Assembly: GCA_030748335.1 (NCBI GenBank)
Contig: JASMMD010000011.1
Coordinates: forward strand, 1-40,578
Length of the DNA stretch: 40,578 bases
Direction: 5' to 3'
Origin: Candidatus Thalassarchaeum sp.
Lineage (GTDB): Archaea > Thermoplasmatota > Poseidoniia > Poseidoniales > Thalassarchaeaceae
Numbering within the stretch: position 1 is the first letter of the stretch; every line of letters begins with the position of its first letter. Below the pieces are notes generated by a model that worked only from the letters and a program-made list of their open reading frames with translations, was not told the origin of the DNA and ran no database searches. The position numbers and the translations under genes are program-made. Positions 1 through 40,578 of the stretch are shown here, one piece after another.

Positions 1-1
1 C

Positions 2-880
2 CTCGTTCTCGATGAGGCGGATCGCATGCTCGACATGGGTTTCATCCGAGACATCCGCAAAATACTAGCACAGATTCCAAAGAAACGCCAGAGTCTGCTA
101 TTCAGTGCCACCATACCTCAACCGATTGTCGAATTGTCCCGTGATATGCTCTACAATCCAGTAAGCGTCTCCATCACACCCGAATCGACCACCGTGGAGG
201 CCATAGAACAATCTCTGATGTTTGTCATGAGGAGCGACAAGCGCAGACTCTTGACTTACATTATCGAGGAAGAGAGCCCCGATAAGGTGCTTGTATTCAG
301 CCGCACCAAGCACGGATGCAATCGCATCGTCAGACAACTTGGACAAGACGGCATCGACGCCCTCGCAATCCATGGTAACAAGGGTCAGGGTGCGCGTGAA
401 AATGCCCTCCGCCGATTCCGCAATGGTACCCTCCAAGTGCTAGTTGCCACCGACGTGGCGAGCCGCGGCATCGATGTCTCTGATATCAGTCACGTCATCA
501 ATCTAGATCTGCCTAACGAGCCCGAGGTCTATGTGCACCGCATTGGGCGTACGGGGCGAGCAGGCCAGGGGGGCATCACCATTGCTTTCTGTGATGAGAA
601 CGAAGGCGAGTATCTGCGTGGTATTGAGAAGATGATTCGTCAGGATATCCCAGTAGATGAGGACCACCCTTTCCACTCCGAGAAAGCTCGCTCGCGCAAG
701 GGCAACAAGGCGCCCAAGAAGCAGCAGAATCGTGGCCGTGGCCGGCGCCAGCCTCGTAATGGAAAATCCAACGGCAACCGCTCAAACGGCAAATCAAATC
801 ACCAATCCAAAAATGGACGCAACGGTCGGCGTTCAAATCGCAGGCGGAGTCGCAAACGTAAGCATCAGGCCCGTCACTGA
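2..880 (+). CDS. DEAD-box ATP-dependent RNA helicase, 5' truncated by window edge
   Basis: An ATP-dependent RNA helicase that would remodel RNA duplexes or ribonucleoproteins in the cytoplasm. The frame is open from base 2 and the beginning lies outside the window. Motif II (DEAD, bases 14-25) is present. It is followed by SAT (motif III), FSRTKHG (motif IV), VATDVASRGID (motif V) and HRIGRTGRAG (motif VI), so the second RecA-like domain is complete. The last 65 or so residues are a low-complexity basic tail rich in Arg, Asn, Lys and Gly, typical of RhlE/DeaD-type helicases that use such tails for non-specific RNA binding. The specific substrate cannot be told from sequence. It ends 30 bases before a convergent gene. 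Confidence 0.93.
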   Translation, partial: LVLDEADRMLDMGFIRDIRKILAQIPKKRQSLLFSATIPQPIVELSRDMLYNPVSVSITPESTTVEAIEQSLMFVMRSDKRRLLTYIIEEESPDKVLVFSRTKHGCNRIVRQLGQDGIDALAIHGNKGQGARENALRRFRNGTLQVLVATDVASRGIDVSDISHVINLDLPNEPEVYVHRIGRTGRAGQGGITIAFCDENEGEYLRGIEKMIRQDIPVDEDHPFHSEKARSRKGNKAPKKQQNRGRGRRQPRNGKSNGNRSNGKSNHQSKNGRNGRRSNRRRSRKRKHQARH

Positions 881-910
881 GTTAGGGCCGCCCGACTCGT
901 TCGCTAGTCT

Positions 911-1246
911 TCACATCAGCATATACGCAGCAGCTATCACTAAAACAGCAATTAGCCCAATCCTCATCATTTCTGGACTGAGTGCAGCGGACCCCGAACT
1001 CAATCGGACTACGCTGTCGTTCGGTCGCACCCTCTCGGGAACCTTGATTCCGACATCATCACCCGCTCCGGCGCTCTCAACAGGATTCAGGTCTATCTGC
1101 ATGGAGTCGACATCCATCTCGAAGTTCGTCGTCGCTCCAGAGAACCTAACTCTGTCACCGACGGACAGGTCTCCAGTGAGCTCTAGAGCAGCTACCCCGA
1201 CCTTCCGGAAATACCGGTCGACCCGGCCTATTTCTTCGTCTGACAC
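911..1246 (-). CDS. Elongation-factor domain-II-like small protein with C-terminal membrane anchor
   Basis: A 111-residue protein. Residues 15-80 resemble the beta-barrel domain II of EF-Tu/EF-1A: VGVAALEL, then GDxVRFSG, a SMQI segment, and GDDVGIKV before VRPNDSV. Small stand-alone proteins of this kind are annotated in many archaea as translation elongation factor-like and have no settled function. What is seen here in addition is a hydrophobic C-terminal helix (about residues 93-111, MMRIGLIAVLVIAAAYMLM) that would anchor the domain to the membrane. The start is GTG, four bases after a good ribosome-binding site (GAGGTGA on the minus strand). An ATG two bases upstream is out of frame. It is divergent from the fatty-acid operon, and the 177-base gap carries the promoters of both. 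Confidence 0.75.
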   Translation of the reverse strand: MSDEEIGRVDRYFRKVGVAALELTGDLSVGDRVRFSGATTNFEMDVDSMQIDLNPVESAGAGDDVGIKVPERVRPNDSVVRLSSGSAALSPEMMRIGLIAVLVIAAAYMLM

Positions 1247-1351
1247 ATTTTCACCTCGTCTGCTGAGGAGGGCTTGAGACCATCAACCTACGGATTGGTA
1301 ATTTTTCGGCGGTTTTCGCTACTTGGAGCGTCATTGAACCAATTCTAACTC

Positions 1352-1404
1352 AGGTGTAATTCTTCAACGCAGGTGTAATTATTGATACTTGAAGTTTAAT
1401 TATT
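1352..1404 (+). promoter_or_regulatory. Promoter of the beta-oxidation operon with three spaced TATA-like repeats
   Basis: AGGTGTAATT occurs at 1352-1361 and again at 1371-1380; a related AAGTTTAATT lies at 1392-1401. The spacings are 19 and 21 bases, about two helical turns. The last copy reads on into an A/T-rich TTTAATTATT whose centre is about 25 bases before the thiolase ATG, the position expected of an archaeal TATA box for a leaderless transcript. The two upstream copies may be operator half-sites or alternative promoters. This is inference from sequence and spacing. Confidence 0.6.
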
Positions 1405-1423
1405 GCAGCGATAAGGCGGGATT

Positions 1424-2548
1424 ATGCCCGCCGTCATCGTTGGCTATGCCCGTTCACCATTCACTCCAGCGAGGAAGGGGGCGCTGGCGAGGACGAGGCC
1501 CGATGACATAGCAGCCGCCGTCGTGAATCGCCTGATATCTGACGTGGACATCGATCCTTCTCTGGTCGAGGACCTAATCGTCGGTTGCGCGTTCCCCGAG
1601 GCCGAGCAGGGTTACAACCTAGCCAGAATCATAACTTTCCTTACCGACCTACCTGAGACCGTCCCAGGAGTGACCATCAATCGCTTCTGCGGATCCTCGA
1701 TGCAGTCTATCCACGATGCAGCAGCACGCATCAACTCGGGACAGGGAGACGCGTTCATCGCCGGCGGTGTGGAGAGCATGTCCCGTGTTCCGATGACCGG
1801 ATTCAATCCATTGCCGAACCCCAATCTCGCCGACGAGGCGATGACCTCGATGGGCATCACGGCGGAGAACCTCTCCAAGAGGCACGACATAGGACGCGAT
1901 GCCCAGGAGGCATTCGCGATAGAGAGTCAGGCTAGGGCCACGGCAGCACGCGAGTCAGGTGCTTTCTCAGACGAGATAGTGGCCATAGAGACGTCCGATG
2001 GCACAGTCAGCGAGGATGGATGCATCAGGCCGGGGACCAACTCCGAGGCGCTATCGAAGCTGCGCCCGGCATTCGACTCCAAGGGCACGGTCACAGCAGG
2101 AACATCCTCGCCCCTGACGGACGGTGCTGCCTTCGTGTTCGTATGCTCCGAGGAGTTCGCGGCAGAGCACGGACTCGACCCGATGGCCCGAATCAAGAGC
2201 ATCGGGGTGTCCGGGTGCGCCCCCGAGATCATGGGAATCGGCCCCGTGTCAGCTTCCCAGAAGGCATTGGAGCGGGCCGACCTCTCGCTCGATGACATCG
2301 ATCTGATAGAGCTCAACGAGGCCTTCGCTGCCCAGTCACTTGCGGTGATAGGAGAGCTCGGACTCGATACGGACAAGGTCAACATCGAAGGCGGCGCCAT
2401 CGCCCTCGGCCATCCTCTCGGCGCCAGCGGGGCCAGAATCACCGGCAAGGCCGCTCAACTCATGCAGAAGAGAGGGGCTGAGAACGCTCTGGCAACCCTG
2501 TGTGTTGGTGGCGGAATGGGCATGGCGACGGTGCTAGAGAGGGTCTAG
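1424..2548 (+). CDS. Thiolase (acetyl-CoA C-acyltransferase / acetyltransferase)
   Basis: A 374-residue thiolase that cleaves 3-ketoacyl-CoA with CoA, the last step of beta-oxidation, or condenses acetyl-CoA in reverse. The catalytic set is intact: nucleophilic Cys89 in NRFCGSS, His330 in ALGHPLGASG, and the acid/base Cys360 in CVGGGMG. Length is slightly under the usual 390-400 residues, but no domain is missing. The start ATG has no ribosome-binding site and sits about 25 bases after a TATA-like box, suggesting a leaderless message. It is the first gene of a six-gene operon; the next coding frame starts eight bases after its stop. Context favours the degradative role. Confidence 0.93.
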   Translation: MPAVIVGYARSPFTPARKGALARTRPDDIAAAVVNRLISDVDIDPSLVEDLIVGCAFPEAEQGYNLARIITFLTDLPETVPGVTINRFCGSSMQSIHDAAARINSGQGDAFIAGGVESMSRVPMTGFNPLPNPNLADEAMTSMGITAENLSKRHDIGRDAQEAFAIESQARATAARESGAFSDEIVAIETSDGTVSEDGCIRPGTNSEALSKLRPAFDSKGTVTAGTSSPLTDGAAFVFVCSEEFAAEHGLDPMARIKSIGVSGCAPEIMGIGPVSASQKALERADLSLDDIDLIELNEAFAAQSLAVIGELGLDTDKVNIEGGAIALGHPLGASGARITGKAAQLMQKRGAENALATLCVGGGMGMATVLERV

Positions 2549-2556
2549 GTGGTCTC

Positions 2557-4893
2557 TTGTCCGAAGCAATTCAACGCGTCGCGGTCATCGGCAGCGGAGT
2601 GATGGGAGCCGGAATCGCAGCTCACTGCGCCAACGCCGGCTGCGAGGTCCTGCTGCTCGACATCGCCAAGGAGGGCGATGACCGTAGCGCCATCGCCAGA
2701 TCCGCAATCGAGCAAATGGCCAAGTCGAACCCCGAGATGCTGACGCACAAGCGCAACGCGAGACTCATCAGCGCGGGAAACATCGAGGACGACTTGGAAA
2801 AACTCTCCGAGGTCGATTGGGTAATCGAGGTGATAGTCGAGAACCTCGACATCAAGAGGAGCCTGTATGCCAGCATGTCAGAGCACATCGGACCCGACAC
2901 CATCGTCTCGTCGAACACCTCGACCCTGCCTAGGGCGGAACTGGTCGAGGGCATGGCCCCTGGAATGGCCTCGCGCTTCCTCATCACCCACTTCTTCAAC
3001 CCGCCTCGCTACCTCCCCCTGCTCGAGGTAGTCACCTCACCTGAGGTGGATGACTCGGTGAACGACAGGCTGTGCGGCTTCGCCGACAGGAGCCTCGGGA
3101 AGCGGGTGATCATCTGCAACGACACGCCCGGCTTCGTAGGCAACAGGCTCGGCGTCTATTTCATCCAGAGGGCGTTCAAGGCCACAATCGACCACGGCTT
3201 CACCGTCGAGCAGGCGGACGCCATGCTGGGGCGACCGTTGGGAATACCGAAGACGGCCGTGTTCGGGCTGATGGACCTAGTCGGCATAGACCTCAGCGTG
3301 CATGTGATTGAGAGTCTTGTCTCGCACCTACCTGACGACGACCCGTTCCACGACATCGTGGGAACAGGAGGGGACATCATCGAGACCATGATCGCTGATG
3401 GGTACACCGGGCGCAAGGGCAAGGGTGGCTTCTACCGACTCAACAAGGAGGGCGGCAAGCGCGTCAAGGAGGCCCGAGACCTGTATACCGGCGAGTACGC
3501 GCCAGCAAACCGCAAGGCCGCTTTCCCCTCGGCCAAGATGGGCAAGCAGGGGCTTGGCCCGCTGATGGACTACCCCGACGAGGGCGCTGCCTTCGTCTCA
3601 GACGTTCTTCTGGACTCGCTGTCATATGCAGCTCACCTCGTTCCCGATGTGACTGGGGACATCTATTCGATAGACAGTGCCATGAAGGCCGGATTCAACT
3701 GGAAGAGAGGCCCCTTCGAGATGATGGATTCCATCGGCGCTGCAAGCATGGTCGAGCGACTCGAGGCCAGTGGGCGCAGGGTTCCCGGATTCCTGAGCAC
3801 AGCAGCCGAGAACGGAGGCTTCTACTCAACTGAGGACGGCGAGATTCAGAGGCTCGCACCGGACGGTTCGATGGTCACTGTGGAAAGGCCTGAATCGACC
3901 CTCACAGTGGCTGATCTCAAGCGCAGGGGGAAGCCACTCAAGCGGAATGGATCCGCAAGCCTCTGGGATATGGGTGACGACATCCTCCTAGTCGAGTACC
4001 ACTCGAAGATGAACGCTGTGGACCCGTTCATTGTGGAGATGCTCGTCGACGCGGTCGACCTTGCTGAATCCGAGGGCTGGCGTGGCATAGTTGTGGGCAA
4101 CGACGGCTCGAACTTCTGCGCCGGGGCAAACCTCGGGCTGGTACTTTTTGCAGTCAATCTGGCCGCCTGGAAGGATGTCGAGGACTTCATCCAGGCGGGT
4201 CAGGACGCCTATAGCCTGATCAAGTACTGCGAAATTCCAGTTGTAGCGGCCCCAGCAGGCATGTGTCTTGGCGGCGGCGCCGAGATTCTGATGCACTGCG
4301 ACTCTCTGGTGGCTCACTGCGAGAGCTACATCGGCCTCGTGGAGGTCGGCGTTGGGATTATCCCGGCCTGGGGTGGTTGCAAGGAGTTGATGGGTCGCCT
4401 GCGCGACTTCAATCTAGTCGAGGAGGGCCCCATGCCCCCTGTGATGAAGGCATTCGAGTACATCGGGACCGCCCAGGTTGCCAAATCGGCCGAGCAGGCT
4501 CGCTCGATGGGCTTCCTTGCTCCGGACGATAGCATAACGATGAACCGCGATCGACTTCTGGCCGATGCCAAGGCCCACGCACTCAAACTCTCGGAAGGGT
4601 ACGAGCCGCCCGAGCCGCGGACCTACAACCTCCCTGGCCCAAGCGGCAGGACGGCACTCCGACTCGCGGTCAAGGACCTCGTGCTATCCGGTCAGGCTAC
4701 CCCTCATGACGTCGTGGTTACCGATGAGTTGGCTTGGATACTGTCCGGCGGGGACACCGACATGACCGAGACCATCGAGGAGGACGACATCCTAGCCATG
4801 GAGAAGGAAGCAATAGTCAGATTGGGGCGGCACGAGGACTCCCTCGCTAGAATGGAGCACATGCTGGGAACGGGTAAGCCCCTGAGGAACTGA
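2557..4893 (+). CDS. Bifunctional 3-hydroxyacyl-CoA dehydrogenase / enoyl-CoA hydratase
   Basis: A fusion enzyme catalysing the two middle steps of beta-oxidation: hydration of enoyl-CoA, then NAD-dependent oxidation of 3-hydroxyacyl-CoA. Counting from the TTG start at 2557 (778 residues), the dehydrogenase comes first: GSGVMGAG dinucleotide fold near the N-terminus and the catalytic pair His145/Glu157 in THFFNPPRYLPLLEV. The C-terminal dehydrogenase domains follow, then the crotonase domain with oxyanion-loop FCAGAN and the two catalytic glutamates (Glu576 in GGGAE, Glu596 in GLVEVG), spaced by 20 as in the family. This order is the reverse of bacterial FadB and matches archaeal fusions. An upstream ATG at 2500 is in frame but would overlap thiolase; TTG follows AGGTGG and begins the natural fold, so it is preferred. 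Confidence 0.93.
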   Translation: MSEAIQRVAVIGSGVMGAGIAAHCANAGCEVLLLDIAKEGDDRSAIARSAIEQMAKSNPEMLTHKRNARLISAGNIEDDLEKLSEVDWVIEVIVENLDIKRSLYASMSEHIGPDTIVSSNTSTLPRAELVEGMAPGMASRFLITHFFNPPRYLPLLEVVTSPEVDDSVNDRLCGFADRSLGKRVIICNDTPGFVGNRLGVYFIQRAFKATIDHGFTVEQADAMLGRPLGIPKTAVFGLMDLVGIDLSVHVIESLVSHLPDDDPFHDIVGTGGDIIETMIADGYTGRKGKGGFYRLNKEGGKRVKEARDLYTGEYAPANRKAAFPSAKMGKQGLGPLMDYPDEGAAFVSDVLLDSLSYAAHLVPDVTGDIYSIDSAMKAGFNWKRGPFEMMDSIGAASMVERLEASGRRVPGFLSTAAENGGFYSTEDGEIQRLAPDGSMVTVERPESTLTVADLKRRGKPLKRNGSASLWDMGDDILLVEYHSKMNAVDPFIVEMLVDAVDLAESEGWRGIVVGNDGSNFCAGANLGLVLFAVNLAAWKDVEDFIQAGQDAYSLIKYCEIPVVAAPAGMCLGGGAEILMHCDSLVAHCESYIGLVEVGVGIIPAWGGCKELMGRLRDFNLVEEGPMPPVMKAFEYIGTAQVAKSAEQARSMGFLAPDDSITMNRDRLLADAKAHALKLSEGYEPPEPRTYNLPGPSGRTALRLAVKDLVLSGQATPHDVVVTDELAWILSGGDTDMTETIEEDDILAMEKEAIVRLGRHEDSLARMEHMLGTGKPLRN

Positions 4894-4902
4894 GGTGAGT
4901 GA

Positions 4903-6708
4903 ATGGTAGTATGGGATCCACCGATTAGGGACTATCAGTTCCTCTACCACGAGCTCCTGCCAACCATCGAGACCGTCCAACGCCTAGGCTACTCCGACTT
5001 CGACGCTGACTTTTTGGATAGCCTCATGGAAGGCTGGGCTACTCACTGCGAAGAAGTCTGGCTGCCCATCAACATGCTCGGAGACAGAAAAGGACTCAAG
5101 TTCGAAGACGGCAAGATCACGATGCCTCCAGAGTTCAAGGATGCATACCGTCAGGGGATAGAGGAGGGATGGCTGTCCACTGCGTGCGAACCCGAGCATG
5201 GTGGTATGGGTGTGCCGCTGTTCTTCCAAGCGGTGACATGGGCGGAGTTCGGAACCTCCGCATGTATGGCTCTGAGCGTGCTCCCTGCACTCTCTATCGG
5301 GGTCTACGAGGTTCTCATCAAACATGGCAGGCAGGACCTAATCGACTACTTCGCGACAAACCTAGCTTCAGGGAAATGGTCCGGGACCATGTGCCTCACC
5401 GAGCCCCATGCGGGAACCGACCTAGGCATCATAGAAACCAAGGCCACCCCGCAGGATGACGGAACCTACCGAATCTCTGGTCCGAAGTGTTTCATTACCT
5501 ACGGCGAGCATGACATGGCCGACAACATCGTCCACCTCGTCCTAGCCAAGGCACCGGGCGGTCCTGAGGGGACGCGAGGAATCTCCCTGTTCCTAGTGCC
5601 GAAGTTCCTTCCACAGGACTGGGAATCCGGTGGCTTGGAAGACATATCCCACGCCCTCACCTCTGAATACAACGGCGTCACTTGCTCCGGAACGGAGGAG
5701 AAGATGGGACTCCACGCGTCACCGACCTGTGTGATGAACTTCGACGACAGCGTGGGCTGGTTGGTCGGTCCACTACACGGCGGAATGCCATTGATGTTCG
5801 AGATGATGAACAGGGAACGCCTCGCAACCGGACTCATGGGCGTCGGACTCGCCCACAGCGCCTACACCAACTCACTGGCGTGGGCCCGCGAGCGCCGACA
5901 GGGCAGGAGTCTGAAAGGCGTGCAGGACCCCCATGAGCCTGCAGACAATATCCTCGTCCATCCCGATGTGCGCAGGATGCTACTTGAGGCCAAGGTGAAC
6001 AACGAGGGTTCTAGGGCCCTAGCGGCTTGGATAGGCCTCCTCCTCGATCAGATGCACAGTGACGACCCAGAGGAGGCCGAGATGGCAACCGCACTGATCG
6101 CTTTGTTCACGCCCATCGCCAAGGCCCACTTCACCGACCTTGCCTGCGAGACCTGTTCCACGGCAATGCAGGTCATGGGAGGGGCCGGCTACATCAGTGA
6201 ATATGGGGTCGAGCAGTTCTACCGTGACGTCCGAATCAGCAAGATATGGGAGGGAACCAACGGAATTCAGGCCCTCGACCTAGCAGGGCGCAAGATTACT
6301 CAGGACTTCGGCAAGAACCTCCGCTATCTGATGTGGCCACTCACCGAGTTCATCGAGGAGAACCGCGACATACCGGGGATGGCGGAATTCAACAAACCTC
6401 TACACCAAGGGGTTAGGGGGTTGCAACAACTCACCTTGCTAATGATTGCCGAGGGGATGGCCAACCCCGATTTCCTTGCTGCCGGTGCTACCGACTATTG
6501 CAGATACATGAGCAACATAATGCTCGGTTACATGTGGGCCAAGATGGCGAAGATATGTCTTGAGAAGAAGGACGATCCGTTCTACGACGCCAAGCTGGCC
6601 AGCGCGCGCTTCTTCTTCAAGCGGATTTATCCCGAGACCGCCGGTCTCGCTGCCAAGATACAATCGGGACCCAAGTCCCTGATGGATTACCCAACGGAGA
6701 TGATGTGA
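4903..6708 (+). CDS. Acyl-CoA dehydrogenase, long (about 600-residue) type
   Basis: A 601-residue FAD flavoprotein carrying out the first step of beta-oxidation, desaturating acyl-CoA to 2-enoyl-CoA. Recognisable parts are the N-terminal helical domain, the middle beta-domain with MCLTEPHAGTDLG, and the C-terminal helical domain with QVMGGAGY and the probable catalytic Glu450 in KIWEGTNGIQ. The extended C-terminus and overall length match the subgroup that includes DmdC (3-methylmercaptopropionyl-CoA dehydrogenase), so dimethylsulfoniopropionate-derived substrates are possible, but the fatty-acid operon context favours ordinary acyl-CoA. A strong ribosome-binding site, GAGGTGA at 4892-4898, overlaps the stop of the preceding gene, four bases before the ATG. 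Confidence 0.92.
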   Translation: MVVWDPPIRDYQFLYHELLPTIETVQRLGYSDFDADFLDSLMEGWATHCEEVWLPINMLGDRKGLKFEDGKITMPPEFKDAYRQGIEEGWLSTACEPEHGGMGVPLFFQAVTWAEFGTSACMALSVLPALSIGVYEVLIKHGRQDLIDYFATNLASGKWSGTMCLTEPHAGTDLGIIETKATPQDDGTYRISGPKCFITYGEHDMADNIVHLVLAKAPGGPEGTRGISLFLVPKFLPQDWESGGLEDISHALTSEYNGVTCSGTEEKMGLHASPTCVMNFDDSVGWLVGPLHGGMPLMFEMMNRERLATGLMGVGLAHSAYTNSLAWARERRQGRSLKGVQDPHEPADNILVHPDVRRMLLEAKVNNEGSRALAAWIGLLLDQMHSDDPEEAEMATALIALFTPIAKAHFTDLACETCSTAMQVMGGAGYISEYGVEQFYRDVRISKIWEGTNGIQALDLAGRKITQDFGKNLRYLMWPLTEFIEENRDIPGMAEFNKPLHQGVRGLQQLTLLMIAEGMANPDFLAAGATDYCRYMSNIMLGYMWAKMAKICLEKKDDPFYDAKLASARFFFKRIYPETAGLAAKIQSGPKSLMDYPTEMM

Positions 6709-6977
6709 TGTCTGACGGAAAGGCCGGCCGAAGTCTCAGGATGCGCTTCGAGCGCGCCGCCAAGAAGGCTTGGGAATTGCCGACCAGACCATCGAACGAG
6801 AAATTACTGGAGATGTACGCCCTGTACAAGCAGGCCACCGAGGGGGATTGTGAGGGGAAGCCCCGGGGCGGTCTGAGGGACCGAGCCAAGCACAAGGCGT
6901 GGAATGGTGTAGCGGGAACCACCGAAGCGGATGCCATGCAGAGGTACTGTGAGATTGTTGACTCGCTGATGGGGTAG
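6708..6977 (+). CDS. Acyl-CoA-binding protein (ACBP)
   Basis: An 89-residue soluble four-helix protein of the ACBP family, which binds long-chain acyl-CoA esters and buffers or delivers them in the cytosol. The family signature is clear: LYKQATEGD around residues 40-48, then the KHKAWNG motif and a final AMQRYCEIVDSLM helix. Length matches the usual 85-90 residues. The ATG overlaps the stop of the acyl-CoA dehydrogenase (TGATG), implying translational coupling; a GTG three bases upstream is an alternative. ACBP is best known from eukaryotes and scattered bacteria, so its place inside an archaeal beta-oxidation operon is noteworthy. It probably hands acyl-CoA to the neighbouring dehydrogenase. 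Confidence 0.85.
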   Translation: MSDGKAGRSLRMRFERAAKKAWELPTRPSNEKLLEMYALYKQATEGDCEGKPRGGLRDRAKHKAWNGVAGTTEADAMQRYCEIVDSLMG

Positions 6978-6981
6978 TCCC

Positions 6982-7482
6982 ATGCCGATAGACGATGACA
7001 GACTGGCCGCCGAGTACAAGGGGCTGTTGGGGCCAATCAAGTTCCGCCTTTTCTCGCTGGTCTCGATGCCCGCGGCTAGGTTCGCGGGCTTACGCTTGGA
7101 TCGACTCGATAACGAGACATGTGTCACTTCGATACCGGGTGGTTGGCGTTCGCAGAATCCGTTCAAGACGATGTACTGGGCAGTACAGGGGATGGGTGCC
7201 GAGCTAGCCACGGGGGCGCCTCCCTTCGCCATGTCCCGCTCCATGCCCGAGAGACTCCGGATGTTCGTTGTCGGCACCGAGGCCACATTTGTCAAGCGTG
7301 CCAAGGGACGCATCACGTTCACCTGCGACGAGGTATCGGCATCCCGAGAGGCTATCGAACGGAGTCGGAACAGCGGCGAATCGGTCGATTGCGACCTGAG
7401 ATCGGTCGGCAGAGACTCCTCGGGAGACGTGGTCTCGGAATGGGTATTCAAGTGGAACTTCCTTGTGATGGAGAAGAGGTGA
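6982..7482 (+). CDS. DUF4442-like hotdog-fold protein, possible acyl-CoA thioesterase
   Basis: A 166-residue protein with features of the DUF4442 group of hotdog-fold proteins: an RNPF-like SQNPFKTMYWAVQGMGAELATG helix region around residues 57-78, followed by a beta-rich half ending in VFKWNFLVM. Members are thought to bind or hydrolyse acyl thioesters, but activity is mostly unproven. It starts four bases after the ACBP gene and stops four bases before the next start, so it is clearly part of the operon. A role in releasing CoA from acyl intermediates, or in handling acyl groups bound by ACBP, is a reasonable inference. Family assignment is by motif memory and is moderately sure. Confidence 0.65.
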   Translation: MPIDDDRLAAEYKGLLGPIKFRLFSLVSMPAARFAGLRLDRLDNETCVTSIPGGWRSQNPFKTMYWAVQGMGAELATGAPPFAMSRSMPERLRMFVVGTEATFVKRAKGRITFTCDEVSASREAIERSRNSGESVDCDLRSVGRDSSGDVVSEWVFKWNFLVMEKR

Positions 7483-7486
7483 GCGA

Positions 7487-8500
7487 TTGGTCAGTACTAG
7501 ATTCACTGATGATGCCGGGGTCGAGTACCCCATCATTTGCGGTGCCATGTACCCATGCTCCAATCCGGAGCTGGTGGCTGCAGCAGCAGAGGGTGGTGGC
7601 TTGGCAATCATGCAACCCGTCTCAATGACCTACGTGCACGGGTGGGATCTACGCGAGGGAATACGCTACATGCGCACCCTCACTGACAAGCCAATTGGAT
7701 TCAACGCCCTTATCGAGAAGGGCAGCAAGAAGTACTTCGAAAGGATGAGTGAATGGATAGACATCGCCCTTGAGGAGGGGATCAGATTCTTCGTCACCTC
7801 CCTAGGCAAGCCCGATTGGGTTTGTGAGAAGGTTCACGCCTACGGTGGGATGGTATACCACGACGTCACCAACCGCAAATGGGCAGAGAAGGGCAAGGAG
7901 TGTGGGGTTGACGGGCTGATATGTGTCAACGACCGCGCGGGAGGCCATCTCGGGCCGATGTCGATGGAGGAGATGTACGCCGAACTGTCAGATATGGGAC
8001 TCCCATTGATTTGTGCGGGAGGGATAGGTAGCCAGAAGGAGTTGAACAAGGCTCTCGAGATAGGCTACGACGGTGTTCAGATGGGAACGAGGTTCATCGC
8101 TACCACGGAGTGCAATACTCCCGAGGACTACAAAGTCGCAATTGTCGACGCAGGGGAGGATGACATAACCTGGACCAATCGCCTGACGGGTGTCCCAATC
8201 TCAGTGATAAAATCCCCCGGCTTCAAACAGGAGAACTCCTGGTTGATACGCAAACTCCTCGAAAGCCGATTCAAGCACACCGCCCGGATGATGCTCAACG
8301 CGAACTCCTTCATCCGCCTCCGGTATCTCTCTAAGAGCAAGAGCAAGAACACTGCGAAGAAGAAAAAGTTCTACTCAGCGGGAAAGAGCGTGGAGACGGT
8401 TCGCAGTATCGAATCCGCGACCGTCATCATGCGGCGACTGGGCCAGTCATTGGTATCCAACCCGAATCTCACCGAGGACTCACAGGATACCACTGTTTAG
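7487..8500 (+). CDS. Nitronate monooxygenase / FabK-like FMN flavoprotein
   Basis: A 337-residue TIM-barrel FMN protein of the nitronate monooxygenase (2-nitropropane dioxygenase) and FabK superfamily. Seen are the N-terminal YPIICGAMYPCSNPELVAAAAEGG segment, VNDRAGGHLG in the middle, and the phosphate-binding ICAGGIGS followed by GYDGVQMGTRFIATTE. The TTG start is chosen because it follows the strong GAGAAGAGGTGAG ribosome-binding site and gives a natural N-terminus. Being last in a beta-oxidation operon suggests an acyl-CoA-linked role (for example reduction of unsaturated acyl groups) rather than nitroalkane detoxification, but this is inference. The Lys-rich C-terminal 40 residues are unusual. 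Its 3' end overlaps the convergent PIN gene by 21 bases. Confidence 0.85.
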   Translation: MVSTRFTDDAGVEYPIICGAMYPCSNPELVAAAAEGGGLAIMQPVSMTYVHGWDLREGIRYMRTLTDKPIGFNALIEKGSKKYFERMSEWIDIALEEGIRFFVTSLGKPDWVCEKVHAYGGMVYHDVTNRKWAEKGKECGVDGLICVNDRAGGHLGPMSMEEMYAELSDMGLPLICAGGIGSQKELNKALEIGYDGVQMGTRFIATTECNTPEDYKVAIVDAGEDDITWTNRLTGVPISVIKSPGFKQENSWLIRKLLESRFKHTARMMLNANSFIRLRYLSKSKSKNTAKKKKFYSAGKSVETVRSIESATVIMRRLGQSLVSNPNLTEDSQDTTV

Positions 8501-11500
8501 CTGCTGCGCGTCACCCACGACACCGAATCCGTACTCTTCCTCGAGCGCTCTCGAGACCAGTCTGAAGTCGGAGTCTCTGGTAGCCACCAGTACGTCTCCC
8601 ACATCTGGGATGCAGGTCGAGGCGAGGGCCGCGGCGTCCTGCATGATCTCGCGATCCCCCCTCTCTGGATAGATCTCCTCTCCTCCAATCGAGGTCCTCG
8701 ATGGAGTTCTACCACCCTTCCTTTTCTGCTCGTCCACTAGTTTGAAGACCTCTCTGTGACGTAGTAGGAAAGCATCCAAATTGGGCCTTTTTCCCTTCGA
8801 AAGGGAGGGATCATTCCATGAATCAAAGGCCTTGCAGACAGCCTCGACCCTCTGTTCGAGGAACGCCTCGTCGACCACCTCGGACCATGTCGCCTTGTCG
8901 ATGTAGGTTTCCGAGAAGGTATTCAGTATCGAATCAGGACTCCTAGCGCGGTGCAAGAACTCCCCCCTGGCAGCAGGAGGGATGTGAATCAGGACCCTGC
9001 CCTCCTCAGCACGACGACGCAGCATCCAATGGAAAGCCCTCTCTACCGTCCAGTTGAGACTTCCTAGGCTGTCTGAAGATAGATGCTTGAGCAGGTCGTC
9101 CTTGAGGGCCTCAATCAGGACGTTTGTGTCGACCATTACGAGGGGCCTGAGTGACAGGTTCCTGAGGGCCCTCCTCCCCTTCACAGGGATGCTGCCGCTG
9201 TGGATAACGAACAACGCGCGTTGACTCTTCCTCAGCGAGTCAGATTGCTTCAACCCGAGGTCCCCGGAAGCGATTGCCTTCTCCAGCATTCTCAATCCGC
9301 TGATTGGCTCGGTCTCGGCCACCTCGATGGCGATGTCTGCGATCCTCTCAGGATCCTTCTTTCCCCTCATCTCGATCATGAAGCTCCTCTCAAGGTCGGT
9401 CTGCCTGCTGGTCTCCGAGGTCCTCGCTTCGTGCAAGGCGGCCCTGACGCTGCCTTGGAATGGGTCCGACGGCAAGTCGTGATCGTCTGGATACCTATGC
9501 AATCCCTCGAGGATCTCCACTCGCCTGTCCCTTATACTTCCAGCAGCACCGTTGCGAACCACCTCCTCCTCGCGGGCCGCGAACTCAATTAATCCCGCGT
9601 TCGCCTCGTCGGTGTTACCGTCCACATGTCTCTTACAGGTCCTCAGATAGAGCTTGAATCGGTTGGTCACTGAGCTCGAGAGCGCCGGGTTGGCATCTAC
9701 CAAGGCTACCGCCTCGCTCCATCCGGCAGCATGTGCGAACTCGATTAACGACTTGCGCATGACCAGAGAGGAGCGCTCAAAGTCCATCCTCAGCTTCATG
9801 GCAGCGTCCTTGTAGGCGCGAGCCGCGTTCAGACGGTCCCCTCTAGAGCGTAGGTTGGCCGCCCTCACGATCTGGAACTCGGGGCCTGACCTGTCGTTAT
9901 CCCGGTACCATTCCTCCAGTGCGACCACTCCCAGATCGTGCTCGTTCACTAGGTCGGCTACAGCTGCTATGGTTCGCATGGCAACGCCCTCAACGTTGCA
10001 CAGACGACCGAGGGCGTCCACGGATTTCTCCGCATCTCCCCCTGCCCCAATCTGCAGACCCATGGCAGCGCGATTCAACTTCAACGCGGTAATCAGCGCG
10101 TCGAATAGGCACCTCTCAAGATGAGTCAGGTCCGCCCCTAGTATGGATTCCTCCAGATTACCAATCTTGCTCTCTCTGACCACCCCGTCCCCGTCCGGCG
10201 ACAGGGCCCTTCTCACTTCATTGAGAGCCCGGAGCCCGTCGGAATCCAACTTTCCATGCACCGAATCGATGTCTCTCGGCAACCCATCTAGCAGTGAAAT
10301 CAGGGCTACTGAGGCACTGGAGAGAACACTGTCCCCGACAGAATCACCAATCGAACCCAGTGCCGTCCTCCGCAGTTCAGCGAGACCCTCCCAATCTACC
10401 TGAGAACTCCCAGGGAGCAGATGCCATGACATCAGCACTCTGTGAGGGTAGGCCCTCGAGAGAGAAGGGTCCCTTTCGAACGCCACCACTAGATTCTCGA
10501 TGTCGGCGGCTGCGGTGAAGGCGTTCAGCACCTCGTCGGTGTGTCTAATCGACCCCGACTCCCATACTCTTCTAGCAGCCTGCAGCCCTGTGCGAATCGG
10601 AACTCCTCGATGCCGCATCACAGAGAGCAAACCCTCATCTTCCAGTGACTCTATGGATTCGTGCAGAGCCTGAGCAAGAGCCTCGGAATCTATCTCCGAT
10701 AGGATGTCGAGAGCGGTGGAGGCGTGCTCGCCATCATCGATTGACGCACCCTCGGCGAAGCCGAGCGCCGCTACAACATCTCCTTGGGAGACCAAGTTTG
10801 AGGCCACCTTCCACCTGAGTTCGCCGGGCAGGCTCTCTCCCACACTGTCGAGGACCTCTGCGCCCCTGAGGAGGTCAGTGGTTGATAGCTCTGCAGAACA
10901 GAACAGAACGTTCCTCCAAGCGGAGACGCGTAGGGCCCCGGACAACGGATCGTCACCATTCTGGCCGGCGCACGTGCTCCAATTGGATAGGTTTCCAGAG
11001 CGCATCTCAATGAGCATCGAGTGCCTATCGGCCAATTCTCTCATCCCCACGTCCTCGATGCTGTTGAGGACATCCACGGCGGAGTCCTCAGAAGCCGCAG
11101 CGAGTAGTATACCCTCGAGCAAGCCCCCCTCTCCTCTGAGTCCCTTGAGTGACGGCCTCATCCAACGCAACCACATTACAGGCCTAGCACGCCCACCGGC
11201 AAGATCCTGCTTGATTCTGTGTAGTGCATGGTCCTGCTCGGAATTGGTCGTGAACGGAAGCTCTCTGGAGAGCCACTCCCTGAGGCTGTCCCAATCGAGT
11301 GGGTCGAAGTTAGCTGAATCCACCCAATCCCCGGCGTCAACGTCCTTGTCCGCTTCTTCGATTATCGGGAACTGCGCCATCTCCGCGATGAGCGGAGCTT
11401 CCTTGGCAAGGGCCCTCCATACTGGGTGTATGCCCTTCTCACACTCAGATCTCAACTCAGCCATCCGCAAGTCAAGGGAGGCATCCCAAGTTGCCTCTGA

Positions 11501-11839
11501 CTTGCCCCGGTGGGCACACAGAACTGCGAGCTTGTAGGCTGCAGGAGCATCGGAGGAAATGACCTCCAATGGATTGGCTAGTCTGTCATCCATGCTTCTG
11601 ATTCTGCCCCTGCCCCCTCTGCGTCCTACTCTCTGGGACCTAGGGCGTCCATTTCCAGCCGCTGTCTCGATGCCAATGCCCTCGGGGGCGGCTTTGTTAG
11701 CTGCGAGGAAGGCCAGAGCCCTCCATTCGAAGGGTAGGAGGGACCACGCTCTCGGGCGCTGAATGGCCTTCCTGCGTCTGGCTACATCGTCCCCTGCCCT
11801 GTGCAGGAGTTCTAGACACTCGTGAAGATAGTCCTCCAT
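8480..11839 (-). CDS. Large protein of unknown function with C-terminal PIN nuclease domain
   Basis: A 1,119-residue protein I do not recognise as a whole. The first roughly 890 residues are almost wholly helical with short repeated helix pairs (for example AANLRSRGDRLNAARAYKDAA), suggesting a TPR-like solenoid. Residues about 897-1119 look like a PIN ribonuclease: VMVDTNVLIEAL (Asp904), ARGEF (Glu960), REIMQDAAALAS (Asp1068) and ATRDSDF (Asp1089/Asp1091), giving the usual acidic metal-binding set. No signal peptide or membrane segment is seen, so it should be cytosolic. ATG at 11839 is preferred over an in-frame TTG at 11866 because GAGGG precedes it. There is no adjacent antitoxin-like gene. 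RNA processing or decay guided by the solenoid is a hypothesis only. Confidence 0.7.
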   Translation of the reverse strand: MEDYLHECLELLHRAGDDVARRRKAIQRPRAWSLLPFEWRALAFLAANKAAPEGIGIETAAGNGRPRSQRVGRRGGRGRIRSMDDRLANPLEVISSDAPAAYKLAVLCAHRGKSEATWDASLDLRMAELRSECEKGIHPVWRALAKEAPLIAEMAQFPIIEEADKDVDAGDWVDSANFDPLDWDSLREWLSRELPFTTNSEQDHALHRIKQDLAGGRARPVMWLRWMRPSLKGLRGEGGLLEGILLAAASEDSAVDVLNSIEDVGMRELADRHSMLIEMRSGNLSNWSTCAGQNGDDPLSGALRVSAWRNVLFCSAELSTTDLLRGAEVLDSVGESLPGELRWKVASNLVSQGDVVAALGFAEGASIDDGEHASTALDILSEIDSEALAQALHESIESLEDEGLLSVMRHRGVPIRTGLQAARRVWESGSIRHTDEVLNAFTAAADIENLVVAFERDPSLSRAYPHRVLMSWHLLPGSSQVDWEGLAELRRTALGSIGDSVGDSVLSSASVALISLLDGLPRDIDSVHGKLDSDGLRALNEVRRALSPDGDGVVRESKIGNLEESILGADLTHLERCLFDALITALKLNRAAMGLQIGAGGDAEKSVDALGRLCNVEGVAMRTIAAVADLVNEHDLGVVALEEWYRDNDRSGPEFQIVRAANLRSRGDRLNAARAYKDAAMKLRMDFERSSLVMRKSLIEFAHAAGWSEAVALVDANPALSSSVTNRFKLYLRTCKRHVDGNTDEANAGLIEFAAREEEVVRNGAAGSIRDRRVEILEGLHRYPDDHDLPSDPFQGSVRAALHEARTSETSRQTDLERSFMIEMRGKKDPERIADIAIEVAETEPISGLRMLEKAIASGDLGLKQSDSLRKSQRALFVIHSGSIPVKGRRALRNLSLRPLVMVDTNVLIEALKDDLLKHLSSDSLGSLNWTVERAFHWMLRRRAEEGRVLIHIPPAARGEFLHRARSPDSILNTFSETYIDKATWSEVVDEAFLEQRVEAVCKAFDSWNDPSLSKGKRPNLDAFLLRHREVFKLVDEQKRKGGRTPSRTSIGGEEIYPERGDREIMQDAAALASTCIPDVGDVLVATRDSDFRLVSRALEEEYGFGVVGDAQQLNSGIL

Positions 11840-11888
11840 CGGACGCCCTCGGGGGGTCCTGTCCAAGCACTTCCATTCATCAACACAT

Positions 11889-11907
11889 CGCCTTGCTATG
11901 CAAGGCG
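11889..11907. repeat. Perfect inverted repeat between divergent genes (possible operator)
   Basis: CGCCTTGC and GCAAGGCG are perfect 8-base arms separated by TAT. The site is almost midway between the preferred starts of the PIN gene (11839, minus) and the membrane-protein gene (11950, plus), a position suited to an operator shared by both. If the TTG at 11893 were the true start of the plus-strand gene, the repeat would lie in coding sequence instead. Confidence 0.5.
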
Positions 11908-11949
11908 GTAGTAGCGAGAACTCAAGGCGTCAGAGCCCTAGCGCGACCC

Positions 11950-12417
11950 GTGGACCCCGTCAGAACCGCGATACTGCTACTCCACCCACTTGCAGCACTC
12001 GCACTCATTTGGGTCTTCCTCAATCAGCGTCGTTGGAGGCATCAGAGCACGTTACTGAGAGGGGATGAAAGGGAGTCGGCCTTGGCCGACCACCAAGCGA
12101 GCGGTGACAAGGCGATGGCATATGTCGTCGCTGTAATCGCCCTCGCCTTCGCAGCACACGTCGCGAGAGCGAGTCTCGAGGGGTTGAATCCGACGACCTA
12201 CCTCGTCCCCGGTCACTTCCATGGCTGGGCTGGGCTTCTGGGCCTTCTGTTCATGACCACTCTGTGGAGGATGGGCCGCAAGACGCGCGACCTGAAGTCC
12301 GAGGGCAAGCCGTTCGCCCGCAGCAAGGAGCTCCACGGAAGAATCAGCGACGCGATGGTAATGCTGGTGGCGATTCACGCCTTTCTGGGCTTCCTGTACT
12401 TTCTCAAAATAGTGTAA
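11950..12417 (+). CDS. Small multi-helix membrane protein, DUF4079 / cytochrome b561-like
   Basis: About 155 residues with four predicted membrane helices. Helix 1 begins immediately (TAILLLHPLAALALIWVFL), the second is AYVVAVIALAFAAHVA, the third HGWAGLLGLLFMTTLW, and the fourth MLVAIHAFLGFLYFLKIV. Histidines in or beside helices (LLHP, GHFHGW, ELHGR, AIHAF) resemble b-type haem ligands of cytochrome b561-like or DUF4079 proteins, so a redox role in the membrane is possible. The GTG at 11950 is preferred because it directly precedes the first helix; an in-frame TTG at 11893 would add an implausible leader through a palindrome. It abuts the convergent DHH gene with no spacer. Family naming is tentative. 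Confidence 0.55.
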   Translation: MDPVRTAILLLHPLAALALIWVFLNQRRWRHQSTLLRGDERESALADHQASGDKAMAYVVAVIALAFAAHVARASLEGLNPTTYLVPGHFHGWAGLLGLLFMTTLWRMGRKTRDLKSEGKPFARSKELHGRISDAMVMLVAIHAFLGFLYFLKIV

Positions 12418-13398
12418 TCAACGCTCTGCCCACATCTCTAGCCAGGCCGCTAGGTTCGCTTCTATGTCGCCTTCAGTAACCATACGATCGACCCTAGTTC
12501 CCTCCTCAAGCGCCTGAATCCTGCAACCGCAGGCATTGGCATGCCCCCCTCCATCGGTGTCGAATCGAGTTGCCAGTCTAGTCAGGTCGTAGAGCCCTCC
12601 TGCCGTATGGAGGAACGAGTTGGTGTAGAATGAGGCCGAGACCGGGTACCTATTCTGTTCTCCGAACGATGCGCCGACGTCTCCGTGGACAACCAAGCAA
12701 GCATCACAATCGTCACCCACTAGAGCGGTGACGTGGTAGCCGTTTGAGCGCAGTCCACGGTCCTCAAGCCGGACTATCGCCAGTCTGTCTATCACTTCGG
12801 TGCTATTCGAGATTACAGCATCCATCTCAGCCTGCCTGCGACGCCTTTCGCTAAGGGCAGGAGCAACCTTTGGATCCGATAGCACCGTCTCGACCGAAAC
12901 GCCATCCTGCAAGGCTTCTAGGACGTGTAGTGCCAAGCCTGATTCCACATCGATTATACGTCCCAGCCAGATTACCGGGTGATCGGAGCGAAATTCTTCA
13001 CGGGTTATTCCACCACCATCCAACTTGTCGACCCAGTTGAGCATCTGCGACAGATCGCCCAGATCGACGGCAGCCGACAGAAGATCGTAGGCGATACGAG
13101 CAGCCGAAGGGGCCTGCCTCCAGACTACTACCACGTCATCATCATCACTTTCGGTGGGGGCGTTGGATTGGTGGTGGTCGATGCTCAGCCCACAGTTCGG
13201 GTGACGGGGTAGGTCGCACACCGCCGTATGTCTGTCGATGCAGTCGTCCAGCAGACCCGCACGCAGCTCGCCGGGATGGCCGAAGATGACCTCCGCATCA
13301 GGCCACCAGCGCCTCAGGATGGCTCCGGTCACAACCCCGTCGAGGTCGCTGTCAGTGACTATCCTGCGAATATCCAGTGACAGTGCCTGCTCGCCCAT
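12418..13398 (-). CDS. DHH-family phosphoesterase
   Basis: A phosphoesterase of the DHH/DHHA1 superfamily (RecJ, NrnA, GdpP relatives) of about 326 residues. The N-terminal metal-binding motif TDSDLDG lies near residues 14-20, the signature LSIDHHQSN about 50 residues later, and the DHHA1 substrate-binding glycine motif DGGGHANACG near the C-terminus. Proteins of this size hydrolyse short oligonucleotides or nucleotide second messengers; the exact substrate is not evident, and the exonuclease domains of RecJ are not all present. The ATG at 13398 puts the first motif where the family usually has it. Longer frames reach 13500 and 13815, but the extra part overlaps the divergent Nudix gene and is not conserved-looking. 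Confidence 0.82.
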   Translation of the reverse strand: MGEQALSLDIRRIVTDSDLDGVVTGAILRRWWPDAEVIFGHPGELRAGLLDDCIDRHTAVCDLPRHPNCGLSIDHHQSNAPTESDDDDVVVVWRQAPSAARIAYDLLSAAVDLGDLSQMLNWVDKLDGGGITREEFRSDHPVIWLGRIIDVESGLALHVLEALQDGVSVETVLSDPKVAPALSERRRRQAEMDAVISNSTEVIDRLAIVRLEDRGLRSNGYHVTALVGDDCDACLVVHGDVGASFGEQNRYPVSASFYTNSFLHTAGGLYDLTRLATRFDTDGGGHANACGCRIQALEEGTRVDRMVTEGDIEANLAAWLEMWAER

Positions 13399-13518
13399 CT
13401 CAGCAGCAGCCCCAGCCACTCCTCCATTGTGCTTTCTGTCGGTAGTTACGCAAACCCATTGCCTCAGAATGGCGTTCGTGGTGGCAATTGAGATATGCAT
13501 GACCGCTATGCGCGCGCT

Positions 13519-13923
13519 ATGGAGACTTCCTGCGGCTTCATCCTCTTCAATTATGACAGCATCCTCCTCCTGCAGTACCCACAGGGCCACTGGAGTTTCC
13601 CCAAGGGGCACATCGAGGAGGGCGAAACCAACCACCACGCCACCGCCTCGCGCGAACTGGCCGAGGAGACCGGAATAGTCGACATCCACATCCATGAAGA
13701 CTGGTCGACCCGCACCGAGTACACATTCCGCCGTAAGGGCAGCGTCGTGCCCAAACAGGTCTACTGGTACATCGCTGAGACGAGCGAGCTCGACGTGACG
13801 CTGTCGCATGAGCATACCAACTACCTATGGCTCGACTTCGACGAGGCCGAGGCACAACTCACCTTCGGTCAGGAGAAGGACATCCTACGCTCAGCGAAAA
13901 ATCACATGCAACAGACGGGCTAG
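13519..13923 (+). CDS. Nudix hydrolase, diadenosine-tetraphosphatase-like
   Basis: A 134-residue Nudix protein that would hydrolyse a nucleoside diphosphate-linked compound. The Nudix box is complete: GHIEEGETNHHATASRELAEET matches GX5EX7REUXEEXG. The WSFPKG segment just before it and the METSCGFILF N-terminus resemble bis(5'-nucleosyl)-tetraphosphatases (Ap4A hydrolases), so clearance of dinucleoside polyphosphates is likely. Start choice: ATG at 13519 gives the usual family N-terminus; ATG at 13495 adds eight residues and is the alternative. It lies divergent to the DHH phosphoesterase, and the two may share a promoter region and a theme of nucleotide clean-up. It ends 25 bases before the convergent cobalamin adenosyltransferase. 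Confidence 0.87.
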   Translation: METSCGFILFNYDSILLLQYPQGHWSFPKGHIEEGETNHHATASRELAEETGIVDIHIHEDWSTRTEYTFRRKGSVVPKQVYWYIAETSELDVTLSHEHTNYLWLDFDEAEAQLTFGQEKDILRSAKNHMQQTG

Positions 13924-13948
13924 GCAAGCTGATTTCTACAGTATTGGA

Positions 13949-14557
13949 TTACTCCTCTCGCTTGCCCAGCGGGGTCCAGAGAACCTCTTCCTCGCCAGCC
14001 ATCCTCGAGATCCATCTGCTCAGCACGAACATCCAGTCCGAGAGCCTGTTCAGATAGGATACGACCTCACCTCGCACCGCATCATTGCCATCCGTGTCGC
14101 GCAGCGAGCAGGCATGCCTCTCGGCTCTGCGTGCCACTGTTCGGGCGACATGCAGGGTCGCCACGGGCGGCGATCCGGTGGGCATTATGAAGGACTCCAA
14201 CGGGTCTAACTCTTCGAGCCACGAATCCATCTCGGCGACCAAACGATCACCGGCGTTAGAGCCGATGAGGACCATCTGCTCAGGAAGCTTCCCAGGAGTG
14301 CACGAGCACTCGCCACCGATGTCGAAAAGCTCCTGCTGCACCCGGCCCATGGCCTCATCGGCCGAGTTGCGTGCCTCGACCGGAACACCCGGCATCCTGT
14401 TGAGCTCCATCCTGACCACGCCGAGCTGAGAGTTGACCTCGTCTATGGTACCGTAGAGCCTAACACGGGAGTTTTCCTTACCGACCTCCGTGCCATCTAA
14501 CAGACGGGTCTTACCTCCGTCGCCGGCTCCGGTGTGGACCTTGGTGATTCTGACCAT
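13949..14557 (-). CDS. Cob(I)alamin adenosyltransferase, PduO type
   Basis: Transfers the 5'-deoxyadenosyl group of ATP to cob(I)alamin, making adenosylcobalamin. The 202-residue protein has the PduO-type signature: N-terminal TGAGDGGKT, GTIDEVNSQLG, the FDIGG segment, the RRAER motif, and YLNRLSDWMFVLSRW at the C-terminus. Length is normal for the single-domain enzyme. It is the last of three minus-strand genes with two small unknown proteins upstream. A GAGGT six bases before the ATG and a TATA-like GATATTGCAT about 28 bases upstream may give it its own promoter. No cobalamin-using enzyme is in the window; methylmalonyl-CoA mutase for odd-chain fatty acids, or ribonucleotide reductase, are possible clients elsewhere. 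Confidence 0.92.
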   Translation of the reverse strand: MVRITKVHTGAGDGGKTRLLDGTEVGKENSRVRLYGTIDEVNSQLGVVRMELNRMPGVPVEARNSADEAMGRVQQELFDIGGECSCTPGKLPEQMVLIGSNAGDRLVAEMDSWLEELDPLESFIMPTGSPPVATLHVARTVARRAERHACSLRDTDGNDAVRGEVVSYLNRLSDWMFVLSRWISRMAGEEEVLWTPLGKREE

Positions 14558-14599
14558 GCTGACCTCGGATTCGGCTATGCAATATCAACCGTACCGAAT

Positions 14600-15301
14600 C
14601 TACGTTGCTCGGATTTGGCCTAAGGCCTTCTCTATCGTCTCAATCCAGGAACGGTCCACGGATTCCCAACCGCCGACCTTCTCGAGTTCGACTACGTGCT
14701 CTGCCTCTGCCCCGCCATCACCTGCGTGCCTGTGGATGAGAATCAGCGCGGCATGGCTCATCGCATCGATCCACGGGTTTTCCATGTCCCAAGATCTCTC
14801 AAAGTGCGAGATTGCGCCGTTAGGTCCGTGAATCAGGCCACGCCGGACCTGCCTCAAACCGGACTTCGACCAAGATACCCCCTGAACCCCAATCACTAGG
14901 CCCCTGAATGCGAGGTAGATCTCCAGCATGACTAGGAGCGAGGCAACAGCGAATGACCCAATCTGTTCGGTCTGCCCCATTCCCGACCAGCGCTCAACCA
15001 TCAGGCTGATTGCGCCCATACATAGAAGGAAGCCTCCGAAGGGGGCGACTATCACATCGTTTCTGAGCATCGACATCTGAATCACCCCGATGACCACGGC
15101 AGCGCCTCCGACCACGGTGGCGACCACCGCAGGAACAGACTCACCAGTCTCCCTAGGAGCGGTGGTTGAAAGCCACAGTATGCCGCCCGCGACGAGTAGC
15201 AGGAGCGCGAATCTCCCGCTAATCTCGGGGAACGGCTGGTGCCGGGAGTAGTACAGCACAATCAGGCCGAGACCCATAAACAAGGCAATCCAGAATATCA
15301 T
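14600..15301 (-). CDS. Unrecognised multi-pass membrane protein
   Basis: A 233-residue protein with about five hydrophobic segments in the first 135 residues: FWIALFMGLGLIVLYY, GRFALLLLVAGGILWL, AVVATVVGGAAVVIGVIQM, APFGGFLLCMGAISLM and FAVASLLVMLEIYLAF. A soluble C-terminal part of about 95 residues follows, with SWSKSGLRQVRRGL and several histidines. I do not recognise a family. It lies three bases after the small gene upstream and 42 bases before the cobalamin adenosyltransferase, so it is probably co-transcribed with both. A link to cobalamin or its transport is possible only by position; nothing in the sequence shows it. Confidence 0.65.
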   Translation of the reverse strand: MIFWIALFMGLGLIVLYYSRHQPFPEISGRFALLLLVAGGILWLSTTAPRETGESVPAVVATVVGGAAVVIGVIQMSMLRNDVIVAPFGGFLLCMGAISLMVERWSGMGQTEQIGSFAVASLLVMLEIYLAFRGLVIGVQGVSWSKSGLRQVRRGLIHGPNGAISHFERSWDMENPWIDAMSHAALILIHRHAGDGGAEAEHVVELEKVGGWESVDRSWIETIEKALGQIRAT

Positions 15302-15304
15302 GGA

Positions 15305-15628
15305 TTACTCCTCCGGGGGCTCTTCTCGCCATCCGGGCTTCCAGAACTCCTCTTCGTCCAGCCACTCCAGCCAAGCTACTGCGTCTGCCTGAAGCAGTTT
15401 GTCGGCGCGGCGCTCTAGCCCGTCGAGCAGCGAAGCCTCGACTTCCATCCTGTCGCTGGCCTCGTTCCATTCAGCCTTCAACTCTCCAATCAGGCGCTGC
15501 CCCTCCTCGTGGTCGTCGTAGCAGCGCTCGCACACTTCTCGGAGGTCTTGGATCCACATCCTAGCACCGCGCATGTGAGGCTCCTCATCGAGAACCTTCT
15601 CCTTGCGCTTGAACGGCCACCACCCCAT
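15305..15628 (-). CDS. Small acidic helical protein of unknown function
   Basis: A 107-residue protein, highly charged and rich in Glu, Arg and Trp. It begins MGWWPFKRKEK, perhaps an amphipathic membrane-contact segment, and continues as a probable coiled coil (residues 25-85). It contains a single CERC pair near residues 33-36 that could bind metal. I recognise no family. It is three bases upstream of the membrane-protein gene, so the two are likely to be translated together. It is divergent from rlmH, with 79 bases between the start codons. The reading frame is credible because of its spacing and its codon usage, which resembles its neighbours; function is unknown. Confidence 0.55.
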   Translation of the reverse strand: MGWWPFKRKEKVLDEEPHMRGARMWIQDLREVCERCYDDHEEGQRLIGELKAEWNEASDRMEVEASLLDGLERRADKLLQADAVAWLEWLDEEEFWKPGWREEPPEE

Positions 15629-15690
15629 CGCTATCGGTACTCCCGCCCCGTCCGACTATCTTGATGCTTTGCGAACCGCTCAAGTTGAGG

Positions 15691-15707
15691 GGCGGTCACG
15701 AACCGCC
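15691..15707 (+). repeat. Inverted repeat directly abutting the rlmH start codon
   Basis: GGCGGT (15691-15696) and ACCGCC (15702-15707) are perfect arms around CACGA; the next base is the A of the rlmH ATG. In RNA it would form a six-pair hairpin ending at the start codon; in DNA it could be an operator. GAACCGC also occurs twice nearby (from 15673 and from 15700). Confidence 0.45.
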
Positions 15708-16142
15708 ATGGGTCGCATAGTCGTGCACCTTCACGGCGCTGCGAAGAACCCTTCACATCGAGCATCGATATCAGATTATTCAACGAGGCTCAGGGCAGGC
15801 GGTGTTAGGCTCATCGAGCACAGCGATCGGACAACTGCCCAAGGATACTTGGAGGAGGTGTACGGAGCGGCGAACAGCCGCTCTGTTGTGCTCCTGCAGG
15901 AGTCGGGCGAGATGCATGACAGCGAGTCTTTCGCCTCGGTGGTCGGCCGCTGGCGGCTGGAATCGGATGAGACCCATCTGGTGGTCGGCCCGGCGGACGG
16001 GTTTGGCGACGCCGGCGTGGGCCGGAAGGCGATTTCACTGGGTCCTATGACCATGCAGCACGAGCTCGCTGCGGTTGTGCTGTTGGAACAACTCTACCGA
16101 GCCACCACGATACTTGACGGGCGGCCGTATCACAGGGCCTGA
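15708..16142 (+). CDS. rlmH: RlmH-type SPOUT methyltransferase (23S rRNA pseudouridine-1915 N3)
   Basis: Methylates the pseudouridine at position 1915 (E. coli numbering) in helix 69 of large-subunit rRNA, using S-adenosylmethionine. The 144-residue protein carries the family's C-terminal knot: LGPMTMQHELAAVVLLEQLYRA followed by the closing GRPYHRA. An N-terminal strand IVVHLHGAAKNP replaces the usual KI-(I/V)-AVGK. The frame runs 35 codons further upstream, but the ATG at 15708 fits the family N-terminus; the extra part would overlap the divergent gene. RlmH is common in bacteria and known in some archaea. A hairpin touches the start codon and two alternative hairpins follow the stop. Confidence 0.88.
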   Translation: MGRIVVHLHGAAKNPSHRASISDYSTRLRAGGVRLIEHSDRTTAQGYLEEVYGAANSRSVVLLQESGEMHDSESFASVVGRWRLESDETHLVVGPADGFGDAGVGRKAISLGPMTMQHELAAVVLLEQLYRATTILDGRPYHRA

Positions 16143-16153
16143 CCGCCATTTTG

Positions 16154-16204
16154 GGGTATGATACGAAAACAGCCCCTCTGATACACTCGCGCGCACGCGA
16201 GGGG
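16154..16204 (+). promoter_or_regulatory. TATA-like box and two mutually exclusive hairpins before the giant-protein gene
   Basis: A TATA-like GGTATGATACGAAAAC (16155-16170) lies just after the rlmH stop. Next come two possible stems sharing the bases GAG at 16199-16201: CCCCTC/GAGGGG (16173-16178 with 16199-16204) and CTCGCG/CGCGAG (16186-16191 with 16196-16201, loop CGCA). They cannot form together. The region could serve as rlmH terminator, as leader of the giant-protein message, or as both. Confidence 0.45.
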
Positions 16205-16284
16205 TTCTGTTGATAAGCAGGGTGGATTTGACGGGGCACTTCGGGGGTCGAAAGATGGACGAGAGCAATGTAATGATAGGTGAC

Positions 16285-19200
16285 ATGAAGAGCAGGAACT
16301 CTGCGATTGCGATGGTGGTGCTGATGCTGCTCAGCTCCCAGATGTACAGTCTAATGGACTTTGAGCGTGAGGACCCGGACGAGTCTGTCTGGGGTGCCGT
16401 TCCGCAAAGGACAGCCTACCAGCAGATGAACCAAGCATCAGGCCCCGTAGCAGGCGACAGCCAGGGCCAACCGGCCGCAGAGTTCTCCTTCTACGAGGCT
16501 AGTTTCACCGACCCCTCCTACCACGACCCCGCATCCATCTACGGCCAAGTCTCCGATCCAGCCGCCCTTGCTCTTGATCCCGGTTACGGCTTCTTCCTCG
16601 AGGAGACCCAGACCGAGGACCACGACAACGACGGCATCGATGACCTCAACGATCTCGACGACGACAACGACGGCATCGTTGATCTGATAGAGCGCTTCGA
16701 CGGGTGCTACGGCACCGACCCCTTCGACCACGATAACGACGGCACCCTCGACGAGTTCGACTGGGATGACGACAACGATGGCATCCTCGAGGGACCAATC
16801 GATTACTCGCAGGGAGCAGACCCAAGGAACGTCAGCGCAGACCGGTACGTCGACCCTGACGCTGTTCACCCATGGACTGGAACTCCGGTCGGCATCGGCT
16901 ATCGCGTCGACCAGAATCCGATGGACCACGACAACGACGGAATCACCGATGAGGACACCGATGGAATTGGGCCGGACTCGTACGACGAGGACGATGACAA
17001 CGACGGTCGCATTGACCAGTTCAAGTGGCCCTGTGACTTCGACGGCGACGGCTTCCAGGACTACTTCGATCTCGACGATGACAACGACGGCGTACCCGAC
17101 CTCTGGGACGAGCACCCTTGGGACAGCACGATGACCGACAACATCACTTCCACCGGTGTGTTGTGGGGGGTTCCCAGAGAATGGACCGCGGGTGCCACCA
17201 CACACAACGTAAACATCGTCAGCTCTGGATACGTTCCGGCAAATCTCAGCATCAAAGCCGGTGACACGGTAGTCTGGACCAACACCGATACGACCGATCA
17301 CACAGTCACTCACGACGGCCCCACTTTCGATAGCCTACCCATCCAACCTGGCTCTTCGTGGAGCTTCACATTCACAACCGCAGGGACCTACAACTACTCC
17401 TGCATGCTACACCCCACGATGACCGGAGTGGTCACCGTGGCAGCCTCTTCGGGTTCTACCACCAGCACATACTCCAGCTTCGTCGGTGGCGTCGACTACG
17501 TGCAACGCGAAGCCGCCTGGCACCCTAGGAATCAGACCTTCGATATGATCATCGACGGCGACCTTGACAACGACGGAATACCCAACTTCCTCGACCCGGA
17601 CAACGACAACGACGGCACTCCCGACTCAGCCGACACCGATGACGACAACGACGGCCTGATGGACATGTACGACGTCGATGATGACAACGACGGAATCCCT
17701 GACACCTGCTACCAGATTGACACCAACGGCGATGGGCTGGGCGACTACCCTGTGCCATACACCCAGATTGAGGTCCCAGGGGTGGATTGCGAGATGGACT
17801 ACGATCGGGACATCGACGATGACAGGTACCGACCGATCGATCAGGACTACGATTTGGTTTGGGACTGGCTGGACCCGGACATGGGGGGAACGGCTCTGCC
17901 TGACAACCCCCTCGGGGGCCCTTCGATGAACCCCGACGACATCCCGTTCGACTTGGATGATGATGGTATACCCAACGAGGAGGATCCGTACATGAACTCG
18001 ACCTACGATGAGGTCCAGAACTGGAACTGCCCGAGCCTCACCAACCCAAATCCGGTCAACTCCCACGAGAACTGCGTCCTGATGCGTAAGTCGTACACAG
18101 GAAACAACGACTGGGACGGCGACGGCATTAACAACTGGGAGGACGTAGACGACGACAACGACGGCATACTCGACTGGTTGGACATCGACGAGGACTGCGA
18201 CTTTGACGACGACAACGATCTCCACCTACTGAACGGCTCGATGTTCCGTGACGACGGCCCCAACCATCTGGATACGGATATCGACGGCGACGGACTGCCG
18301 AACGACACTGATTGGGACGACGACAACGACGGAATCTCAGACTACTATGACCCTGATGATGGCAACTGCGGAATCGTCGACTCGGACACGACGGACCCGT
18401 TCAACAGCTGGTCCTACTCTCACGGCGATGGCGACCCGATCGACGGCTCTGACGACGGGCAGATCTACGCGGCCGATCTCGGCTACCCACTCTATTGGAA
18501 CCTGACTTGGATGTTCAACCCGTTCAACCTCAACAACAACTTCGTCCTTGACTACAATGGCTACGTCAACAACAACGGGACCATCACCAACGGCAAGCTC
18601 CCTGAGATGTACTGGTATGTCCTCATGAAGTGGAGCCCGTACAACGGTGGCAACTACTTCGACATCGACCTAGACGGCGACTCGCTGGTGAACGGCATCG
18701 ACACCGACCAAGATGGCGACGGCCTGCCGGACTGGTGGGACCAGGACGAGGGCAACGACGGTGTACTCGATGTCGACGACATCAAGATGGGTGGAACCTT
18801 CGATGACGGCACCTGTGGAGCCACCTTAGTATGGGCTATTCTCCAAAACGTAGCTGATGACCATGCCTGCGGACTCGCTTATGCGTGGCTCTATGGATAC
18901 CCCCTACAGGGAGCAACTCAAACCCAACAAACCATCTACACCTCGCCATACAGCACCAGACCCGATTCCGAGTTTGATCAGGGTGCATACAACGGCAGCA
19001 ACTCTCAAGGCCAGTGGACATGCAACAAGAACTGCTTCTGGTTCGATTTCTTCGGAAACCAAGACGTAGGTCCGAGCTCCGCAGTCAGTTACAACCAGAT
19101 CAAGGACAATCGCGACCTGTGGGTGGCGTGGGTCGGCGTGAACAACGGCTTGTTCTCATGGAACTCCGACGGCAACGCCAATATGTTCCCCGACGAGGTT

Positions 19201-22200
19201 GCCGACCTACTGAACAACGACGTCGATCCTGATGACGACTGCGGGGCCCCGATTGCGGGCAACATGAACCCCCAGTGTATGTTCAATGACACCGCCGATC
19301 TCGATGACGACTTCGATGGGATTTACGACCACTGGGACATAGATGACGACAACGACGGCATCTGGGACTACTTTGAGATCGATTCCAACGACGACTGGGA
19401 CGACGACGCAAACACTGAACCGGAGGGTTCGTTCTTCATCGGCACCAACTGCGAGGATAATGACGACGATGGCACCGATACGGACCCCGATGACGACGGC
19501 TGGTTCCAAGCGGTCTGGGACAAAGGAGTTCTAGGCCAGGGGCTTCTTCATCCGAAGTACTACGACGTCGACAACGATAACGACGGGGTCCCTGATGGAG
19601 AGGACCCGGACGATGACAACAACGGACTCCTTGACTCCGATCAGGAACTGCTCTGCTTCGTCGGCGAGGAGCAGTCGCCTTGGGACCACGACGACGACGG
19701 CATACTCGACTGGTCCGATGACGACTGGGACGGTGACGGACTAGTCAACATCCTCGAGATGGCAACCGCCACGCCGTGGATAACGCCCTGGGATCACGAC
19801 AACGACGGACTGAGGGACGACGTCGACCTCGACGACGACTCCGACGGCATGCTCGACGAGGACGAGGTAATGCTCTGGCCTTCGAGGTTCGACAGCGAAT
19901 CGACGAATCCATGGGACCATGATGACTTCGGAGACGGCTCGGGCATATCCAATCCTTCGGATCCTAATACAGGACCCGACGCGAGGGACCAAGACGACGA
20001 CGCGGACAATCGAACCGATATGGACTGGGACCACCTCGAGGAGGGCTGGACCTCCGATAACTGCACCAATGGTGCCGAATCCAGCGACTGGGACCACGAC
20101 AACGATTGCATCCCCGACGAGGACGACAAGATACCCACTAGAATATCTATGACCGTGCCTGAGATCCTGTGGCTCGACAACCGCTATCCCGCTAAGTTCA
20201 ATGGCACTGTGAACTGGCTCGACCCGGTCCAAGGTGTCTTCATGCCAGCATCGGACCTGCCCGTGCAGGTCCACATCGTGTGGTCGAGGAACGGAACCAC
20301 AGCGGTCGAGACGGTGAACGTGCTGACCGACCAGGATGGCGACTTCATAGTCGGGCAGTTCCTCTTCCCCGAGGATATCCACGTGGGTGACAACACGACC
20401 TACCAAGTCTACGCCGAGGTCACGGAGATGTTCGTGCACGACGGCTCCACGACTGAGCCAGTACCGGTCGAAGTGCGGGCGAACACGACCATCGACTATG
20501 TCGCTTGGACCTACTTCCGCAGCGATGAGCAACCACTCTTTGTCGACTTCAAGGTACACTACACCGCTGATTGGGAGCGCGGCATCTTCGGAAACAGGCT
20601 CACAAACGCCCCGGTCTCGTTCACCATTAGCGGCGGCATCTTCGGAAACACCACTCACCCAACCGTGTTCGACGGCTACGGCTACGGATACAGAGCGGAT
20701 TCTGGTGGGTGGGTGTCGCTCACGTTCGTGCAGTCGAGCGGCTCACAGGGAGTTTGGAAGCAGGTACAGTGGAACTCGACCATGGACAACGGGGTCGGCA
20801 AAGTCCCCGGTGGCTACGAGGAGATAGTGTGGGACAACTTCTCCAAGAGCCACAACGTCATCGGACGCTACAACTACACCAATACCAGCCTTCCAATAGG
20901 CGACTACGCGTTCGTTGGCTACTCTAGACCCGACATGGGCGCCGAGTGGCCGTGGCCCTACCTAGAAGGGGACAACACGGACAGCTTCGCCATACGCTCG
21001 ATGCACAGGATGTACGTCGAGGCAGAGATCATCACGCCATCGATCCGACCGGTCTACTTCTGGGACTCGACCCAGTTTACCGGCTCGTCCTTCGGGGCTT
21101 GGAGGGCACTCTTCCACGGCCCGTCCTTAGTCAACGCCGGTATAGACTACGCCGACGCTAGCCGGGGCAAGCCGTACGCCATACTGTGGGACGGAACGCC
21201 AGCGGGGCTGACCGGACAGGCCGCCTCCCTTCGCCCGTTCCTGAACACGAATGGCACCCACTGGTTCATCTCGATGCAGAATGGAGGCGACTTCAACGTG
21301 CCACCATGCGGTCCTGTCGACCCATTGGATCCCGACAGCGGCGTTCGTTGCGAGATAGTGCCTGAGATGTTCACGGGCGAGGAGTTCAGGGTAATTGGAA
21401 CCGTGTGGAATCGAACCATGACCGCTTGGCCGCACGACCCGATGGCTCTCCAGGTCGACGTTGATCGCAACGGCGTCTTCGCGGGCTCGCAGGAGACCGG
21501 CTTCGCACGAGTACCTCAGATGGTCAATGGTGAGGCCACGTTCGACTACAACTGGACTTGGTACTCGCAGTACTCGGCCGGGGTTTTCGGCATTCGCGCT
21601 GACTTCACCAACTCGAACTTCTACTTCACTGGCAACCAGACCTCTGTGCTGGCTCCGACCGGAGCGTACGTCAACGTCTCCGTGATTGGAACCACCGAAT
21701 TCCAGCTGAACAACATCCCTCGCCTGTACCGTGGACAGAACACCACGATCGAGGCGAGGCTGATTGACAACGCGTACCAACCAGTCCGAGACGCCCCAAT
21801 CAACTTCACTTGGTCCGCCGATGGCACCAACGACCTGGCCGTGACCGACCACAACGGGGTCTTCTCGGTCAATCTGACCATCGATGATCAGCACGAGTTG
21901 GGCAACTTCACGCTGAGCTATTCATACCCCGGTGACCCGATACGGCAGTCCAGCTCCTCGGAGGTTCACCTTTGGGTGGTCTCGAGGACGCTAATCTCGT
22001 TGCAGAGTACTACATCGGGCGCCATGAGCAGCGGCGACATCTGGGAGTTCTCGGCACAGGTCACCGATGACAACCGCACGCCCGACCCGACAGTGTTCGA
22101 CGCAGGACAGGCTCTCGATGGGTGCGGCGTCAACGGCGGTGAGGTTCTCATCATCTTCGAGGGCACTGACTTTGAGGACCGCACCCATCGTCAGATAGTG

Positions 22201-24249
22201 GAGACCACCTGCCCCAGTGCAGGCTCCATATACCATGAAATCACGCTGGACCCACAGTTGCTGAGAGATGACCCCGAGTCTTTCCTACCCGATGGTTTCG
22301 GGCCGGTAAACGTCGTTCTACGATTCGGTGAGAACCTCCCGCATGAGGGCTGCGAACCTCTTGATGACGACATGCTGAGGACCTCGGGAGCGTGGGACCC
22401 ATGCACTCAGATTCTCAACAGCGAGCACTTCCGAAAGGTGCTACAGTTCAACGCACAGGGATTCTACCTCATCGGTCGAACCAACCTCGTGGTCGACGAC
22501 CAGATCGTCTATACCTCCGAAATCGACCAGACCACAGGCCAAGCCATCGACAAGCCGATGATAGTAACCGGTCAACTACTCGACGAGCTGGGCGCCAACC
22601 TCTCGCACAGGGCCATACGCGTTGAGTACCAGATGCTCAACATGGAGATGGGTAGCCAAGTCTGCATACCGGGCGCGACTGACAACGACGGCTTCTTCGA
22701 GATCATCTGCCCGATGACCGGCGTCGAGGCCGGGCAAGCGATGGTGACGATATCGTACGATCCCTACGAGAGCCTCGACAACTGGCGCTACAAGCCCACG
22801 AACATCACCAAGATATTCCCAGTGTTCTCAAACTCGACCATGTTGGTGCAAGAGGTAGGCCCGTTCAGGACGGACGTGGACACCTACACCTTCGCCAACG
22901 GTTCAGTCTTCCCGGTTCTGTACCTCAAGGAGTCGTTCCACGTCGAGGCTCTGCTCACTCAGACCAACGGCAACCCAATTGGCGGCAAGTGTCTCAACAT
23001 CTACCTCGACCCACAGACCAACACACGACCGGTCGCGACCGCCACCACGATGGACGGAACCGGTGAGATAGAGTGGTTCTCGGGTGACCCCGAGGACAAC
23101 CCCAGCAGACGAGGGGTCGAGCCCAATGGCGAGCAGTTGGAAGGCTTCAGAACGGTGCGTGTGGCATACGAGCCAGACAAGGAACTCCCAGGAGGTTGCC
23201 GCGCCGAGACCACGCCCGTTGTCAACGGCTCCCACATGGACATCGAGGTGCTGGTGCGCAGCCGAGTCGATATCCTGCTGAAGGATCACTGGGCCAGCTC
23301 GGTGGGCTACCAGCCAGGCGATCCCATCGACGGTGCCGTGACCATACTGCGCGACCGGCTTGACCTATCGGTAGAGGGTGAGACGGTGATATTCACCTTC
23401 CAGTACTGGAATGGTACGGGCTATGTCACGGGCTTCCCGCCCGTGTACGCTGTGACCAACGAGCAGGGCGCAGCCAACTTCAGCTGGCCCGGCGAGGGCT
23501 ACTCAGGTGAGGATGTTCCCGGTGAGATAGACTGCGCGGCCGGAGGTCCATGCGTGGTGGACGGCAAATGGAGGGTGCTCGTGCACTTCCAGGAGTCGCC
23601 ATTCTACGTCGAGGAGTTCCTCAACAGCACGCCCATCATCAAACTCGGTGACGAGCCGGTAAAACAGCAGACCAGCTTCTTCACAGCAAGGGTGACCGTG
23701 GTACTGCTCGTCGCCCTGTCTTTCGCTCTGATGATCGGCGCGATCATGTATCGCAACTACGCCGAGCGCAGACGCATCGAAATCATCCGCGGCATACTGA
23801 CCGACTCCCTGATGTCCCTCAAGGCCTCTAACGACTACATCCAGACCATCTTCAACTGCTACAAGGACCTAGTGAGGTTCTTCAGGTCAAGAGGCGCGAT
23901 GAAGAAAGTCTACGAGACCACTAGGGAATTCGAGGACGCAATCAACTCGATGCTCGGAGGGGTAGCTCCGCCGGAGGATTTGAACGAGTTCTTCTCAATC
24001 TTCGAAGAGGCTCGCTACTCCGACCACGAGATCGGTGCCGACCAGCGTGACAGGGCCATTTCGACTCTGCAGTCGATAGTGAACCACCTGACCGCCGCGT
24101 TGGGCGACTCGATGCTTAACAGGACCTACTCAGATGAGTCCGGACTCTATGGCTCTATCACCAAGGCGGGCGAGTTTGTGGACTCCGAGGGCGAGACCCG
24201 GATTGCCGGCCTCGACGAGGACAACCCGAACGACGGCTTCCGGATATGA
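16285..24249 (+). CDS. Giant cell-surface protein: TSP type-3 repeats, copper domain, beta-sandwich stalk, DUF4129-like tail
   Basis: About 2,654 residues. An N-terminal signal segment (MKSRNSAIAMVVLMLLSS) directs export. Then come Asp-rich calcium-binding thrombospondin type-3 repeats of the DDDNDGI/DxDGDG kind, roughly residues 105-285 and 420-1285. Set between them is a cupredoxin domain (about 305-390) with amicyanin-like ligands His339, Cys373, His376 and Met379 (C-x2-H-x2-M). Residues 1290-2450 are beta-rich with many N-glycosylation-type Asn-x-Thr/Ser sites, like tandem Ig-like domains. One membrane helix (RVTVVLLVALSFALMIGAIM, near 2475) precedes a cytosolic tail of about 160 residues resembling DUF4129 (CYKDLVRFFRSRG, FEEARYSDHEIG). 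The start at 16285 follows AGGTGAC and begins the signal peptide; ATG at 16255 is an alternative. A role in adhesion, surface layer or particle attachment is inferred. Confidence 0.9.
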   Translation: MKSRNSAIAMVVLMLLSSQMYSLMDFEREDPDESVWGAVPQRTAYQQMNQASGPVAGDSQGQPAAEFSFYEASFTDPSYHDPASIYGQVSDPAALALDPGYGFFLEETQTEDHDNDGIDDLNDLDDDNDGIVDLIERFDGCYGTDPFDHDNDGTLDEFDWDDDNDGILEGPIDYSQGADPRNVSADRYVDPDAVHPWTGTPVGIGYRVDQNPMDHDNDGITDEDTDGIGPDSYDEDDDNDGRIDQFKWPCDFDGDGFQDYFDLDDDNDGVPDLWDEHPWDSTMTDNITSTGVLWGVPREWTAGATTHNVNIVSSGYVPANLSIKAGDTVVWTNTDTTDHTVTHDGPTFDSLPIQPGSSWSFTFTTAGTYNYSCMLHPTMTGVVTVAASSGSTTSTYSSFVGGVDYVQREAAWHPRNQTFDMIIDGDLDNDGIPNFLDPDNDNDGTPDSADTDDDNDGLMDMYDVDDDNDGIPDTCYQIDTNGDGLGDYPVPYTQIEVPGVDCEMDYDRDIDDDRYRPIDQDYDLVWDWLDPDMGGTALPDNPLGGPSMNPDDIPFDLDDDGIPNEEDPYMNSTYDEVQNWNCPSLTNPNPVNSHENCVLMRKSYTGNNDWDGDGINNWEDVDDDNDGILDWLDIDEDCDFDDDNDLHLLNGSMFRDDGPNHLDTDIDGDGLPNDTDWDDDNDGISDYYDPDDGNCGIVDSDTTDPFNSWSYSHGDGDPIDGSDDGQIYAADLGYPLYWNLTWMFNPFNLNNNFVLDYNGYVNNNGTITNGKLPEMYWYVLMKWSPYNGGNYFDIDLDGDSLVNGIDTDQDGDGLPDWWDQDEGNDGVLDVDDIKMGGTFDDGTCGATLVWAILQNVADDHACGLAYAWLYGYPLQGATQTQQTIYTSPYSTRPDSEFDQGAYNGSNSQGQWTCNKNCFWFDFFGNQDVGPSSAVSYNQIKDNRDLWVAWVGVNNGLFSWNSDGNANMFPDEVADLLNNDVDPDDDCGAPIAGNMNPQCMFNDTADLDDDFDGIYDHWDIDDDNDGIWDYFEIDSNDDWDDDANTEPEGSFFIGTNCEDNDDDGTDTDPDDDGWFQAVWDKGVLGQGLLHPKYYDVDNDNDGVPDGEDPDDDNNGLLDSDQELLCFVGEEQSPWDHDDDGILDWSDDDWDGDGLVNILEMATATPWITPWDHDNDGLRDDVDLDDDSDGMLDEDEVMLWPSRFDSESTNPWDHDDFGDGSGISNPSDPNTGPDARDQDDDADNRTDMDWDHLEEGWTSDNCTNGAESSDWDHDNDCIPDEDDKIPTRISMTVPEILWLDNRYPAKFNGTVNWLDPVQGVFMPASDLPVQVHIVWSRNGTTAVETVNVLTDQDGDFIVGQFLFPEDIHVGDNTTYQVYAEVTEMFVHDGSTTEPVPVEVRANTTIDYVAWTYFRSDEQPLFVDFKVHYTADWERGIFGNRLTNAPVSFTISGGIFGNTTHPTVFDGYGYGYRADSGGWVSLTFVQSSGSQGVWKQVQWNSTMDNGVGKVPGGYEEIVWDNFSKSHNVIGRYNYTNTSLPIGDYAFVGYSRPDMGAEWPWPYLEGDNTDSFAIRSMHRMYVEAEIITPSIRPVYFWDSTQFTGSSFGAWRALFHGPSLVNAGIDYADASRGKPYAILWDGTPAGLTGQAASLRPFLNTNGTHWFISMQNGGDFNVPPCGPVDPLDPDSGVRCEIVPEMFTGEEFRVIGTVWNRTMTAWPHDPMALQVDVDRNGVFAGSQETGFARVPQMVNGEATFDYNWTWYSQYSAGVFGIRADFTNSNFYFTGNQTSVLAPTGAYVNVSVIGTTEFQLNNIPRLYRGQNTTIEARLIDNAYQPVRDAPINFTWSADGTNDLAVTDHNGVFSVNLTIDDQHELGNFTLSYSYPGDPIRQSSSSEVHLWVVSRTLISLQSTTSGAMSSGDIWEFSAQVTDDNRTPDPTVFDAGQALDGCGVNGGEVLIIFEGTDFEDRTHRQIVETTCPSAGSIYHEITLDPQLLRDDPESFLPDGFGPVNVVLRFGENLPHEGCEPLDDDMLRTSGAWDPCTQILNSEHFRKVLQFNAQGFYLIGRTNLVVDDQIVYTSEIDQTTGQAIDKPMIVTGQLLDELGANLSHRAIRVEYQMLNMEMGSQVCIPGATDNDGFFEIICPMTGVEAGQAMVTISYDPYESLDNWRYKPTNITKIFPVFSNSTMLVQEVGPFRTDVDTYTFANGSVFPVLYLKESFHVEALLTQTNGNPIGGKCLNIYLDPQTNTRPVATATTMDGTGEIEWFSGDPEDNPSRRGVEPNGEQLEGFRTVRVAYEPDKELPGGCRAETTPVVNGSHMDIEVLVRSRVDILLKDHWASSVGYQPGDPIDGAVTILRDRLDLSVEGETVIFTFQYWNGTGYVTGFPPVYAVTNEQGAANFSWPGEGYSGEDVPGEIDCAAGGPCVVDGKWRVLVHFQESPFYVEEFLNSTPIIKLGDEPVKQQTSFFTARVTVVLLVALSFALMIGAIMYRNYAERRRIEIIRGILTDSLMSLKASNDYIQTIFNCYKDLVRFFRSRGAMKKVYETTREFEDAINSMLGGVAPPEDLNEFFSIFEEARYSDHEIGADQRDRAISTLQSIVNHLTAALGDSMLNRTYSDESGLYGSITKAGEFVDSEGETRIAGLDEDNPNDGFRI

Positions 24250-24287
24250 TTGGGTAGGAGGCCACCCTACTACCTAGGCGCAGCCCT

Positions 24288-24348
24288 CGCCCCTTCGGGG
24301 CGTCCCGTAGCATTCATAACAGCGCCTCGGGTGGCCGCGCTACCCGAG
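24288..24348 (+). promoter_or_regulatory. Two strong hairpins in the leader of the ribosomal operon
   Basis: CGCCCC-TTC-GGGGCG (24288-24302) is a perfect six-pair hairpin with a three-base loop, 39 bases after the giant gene's stop. CTCGGGT-(9 bases)-ACCCGAG (24326-24332 with 24342-24348) is a perfect seven-pair hairpin ending 18 bases before the L18e ATG. Between them lies an A/T-rich CATTCATAAC (24311-24320), a possible promoter element. The first may terminate the giant transcript; the second may lie in the L18e leader and affect translation. Confidence 0.45.
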
Positions 24349-24366
24349 CAACGTCGAGGGAGTCAT

Positions 24367-24732
24367 ATGAGTAAGGACACAAGGAAAACCAATCAGGCCC
24401 TAGTCACCCTAATCGGTGATTTGAAGGACCACAGCAGGTCGACCGGTTCTGCACTGTGGCGAGACGTCGCTGCTAGGCTCGAGAGGAGCCGCAGCAACTG
24501 GGCCGAACCGAACCTTAGCCGCTTGTCGCGACATGCCGCCGACGAGGACACCGTTCTCGTCCCAGGCAAGCTCCTAGGCAGTGGAGACGTGTCGGGCAAG
24601 CCCAGCGTCGCCGCCTACAGGGTCAGTTCCGGCGCCCGCTCAAAGATAGAAGCAGCCGGCGGACGCGTCATGACAATCCGCGAATTGATGGACGAGAACC
24701 CCAAGGGCAAGGGGGTGAGGATTCTTGGCTGA
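24367..24732 (+). CDS. rpl18e: Large-subunit ribosomal protein eL18 (L18e)
   Basis: A 121-residue archaeal/eukaryotic ribosomal protein of the large subunit, an rRNA-binding protein of the L15/L18e fold. Seen are the N-terminal KTNQALVTLIGDLKD, the central VNLSRL-like EPNLSRLSRHA, VLVPGKLLGSGD, and the terminal GxRVMTIRELMDENPKGKGVRI. The open frame extends back to 24250, but the ATG at 24367 follows GGGAG and gives the standard N-terminus. It is the first gene of the conserved archaeal cluster L18e-L13-S9-RpoN. Its last eight bases overlap the TTG start of L13, so the two are probably translationally coupled. Hairpins upstream may regulate it. Confidence 0.95.
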   Translation: MSKDTRKTNQALVTLIGDLKDHSRSTGSALWRDVAARLERSRSNWAEPNLSRLSRHAADEDTVLVPGKLLGSGDVSGKPSVAAYRVSSGARSKIEAAGGRVMTIRELMDENPKGKGVRILG

Positions 24733-25210
24733 GGCAGCAACACTCGTCTACGACGCCACTGACAAGATTCTGGGTCGCCTAGCCAGCCAAGTGGCGAAGC
24801 AACTGATTTCGGCCCGAAAGGCCGGCCGCGAGCAGCGAGTCATCATCTACAACGCCGAGCACGCAGTTGTCTCAGGACCGAGGACGAAGGTTCTGGCCGA
24901 CTACGACAGCAAGTACAAGCTCAATCACCCTAGGAAGGGCCCGTTCTATCCGAGGATGCCCGACCAGATTCTCAAGAGGACCGTCCGTGGCATGCTGCCG
25001 TACCAGAAGAACAGCAGCGGTCGCGGTGCCCTGCGCGATCTGAGGGTCATGATAGGTAAGCCAGCTAACCTAGTGGGCGAAGAGCTTCCAGACGGACATG
25101 ACTGGGGAGATACCGGGGCAATAGAGAGGCCACTACCGCTCAAGTTCGTCCGACTCGGCGAGATCAGCTCGTCACTGGGCGTCGACGCATCCCGATGGGA
25201 GGGTGAGTGA
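24725..25210 (+). CDS. rpl13: Large-subunit ribosomal protein uL13
   Basis: Large-subunit ribosomal protein L13, an early-assembly rRNA-binding protein. The 161-residue sequence has the archaeal pattern: N-terminal [53 protein letters not shown] and a conserved RGALRDLRV stretch. The TTG start, four bases beyond GGGGGTGAGG, is the only plausible start before the conserved N-terminus; it lies inside the end of the L18e gene. The S9 start follows one base after its stop. It acts in the cytoplasm as part of the ribosome. Confidence 0.95.
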
Positions 25211-25211
25211 C

Positions 25212-25652
25212 ATGGCTAGGAAATCCAAGAAGAAGGACTCGGTCAACATGAGTGGCAAGCGCAAGACAGCCATCGCCCGGGCCACAGTGCGCAAGGGCAA
25301 GGGACGCGTCCGAATTAACAGTAAGCCGATTCATATCATCGAGCCCGAGCTCGCACGCCGGAAGGCGCTGGAACCGGTCCAGATTGCCGAGGCCATGAAC
25401 CGTCTAGCGGACGTGGACGTGGCAGTCGATGTCCGGGGTGGCGGTCAGATGGGACAGGTCGATGCGATTCGCACTGCCATCGCCCGGGGACTGGTCAAGT
25501 GGAATGGCGGCGCCGAGGGCGATGACGAGGAACTGCGCGATGAGTACCTCAGGTTCGACCGCAGTCTGCTCGTCAATGACCCACGGCGCAAGGAGCCGAA
25601 GCATCAAATGGGACGCGGTGCTCGAAAGAAGTGGCAGAAGTCGTACAGGTGA
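25212..25652 (+). CDS. rps9: Small-subunit ribosomal protein uS9
   Basis: Small-subunit ribosomal protein S9, whose C-terminal tail reaches the P-site tRNA. The 146-residue protein has the family signatures: [13 protein letters not shown] near the start, [19 protein letters not shown] in the middle, and the basic tail [24 protein letters not shown]-type ending in SYR. The ATG at 25212 is preferred over a GTG nine bases upstream because GGGTGA precedes it at normal spacing. Several extra lysines open the protein ([10 protein letters not shown]). Third gene of the L18e-L13-S9-RpoN operon, with rpoN following six bases after the stop. Confidence 0.95.
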
Positions 25653-25658
25653 TGAAAC

Positions 25659-25865
25659 ATGTTGATTCCAGTTAGGTGTTGGAGCTGCGGAAAGGTGATT
25701 GCACACGTCTATGAGCAGTACAAGCAGGCAGTCGACGGCGGCGAGGATCCTCAGAGTACCCTCGATGACCTAGGCATCAAGAGGTATTGCTGCAGGAGGA
25801 TGTTCGTGGGGCACGTCGACCTCATCGACGACATCGCACCGTTCAGCATCGCCAGAGAGCAGTAG
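25659..25865 (+). CDS. rpoN: DNA-directed RNA polymerase subunit N
   Basis: A 68-residue zinc-binding subunit of archaeal RNA polymerase (homologue of eukaryotic Rpb10), needed for assembly of the Rpo3/Rpo11 platform. The diagnostic zinc motif is visible: RCWSCGKVIAH at the N-terminus and YCCRRMFVGHVDLID in the middle. Length matches the family. It is the last gene of the ribosomal operon, as in many archaea; the rpoK gene that often follows is absent here. Its stop codon falls inside a six-pair hairpin. Confidence 0.95.
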   Translation: MLIPVRCWSCGKVIAHVYEQYKQAVDGGEDPQSTLDDLGIKRYCCRRMFVGHVDLIDDIAPFSIAREQ

Positions 25866-25880
25866 CCCTCCGACAGGGCT
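25864..25880 (+). terminator. Hairpin at the end of the rpoN operon
   Basis: AGCCCT (25864-25869) and AGGGCT (25875-25880) are perfect arms around CCGAC, followed by only a short TT run. It begins within the rpoN stop codon. A second small stem CTCTC/GAGAG (25894-25908) follows just before tRNA-Pro. The weak T-run makes archaeal termination uncertain; RNA 3'-end stabilisation is an alternative. Confidence 0.4.
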
Positions 25881-25914
25881 TTGACCGATTCCCCTCTCGC
25901 TTTGAGAGCCCAAG

Positions 25915-25992
25915 GGGCCTGTAGGTTAGTTTGGCCTATACTTCGCGGCTGGGGGTCGCGCGACCCAGGTTCAAATCCTGGCAGGCCCACCA
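25915..25992 (+). tRNA. tRNA-Pro (anticodon GGG)
   Basis: The acceptor stem GGGCCTG/CAGGCCC is perfect, followed by discriminator A and an encoded CCA (25990-25992). The T arm is CCAGG-TTCAAAT-CCTGG. The anticodon stem CGCGG/TCGCG closes with a G-U pair around loop CTGGGGG, placing anticodon GGG at 25951-25953 after the invariant T33. The D arm (GGTT...TACT) is weak, as in other archaeal tRNA-Pro. No intron is seen. It reads CCC and CCU codons. It lies 49 bases downstream of rpoN and may be cut from the same transcript. Confidence 0.92.
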
Positions 25993-26026
25993 CTTTTGCT
26001 TCACTCCAACTCAAGTTTACAGAAAG

Positions 26027-26047
26027 TAGGAGCCCTACGGGCTCCTA
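26027..26047 (+). repeat. Perfect nine-base inverted repeat after tRNA-Pro
   Basis: TAGGAGCCC (26027-26035) and GGGCTCCTA (26039-26047) flank TAC: nine pairs with a three-base loop, 35 bases after the tRNA and 38 bases before the ligA ATG. A T-run is lacking downstream. It could end the tRNA transcript, sit in the ligA leader, or be an operator. Confidence 0.5.
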
Positions 26048-26085
26048 AACCGCAGGTTGAAGGCACTAGGCCACCTTCACGTACC

Positions 26086-28224
26086 ATGGCAGCGGAGCGG
26101 CCAAGCGAAGGTGGAGAGCAGGCGCTGGTGGACTGGCTGGCCGAGCAGATAGCCCATCACTCGAATCTCTACTACAACGAGGCCAGCCCGGTGCTGTCCG
26201 ATGCCGAGTTCGACGAACTCTGGGACGAGCTCAGCAGGCTGGATTCCGAGCACCCCCAATTGAGGAAGGTCGGTTCGGACCCGCCTCCTGGCTCAATCAA
26301 GGTCGAGCACCTATTCTCCATGCTCAGCCTCGACAAGTCGAGTACCGAGGAAGAGGTCGCGCACTTCGTCACCGAGACCACAGCCCAGAGCCGCAGGTTC
26401 GTGTGCCAGCCAAAGCTCGACGGTTCCGCGCTTTCTCTGGAGTACCGCCGGGGGCGTCTGGTCAGGGCTGCCACCAGAGGCAGCGGGACCCGTGGAGAGG
26501 ACGTGACGGCAAACGTCCGAAAGATTCCAAATGTCCCGGAGTCACTCAACTGGGAGGGCGACTGCCATGTCAGGGGCGAGGTGGTAATGCCTCTGGACAC
26601 CTTCAGAGAGAGTTACGCGGAGGTGGCACCCAACCCTCGGAACTTAGCTGCAGGTTCACTCAGGCAGAAGCATGCCGACGCCGGCAAGGGCAGGGCCGAG
26701 GACCTCGTCTTCCTCGCATACGGGGCCGAGTTCCCATCGGGGGTCTCGAGGCACCCCGATAGCCCCGAGCCCCCATCGTTTGAGTACGACTCGGAAACCA
26801 TCACGTGGTTACAGGGAGAAGGCATAGAAATTGCCGGGAACGAGGTCGTCGGTGGCTCAGACGACGCCACCACCTGTACGGCGATCATGGAAGTCGTCGA
26901 TAGGTGGACAGAGGCTAGAGAGAGAGCCGATTGGGAGATTGACGGCATCGTCATCAAGCTCGACCGCCTGACCAAGCGCGAACTGCTCGGGATGACCGCG
27001 CACCACCCCCGTTGGGCCCTGGCATGGAAATTCCCACCTGAGGAGGCTACCACCGTGCTGATGGACGTCGAATGGCAGACTGGTAGGACGGGCAACGTGA
27101 CCCCGGTCTCCAGGGTGGCTCCCGTGATGGTCTCGGGCGTCACTGTGGAGAACACCACCCTGCACAACAAGGGCGAAGTCGAGCGACTCGAAATCACCGT
27201 GGGCGACAGGGTGAGGGTGGTCCGCAGGGGCGACGTCATCCCGAAGATAGTCGAGGTGTTGGGTCCGGCGAGCGCTTCTGACCTAGAGGGAAGGCGGCAC
27301 TCCGACGGGACCGCCTTCGGGGAGGGGCTGCCCGAGCGCAGAGCGGTCAATGTACCCGTGGAGTGCCCACGTTGCTCCACTCGACTGATTGAGGATGGAG
27401 CCTTCATCCGATGTACCAATCTCGACTGCCCCTCAAGGCTGGAGAGGACAATACTGTACTGGTGCAGGCATCTAGAGATGGACGGGATCGGCGAGAAGCT
27501 GGCTGAGCAGCTTAGCTCCACGGGTTTGGTGAGGACGCTGGCCGACCTGTACAAACTCTCTCACAGCGACATCGCAGGTCTCGAGAGGATGGCCGAAAGG
27601 TCGGCGAGCAACGTAATCGACGAACTCGAAGCCACACGCAGCATGACGCTCAGCACCTTCATCGCTGCTCTGGGCCTACCGAGAATAGGTCCTGAGATAG
27701 CCTCGGTGATTGCAGCCGAAGTGTGCAGCCTCGAAGCGCTCCTTGAACTAGTCGAGAAGAAGGATGAGGAGGCAAGCAGCGACGACGATGGCAAGCCGAA
27801 CAAGCACAACGCGGCGATTGGCAGACTCATTGCCATCGATGGCGTGGGCGTGACGGTCGCGAATCTGCTCCTCGATGGCTTGCACACCCGCTCGAACATC
27901 GTGGCGGAACTGGCTGAGGAACTCGATATCACCGAGGAGTCACCCAAGCAGGACTCAGGCCCGCTTTCCGGCCAGACCTTCTGCATAACCGGCACCCTGA
28001 GCCGCCCGAGGAAGGAAGTAGCCCTCTCCATCAAGGCCGAGGGCGGCAAGGTGGTCTCATCGGTCTCCGGTAATCTGGACTACCTAGTTGCGGGTGAATC
28101 AGCCGGATCCAAACTGGAGAAGGCCGGAAGACTCGGTGTTAAGGTCCTCACCGAGGCCGAGATTGCCGAAATGACCGGCATGGATCCGCCTGCAGTTCGC
28201 CAGAGTTCGCTTGAGGACTTCTAG
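26086..28224 (+). CDS. ligA: NAD-dependent DNA ligase
   Basis: Seals nicks in duplex DNA using NAD. The 712-residue protein has all domains of bacterial LigA in order: Ia domain (LVDWLAEQIAHHSNLYYNEASP), nucleotidyltransferase with Lys110 in the KLDG motif, OB fold (TGRTGNVTPVSRVAPV), a four-cysteine zinc finger (CPRC...CTNLDC, about 427-445), helix-hairpin-helix repeats and a C-terminal BRCT domain (FCITGTLSRPRKEV). The frame is open further upstream, but ATG at 26086 gives the normal N-terminus; the upstream part would run through the inverted repeat. Most archaea rely on ATP-dependent ligase, so this enzyme points to ancient transfer from bacteria, as known in some marine and halophilic archaea. 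Its stop overlaps that of the convergent PAC2 gene. Confidence 0.96.
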   Translation: MAAERPSEGGEQALVDWLAEQIAHHSNLYYNEASPVLSDAEFDELWDELSRLDSEHPQLRKVGSDPPPGSIKVEHLFSMLSLDKSSTEEEVAHFVTETTAQSRRFVCQPKLDGSALSLEYRRGRLVRAATRGSGTRGEDVTANVRKIPNVPESLNWEGDCHVRGEVVMPLDTFRESYAEVAPNPRNLAAGSLRQKHADAGKGRAEDLVFLAYGAEFPSGVSRHPDSPEPPSFEYDSETITWLQGEGIEIAGNEVVGGSDDATTCTAIMEVVDRWTEARERADWEIDGIVIKLDRLTKRELLGMTAHHPRWALAWKFPPEEATTVLMDVEWQTGRTGNVTPVSRVAPVMVSGVTVENTTLHNKGEVERLEITVGDRVRVVRRGDVIPKIVEVLGPASASDLEGRRHSDGTAFGEGLPERRAVNVPVECPRCSTRLIEDGAFIRCTNLDCPSRLERTILYWCRHLEMDGIGEKLAEQLSSTGLVRTLADLYKLSHSDIAGLERMAERSASNVIDELEATRSMTLSTFIAALGLPRIGPEIASVIAAEVCSLEALLELVEKKDEEASSDDDGKPNKHNAAIGRLIAIDGVGVTVANLLLDGLHTRSNIVAELAEELDITEESPKQDSGPLSGQTFCITGTLSRPRKEVALSIKAEGGKVVSSVSGNLDYLVAGESAGSKLEKAGRLGVKVLTEAEIAEMTGMDPPAVRQSSLEDF

Positions 28225-29021
28225 CCGTACATTGAGCCCATCGAGTCCCCTGAATCAGCAGGTGGATTAAGGTGGACAGCCATCATCTCGCGAATCTCCC
28301 CCTCTATCCTCTGAGCCTCTGCTAGGAGTGGCTCTGGGTCTAGGTGAACGGCAGGAAGCAGGTCATCCAGACACTCGATGATGCGGGCAGCGGCTCTAGC
28401 GTCAGGCAGACTTCCACCTATCTCTCCGTCGGACTCGGCTAGGATTGCCATCACGTCAACCCCTCTCCTCCTGCTCTCACCCATCATGACCCCGGTGATG
28501 CCTCCGACGACACCTTGCTTCAGCAGAGGCACCCCCAATCCCTCCAGAGTCTCGTGCGAGGCGTCGGTGGAGCCGATTCCGAGCAGAGTCTCGTCGGTCT
28601 GGTCATCATCAAAAATGGAGTGCTGCTGTCCAATTCCCTGTGCGTACGAGTCAATCAGCATCGTAGCACCAACCCCGTTTTCGGTGCACCAGTCGAGCAA
28701 GGTGTCAGCCAGGGGAAGGTTCAGCTCAGGGAGGACTTGAATTTCGGATGCTATCAGGACGACCTTGTCACATCGCTCCATGTTGCATATTGGCTCGCCC
28801 GAGTAGAACCTCATCGGAGGCAGTGGCTTGCCATCCTGAACTAGGCAGACCGGAGGGAGCTTAGGGTGTCTGACACCTCCGACCAATTCCAGATCCAACT
28901 TGTCGACTAAGTAGTGTGCCACTATGCTGCTGACGAAACCAATGGAGGGGAAGCAGCTGACGACTAGAGCGCCGCTGGCGTTCATCCCCGAGTCAACTTC
29001 GACCCTCGGTCCCTCTGTCAT
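28221..29021 (-). CDS. PAC2-family protein (proteasome assembly chaperone-like) with C-terminal HbYX-like motif
   Basis: A 266-residue member of the PAC2 superfamily, whose eukaryotic and archaeal members help assemble or open the 20S proteasome. Family features are ALVVSCFPSIGFVSSIVAHYLV near the N-terminus, HPKLPPVCLV, and GGITGVMMGESRRRGVDVMAIL in the C-terminal half. The last three residues are Met-Tyr-Gly, fitting the HbYX (hydrophobic-Tyr-any) tail with which proteasome activators such as archaeal PbaB insert into the alpha ring. ATG at 29021 is preferred; a TTG at 29072 would add 17 residues. GTTAAC at 29046-29051, about 25 bases upstream, may be its TATA element. A second PAC2 gene lies at 34266. 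Confidence 0.82.
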   Translation of the reverse strand: MTEGPRVEVDSGMNASGALVVSCFPSIGFVSSIVAHYLVDKLDLELVGGVRHPKLPPVCLVQDGKPLPPMRFYSGEPICNMERCDKVVLIASEIQVLPELNLPLADTLLDWCTENGVGATMLIDSYAQGIGQQHSIFDDDQTDETLLGIGSTDASHETLEGLGVPLLKQGVVGGITGVMMGESRRRGVDVMAILAESDGEIGGSLPDARAAARIIECLDDLLPAVHLDPEPLLAEAQRIEGEIREMMAVHLNPPADSGDSMGSMYG

Positions 29022-29086
29022 GTGGGCCAATGCTGCAACGATGCTGTTAACCGTTGTCACGCCCGGACCCAATAGAGGGGAGTGAC

Positions 29087-30241
29087 TTGGAGGAAGGGTT
29101 CAGCGCACATCAACTCTCTCCGTCATCGTGGAACCGCTACGAGGACTGCCCCCGCAAGTACTGGCTCTCGCGACAGCGACTGCCTCGCAAGGCCAGCATG
29201 CCCGCAGCGATGGGCACTGCGGTGCACAATTCGGTCGAGGACCTGTGCAACCTCGACCTCTCCGACAGGGATGACTCCGAGGACGGCTGGCTCCCCCCGA
29301 CGGCCAAGGCGGTCCTCGACCGTCACTGGGCCCTTGAGCGCGACACCTTCCTCGCGACACCTCGCCATCCTAGGTGGAAGGACGAGATGATTACCAAGGC
29401 CCATGACGGCCTAGTCGGAGCACTCAACATCCTGTTCTCCAAGGCCAACATCGGCAAGGTCGGGCTCTCGGAGGTCACGATAAGACAGTGGAAGCAGGTG
29501 CAAGACATCGTGCTGGCTAACGAGGGGACACTGGTGTCCGAGTGTGGCCGCCTGATGGGCCGCCTCGACCTACTGATTGCAGATCTCGACGAGAACGGCG
29601 AATCAAAGGGCTGGATAGTCGCCGACCTGAAGACCGGTAATCCGCCCAAACTGAAACTCAACGAGAAGGTTAGCCGACAACTCAGGTTCTACCGTGACCT
29701 GTTGGTGGAGATCAACCCCGACCACCCTTTGGTGCACGCCGAAGGTTGGTATTCGTCTAACCAGACGGTGCATCGCGCCGACGGACCCTCAGTCCTCGAC
29801 GACGCCTTCGCCGCTTGGGAGGGGATGAGGCCTTCTGAGGATCCTCTAGAAGCCACTCCGGGAGAGGTCCAGTGTGGGTTCTGCGAGTGGAAGGCGTGGT
29901 GCCCAGTGTGGTGGAGTGCAAGGAGGGACGGAACCCTGCCTCCGGGGAGCATGTTCCGCGACGAGGTGGTCAGTGCGATCAAGTTCGACCCCGAATCCGG
30001 AGCTGCTCTTTTTGAGCGCATGCCACCAATAGGATCCGATGGCGAGCTGGCGCATTCTGACCATCGATTCGGAGCCATTCTGCGCGACCAAGCACTCGAC
30101 CAGATGCGTGAGTTGATGGACTCGGGCTATGAGGGAGGAATCTTCCTCGGCAGCGTCAGGGTCGATGGCAAGATAGTCCACCTCGGGGACTGGTGCGAGG
30201 TCCTCCCGTGGACACCCCTGCTCAAGTCAATCAGAGAATGA
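29087..30241 (+). CDS. PD-(D/E)XK nuclease with Fe-S cluster, Cas4/AddB-like
   Basis: A 384-residue nuclease of the RecB/AddB/Cas4 type. Counting from the TTG at 29087: LSPSSWNRYEDCPRKYW near the N-terminus provides Cys21; the MGTAVHNSVE motif provides His47; the metal site is Asp161 (GRLDLLIAD) and Asp180/Lys182 in VADLKTG; QLRFYRDLL follows. Cys263, Cys266 and Cys272 (C-x2-C-x5-C) complete a probable 4Fe-4S cluster with Cys21. Roughly 100 residues beyond the cluster form an extra C-terminal domain ending GSVRVDGKIVHLGDW, perhaps an OB-like fold. There are no cas genes or CRISPR repeats nearby, so a DNA repair role is likelier. TTG at 29054 is the alternative start. It faces a DnaQ-like exonuclease, overlapping it by 15 bases. 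Confidence 0.85.
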   Translation: MEEGFSAHQLSPSSWNRYEDCPRKYWLSRQRLPRKASMPAAMGTAVHNSVEDLCNLDLSDRDDSEDGWLPPTAKAVLDRHWALERDTFLATPRHPRWKDEMITKAHDGLVGALNILFSKANIGKVGLSEVTIRQWKQVQDIVLANEGTLVSECGRLMGRLDLLIADLDENGESKGWIVADLKTGNPPKLKLNEKVSRQLRFYRDLLVEINPDHPLVHAEGWYSSNQTVHRADGPSVLDDAFAAWEGMRPSEDPLEATPGEVQCGFCEWKAWCPVWWSARRDGTLPPGSMFRDEVVSAIKFDPESGAALFERMPPIGSDGELAHSDHRFGAILRDQALDQMRELMDSGYEGGIFLGSVRVDGKIVHLGDWCEVLPWTPLLKSIRE

Positions 30242-30793
30242 GTCGAGCAGGTCGTCGACCGAGCCCTTGAACCTGTCAGGGTATGACTGCATAATCCTCC
30301 ACAGGAGCAGCAGAGTCGCGCCGGCATCGACATCGGCGCGATGACTCCTGTCCATGCCGATGCCGAACCTGTGGCAGAGGTGCCCAAGCGTATGCCGACC
30401 CGGAATCCGCAGCCTCCTCGCCAGCACCAGGGTGTCTATGATGGCCCTCGGTCGCGGAGTCTCGACGCCAGCACGCATGCACTCCATCTCAAGGAAGCGC
30501 CAGTCAAACTGCAGCACGTTGTGCCCGACGATGACCGAGTCCTCCATCATCGAGGAGATTCCGAGAACGTGCTGGGCAAATTCCCCCGCATCCCTGACGT
30601 CTGCATCTGTTATGCCATGCACCCTCGTGGTCTCGGGGGGGATTCTCACCCGGGGGTTGACCAGCGACTGTAGGTTGACGTGACTGCCATCGGTATCACT
30701 ACCAATCAGGGCGAATTGCACAATTCTGTCGGACCTGTGGTCGAAACCCGTGGTCTCGAGGTCGAAACCGAGTACCCTGTAGCCAGTAAGCAT
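30227..30793 (-). CDS. DEDDh 3'-5' exonuclease, DnaQ-like
   Basis: A stand-alone exonuclease of the DnaQ/DEDDh superfamily with 188 residues. Exo I is GFDLETTGF (Asp and Glu), Exo II is VGHNVLQFDWRFLE, and Exo III is SHRADVDAGAT with the catalytic His and final Asp. No polymerase or helicase is fused to it. It would remove 3' nucleotides from DNA or RNA, in proofreading, repair or RNA turnover; which one is not shown. ATG at 30793 is chosen; a GTG at 30805 would add four residues and start inside a palindrome. Tail-to-tail with the Fe-S nuclease gene. Confidence 0.9.
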   Translation of the reverse strand: MLTGYRVLGFDLETTGFDHRSDRIVQFALIGSDTDGSHVNLQSLVNPRVRIPPETTRVHGITDADVRDAGEFAQHVLGISSMMEDSVIVGHNVLQFDWRFLEMECMRAGVETPRPRAIIDTLVLARRLRIPGRHTLGHLCHRFGIGMDRSHRADVDAGATLLLLWRIMQSYPDRFKGSVDDLLDSFSD

Positions 30794-30904
30794 CGTGTCA
30801 GACACACCACCCGCTGAGTGACACCGCCCATGAACTCTCGTAAACAGTCTGGCAAGGAGCCTGTTTCCAACAGCCCTATGAGCGGCAGGTTCGGCAGTAT
30901 AGTC

Positions 30905-32074
30905 ATGGATGGAAGGACACGCGCGATGTCGACCGTGATAGCGCTACTACTACTCTCCTCCACTTTAGTCGGCTGTTCAGGCCTGAGTTCGACCACTCCG
31001 AATGCCAAGATTAGCTCCGACCAGCAGCAGATCAACGTCGGCGAGACGGTGAACTTCGACGCTAGGGAGTCGTCCACACCCGAGCCCACCTTCATCGACG
31101 AGTACCGCTGGAACTTCGGTGACGGCCAGACCCGAGAGACCAAGCAGGGGATAGTGAGCCACACCTTCGAATCCGCAGGAGACCACGAGGTCGAGGTCAC
31201 GGTAATCAATGACAACGGTGAGATTGACAGGGCCTCCCTGACCATCTTCGTGAACTCGCCCCCTAGCATCGAACTCGTGATGCCCACCTACGTCCGAGCA
31301 GGCGAGACCGCCAGACTCGACGCCAGCGATTCGACTGACCCGGAGGGGGCCGCTGTCGAGTTCATGTGGGACTTCGACCTAGGCACCGACTCCGACGGTG
31401 ATGGAGAGAAGACCAACGACGCCGACGCGACCTCGCCCTACGTCGACCTGATCATTGACAACTCCGGCAACAGGACCGGTTCAGTATCTGTGATTGACGA
31501 CAAGGGGGCCATGAACACCCAGACATGGAGCCTGATGGTGATTTCTAGGACGTTCAAGGTAGTATGGGAGGAGCAGCACCTAGAGGTGGAGTGGTCGGGT
31601 TATCTGGAGCAAGGACAGTTCATCGAGTTGGAGCACGATCCAGGAGAAGGTGCGCGAATCATTCAGGTTAACGCAACCCTCACTCTAGCACGGGACCTGC
31701 TTCCGATACAGTGGCCCGAGGACAACTTCACACTCTCCCTGAACGTCCCCGCTTCAGGTTGGAACATCTTCGCTTCGACCACTCACGACAACATCACGGA
31801 GAACGCCAGTGCCAGTATTGACAGGTCTGACATGAATTCAATTCCCGAGAGCGGGTACACCATCACCGCGGATTCGTCCGAGGGCTTGGTCGAGGCCCTG
31901 TTGAACGAGCCTGGAGAGAGATTCGGTCAAGGCACTTGGTATTGGATGATAACCGCCGATGAGTGCGACCCCGACCTTCCGGTGGACGATGTCGATCCAG
32001 ATCAGGGCAACGACTGGGAGCTAATGGTCGAGATTGTCATACTGGTCCCCCGTGTCAGCGAGATTGGCGTATGA
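30905..32074 (+). CDS. PKD-domain lipoprotein
   Basis: A 389-residue surface lipoprotein. The N-terminus has basic residues, a hydrophobic stretch STVIALLLLSSTLV, and the lipobox LVGC, so the protein is probably lipid-anchored outside the cell. Two PKD beta-sandwich domains follow: the first has YRWNFGDGQT and HTFESAGDHEVEVTV, the second FMWDFDLGTDSDGDGE, a possible calcium-binding loop, and a closing SVSVIDDKGAMN. The C-terminal 190 residues are beta-rich with no family I recognise. Longer in-frame starts exist (30818), but ATG at 30905 gives a proper signal peptide. PKD domains usually mediate protein or carbohydrate contacts on cell surfaces. It is divergent from the exonuclease gene. Confidence 0.82.
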   Translation: MDGRTRAMSTVIALLLLSSTLVGCSGLSSTTPNAKISSDQQQINVGETVNFDARESSTPEPTFIDEYRWNFGDGQTRETKQGIVSHTFESAGDHEVEVTVINDNGEIDRASLTIFVNSPPSIELVMPTYVRAGETARLDASDSTDPEGAAVEFMWDFDLGTDSDGDGEKTNDADATSPYVDLIIDNSGNRTGSVSVIDDKGAMNTQTWSLMVISRTFKVVWEEQHLEVEWSGYLEQGQFIELEHDPGEGARIIQVNATLTLARDLLPIQWPEDNFTLSLNVPASGWNIFASTTHDNITENASASIDRSDMNSIPESGYTITADSSEGLVEALLNEPGERFGQGTWYWMITADECDPDLPVDDVDPDQGNDWELMVEIVILVPRVSEIGV

Positions 32075-32126
32075 GGCGCTCGGACTGCAGTGCGAAGGGC
32101 TTTGAACTCGGCAGCGATGGCGCTGC

Positions 32127-32480
32127 ATGGTCAAGTCGATGGAGATTACAAAGGTCTCCATTCGCAACCGACTCGTGGTCGATGCGGAGGTCTTGATGGG
32201 TGATCCCAAGGACCACGACTTCTCACCCAGAGCGGACATAGAGGGCAGCACTCTCAGCCTGCGCAACGAGGGCGACGAGGGCGCTGCGACTTCGATAGAG
32301 CTGGACTCCGAGCAGATGAACGCCGCCGAGAGGGATCGTATGCTCGAGCTCCGCGTCAAGTTCGCCGTCGAGGGCATGCACGGGGTGTTGACTCACAAGA
32401 CCAAGAACACGAGGATTGCTCCCAACGCTAAGAAGCTTGCAGAACCACGCTGGAAGACAGTGCTCCCGCTAAGCATGTGA
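32127..32480 (+). CDS. Small protein of unknown function
   Basis: 117 residues, mixed charge, with no membrane segment or signal peptide. The sequence alternates beta-like stretches (ITKVSIRNRLVVDAEVLM, STLSLRN) with a Glu/Arg-rich helix (NAAERDRMLELRVKFAVEGM) and ends in a basic segment. I recognise no family. ATG at 32127 is taken, with ATG at 32139 nearly as good. It follows the lipoprotein gene by 52 bases on the same strand and is upstream of the tRNA-Arg pair. The frame has codon use like its neighbours, and there is no competing frame. Confidence 0.5.
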   Translation: MVKSMEITKVSIRNRLVVDAEVLMGDPKDHDFSPRADIEGSTLSLRNEGDEGAATSIELDSEQMNAAERDRMLELRVKFAVEGMHGVLTHKTKNTRIAPNAKKLAEPRWKTVLPLSM

Positions 32481-32500
32481 TGCTTCAGATACCGTCGGGG

Positions 32501-32507
32501 TTAAACA
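32501..32507 (+). promoter_or_regulatory. TATA-like box for tRNA-Arg(GCG)
   Basis: TTAAACA is about 28 bases before the 5' end of the mature tRNA at 32532, the distance expected for an archaeal TATA box. A similar but weaker TTCAATTACC (32637-32646) stands about 27 bases before the second tRNA-Arg, suggesting that each has its own promoter. Confidence 0.45.
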
Positions 32508-32531
32508 GAAGACTCCGCTCGAAAAAGCGCT

Positions 32532-32608
32532 GGACCCATAGTGTAGCCTGGATATCACATGAGCTTGCGGAGCTTGTAACCCGTGTTCAAATCGCGGTGG
32601 GTCCGCCA
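32532..32608 (+). tRNA. tRNA-Arg (anticodon GCG)
   Basis: Acceptor GGACCCA/TGGGTCC is perfect, with discriminator G and encoded CCA (32606-32608). The T arm is CCGTG-TTCAAAT-CGCGG. The anticodon stem TGAGC/GCTTG has two G-U pairs around loop TTGCGGA, placing anticodon GCG at 32567-32569. It reads CGC and CGU. The D arm matches that of the second tRNA-Arg 60 bases downstream exactly, so the two are duplicates with diverged anticodon arms. Confidence 0.9.
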
Positions 32609-32668
32609 TTGAGCGACGGTGTGCAGCAGCGACCGGTTCAATTACCGAGCGGCCTTGGATTGGTCACT

Positions 32669-32745
32669 GGACCCATAGTGTAGCCTGGATATCACTCTAG
32701 CCTCCGGAGCTGGAAACCCGTGTTCGAATCGCGGTGGGTCCGCCA
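32669..32745 (+). tRNA. tRNA-Arg (anticodon CCG)
   Basis: Same acceptor (GGACCCA/TGGGTCC), D arm, discriminator G and encoded CCA as the preceding tRNA-Arg. The anticodon stem CTAGC/GCTGG encloses CTCCGGA, giving anticodon CCG at 32704-32706, which reads CGG. The T loop is TTCGAAT. The duplication followed by change in the anticodon arm is directly visible when the two genes are aligned. Confidence 0.9.
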
Positions 32746-32790
32746 CTGGGGTAAGCGAGCGTTCAAGCATGAGCCCCCCGAGGCGCCATC

Positions 32791-33207
32791 ATGGCATTCA
32801 CCTCACAGCGCCGCGTCGACTTCCCGATGATTGACATGGCTCGAATCATCTACTACCCTCAGTTTTGGGACCTAGCGCACCGGTTCTACGAAGAGTCATG
32901 GGAGCACTCATGTGGGATGCACTACAACACCATCTTGCATGAGCACGGTCTTGGTTTCCCTCTGGTTCATAGTGACGCACAGTTCCTCCACCCGCTGGCG
33001 TACGGCGACACAGTCCACTGCACCATCACAGTCCCACGTATCGGCAACACCTCGATCTCATGGCGCTACGAGTTCCACAACCAGAACGACGTACTGTGCT
33101 GGACCTCAGACCAAGTCACAGTCTGTGTCGACATGAACGACGTCAAGGAGAAAGTAAGAGTTCCCGACTGGATGCGCGAGGGGCTGGCGAAGCTGGCACC
33201 CGAATGA
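32791..33207 (+). CDS. 4HBT-type hotdog acyl-CoA thioesterase
   Basis: A 138-residue single hotdog-fold protein resembling 4-hydroxybenzoyl-CoA thioesterase/YbgC enzymes, which hydrolyse acyl-CoA to acid and CoA in the cytosol. The N-terminal strand VDFPMIDMARIIYYPQFWDLAHRFYEESW matches the family's VxxxDxDxxGHVxxxxYxxxF pattern with Asp retained but the usual Gly-His replaced by ARI-Ile. The FPLVHSDAQFLHPLAYGD segment and SISWRYEFHNQND are also typical. The substitution could alter chain-length preference or activity. It follows the tRNA-Arg pair by 45 bases and abuts the convergent pentapeptide gene with no spacer. Physiological substrate unknown; fatty acyl-CoA is plausible given the large operon in this window. 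Confidence 0.8.
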   Translation: MAFTSQRRVDFPMIDMARIIYYPQFWDLAHRFYEESWEHSCGMHYNTILHEHGLGFPLVHSDAQFLHPLAYGDTVHCTITVPRIGNTSISWRYEFHNQNDVLCWTSDQVTVCVDMNDVKEKVRVPDWMREGLAKLAPE

Positions 33208-33594
33208 CTACTGCCTCGGCCACTTCTTGGCGAGCGCTTTACTCAGCGATTCATCCATAGTCGCATCCCACCAGTTGGCACCCCTCCAGATCGCGTACTT
33301 GCCCCTGATTCCCCGCATATCGGCGCCATCTAGACGAGCTCCCTGTAGGTTGGAGAGCCCGAGGTTCGCCTTGATCATCCTCGCACCGCGCAGGTCAGCG
33401 CCATCGAGAGCCACCTTCTTCAGATTGGCACGCTTCAACGATGCGTCACGGAGGTCGCTGCCGGAGAGATTGGCTCCCTCGAGGTCGGCGCCGTCGAAGA
33501 TGGAACGACGCAGGTCGGCTCCGGAGAGGTCCGCTCCACGCAGGTCGTGACCGACGTGTGAGGTGTAGGACAGGTCCTTGGCGGATTCAGACAC
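33208..33594 (-). CDS. Pentapeptide-repeat protein
   Basis: A 128-residue protein consisting mostly of A(D/N)LxG-type pentapeptide repeats, about 15 in a row from residue 17 to 95 (LRGADLSGADLRRS, ADLEGANLSGSDLRDA, and so on), which should fold as a right-handed square beta-helix. The last 30 residues turn to a Trp-containing basic helix (RGANWWDA, ALAKKWPRQ). Such small proteins can mimic DNA and bind gyrase, or act as scaffolds; function cannot be told from repeats. The start ATG lies nine bases after the stop of the upstream unknown gene, so they probably form an operon. Confidence 0.88.
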   Translation of the reverse strand: MSESAKDLSYTSHVGHDLRGADLSGADLRRSIFDGADLEGANLSGSDLRDASLKRANLKKVALDGADLRGARMIKANLGLSNLQGARLDGADMRGIRGKYAIWRGANWWDATMDESLSKALAKKWPRQ

Positions 33595-33603
33595 GGGCTC
33601 AAC

Positions 33604-34137
33604 TCACAGCGACATGTTTTCGAGGTGGTCGAGGCCGGCATCGGTGAGTACCACGAAGCGATTCTTCTCCGGTTGGTCCCCGGGGTACTCTAGAAGCGCC
33701 GAACCCCCTTCCAGCATTCTGTTGATGTACAGCGAGAGATTCCACTTCCCGACCTCGTCCTCGCCCCACTTCTCGCTCTGGACAATCAGCTTCTTGACCT
33801 CCCTCGGGGGAGTATCCGCTTCCTTTTCCACCGACCTGAGGTAGTGAATTGCAGCGAGTATGACATCGCTCTTCTTCTCGATGCTGCAGGTATCGATCAG
33901 GCGTCTGAAAGCCGAACCTCGCTCTGGGATGCCGGACTTCAGCGCCACTTCACGAGCGCGCCCTATGGCCTCCTGCCTAGCTTGACGTATCCTCGAGAGA
34001 GTCGACTGCCAGGTGTCCTGCTTGGTGATGTTGAGCCACGCGTCGTCGACTTCCCTAGCCGAGCCCGCGAGGTCAATCTCCTCGGTTCCTGCCTTGATGT
34101 AGATTCTGCCCACGCCGCTGCTGCCGACCTCAGCCAT
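33604..34137 (-). CDS. Unknown protein with probable C-terminal winged helix
   Basis: 177 residues. The first 60 contain a short beta region (GRIYIKAGTEEIDLAG) and a charged helix (TLSRIRQARQEAIGRARE). The last 90 alternate helices and strands, including INRMLEGGSALLEYP and FVVLTDAGLDHLENM, which look like the recognition helix and wing of a winged helix ending in a TxxGxxxLE motif typical of archaeal transcription regulators. No family recognised for the whole. It starts at ATG 34137, about 25-30 bases after a TATA-like AAATTAAC flanked by an inverted repeat, hinting at self-regulation. Operon partner of the pentapeptide-repeat gene nine bases downstream. Confidence 0.55.
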   Translation of the reverse strand: MAEVGSSGVGRIYIKAGTEEIDLAGSAREVDDAWLNITKQDTWQSTLSRIRQARQEAIGRAREVALKSGIPERGSAFRRLIDTCSIEKKSDVILAAIHYLRSVEKEADTPPREVKKLIVQSEKWGEDEVGKWNLSLYINRMLEGGSALLEYPGDQPEKNRFVVLTDAGLDHLENMSL

Positions 34138-34146
34138 AGGACTCGC

Positions 34147-34179
34147 AACGCTTCATCGGTGTTAATTTGTCGCAGCGTT
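34147..34179 (-). promoter_or_regulatory. TATA-like box flanked by an inverted repeat
   Basis: AACGCT (34147-34152) and AGCGTT (34174-34179) form a perfect six-base inverted repeat 21 bases apart. Between them is GTTAATTTG (34161-34169), which on the minus strand is a TATA-like AAATTAAC about 25-30 bases before the start of the unknown protein at 34137. The arrangement fits a repressor site across a promoter; this is inference. Confidence 0.4.
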
Positions 34180-34265
34180 CCTTTACAGTGAGAACCGCCA
34201 ATCAAGAGGAATCCGGGCCTCTCCCAATCGTGGGATTCAATAATCCTCGGTGGGGGGGCAGTACA

Positions 34266-35036
34266 ATGGACGAGTACACGAGCGGTGCCTACCCCCTCGT
34301 ACTGCATGCCGATGCAGACCCTAGTCGCTTGGGTGGTACCGCCATCTGTGGGTTCTCAACCGTGGGCTCAGTTGGGGTCATAGCCACCTCACATCTCATC
34401 CAGACTCTGGAACTCAGCCCCATGGGGACCGTGATGCACCCCAAGTTCCCGGCAATCGCACTGATTCACGACGCAGTGCCCAAGCACCCGGTTAGGGTGT
34501 ATCAGGGCGACGGCCTCGGCGTGTTCACCGCCGAGATACAGTTCCCCAGCGAGAACGACGTCTACTTCGGCGAGACCGTCATGGAGTGGTTCACCAAGGG
34601 CGGTTTCGACCGGCTCATCGTGATTGACGGTGTGGTCAGCAACGATCTCGGCATCAAAGAGGACAGCGATTTGTGGGGGGTCGCGTCAACCCGTATGAGT
34701 CGCAACCAACTCGATGATGCTGGCATCCAGCAGATCCAGCAGGGAATTGTCTCCGGCATCGCCGGCTATCTAATTGCAGAGGGCGAGCGCAGGGGGCTCG
34801 ACGTAACCGCCCTGCTGGCCGAGTGCAATCCCATGTACCCCGACGCGAGAGCCGCTCTCATAGCGGTGGAGGGGCTGAGCGAGCTGATGGATTACGAAAT
34901 ACCAGTGCAGGGGCTGCTCGACGACGCTCGGAACATTGAGGAGAGGGTCAGGGAGGCGTTTGAGAGGGCCCAGGCGATGGCTCTACCGGCGCCCGACTCG
35001 GAAGATGACGATGACGACGTCCCAATGGTCTTCTGA
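34266..35036 (+). CDS. Second PAC2-family protein (proteasome assembly chaperone-like)
   Basis: A 256-residue paralogue of the PAC2 protein encoded at 28221-29021. Shared landmarks include AICGFSTVGSVGVIATSHLI, MHPKFPAIALIHD, and SGIAGYLIAEGERRGLDVTALLAE. It differs at the C-terminus, which is very acidic (EDDDDDVPMVF) and lacks the tyrosine of a HbYX tail. The pair may act together, as PAC-type chaperones often work as heterodimers; that is inference. ATG at 34266 is preferred over a frame extending to 34167. The TATA-like CAATAATC at 34237-34244, inside a GGATT-CAAT-AATCC repeat, stands about 25 bases upstream. It abuts the convergent nfuA gene without spacing. Confidence 0.83.
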   Translation: MDEYTSGAYPLVLHADADPSRLGGTAICGFSTVGSVGVIATSHLIQTLELSPMGTVMHPKFPAIALIHDAVPKHPVRVYQGDGLGVFTAEIQFPSENDVYFGETVMEWFTKGGFDRLIVIDGVVSNDLGIKEDSDLWGVASTRMSRNQLDDAGIQQIQQGIVSGIAGYLIAEGERRGLDVTALLAECNPMYPDARAALIAVEGLSELMDYEIPVQGLLDDARNIEERVREAFERAQAMALPAPDSEDDDDDVPMVF

Positions 35037-35600
35037 CTAGTAGAACGGATTCGTCCCAGCCGCGTGATCGGTCGCGTCCACGACCTCGGAGACCCCGGGT
35101 ACGTTGTCCTTGATCATCACCTCGACGCCCTGCTTGAGTGTCACGTCCACCATTCCGCAGCCCTGACAGCCTCCACCGAACGCGATAATCGCCTTGCCAT
35201 CGTCCACTCCAATCAGGTCGACATGACCTCCGTGCGAGGCAACCACTGGATTCACCTCGTTGGCGATAATCTCGGCGACGGCCTTCGACAAATCATCCAC
35301 CCAGAGCGGGTTGGGGTTTTCGAAGCTGAAGCCACCTCCCATCAGGGTCTCCTTGTAGTCGATGGTGGCACCTTCGAGGTACTGAACACTCCTCGCTGCG
35401 ACGAGAACCCTCATTCCCTCTATCTCCAGATCGACGTCGTCGTCCTTACGGTCGTCCGAGCCAACGAATTGCAAGTCGTACTGGAAGCCGTTGGGACCCC
35501 GGCCGACGATCTCGACCCTGAGAAGCAAACCACTCGACTCATCTGCCTGCTCGGCGAACTGGTCTAGCATCTCTCGTGCTTTCGGGCTGATGCTCAGCAT
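35037..35600 (-). CDS. nfuA: NfuA-type Fe-S cluster carrier
   Basis: A 187-residue protein that would carry and deliver iron-sulfur clusters to apo-enzymes. It has the two-part NfuA layout: residues 1-95 resemble an A-type (IscA/HesB) carrier but lack its cysteines, and residues 105-187 are a NifU C-terminal domain with the CxxC motif (FGGGCQGCGMVDVTLKQGVE). The ATG at 35600 gives MLSISPKAREML, the usual A-type opening; a TTG at 35636 would add 12 residues. Fe-S clients in this window include MoaA and the Cas4-like nuclease. The degenerate N-terminal domain is normal for NfuA, where it serves as a targeting module. Confidence 0.88.
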   Translation of the reverse strand: MLSISPKAREMLDQFAEQADESSGLLLRVEIVGRGPNGFQYDLQFVGSDDRKDDDVDLEIEGMRVLVAARSVQYLEGATIDYKETLMGGGFSFENPNPLWVDDLSKAVAEIIANEVNPVVASHGGHVDLIGVDDGKAIIAFGGGCQGCGMVDVTLKQGVEVMIKDNVPGVSEVVDATDHAAGTNPFY

Positions 35601-35686
35601 TTCTCTCGTGACCGGCTCGTATTTCCCTCTTTTCAACCTGTCCGAGCGCAGGCAACCCTCATCACCGAGTCACGCCACGCCGAACC

Positions 35687-36697
35687 GTGTTTGATTCGGG
35701 TGTCGTGGACAACCTAGGCAGACCTCTCAGGGACCTGAGGATATCCGTCACGGACAGGTGCAACTTCAGGTGCAGGTACTGCATGCCCAGAGAACGCTTC
35801 GGCGAGGAGCACACCTTTCTCCCTCGCAGAGCTTACCTGTCGTTCGATGAGATTGAGAAGGTCGTACTCGCTTGCAAACCCCTCGGCCTTGAGAAGGTCA
35901 GGATTACCGGAGGTGAGCCGTTACTCCGCCCCGATCTGCCCGATCTGGTTTCTAGGCTGAGTGCTGCGGGGGTCGAAACGGCACTGACCACTAACGCCTC
36001 ACTTCTGTCAGGTCAGGCAGAGAGGCTTGCTGAGGCCGGGCTCGACAGAGTCACAGTGAGCCTCGATGCGCTCGACCCCAAGACCCACGCCCAGATGACG
36101 GACAGCAGCATCCCCGTGGAGGCCGTGCTGGACGGGATTGAGGCTGCGGTCCGAGCAAATCTATCTCCCGTCAAGGTCAACTGCGTGGTGCAGAGGGGCG
36201 TTAACGAAGGCGAGATTTCCCCTCTCGTCCGCAGGTTCAGGGGAACGGGGGTCACTGTTCGATTCATCGAGTACATGGACGTCGGGAGGACCAACGGCTG
36301 GCAGCTCGGACAGGTCGTTCCAACTGCAGACGTCATAGCGTACCTCAAGGAGGAATTCGAGTTGGAACCGGTCGATTCGCAAAGGCCCAGCGACGTCGCT
36401 AGTCGGTGGGCGCACTCCGATGGCTCGGGGGAGGTCGGATTCATTTCCTCGGTGAGCGAGCCATTCTGCGGCGACTGCGTGCGTGCGCGGCTGTCAGCTG
36501 ACGGTAGACTTCACACCTGCCTGTTCGCTTCCGGGGGACACGACCTCAGGGCCATCATCCAGAATGGGGCCGATGGAGAGGCTCTCAGCGATGCCATAGC
36601 AGCGATATGGTCGAGGCGAGATGATCGCTACAGCGAACTGCGCTCAAAGAGGACCGCGGTTTTGCCAAGGGTCGAGATGTCCTATATCGGAGGCTGA
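35687..36697 (+). CDS. moaA: GTP 3',8-cyclase MoaA (molybdenum cofactor biosynthesis)
   Basis: Radical SAM enzyme that converts GTP to 3',8-cyclo-GTP, the first step of molybdenum cofactor synthesis. The 336-residue protein has the SAM-cluster motif CNFRCRYC (Cys25, Cys29, Cys32), the GGEP motif in RITGGEPLLRP, the second-cluster cysteines in FCGDCVRARLS and HTCLF, and the conserved C-terminal Gly-Gly. Length is standard. The start GTG at 35687 yields VDNLGRPLRDLRISVTDRC; it lies 86 bases from the start of divergent nfuA, which could supply clusters. Its last 16 bases overlap the convergent trm1. No other moa genes are in the window. Confidence 0.95.
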   Translation: MFDSGVVDNLGRPLRDLRISVTDRCNFRCRYCMPRERFGEEHTFLPRRAYLSFDEIEKVVLACKPLGLEKVRITGGEPLLRPDLPDLVSRLSAAGVETALTTNASLLSGQAERLAEAGLDRVTVSLDALDPKTHAQMTDSSIPVEAVLDGIEAAVRANLSPVKVNCVVQRGVNEGEISPLVRRFRGTGVTVRFIEYMDVGRTNGWQLGQVVPTADVIAYLKEEFELEPVDSQRPSDVASRWAHSDGSGEVGFISSVSEPFCGDCVRARLSADGRLHTCLFASGGHDLRAIIQNGADGEALSDAIAAIWSRRDDRYSELRSKRTAVLPRVEMSYIGG

Positions 36698-38013
36698 AGG
36701 TTCAGAGCCGCTCTGGCAATCTCGACCCAAGGCGCATCTGTCCTGAATGCCGGCTTGCCATAATGCGCAACCGCCGCACGGCTCCCGGTCTCGCACAGCG
36801 CCGTCACCATCCCCGATGGACTGGGAGGCGAGCCCGAGCCGAGCCAACTCGCCAAATCGTCGACCAGAATCAAGTGTGGCGCGTCGATTACCTCCGCCTC
36901 TCCCGAGATGTGCCTGACGCTGCGAGCCACCCTCCTACGCTCTCGCTCGAAGTCCCTGTCCGACCAGCCTACCGGATCGTCCTCGACATCGCTGGGACCG
37001 CAAATCCCGAGCGCGCGCTCCTCAGTCATGGATGCCATGGCGTCACTTTGCCCGAGTGAACCGATCCACATCGGCCCTGACACCCGCTTGTCGGAACGGT
37101 CGATTGGATGGGTGAGGGGGAGCATGCAATGCATGGGTAGCGAATCCAACTCAGTGTCCGGATGCATCCCGGCTTGTATCGACGAGGAGACCTCCTCAAC
37201 GGTCGGGGAAGCCACCCTCCATCCGAGCGACTCCTCGACCTCGTTGGCCTTCTCCACGCTCCGTCGAACGCGTACCGAGACCCTGAGGTGGTGAGACTCC
37301 CAGACCGACAGGAGCGGTTCGATTGCACGCTCATGCCGAGCAGCCGTCCTAGCTACCGTCGCCAGCAGCACCCTGAGGCCGGAGTCATGAGCTAGGCCAT
37401 CGGTCCTCACACGAGCACCGTAGCGGCGCAGTAAAGCGCTTTTCGAAGAGCCGGTGAGAGCCGCGCTATCGGTCGCGCTAATCTCGGCCACGCCCCTCTT
37501 GGCGAGGGACTGGATGGCGGTGTCAAGGAATGGGAGCGGGGACCCATACGGATCGATGTCGACCCAGTGCCGGCCATGTTCCAGCACGCTCTTGCGTAGG
37601 TCGCCCAGATGAGGCAACAACTCGCCCTCGCCGTGCTCAGGCGGGAACTCCTCGTGGCAGCGCATTGCCCATTCGAGCGCCACTGGGTCCATGTCACCCA
37701 TCGTCGCACTGATTCTAGCCGCGCTCTGTGCAGGCAACTCGTTCAGCCAGCGCCTAGCCCGCAGTCCGCTTGCCGACAACCCATCCAAAGCGTAAATCGC
37801 CCCTTCTCCGAGCAGCCCAGCCTCTATGCAGTGTTGCAGCAACAGCACGCTGCGGGTACGATTTCCCGACATAGCGGGGTTGTGGAACACCGCACCCTGA
37901 CCCTTCGCAGCCGGCCCCGGTCCCGATTCACTAGGGTCTCGAGATAGCCTGCACAGGGTGCGACCCTCCCGGTGCAGCACTCCGGGCCAGTCCTCGAGCT
38001 CGGATGCAACCAT
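36682..38013 (-). CDS. trm1: tRNA (guanine-26 N2)-dimethyltransferase Trm1
   Basis: Uses S-adenosylmethionine to form N2,N2-dimethylguanosine at position 26 of tRNAs, a modification of archaea and eukaryotes. The 443-residue protein has the family signatures: VFHNPAMSGNRTRSVLLL, ALDGLSASGLRARRWLNE (SAM site), VDIDPYGSPLPFLDTAIQ and ISATDSAALTGSSKS. Length is slightly above the archaeal average of about 380-400. ATG at 38013 is the natural start. The 3' end overlaps moaA by 16 bases. It is 48 bases downstream of purM on the same strand and may share its transcript. Confidence 0.93.
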   Translation of the reverse strand: MVASELEDWPGVLHREGRTLCRLSRDPSESGPGPAAKGQGAVFHNPAMSGNRTRSVLLLQHCIEAGLLGEGAIYALDGLSASGLRARRWLNELPAQSAARISATMGDMDPVALEWAMRCHEEFPPEHGEGELLPHLGDLRKSVLEHGRHWVDIDPYGSPLPFLDTAIQSLAKRGVAEISATDSAALTGSSKSALLRRYGARVRTDGLAHDSGLRVLLATVARTAARHERAIEPLLSVWESHHLRVSVRVRRSVEKANEVEESLGWRVASPTVEEVSSSIQAGMHPDTELDSLPMHCMLPLTHPIDRSDKRVSGPMWIGSLGQSDAMASMTEERALGICGPSDVEDDPVGWSDRDFERERRRVARSVRHISGEAEVIDAPHLILVDDLASWLGSGSPPSPSGMVTALCETGSRAAVAHYGKPAFRTDAPWVEIARAALNLQPPI

Positions 38014-38061
38014 GCTGGCCCGAGATGATTATCCCACAAGGCATTGACGACGCGAGGCGCG

Positions 38062-39207
38062 CTAGTAGTGCTCGAAGACGACACTGGGGTCGGAGTGAGT
38101 GACTATTCTTCCGTTATCGTTCAGACTTCCGACTCTACGAGTCCCGGGAAGCCTCTGCGACAGCCATTCAGATACCGATTCGGCAGCGCTCTCAGAGACG
38201 GCCAGCACCATCCCCATCCCCATGTTGAAAGTCCGGTGCATCTCCCTGCTATCGACCGAGCCAACCTCGGCTATCCACGAGAACTCAGGATGCACTGGCA
38301 ACGGGTCGTCGATGTGCCAACCGAGACTGCCATGCAGCCTCAGCAGGTTCGAGAGACCGCCCCCGGTGATATGCACCATCGCCTTGAGGTTCCCGGAAGA
38401 GCATGGCCCATTGCCCTCCCGGCAAGCCAGTACCAAGTCAACGAGCGGATTAACGTAAATCCTAGTCGGATTGAGTAGGACCTCACTCAGGGAAATCTCG
38501 TCGGCACCCAACCATCTAGCTATCCGTCCGTCGTCATCCACATCGAATGGAGCAAACCCATCTAGAGATGCTCCGGATCGCTCAAGCACCGCTCTCACTA
38601 AGGTGTACCCGTTGGAGTGGATGCCGCTGCTTGGCAGACCGATCATGACATCCCCAGTCTCTAGTGCATCCCCTGTGATGGCGTGCCCTGCAGGGAACCA
38701 GCCGAGCGCCGTACCGGATAGGTCGAGTTCAGTCACGATGCCAGGCAGAGTCGCCGTCTCCCCTCCCGCTAGGGTTACTCTGGCCAGCCTGCATGCCTCA
38801 GCGAGCGAGGAACCCAGCGCCGAGTGAACCTCGGGGTCGGTCTCCGGAACCGCGATGTAGTCAACGAACGCTAGCGGTTCCGCGCCAACGCAGATGAGGT
38901 CGTTGACGTTCATGGCAACGCAGTCAATCCCAACACCTTGCAGCCATCCCGCCTGACTGGCCAACTGCAGTTTCGAGCCAACCCCGTCAGTCGCCAGCGC
39001 GAGCCTAGAATCACCGAACTCGATGATGCCCCCGAATCCCCCCGGCAGAGGGACAGGAGCGCCCCTCTCGCCGGGTGCCCTCACCGACGATCCCAGCGCT
39101 TCCACTAGGCTGGCTATCGCACGTCCCTCGGCATCGATGTCGACACCACTGGAAGCGTAGTCCATGGGCTCGTCTTCCACATTCGCACCGGATGAGTAGC
39201 ACCCCAT
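38062..39207 (-). CDS. purM: Phosphoribosylformylglycinamidine cyclo-ligase (AIR synthetase)
   Basis: Catalyses the ATP-dependent ring closure giving 5-aminoimidazole ribonucleotide in purine synthesis. About 381 residues. Hallmarks are MDYASSGVDIDAEGRAI near the start, LATDGVGSKLQLA (nucleotide site), CVAMNVNDLICVGAEPLAFVDY, GGETATLPG and SSGIHSNGYTLVR. The start is uncertain: ATG at 39207, after AGTGAGG, is preferred; ATGs at 39210 and 39165 are alternatives, and the frame runs on to 39348 through an A/T-rich promoter region that is unlikely to be coding. Usual family length is 330-350 residues. Divergent from the solute-binding lipoprotein. Confidence 0.93.
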   Translation of the reverse strand: MGCYSSGANVEDEPMDYASSGVDIDAEGRAIASLVEALGSSVRAPGERGAPVPLPGGFGGIIEFGDSRLALATDGVGSKLQLASQAGWLQGVGIDCVAMNVNDLICVGAEPLAFVDYIAVPETDPEVHSALGSSLAEACRLARVTLAGGETATLPGIVTELDLSGTALGWFPAGHAITGDALETGDVMIGLPSSGIHSNGYTLVRAVLERSGASLDGFAPFDVDDDGRIARWLGADEISLSEVLLNPTRIYVNPLVDLVLACREGNGPCSSGNLKAMVHITGGGLSNLLRLHGSLGWHIDDPLPVHPEFSWIAEVGSVDSREMHRTFNMGMGMVLAVSESAAESVSEWLSQRLPGTRRVGSLNDNGRIVTHSDPSVVFEHY

Positions 39208-39316
39208 CATCCTCACTATCGAGGATTTACTCACAATATGCCAAAAAACCGCATTACTGCAATAAATTGGCCGTTTATCGCCTAATCGGTTTACCTTTGG
39301 TAATACTCGCGAATCT

Positions 39317-39359
39317 CTATAACCGGTATACATCGTCGCGGGCGGCACTGGAGCGTGAG
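39317..39359 (+). promoter_or_regulatory. Promoter and ribosome-binding site of the solute-binding lipoprotein
   Basis: CTATAA (39317-39322) in an A/T-rich stretch is a TATA-like element placed to start a transcript near 39345. GGAGCGTGAG (39350-39359) is a ribosome-binding site seven bases before the ATG at 39367. The A/T-rich region from 39228 to 39325 also contains the likely promoter of divergent purM. Confidence 0.55.
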
Positions 39360-39366
39360 TTACGCT

Positions 39367-40578
39367 ATGAAAAACAACAGAAAAATAATTGCAATGATGC
39401 TTACCCTGAGTATGCTAGCGGCTGCGTTCGCTGGTTGCCTAGGGGGAGATGATGAGCCCGAGCCAGAGCCCGAATGGTCTCTGACCGCTGCTCCGGACGT
39501 CAACCCTGTGTGGGTTGAGTCTGGATGGGACCCCATTATCCCCAACCTGAATGCCGGCGAGATGTGCGAAGCTATCATCTCGGCGATGACGAAGACGGAC
39601 GAGCGCGACCAAGTTGTCGACTTCACCAGGGCCTACTACACAAGTAGCCAGGGTGTAATCGGTGGCTCCGGTGCCGCAGCTATCTCTGCCGTTGGCGACC
39701 TGAACATGGCGGGCACGACAATCGGACTACAGTCTGGGACAACCTCAGACCTGTACGCTGCCGATAATCTGGCCGCAGCCACAATCAGCGCTTACGAAGA
39801 CTTCCCGTCAGTTATCGCCGCTTTGAATAACGGCGACGTGGATTACGCCATGGGAGACGCACCTGTTCTGTCTCTAGAGGGCGACCTAATGGTCACCTTC
39901 TCGGACGAGAACTTCGGTCTAGCCGTCCGTGAGGACTCCGGAGAGCTTCAAGCTGCTCTGGATGTCGCTATCGGCGCTGTTGTCGCCTCCGGAGAGTACG
40001 ACGCCATTTACGGCGCTTGGTTCGACGGAGCTGTCACACTTGCTGATGACACAACGGCTGACACAGCTACAGCATACCCGACCCCCTCTGAGGGAAGCGA
40101 CCTGACCCAGGTCCTTGAGTCCGGAGATCTGAGGCTGTGCACTGACCCGTTCTACCCGCCGTTTGAGGCATACGACGCAGACGGTAATGTGGAAGGCTTC
40201 GACGCTGACATGGCTGACGCCATCGTCGACGAGATCGCAGCCCACTACATGGGAACGGAGAACCCGATGTTCCAGGCACCTGTCTCAGCGACCACCAAGA
40301 TTGGTCTGCTGAACCCGCTAACAGGCCCGATCGCGGTTTACGCACCACCCTTCACATGGGCTGCGCAGGCCGCGATTGATGACCTGAACGCGGCTGGCGG
40401 AAACTTCGAACTGGTCGAGGCCGACTCTGGCTGCAGCGGCGATGTCGCTTCTGGAGCCGCCCAGTCCCTAGTGGACGCGGGCGTTGTCGGTGTCGCAGGA
40501 GCTGCCTGCTCCGGCGCCTCAATGGCTGCTAACGCGGTCCTGAACGCTGCTGGTGTTGTGCAGGTCTCGTACGCGAGC
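39367..40578 (+). CDS. Solute-binding lipoprotein with rearranged SBP type-3 and type-1 domains, 3' truncated by window edge
   Basis: 404 residues before the window ends; no stop is reached. A signal peptide with lipobox AFAGC puts the lipid anchor on Cys24. Residues 50-222 match an amino-acid-binding SBP family 3 domain from its middle to its end (WDPIIPNLNAGEMCEAIISAM, DERDQVVDFTRAYY, GTTIGLQSGTTSD, GELQAALDVAI). Residues 246-296 then match the missing beginning of such a domain (LESGDLRLCTDPFYPPFE, VEGFDADMADAI). From residue 308 a periplasmic-binding type-1 (LivK-like, family 6) domain starts (TKIGLLNPLTGPIA) and is cut off. So the type-3 domain is either circularly permuted or repeated with the type-1 domain inserted. 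It should bind amino acids or peptides for an ABC importer. Assembly error cannot be excluded. Confidence 0.85.
   Translation, partial: MKNNRKIIAMMLTLSMLAAAFAGCLGGDDEPEPEPEWSLTAAPDVNPVWVESGWDPIIPNLNAGEMCEAIISAMTKTDERDQVVDFTRAYYTSSQGVIGGSGAAAISAVGDLNMAGTTIGLQSGTTSDLYAADNLAAATISAYEDFPSVIAALNNGDVDYAMGDAPVLSLEGDLMVTFSDENFGLAVREDSGELQAALDVAIGAVVASGEYDAIYGAWFDGAVTLADDTTADTATAYPTPSEGSDLTQVLESGDLRLCTDPFYPPFEAYDADGNVEGFDADMADAIVDEIAAHYMGTENPMFQAPVSATTKIGLLNPLTGPIAVYAPPFTWAAQAAIDDLNAAGGNFELVEADSGCSGDVASGAAQSLVDAGVVGVAGAACSGASMAANAVLNAAGVVQVSYAS

Follow-up and report, generated by a model that had tools for sequence, protein, structure and literature searches.

In SMG5 and SMG6, a TPR-like helical region is followed by a C-terminal PIN domain. 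According to the part of PMC12923823 that was consulted, the catalytic residues of SMG6 are D1251, E1282, D1353 and D1392, the PIN domain of SMG5 is inactive, and a fifth catalytic acidic residue is noted in some active PIN domains. Other systems share one part of this layout or a related one: VapC toxins consist of a PIN core; PRORP, which replaces RNA-based RNase P, joins a helical repeat domain to a PIN-like (NYN) nuclease; and Ski3, Ctr9, Naa15 and the TPR proteins of the APC/C form extended superhelices of helical hairpins.

The gene analysed here comes from Marine Group II, which outnumbers all other planktonic archaea in the surface waters of the ocean and is without cultured representatives (PMC6461757, as far as consulted). 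It lies in the window, that is, the whole stretch of 40,578 nucleotides that was analysed, which is contig C2 of an assembly of 1.16 Mb and 80.6% completeness. An earlier note on this DNA had described a PIN nuclease fused to a very long helical solenoid; this observation is confirmed, and the interpretation attached to it is partly supported. The literature search found no description of the protein, which does not prove that none has been published, and the portions seen of the main texts of two papers on Marine Group II (PMC6461757 and PMC9723583) do not mention a PIN domain or a ribonuclease.

Reading frame, PIN domain and solenoid

The features of the locus are given in Table 1. The longest open reading frame at the gene site extends over 8480-11866 on the minus strand (1128 aa) with a TTG start, and the in-frame ATG at 11839 corresponds to the start used in homologues of the same genus (MEDYL...), which gives a protein of 1119 aa. 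The span 8480-11839 of the earlier note agrees exactly with this homologue-supported start; the strand, which the note did not give, is minus. Because the frame stays open in homologues of 26-92% identity and the dN/dS ratios are 0.10-0.14 (0.098-0.135 for the whole gene and 0.075-0.138 for the PIN domain, six pairs), this is a real gene, and it is under purifying selection with a dN/dS of about 0.1. A few copies are irregular: that of G142:C3 is broken by two TAG stops and a split, that of G069:C42 consists of two overlapping pieces, and G086 carries a second, partial copy (C17 and C26). These may be sequencing errors, mixed strains or real changes, which are indistinguishable here.

Table 1. 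Positions in the window of the PIN-solenoid gene, its parts and the neighbouring genes.
Feature	Position	Strand	Remarks
Complete PIN-solenoid gene	8480..11839	-	1119 codons and TGA stop; ATG 11837-11839; open and conserved in 49 aligned homologues
Alpha-helical hairpin solenoid, predicted TPR-superhelix-like, residues 1-890	9170..11839	-	AlphaFold2; Foldseek and VIA-align rows
Arg/Gly-rich basic loop, residues 55-80, probably disordered, with R73-R74 in GRRGGRG	11600..11677	-	pLDDT below 50; 49-row alignment
Predicted PIN nuclease domain, residues 891-1119; a helical insertion follows the Glu helix and precedes the third acidic residue	8483..9169	-	Domain model pLDDT 87.7, pTM 0.86; VapC Z 10.2
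D904-T905-N906, first acidic motif, after strand 1	9122..9130	-	Invariant in 49/49
E960, second acidic residue	8960..8962	-	Invariant in 49/49
D1062, third acidic residue, where a helix begins	8654..8656	-	Invariant in 49/49
D1089-x-D1091, fourth and possible fifth acidic residues, past the last core strand and before the C-terminal helices	8567..8575	-	Both invariant in 49/49
NMO-family enzyme gene, convergent with the PIN gene	7487-8500		End overlaps the PIN gene by 21 bases
174-aa probable membrane protein (by eye), divergent neighbour	11893..12417	+	Relative in 30/41 loci
DHH-like phosphoesterase	12418..13404	-	Relative in 35/41 loci and beside empty sites; DHH motifs by eye
Cobalamin adenosyltransferase	13949-14557	-	E 1e-46; inside or close to the conserved upstream block
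SPOUT methyltransferase	15603-16142	+	PF02590, E 1.4e-25; in or near the conserved block upstream

Searches with sequence profiles leave the protein without a name. No Pfam family was found for the 1128-aa frame, its solenoid part or the 1119-aa protein, and the C-terminal piece alone gave only PIN, at an E of 0.12-0.15, which is below the cut-off. When 17 PIN domains were searched, PIN was listed for nine (best E 6.7e-4) and PIN_12 (PF16289) for five (best E 1e-4), and none of the profile scores examined for the PIN domain passed a curated cut-off. PIN_12 is the best sequence lead, with one match across its full 172 positions; however, the best score among the domains scored singly is 23.2 bits against a gathering cut-off of 32, and by that rule the domain is not a member. 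The PDB sequence search gave nothing credible with either the PIN profile or the full-protein profile, the NCBIfam search did not name the family, and the best PHROGs match (E 2.4e-4, listed for 4/43) is an unnamed family. The TPR profiles TPR_19 (E 0.21) and TPR_16 (E 0.96) were each listed for one of 29 family members.

The AlphaFold2 model of the full protein, built with 49 sequences, has a mean pLDDT of 85.8 and a pTM of 0.68, and at residues of about 897-1119 it has the strands and the helices that make up a PIN domain. The PIN domain was also folded alone as a 235-residue piece, where the acidic residues are placed as the PIN topology requires, i.e., after the strand at 14-19, in the helices at 71-80 and 176-189, and after the strand at 196-202. 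In the VIA-align comparison of this model, the first five rows are VapC chains (Z 9.6-10.2, 2.8-3.2 Å, 128-135 residues), the best of them at Z 10.2 and 3.0 Å over 131 of 133 residues, and the 50 rows are mostly PIN or NYN ribonucleases, including Nmd4 (8.3), Rrp44 (7.2) and SMG6 (7.0-7.2). VIA-align only re-ranks chains already listed by Foldseek, which by itself gave no row at E ≤ 0.001, the best PIN row being Rrp44 at an E of 0.079. On the predicted structure, membership in the PIN-domain superfamily is settled by fold and not by sequence.

The five acidic residues of the putative site (D904, E960, D1062, D1089 and D1091), together with T905 and N906, are invariant in all 49 homologues. The protein has 178 acidic residues in all, and 5/37 inside the PIN domain are invariant versus 0/141 outside it (Fisher p = 0.0003; 49 sequences). 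The acidic PIN set that the earlier note had read in the C-terminal ~220 residues is therefore borne out, and the structure prediction it had asked for has the PIN fold, with the acidic residues clustered across homologues. Since D1089 and D1091 are both invariant and a fifth catalytic acidic residue is known in some PIN domains, the site may, by this precedent, be complete without a partner. With all canonical acidic positions kept, the putative RNA-cutting domain looks intact. It is quite improbable that the protein is instead a scaffold with a PIN domain that binds to nucleic acid or metal without cutting, or that it cuts DNA; inactive PIN domains do exist, e.g., that of SMG5 in the consulted part of PMC12923823, but canonical acidic residues invariant in 49/49 are unexpected for a decayed PIN domain.

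Residues 1-890 are almost wholly helical in the model, with hairpins of about 30-50 residues. Foldseek and VIA-align of the full model gave largely TPR superhelices (IFT-A, Ctr9, Ski3, Naa15 and APC/C) at Z ≤ 9.9 and mostly large rmsd, a value that for helical repeats indicates the fold class only, lies below a meaningful level and implies no shared function. The predicted solenoid looks like the common TPR-superhelix kind. The earlier note had found no family for this region, which holds for sequence; because the fold resembles a common superhelix, "no known family" is not equal to a new fold. The longest low-confidence stretch of the full model is the Arg/Gly-rich loop at residues 55-80. The aligned segment of residues 55-96 contains 7-11 Lys/Arg in each of the 49 rows, and R74 is invariant; the blocks that flank the loop are acidic on average, as is the protein otherwise. 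The composition of the loop would be suited to contacts with RNA or with a ribonucleoprotein.

The order of a TPR-like region and a C-terminal PIN domain recalls SMG5 and SMG6 as described in the consulted part of PMC12923823, in line with the guided RNA-decay factors that the earlier note had been reminded of. The acidic order D-E-D-D is common to SMG6 and the present protein, and the fold match to SMG6 (Z 7.0-7.2) is one of many PIN rows. However, 101 residues lie between E960 and D1062 here, against 70 between E1282 and D1353 of SMG6, which corresponds to the helical insertion of the present domain. Moreover, there is no sequence match to SMG5 or SMG6, the solenoid here is longer, no UPF1-type partner was identified, and the protein is archaeal and order-specific. 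Among the fold rows of the full model, none was named as a TPR domain of SMG5/6/7 and no 14-3-3-like match was seen, which excludes nothing. The resemblance to SMG6 is one of layout, without evidence of common descent.

Distribution, locus and inheritance

The close relatives identified by name belong to Marine Group II (Ca. Thalassarchaeum, Ca. Thalassarchaeaceae and Ca. Poseidoniales), and a relative is encoded in 241 of the 276 candidate stretches. Several of the relatives are labelled as AG- isolates, which we take from the naming convention to be single-cell genomes, so that the gene cannot be put down to an artefact in a single bin. Among the 80 stretches listed, L147, a contig titled Neomarinimicrobiota bacterium, encodes the protein at 44% identity to the archaeal query and is probably a misplaced contig.

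With presence scored at E ≤ 0.001 for relatives, class and phylum, the gene was found in 37/40 relatives and in 151/194 genomes of the class (31/37 of the best-quality ones). In the phylum, 76/292 genomes match, all in two families of the same order. The PIN domain alone matched 78/292 genomes of the phylum at E ≤ 0.1, and the three of these outside the order, at an E of 0.03-0.08, are at chance level. Within what was searched, the family is by its sequence matches private to the order Ca. Poseidoniales; the lineage restriction that the earlier note had proposed agrees with this, there being no credible match elsewhere in the phylum.

Within the order, two genera are cleanly without the gene. 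Among the genomes listed, which take in all but 23 of the gene-less ones, genus g7 has 11 without a match and none with one, and genus g20 has three without, while a fourth, G184, is absent from the matches listed. Assembly gaps may account for the absences in G013, G104, G141, G175, G187 and G200. From gene-less genomes, nine loci that surround the DHH neighbour (L190-L198) were retrieved. Eight of them have the neighbours on both sides but no PIN gene; L198 (G104), the remaining one, is cut off by a contig edge and is uninformative. No frame of the nine loci matches the family profile in the search for remnants. In two g7 loci, a hydrophobic ORF of 260 aa, membrane-like by eye, occupies the empty site (L192 9311-10093 and L193 7180-7962); it was considered as a decayed PIN gene and rejected, as it does not match the family profile. 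With the flanks intact, the PIN gene missing and no remnant found, the gene is dispensable in these lineages.

The surroundings were compared over 41 loci, consisting of the window and L060-L099, which were selected as gene carriers and differ in flank length. The DHH-like neighbour matches Pfam DHH/DHHA1 only below the cut-off, and its longer ORF start overlaps a NUDIX gene on the opposite strand, which adjoins it in many of the 41 loci. A relative of the cobalamin adenosyltransferase is present in 26/41 loci, and the genes downstream of the PIN gene vary. Further along the window lies an ORF of 2679 aa, 16210-24249 (+), whose relatives (cluster 18) are found beside several loci, both those that carry the PIN gene and those that lack it. 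None of the neighbours can be clearly recognised as a partner in RNA decay.

When pairwise distances are compared, the Spearman coefficient between the PIN protein and a neighbour is 0.83 for the DHH-like gene (595 pairs), 0.74 for cluster 6 (231 pairs), 0.73 for the cobalamin adenosyltransferase (325 pairs) and 0.50 for the membrane-type protein (435 pairs), where two neighbours compared with each other give 0.72. The relation to cluster 4, which is isocitrate-dehydrogenase-like by eye, is weak (0.36, 300 pairs); that gene is strongly conserved and is not an immediate neighbour in every locus. Because the distances track those of the neighbours at one locus, the gene is vertically inherited, as a single copy at a conserved locus. 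The mean distance of 0.68 for the PIN protein, compared with 0.28-0.63 for five neighbours, shows that it evolves faster than they do.

The locus bears directly on a possible role in conflict. Large sensors joined to a nuclease are a frequent layout of conflict systems, and a defence effector, which the earlier note had considered, or an abortive-infection effector would use the solenoid to sense an invader or a bound partner and unleash the PIN nuclease. The fast evolution of the protein and its absence from two genera are what such an effector could show. However, the gene occupies a fixed housekeeping locus, its distances are congruent with those of its neighbours, and most of the order carries it; no mobile, viral or defence context was recognised, and none of the 51 pattern-matching stretches from viral contigs encodes a relative. 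PADLOC gave no model for the window protein, and other models matched one or two of 29 members, at a best E of 0.0015 for an unrelated model. A defence role is therefore unlikely, and this part of the earlier interpretation is not supported.

The reading as a classical VapC toxin enlarged by fusion is highly improbable, even though the PIN domain finds its best fold matches in VapC chains. Unlike VapC, the protein of 1119 residues is about eight times larger, has an extra helical insertion in its PIN domain and sits at a fixed locus, and neither the window nor the 41 neighbourhoods showed a recognisable small antitoxin gene next to it. The neighbours in the window are the divergent membrane-type protein and the convergent NMO-family enzyme, consistent with the view in the earlier note that the toxin-antitoxin layout does not apply. 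In addition, PF01850 (PIN) is over the cut-off in only 1/11 genomes; VapC toxins have hardly any place in the genomes tested. There is no support for a toxin-antitoxin role.

Comparison with other RNA enzymes and proposed function

Genomes with and without the gene were examined for other RNA enzymes. Archaeal RNase P RNA is over the cut-off in 15/15 genomes, including that of the window and five without the PIN gene, and a separate protein of the Nob1 type with PIN_6 is encoded in 11/11 genomes, including G000:C6 and five without the PIN gene; PIN_6 is not among the matches of 29 family members. As RNase P RNA and Nob1 are present regardless, the PIN-solenoid protein is no stand-in for either, and both a PRORP role and an identity with Nob1 were rejected. 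PRORP resembles the protein in joining helical repeats to a PIN-like nuclease (fold match Z 6.1-6.6), but differs in that here RNase P RNA is present, no NYN match over the cut-off and no PPR match were obtained, and the solenoid is much larger.

Exosome-type RNase_PH proteins occur in 13/13 genomes with or without the gene, with three matches in 12 genomes and one in G005; a coupling to the exosome was rejected on this account. RNase_PH, RNase P RNA and Nob1 are thus present either way, and no linked pathway was found. An aRF1-type eRF1_2 match is present in 13/13 genomes. A link to Pelota and ribosome rescue was also dismissed, because the strong second eRF1_2 match in gene-less g20 genomes and the weak one in carriers are different proteins: the latter is Pelota-like by its N-terminus (by eye), and the former is another aRF1-related protein. 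This extra protein of 367 aa (L210 1378-2481 and L211 1559-2662) is found with a high score in the g20 genomes G115, G157 and G184, and also, at 49% identity, in the PIN-gene carrier G086.

These results also weigh on a possible nuclease dedicated to the maturation of a single stable RNA, be it pre-rRNA, tRNA or some other structured RNA, with a solenoid that would read this RNA in the manner of the PPR domains of PRORP. The single-copy, vertical and conserved gene would agree with such a role, and many PIN/NYN fold relatives, such as Utp23, HARP and PRORP, process rRNA or tRNA. However, RNase P RNA and the Nob1-type protein are kept by carriers and non-carriers, no PPR family is among the Pfam matches, and the clean absence from two genera is hardly compatible with an essential step unless it is replaced. 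This role is considered rather doubtful.

The best explanation, which is held with modest confidence as somewhat more probable than its negation, is a vertically inherited, non-essential, order-specific housekeeping RNA endonuclease on a TPR-like scaffold. In this mechanism, the C-terminal PIN domain would cut RNA via a metal-ion site formed by D904, E960, D1062 and D1089/D1091, and the solenoid and the Arg/Gly loop would recruit and position the substrate or an RNA-protein partner. A weak and unspecific nuclease would then be confined to the sites at which it has been positioned, in the manner of RNA decay or quality control. We infer the nuclease activity, the RNA substrate, its selection by the solenoid, and decay or quality control over the maturation of one stable RNA. 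A more specific proposal, to which only a low probability is given, is a solenoid-guided RNA surveillance endonuclease peculiar to the Poseidoniales, i.e., an equivalent of SMG6 in function but of archaeal origin, in which the solenoid and the Arg/Gly loop would recognise the ribosome or an RNA-protein complex, with the PIN domain making the first cut in the RNA.

A large, conserved and unnamed predicted nuclease in most Marine Group II archaea points to an RNA-handling step that is invisible to standard annotation, and the two genera without the gene provide a natural comparison. If the surveillance role is true, the family would represent an archaeal route to the scaffold-plus-PIN solution of eukaryotic nonsense-mediated decay.

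Follow-up and report, generated by a model that had tools for sequence, protein, structure and literature searches.

The last gene of an archaeal contig raises the question of whether a family-3 solute-binding (SBP3) domain, with its parts standing in reversed order, is one complete domain that has been rotated. The window, by which we mean the whole stretch of DNA analysed (40,578 bases), is contig C2 of the 1.16-Mb genome of a Thalassarchaeaceae (Marine Group IIb) archaeon. Its lipoprotein gene runs from the ATG at 39367 on the forward strand to the contig end at 40578, where it is truncated with 404 residues readable. An original prediction had placed the body of the family-3 domain (residues 50-222) before the segment that normally begins it (246-296), with a type-1 binding domain starting at about residue 308, and had named a circularly permuted or interleaved domain, a tandem array with deletion and a chimeric assembly as possible readings.

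Results

Domain order in the lipoprotein

The gene opens with a signal peptide (39367..39438, + strand) ending in the lipobox ..AAAFAGC, which was judged by eye from the sequence, without a predictor. Cys24 is the lipobox residue, for which lipidation is predicted, and orthologues keep the lipobox. A short acidic linker, GGDDEPEPEPE.. (39439..39495, +), leads into the binding domain; in several orthologues it has an extra Cys-containing segment, CMDATANNYN. A segment of the pattern C.D..A.NY...A...DGSC is inserted after the lipobox in L004, L009, L011, L014 and L018, and one of the same type sits between SBP3 and the type-1 domain (PBP1) in L046. In another family member (L026:3819-7709), an N-terminal zinc ribbon, a membrane helix and Asp-rich repeats replace the lipobox.

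Two stretches of the window protein exceed the Pfam cut-off for SBP_bac_3 (PF00497; 90.6 bits against a cut-off of 26.4), and they come in reversed order, with profile positions 38-131 matched at 39499-40026 and positions 1-37 at 40129-40239. The C-terminal part of the domain, now first (residues 44-222; 39496..40032, +), holds beta2, the remainder of lobe 1, the hinge, the entire lobe 2 and the closing helices. This part also matches positions 66-250 of the Lys/Arg/Orn-binding family TIGR01096, for which the score of 145.4 bits lies below the curated cut-off of 256.35. The N-terminal part, now last (residues 242-292; 40090..40242, +), comprises the leading helix, beta1 and alpha1. Between the two parts the old C-terminus is joined to the old N-terminus by a linker of about 20 residues, ..LADDTTADTATAYPTPSEGS.. 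(40033..40089, +), with approximate limits set by the gap between two HMM matches. The inter-domain linker that follows, in the MGTENPMFQAPV region (40243..40284, +, placed by alignment), leads to the first type-1 (LivK-like) domain, of which only the start (40285..40578, +; PF13458 positions 2-98 of 343) precedes the contig end.

An independent HMM of 227 positions was built from ten canonical SBP3 domains, all from outside the class of the window (Poseidoniia). It matched the window protein at positions 47-226 (residues 44-219, 104.9 bits) and again at positions 2-47 (residues 246-291, 30.7 bits), and the protein sequence written twice gave one unbroken match over positions 2-226 (136.4 bits). 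Because the two matches are complementary and the match in the doubled sequence is unbroken, each HMM position is covered exactly once, with no part of the domain lost or duplicated. The window protein contains a complete, naturally circularly permuted SBP3 domain with its new termini in the alpha1-beta2 loop; having its parts reversed, it is a permuted variant and not a standard member of family 3. Pfam and the canonical HMM agree on the order originally predicted, and the Peripla_BP_6 match begins at residue 310, as expected; the two predicted pieces exist, and their limits are corrected to about 44-222 and 242-292.

Conservation of the permuted order

The permuted stretch was found as one colinear match in 74 of the 319 genomes of the order Poseidoniales, in a count made by hand that excluded contig-end fragments unless two of them together spanned the greater part of the query. 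These genomes represent eight genera, all of one family (Thalassarchaeaceae), and this gene never has the ordinary order in them. The permuted order also occurs in L012 and L023, records that carry no MAG label and have single-cell-style names, and which we take to be single cells. Its presence in 74 genomes shows that the order is not an assembly error, and the pN/pS of about 0.15-0.32 in both SBP3 pieces indicates that selection preserves the gene in its permuted form.

Towards the contig end the window gene is a mosaic. Its type-1 part (window 40270-40578) is nearest to L009, L011, L014 and L018 (up to 100% over 75 bases), unlike its SBP3 part, which is nearest to L004 and L006; this could reflect either recombination between members of the genus or an assembly error close to the end of the contig.

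Binding pocket, cysteine pair and predicted fold

All 17 tabulated family members retain the pocket residues S72, T75, R80, T125, D164, D260 and Y263. These positions were equated with residues of LAO and GlnBP, in which Ser/Thr, Arg, Thr and Asp make up the amino-acid pocket; S72, T75, R80, T125 and D164 of the window protein supply that set. Judged from these residues, the permuted domain may bind an L-amino acid.

Cys67 (39565..39567, +), at the start of beta3, and Cys258 (40138..40140, +), in beta1, are kept in the same 17 of 17 proteins and do not vary across an alignment of 22 family members; they lie at the places originally predicted. Since beta1 and the start of beta3 are neighbours in the SBP3 fold, the two residues are likely to form a disulfide across the permuted halves. 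All window-type domains and the canonical members of the class have the pair; MGIII proteins and those from outside the class lack both residues.

Modelled by AF2 as an isolated domain with 22 family members, the permuted SBP3 reached a pLDDT of 79 and a pTM of 0.65, with the five models spanning 79 to 58. The best Foldseek hits were SBP3 amino-acid-binding proteins (AncCDT-1, LAO and the GlnPQ substrate-binding domains), with a best E of 1.5e-9 and TM of about 0.33-0.56; these low TM values probably arise because the alignment is order-dependent and the chain is permuted. In the full-length AF2 model, with 12 sequences, the SBP3 region had low confidence (pLDDT mostly 25-45). The isolated-domain model and the Foldseek hits are consistent with a permuted domain that folds like an ordinary two-lobed amino-acid-binding protein.

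Full-length protein and operon

Complete orthologues of about 1,030-1,060 amino acids consist of the lipobox, the permuted SBP3 and two Peripla_BP_6 domains, after which they stop; no further SBP3 piece was found downstream in them. The presence of a second type-1 domain and the lack of more SBP3 argue for permutation and not for interleaving or duplication, two alternatives that the original prediction had considered. The type-1 domains are in ordinary order and match LIV-binding proteins.

The orthologous loci share the synteny MoaA-Trm1-PurM-lipoprotein-LivHM-LivG-LivF. In the window the upstream part is formed by MoaA (35687..36697, +), the tRNA methyltransferase Trm1 (36709..38013, -) and the divergent neighbour PurM (AIR synthase; 38062..39171, -), all assigned by Pfam and conserved synteny. 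The downstream LivH-LivM is one fused chain of about 1,250-1,340 amino acids; that at L037:4220-7957, of about 1,250 amino acids, has a long middle region. The C-terminal part of LivHM, LivG and LivF of the window genome lie at the end of contig C27, from which the gap between the ends of C2 and C27 is estimated at about 3.5 kb. The components of a Liv-type (HAAT) importer, namely a LivK-like binding protein, a BPD_transp_2 permease and two ATPases, are thus present, split in the window's own genome between C2 and C27, and the importer may transport branched-chain or other amino acids. With an SBP3 domain, two type-1 domains and a LivHM/G/F operon, the architecture goes beyond the two binding folds first recognised.

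In Poseidoniaceae (L069, L072 and L071), lipoproteins of the form lipobox-PBP1-PBP1 or lipobox-PBP1, with no SBP3, precede the same kind of permease, and genus g10 of the Thalassarchaeaceae (L070) likewise has lipobox-PBP1(-PBP1) with no SBP3; these PBP1-only lipoproteins of L069-L072 were identified from translations. Given that the same importer occurs there without it, the SBP3 module looks inserted between lipobox and PBP1, and is probably a later addition.

Relatives with other domain orders

Elsewhere in the phylum (Thermoplasmatota) the ordinary SBP3 order is standard. L027 and L043 have ordinary-order SBP3 domains that share 54-55% identity with the window domain across its main block; the L027 domain aligns to the window domain in two blocks, with 54% and 59% identity, which are in reversed order in the window. 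Both lie within large LDLa-repeat archaeal proteins (L027:5065-7746 and L043:3484-7140), where halves of the permuted linker seem to be left at both ends. The genomes G032 and G297 each carry both the ordinary and the window-type order.

A different cut is seen in four MGIII proteins, in which HMM positions 117-223 come before positions 3-116, so that lobe 2 is first. The MGIII lobe-2-first domains of L049, L050, L053 and L063 keep the pocket, and at the loci L078 and L079 the lobe-2-first gene is oriented divergently from a permease-ATPase pair. Diverged lobe-2-first domains that have lost the Arg and Asp of the pocket also occur in MGII, including contig C4 of the window genome. The C4 protein (L041:3793-4794) has a C-terminal membrane helix and has lost pocket residues, and its gene adjoins a GlnQ-type ATPase and a 739-aa permease with a YCF48-like region. 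The lobe-2-first genes adjoin a GlnP-type permease and a GlnQ-type ATPase, those of MGIII being read by resemblance.

The MGIII lobe-2-first proteins and the window type have similar linkers (..LTDDT.A.TA.AYP..), which suggests a common permuted ancestor, a point that the tree does not decide. The tree places all window-type domains in a single group (98/88), with the two canonical members of the class as its sister (96/86). It requires three changes of order, and a lobe-2-first stage followed by a beta2-first stage is no more parsimonious than independent permutations. In genus g87 (L054, L055 and L060), three to four tandem SBP3 domains are fused to a GlnP-type permease; tandem arrays such as exist in this phylum are the kind of intermediate from which trimming at both ends would give a permuted domain.

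Discussion

Our results indicate that a complete family-3 domain has been circularly permuted in a surface lipoprotein of an abundant marine archaeal family. Four observations support this reading: the HMM matches are complementary, the order recurs in 74 genomes, the closest unpermuted relative is 54% identical and has the ordinary order, and a conserved Cys pair spans the two pieces. We propose, with a probability of roughly 0.78, that the gene encodes the lipoprotein of a Liv-type (HAAT) importer, in which the permuted SBP3 between the lipobox and two LivK-like domains folds, binds an L-amino acid and supplies LivHM-G-F. A Cys67-Cys258 disulfide would lock the domain between beta1 and the start of beta3, and the domain would widen or concentrate the supply to the neighbouring permease. 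The module would have arisen when an SBP3 was duplicated in tandem and then cut back at both ends, perhaps by way of a lobe-2-first permuted ancestor, and would then have been inserted into a lipobox-PBP1-PBP1 lipoprotein.

Some features of the locus could be taken to mean that an assembly chimera or misjoin made the reversed order, as the window contig terminates within the gene, like many related contigs, and its last 300 or so bases resemble lineages other than those nearest the SBP3 part. We give this negligible weight, since the same order recurs in 74 genomes from many independent assemblies, L012 and L023 among them, and both SBP3 junctions fall inside a stretch evenly similar to L004 and L006; for the SBP3 order, an artefact is refuted by these genomes. 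A tandem SBP3 array with internal deletions, and more SBP3 downstream, has just as little chance of describing the present gene. Such arrays are a plausible ancestor in this phylum, but they belong to another genus (g87), and in the complete orthologues just two SBP3 stretches are present, followed by a pair of type-1 domains with which the protein ends, which rules out an array as the present state.

It is also very improbable that the pieces are half-domains with separate partner chains, split or domain-swapped, instead of one permuted domain. The linker between them and the lack of a confident fold for this region in the full-length AF2 model would agree with half-domains, yet the pieces are exactly complementary, the invariant Cys pair spans both, purifying selection acts on them to a similar degree, and modelling of the domain by itself predicts a single SBP3-like unit. 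Less easily set aside, and still unlikely, is the idea that the SBP3 module acts as a sensor or as a scavenging tether and passes nothing to the importer. Poseidoniaceae operate the same LivHM/G/F operon without the module, and the canonical relatives of the module are parts of large LDLa-repeat proteins. On the other hand, the module is fused to the binding protein of a complete importer, all the tabulated amino-acid pocket residues are kept, and Pfam finds no signalling domain in the lipoprotein. We therefore retain the permuted importer lipoprotein as the preferred reading, in which both the ligand of the SBP3 module and its hand-off to the Liv permease are conjectural and drawn from sequence.

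SBP3 proteins normally serve HisM/GlnP-type permeases and not Liv-type ones, which raises the question of whether an SBP3 domain can pass its substrate to a Liv-type permease. A broader scenario, possible and in our view rather doubtful, is that the family-3 domain has been rotated more than once in one archaeal class, with the lobe-2-first form ancestral, the beta2-first form derived from it and a few reversions in LDLa proteins, and that the beta2-first module opens the Liv importer to another kind of substrate. With the canonical order and two different cuts, and with arrays in other parts of the phylum, this archaeal class is a natural series for testing the duplication-and-trimming route to circular permutation. 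That the Cys pair occurs as a unit and the pocket is kept suggests that a permuted family-3 fold can still function.

We found no published natural circular permutation of a family-3 SBP in the literature, which is weak evidence given that most subscription papers were outside our reach; the arrangement of a permuted SBP3 with two leucine-type domains has apparently not been described before. In metatranscriptome work on the sea, livK and aapJ are reported to rank with the most highly expressed Thalassarchaeaceae genes, and livK is co-located with its transporter genes (PMC9723583). That livK is probably the gene described here, in which case the annotation hides a third, permuted binding domain.

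The closest known case is TpMglB-2 (Tp0684) of Treponema pallidum, a naturally permuted type I sugar-binding lipoprotein whose authors proposed a class 'Ic/Bc' and suggested that tethering may have favoured the permutation (PMC4990184). Like the window protein, it is a lipoprotein tethered to the membrane, has a permuted substrate-binding domain and probably serves an ABC importer. It differs in having a single domain of the type I/cluster B sugar fold with a different cut, whereas the domain described here belongs to family 3 by profile and by Foldseek, and so falls outside type Ic/cluster Bc.

Compared with SBP family 3 itself (PF00497; TIGR01096; 'cluster F' or type II SBPs), the window domain has all positions, the pocket and the predicted two-lobed fold, and is set apart by its rotation, with the cut in alpha1-beta2, by the fused type-1 domains and by the extra Cys pair. 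LivK/LivJ (PF13458) of Liv importers share the type-1 domains and the LivHM-G-F operon; in the window type, two such domains follow one another behind a permuted SBP3, and LivH is joined to LivM in one chain. More than one binding domain per chain is also found in GlnPQ-type importers with tandem SBP3 domains (6h30), in their case one fold repeated in canonical order and fused to a GlnP-type permease. Two binding folds do occur here in one lipoprotein, as originally predicted, but the novelty claimed for this holds only in part, as ionotropic glutamate receptors also combine a type-1 and an SBP3-like domain in one polypeptide. In those eukaryotic receptors, the order of the two domains is the reverse of that in the window protein, and the SBP3-like domain is split by the channel.
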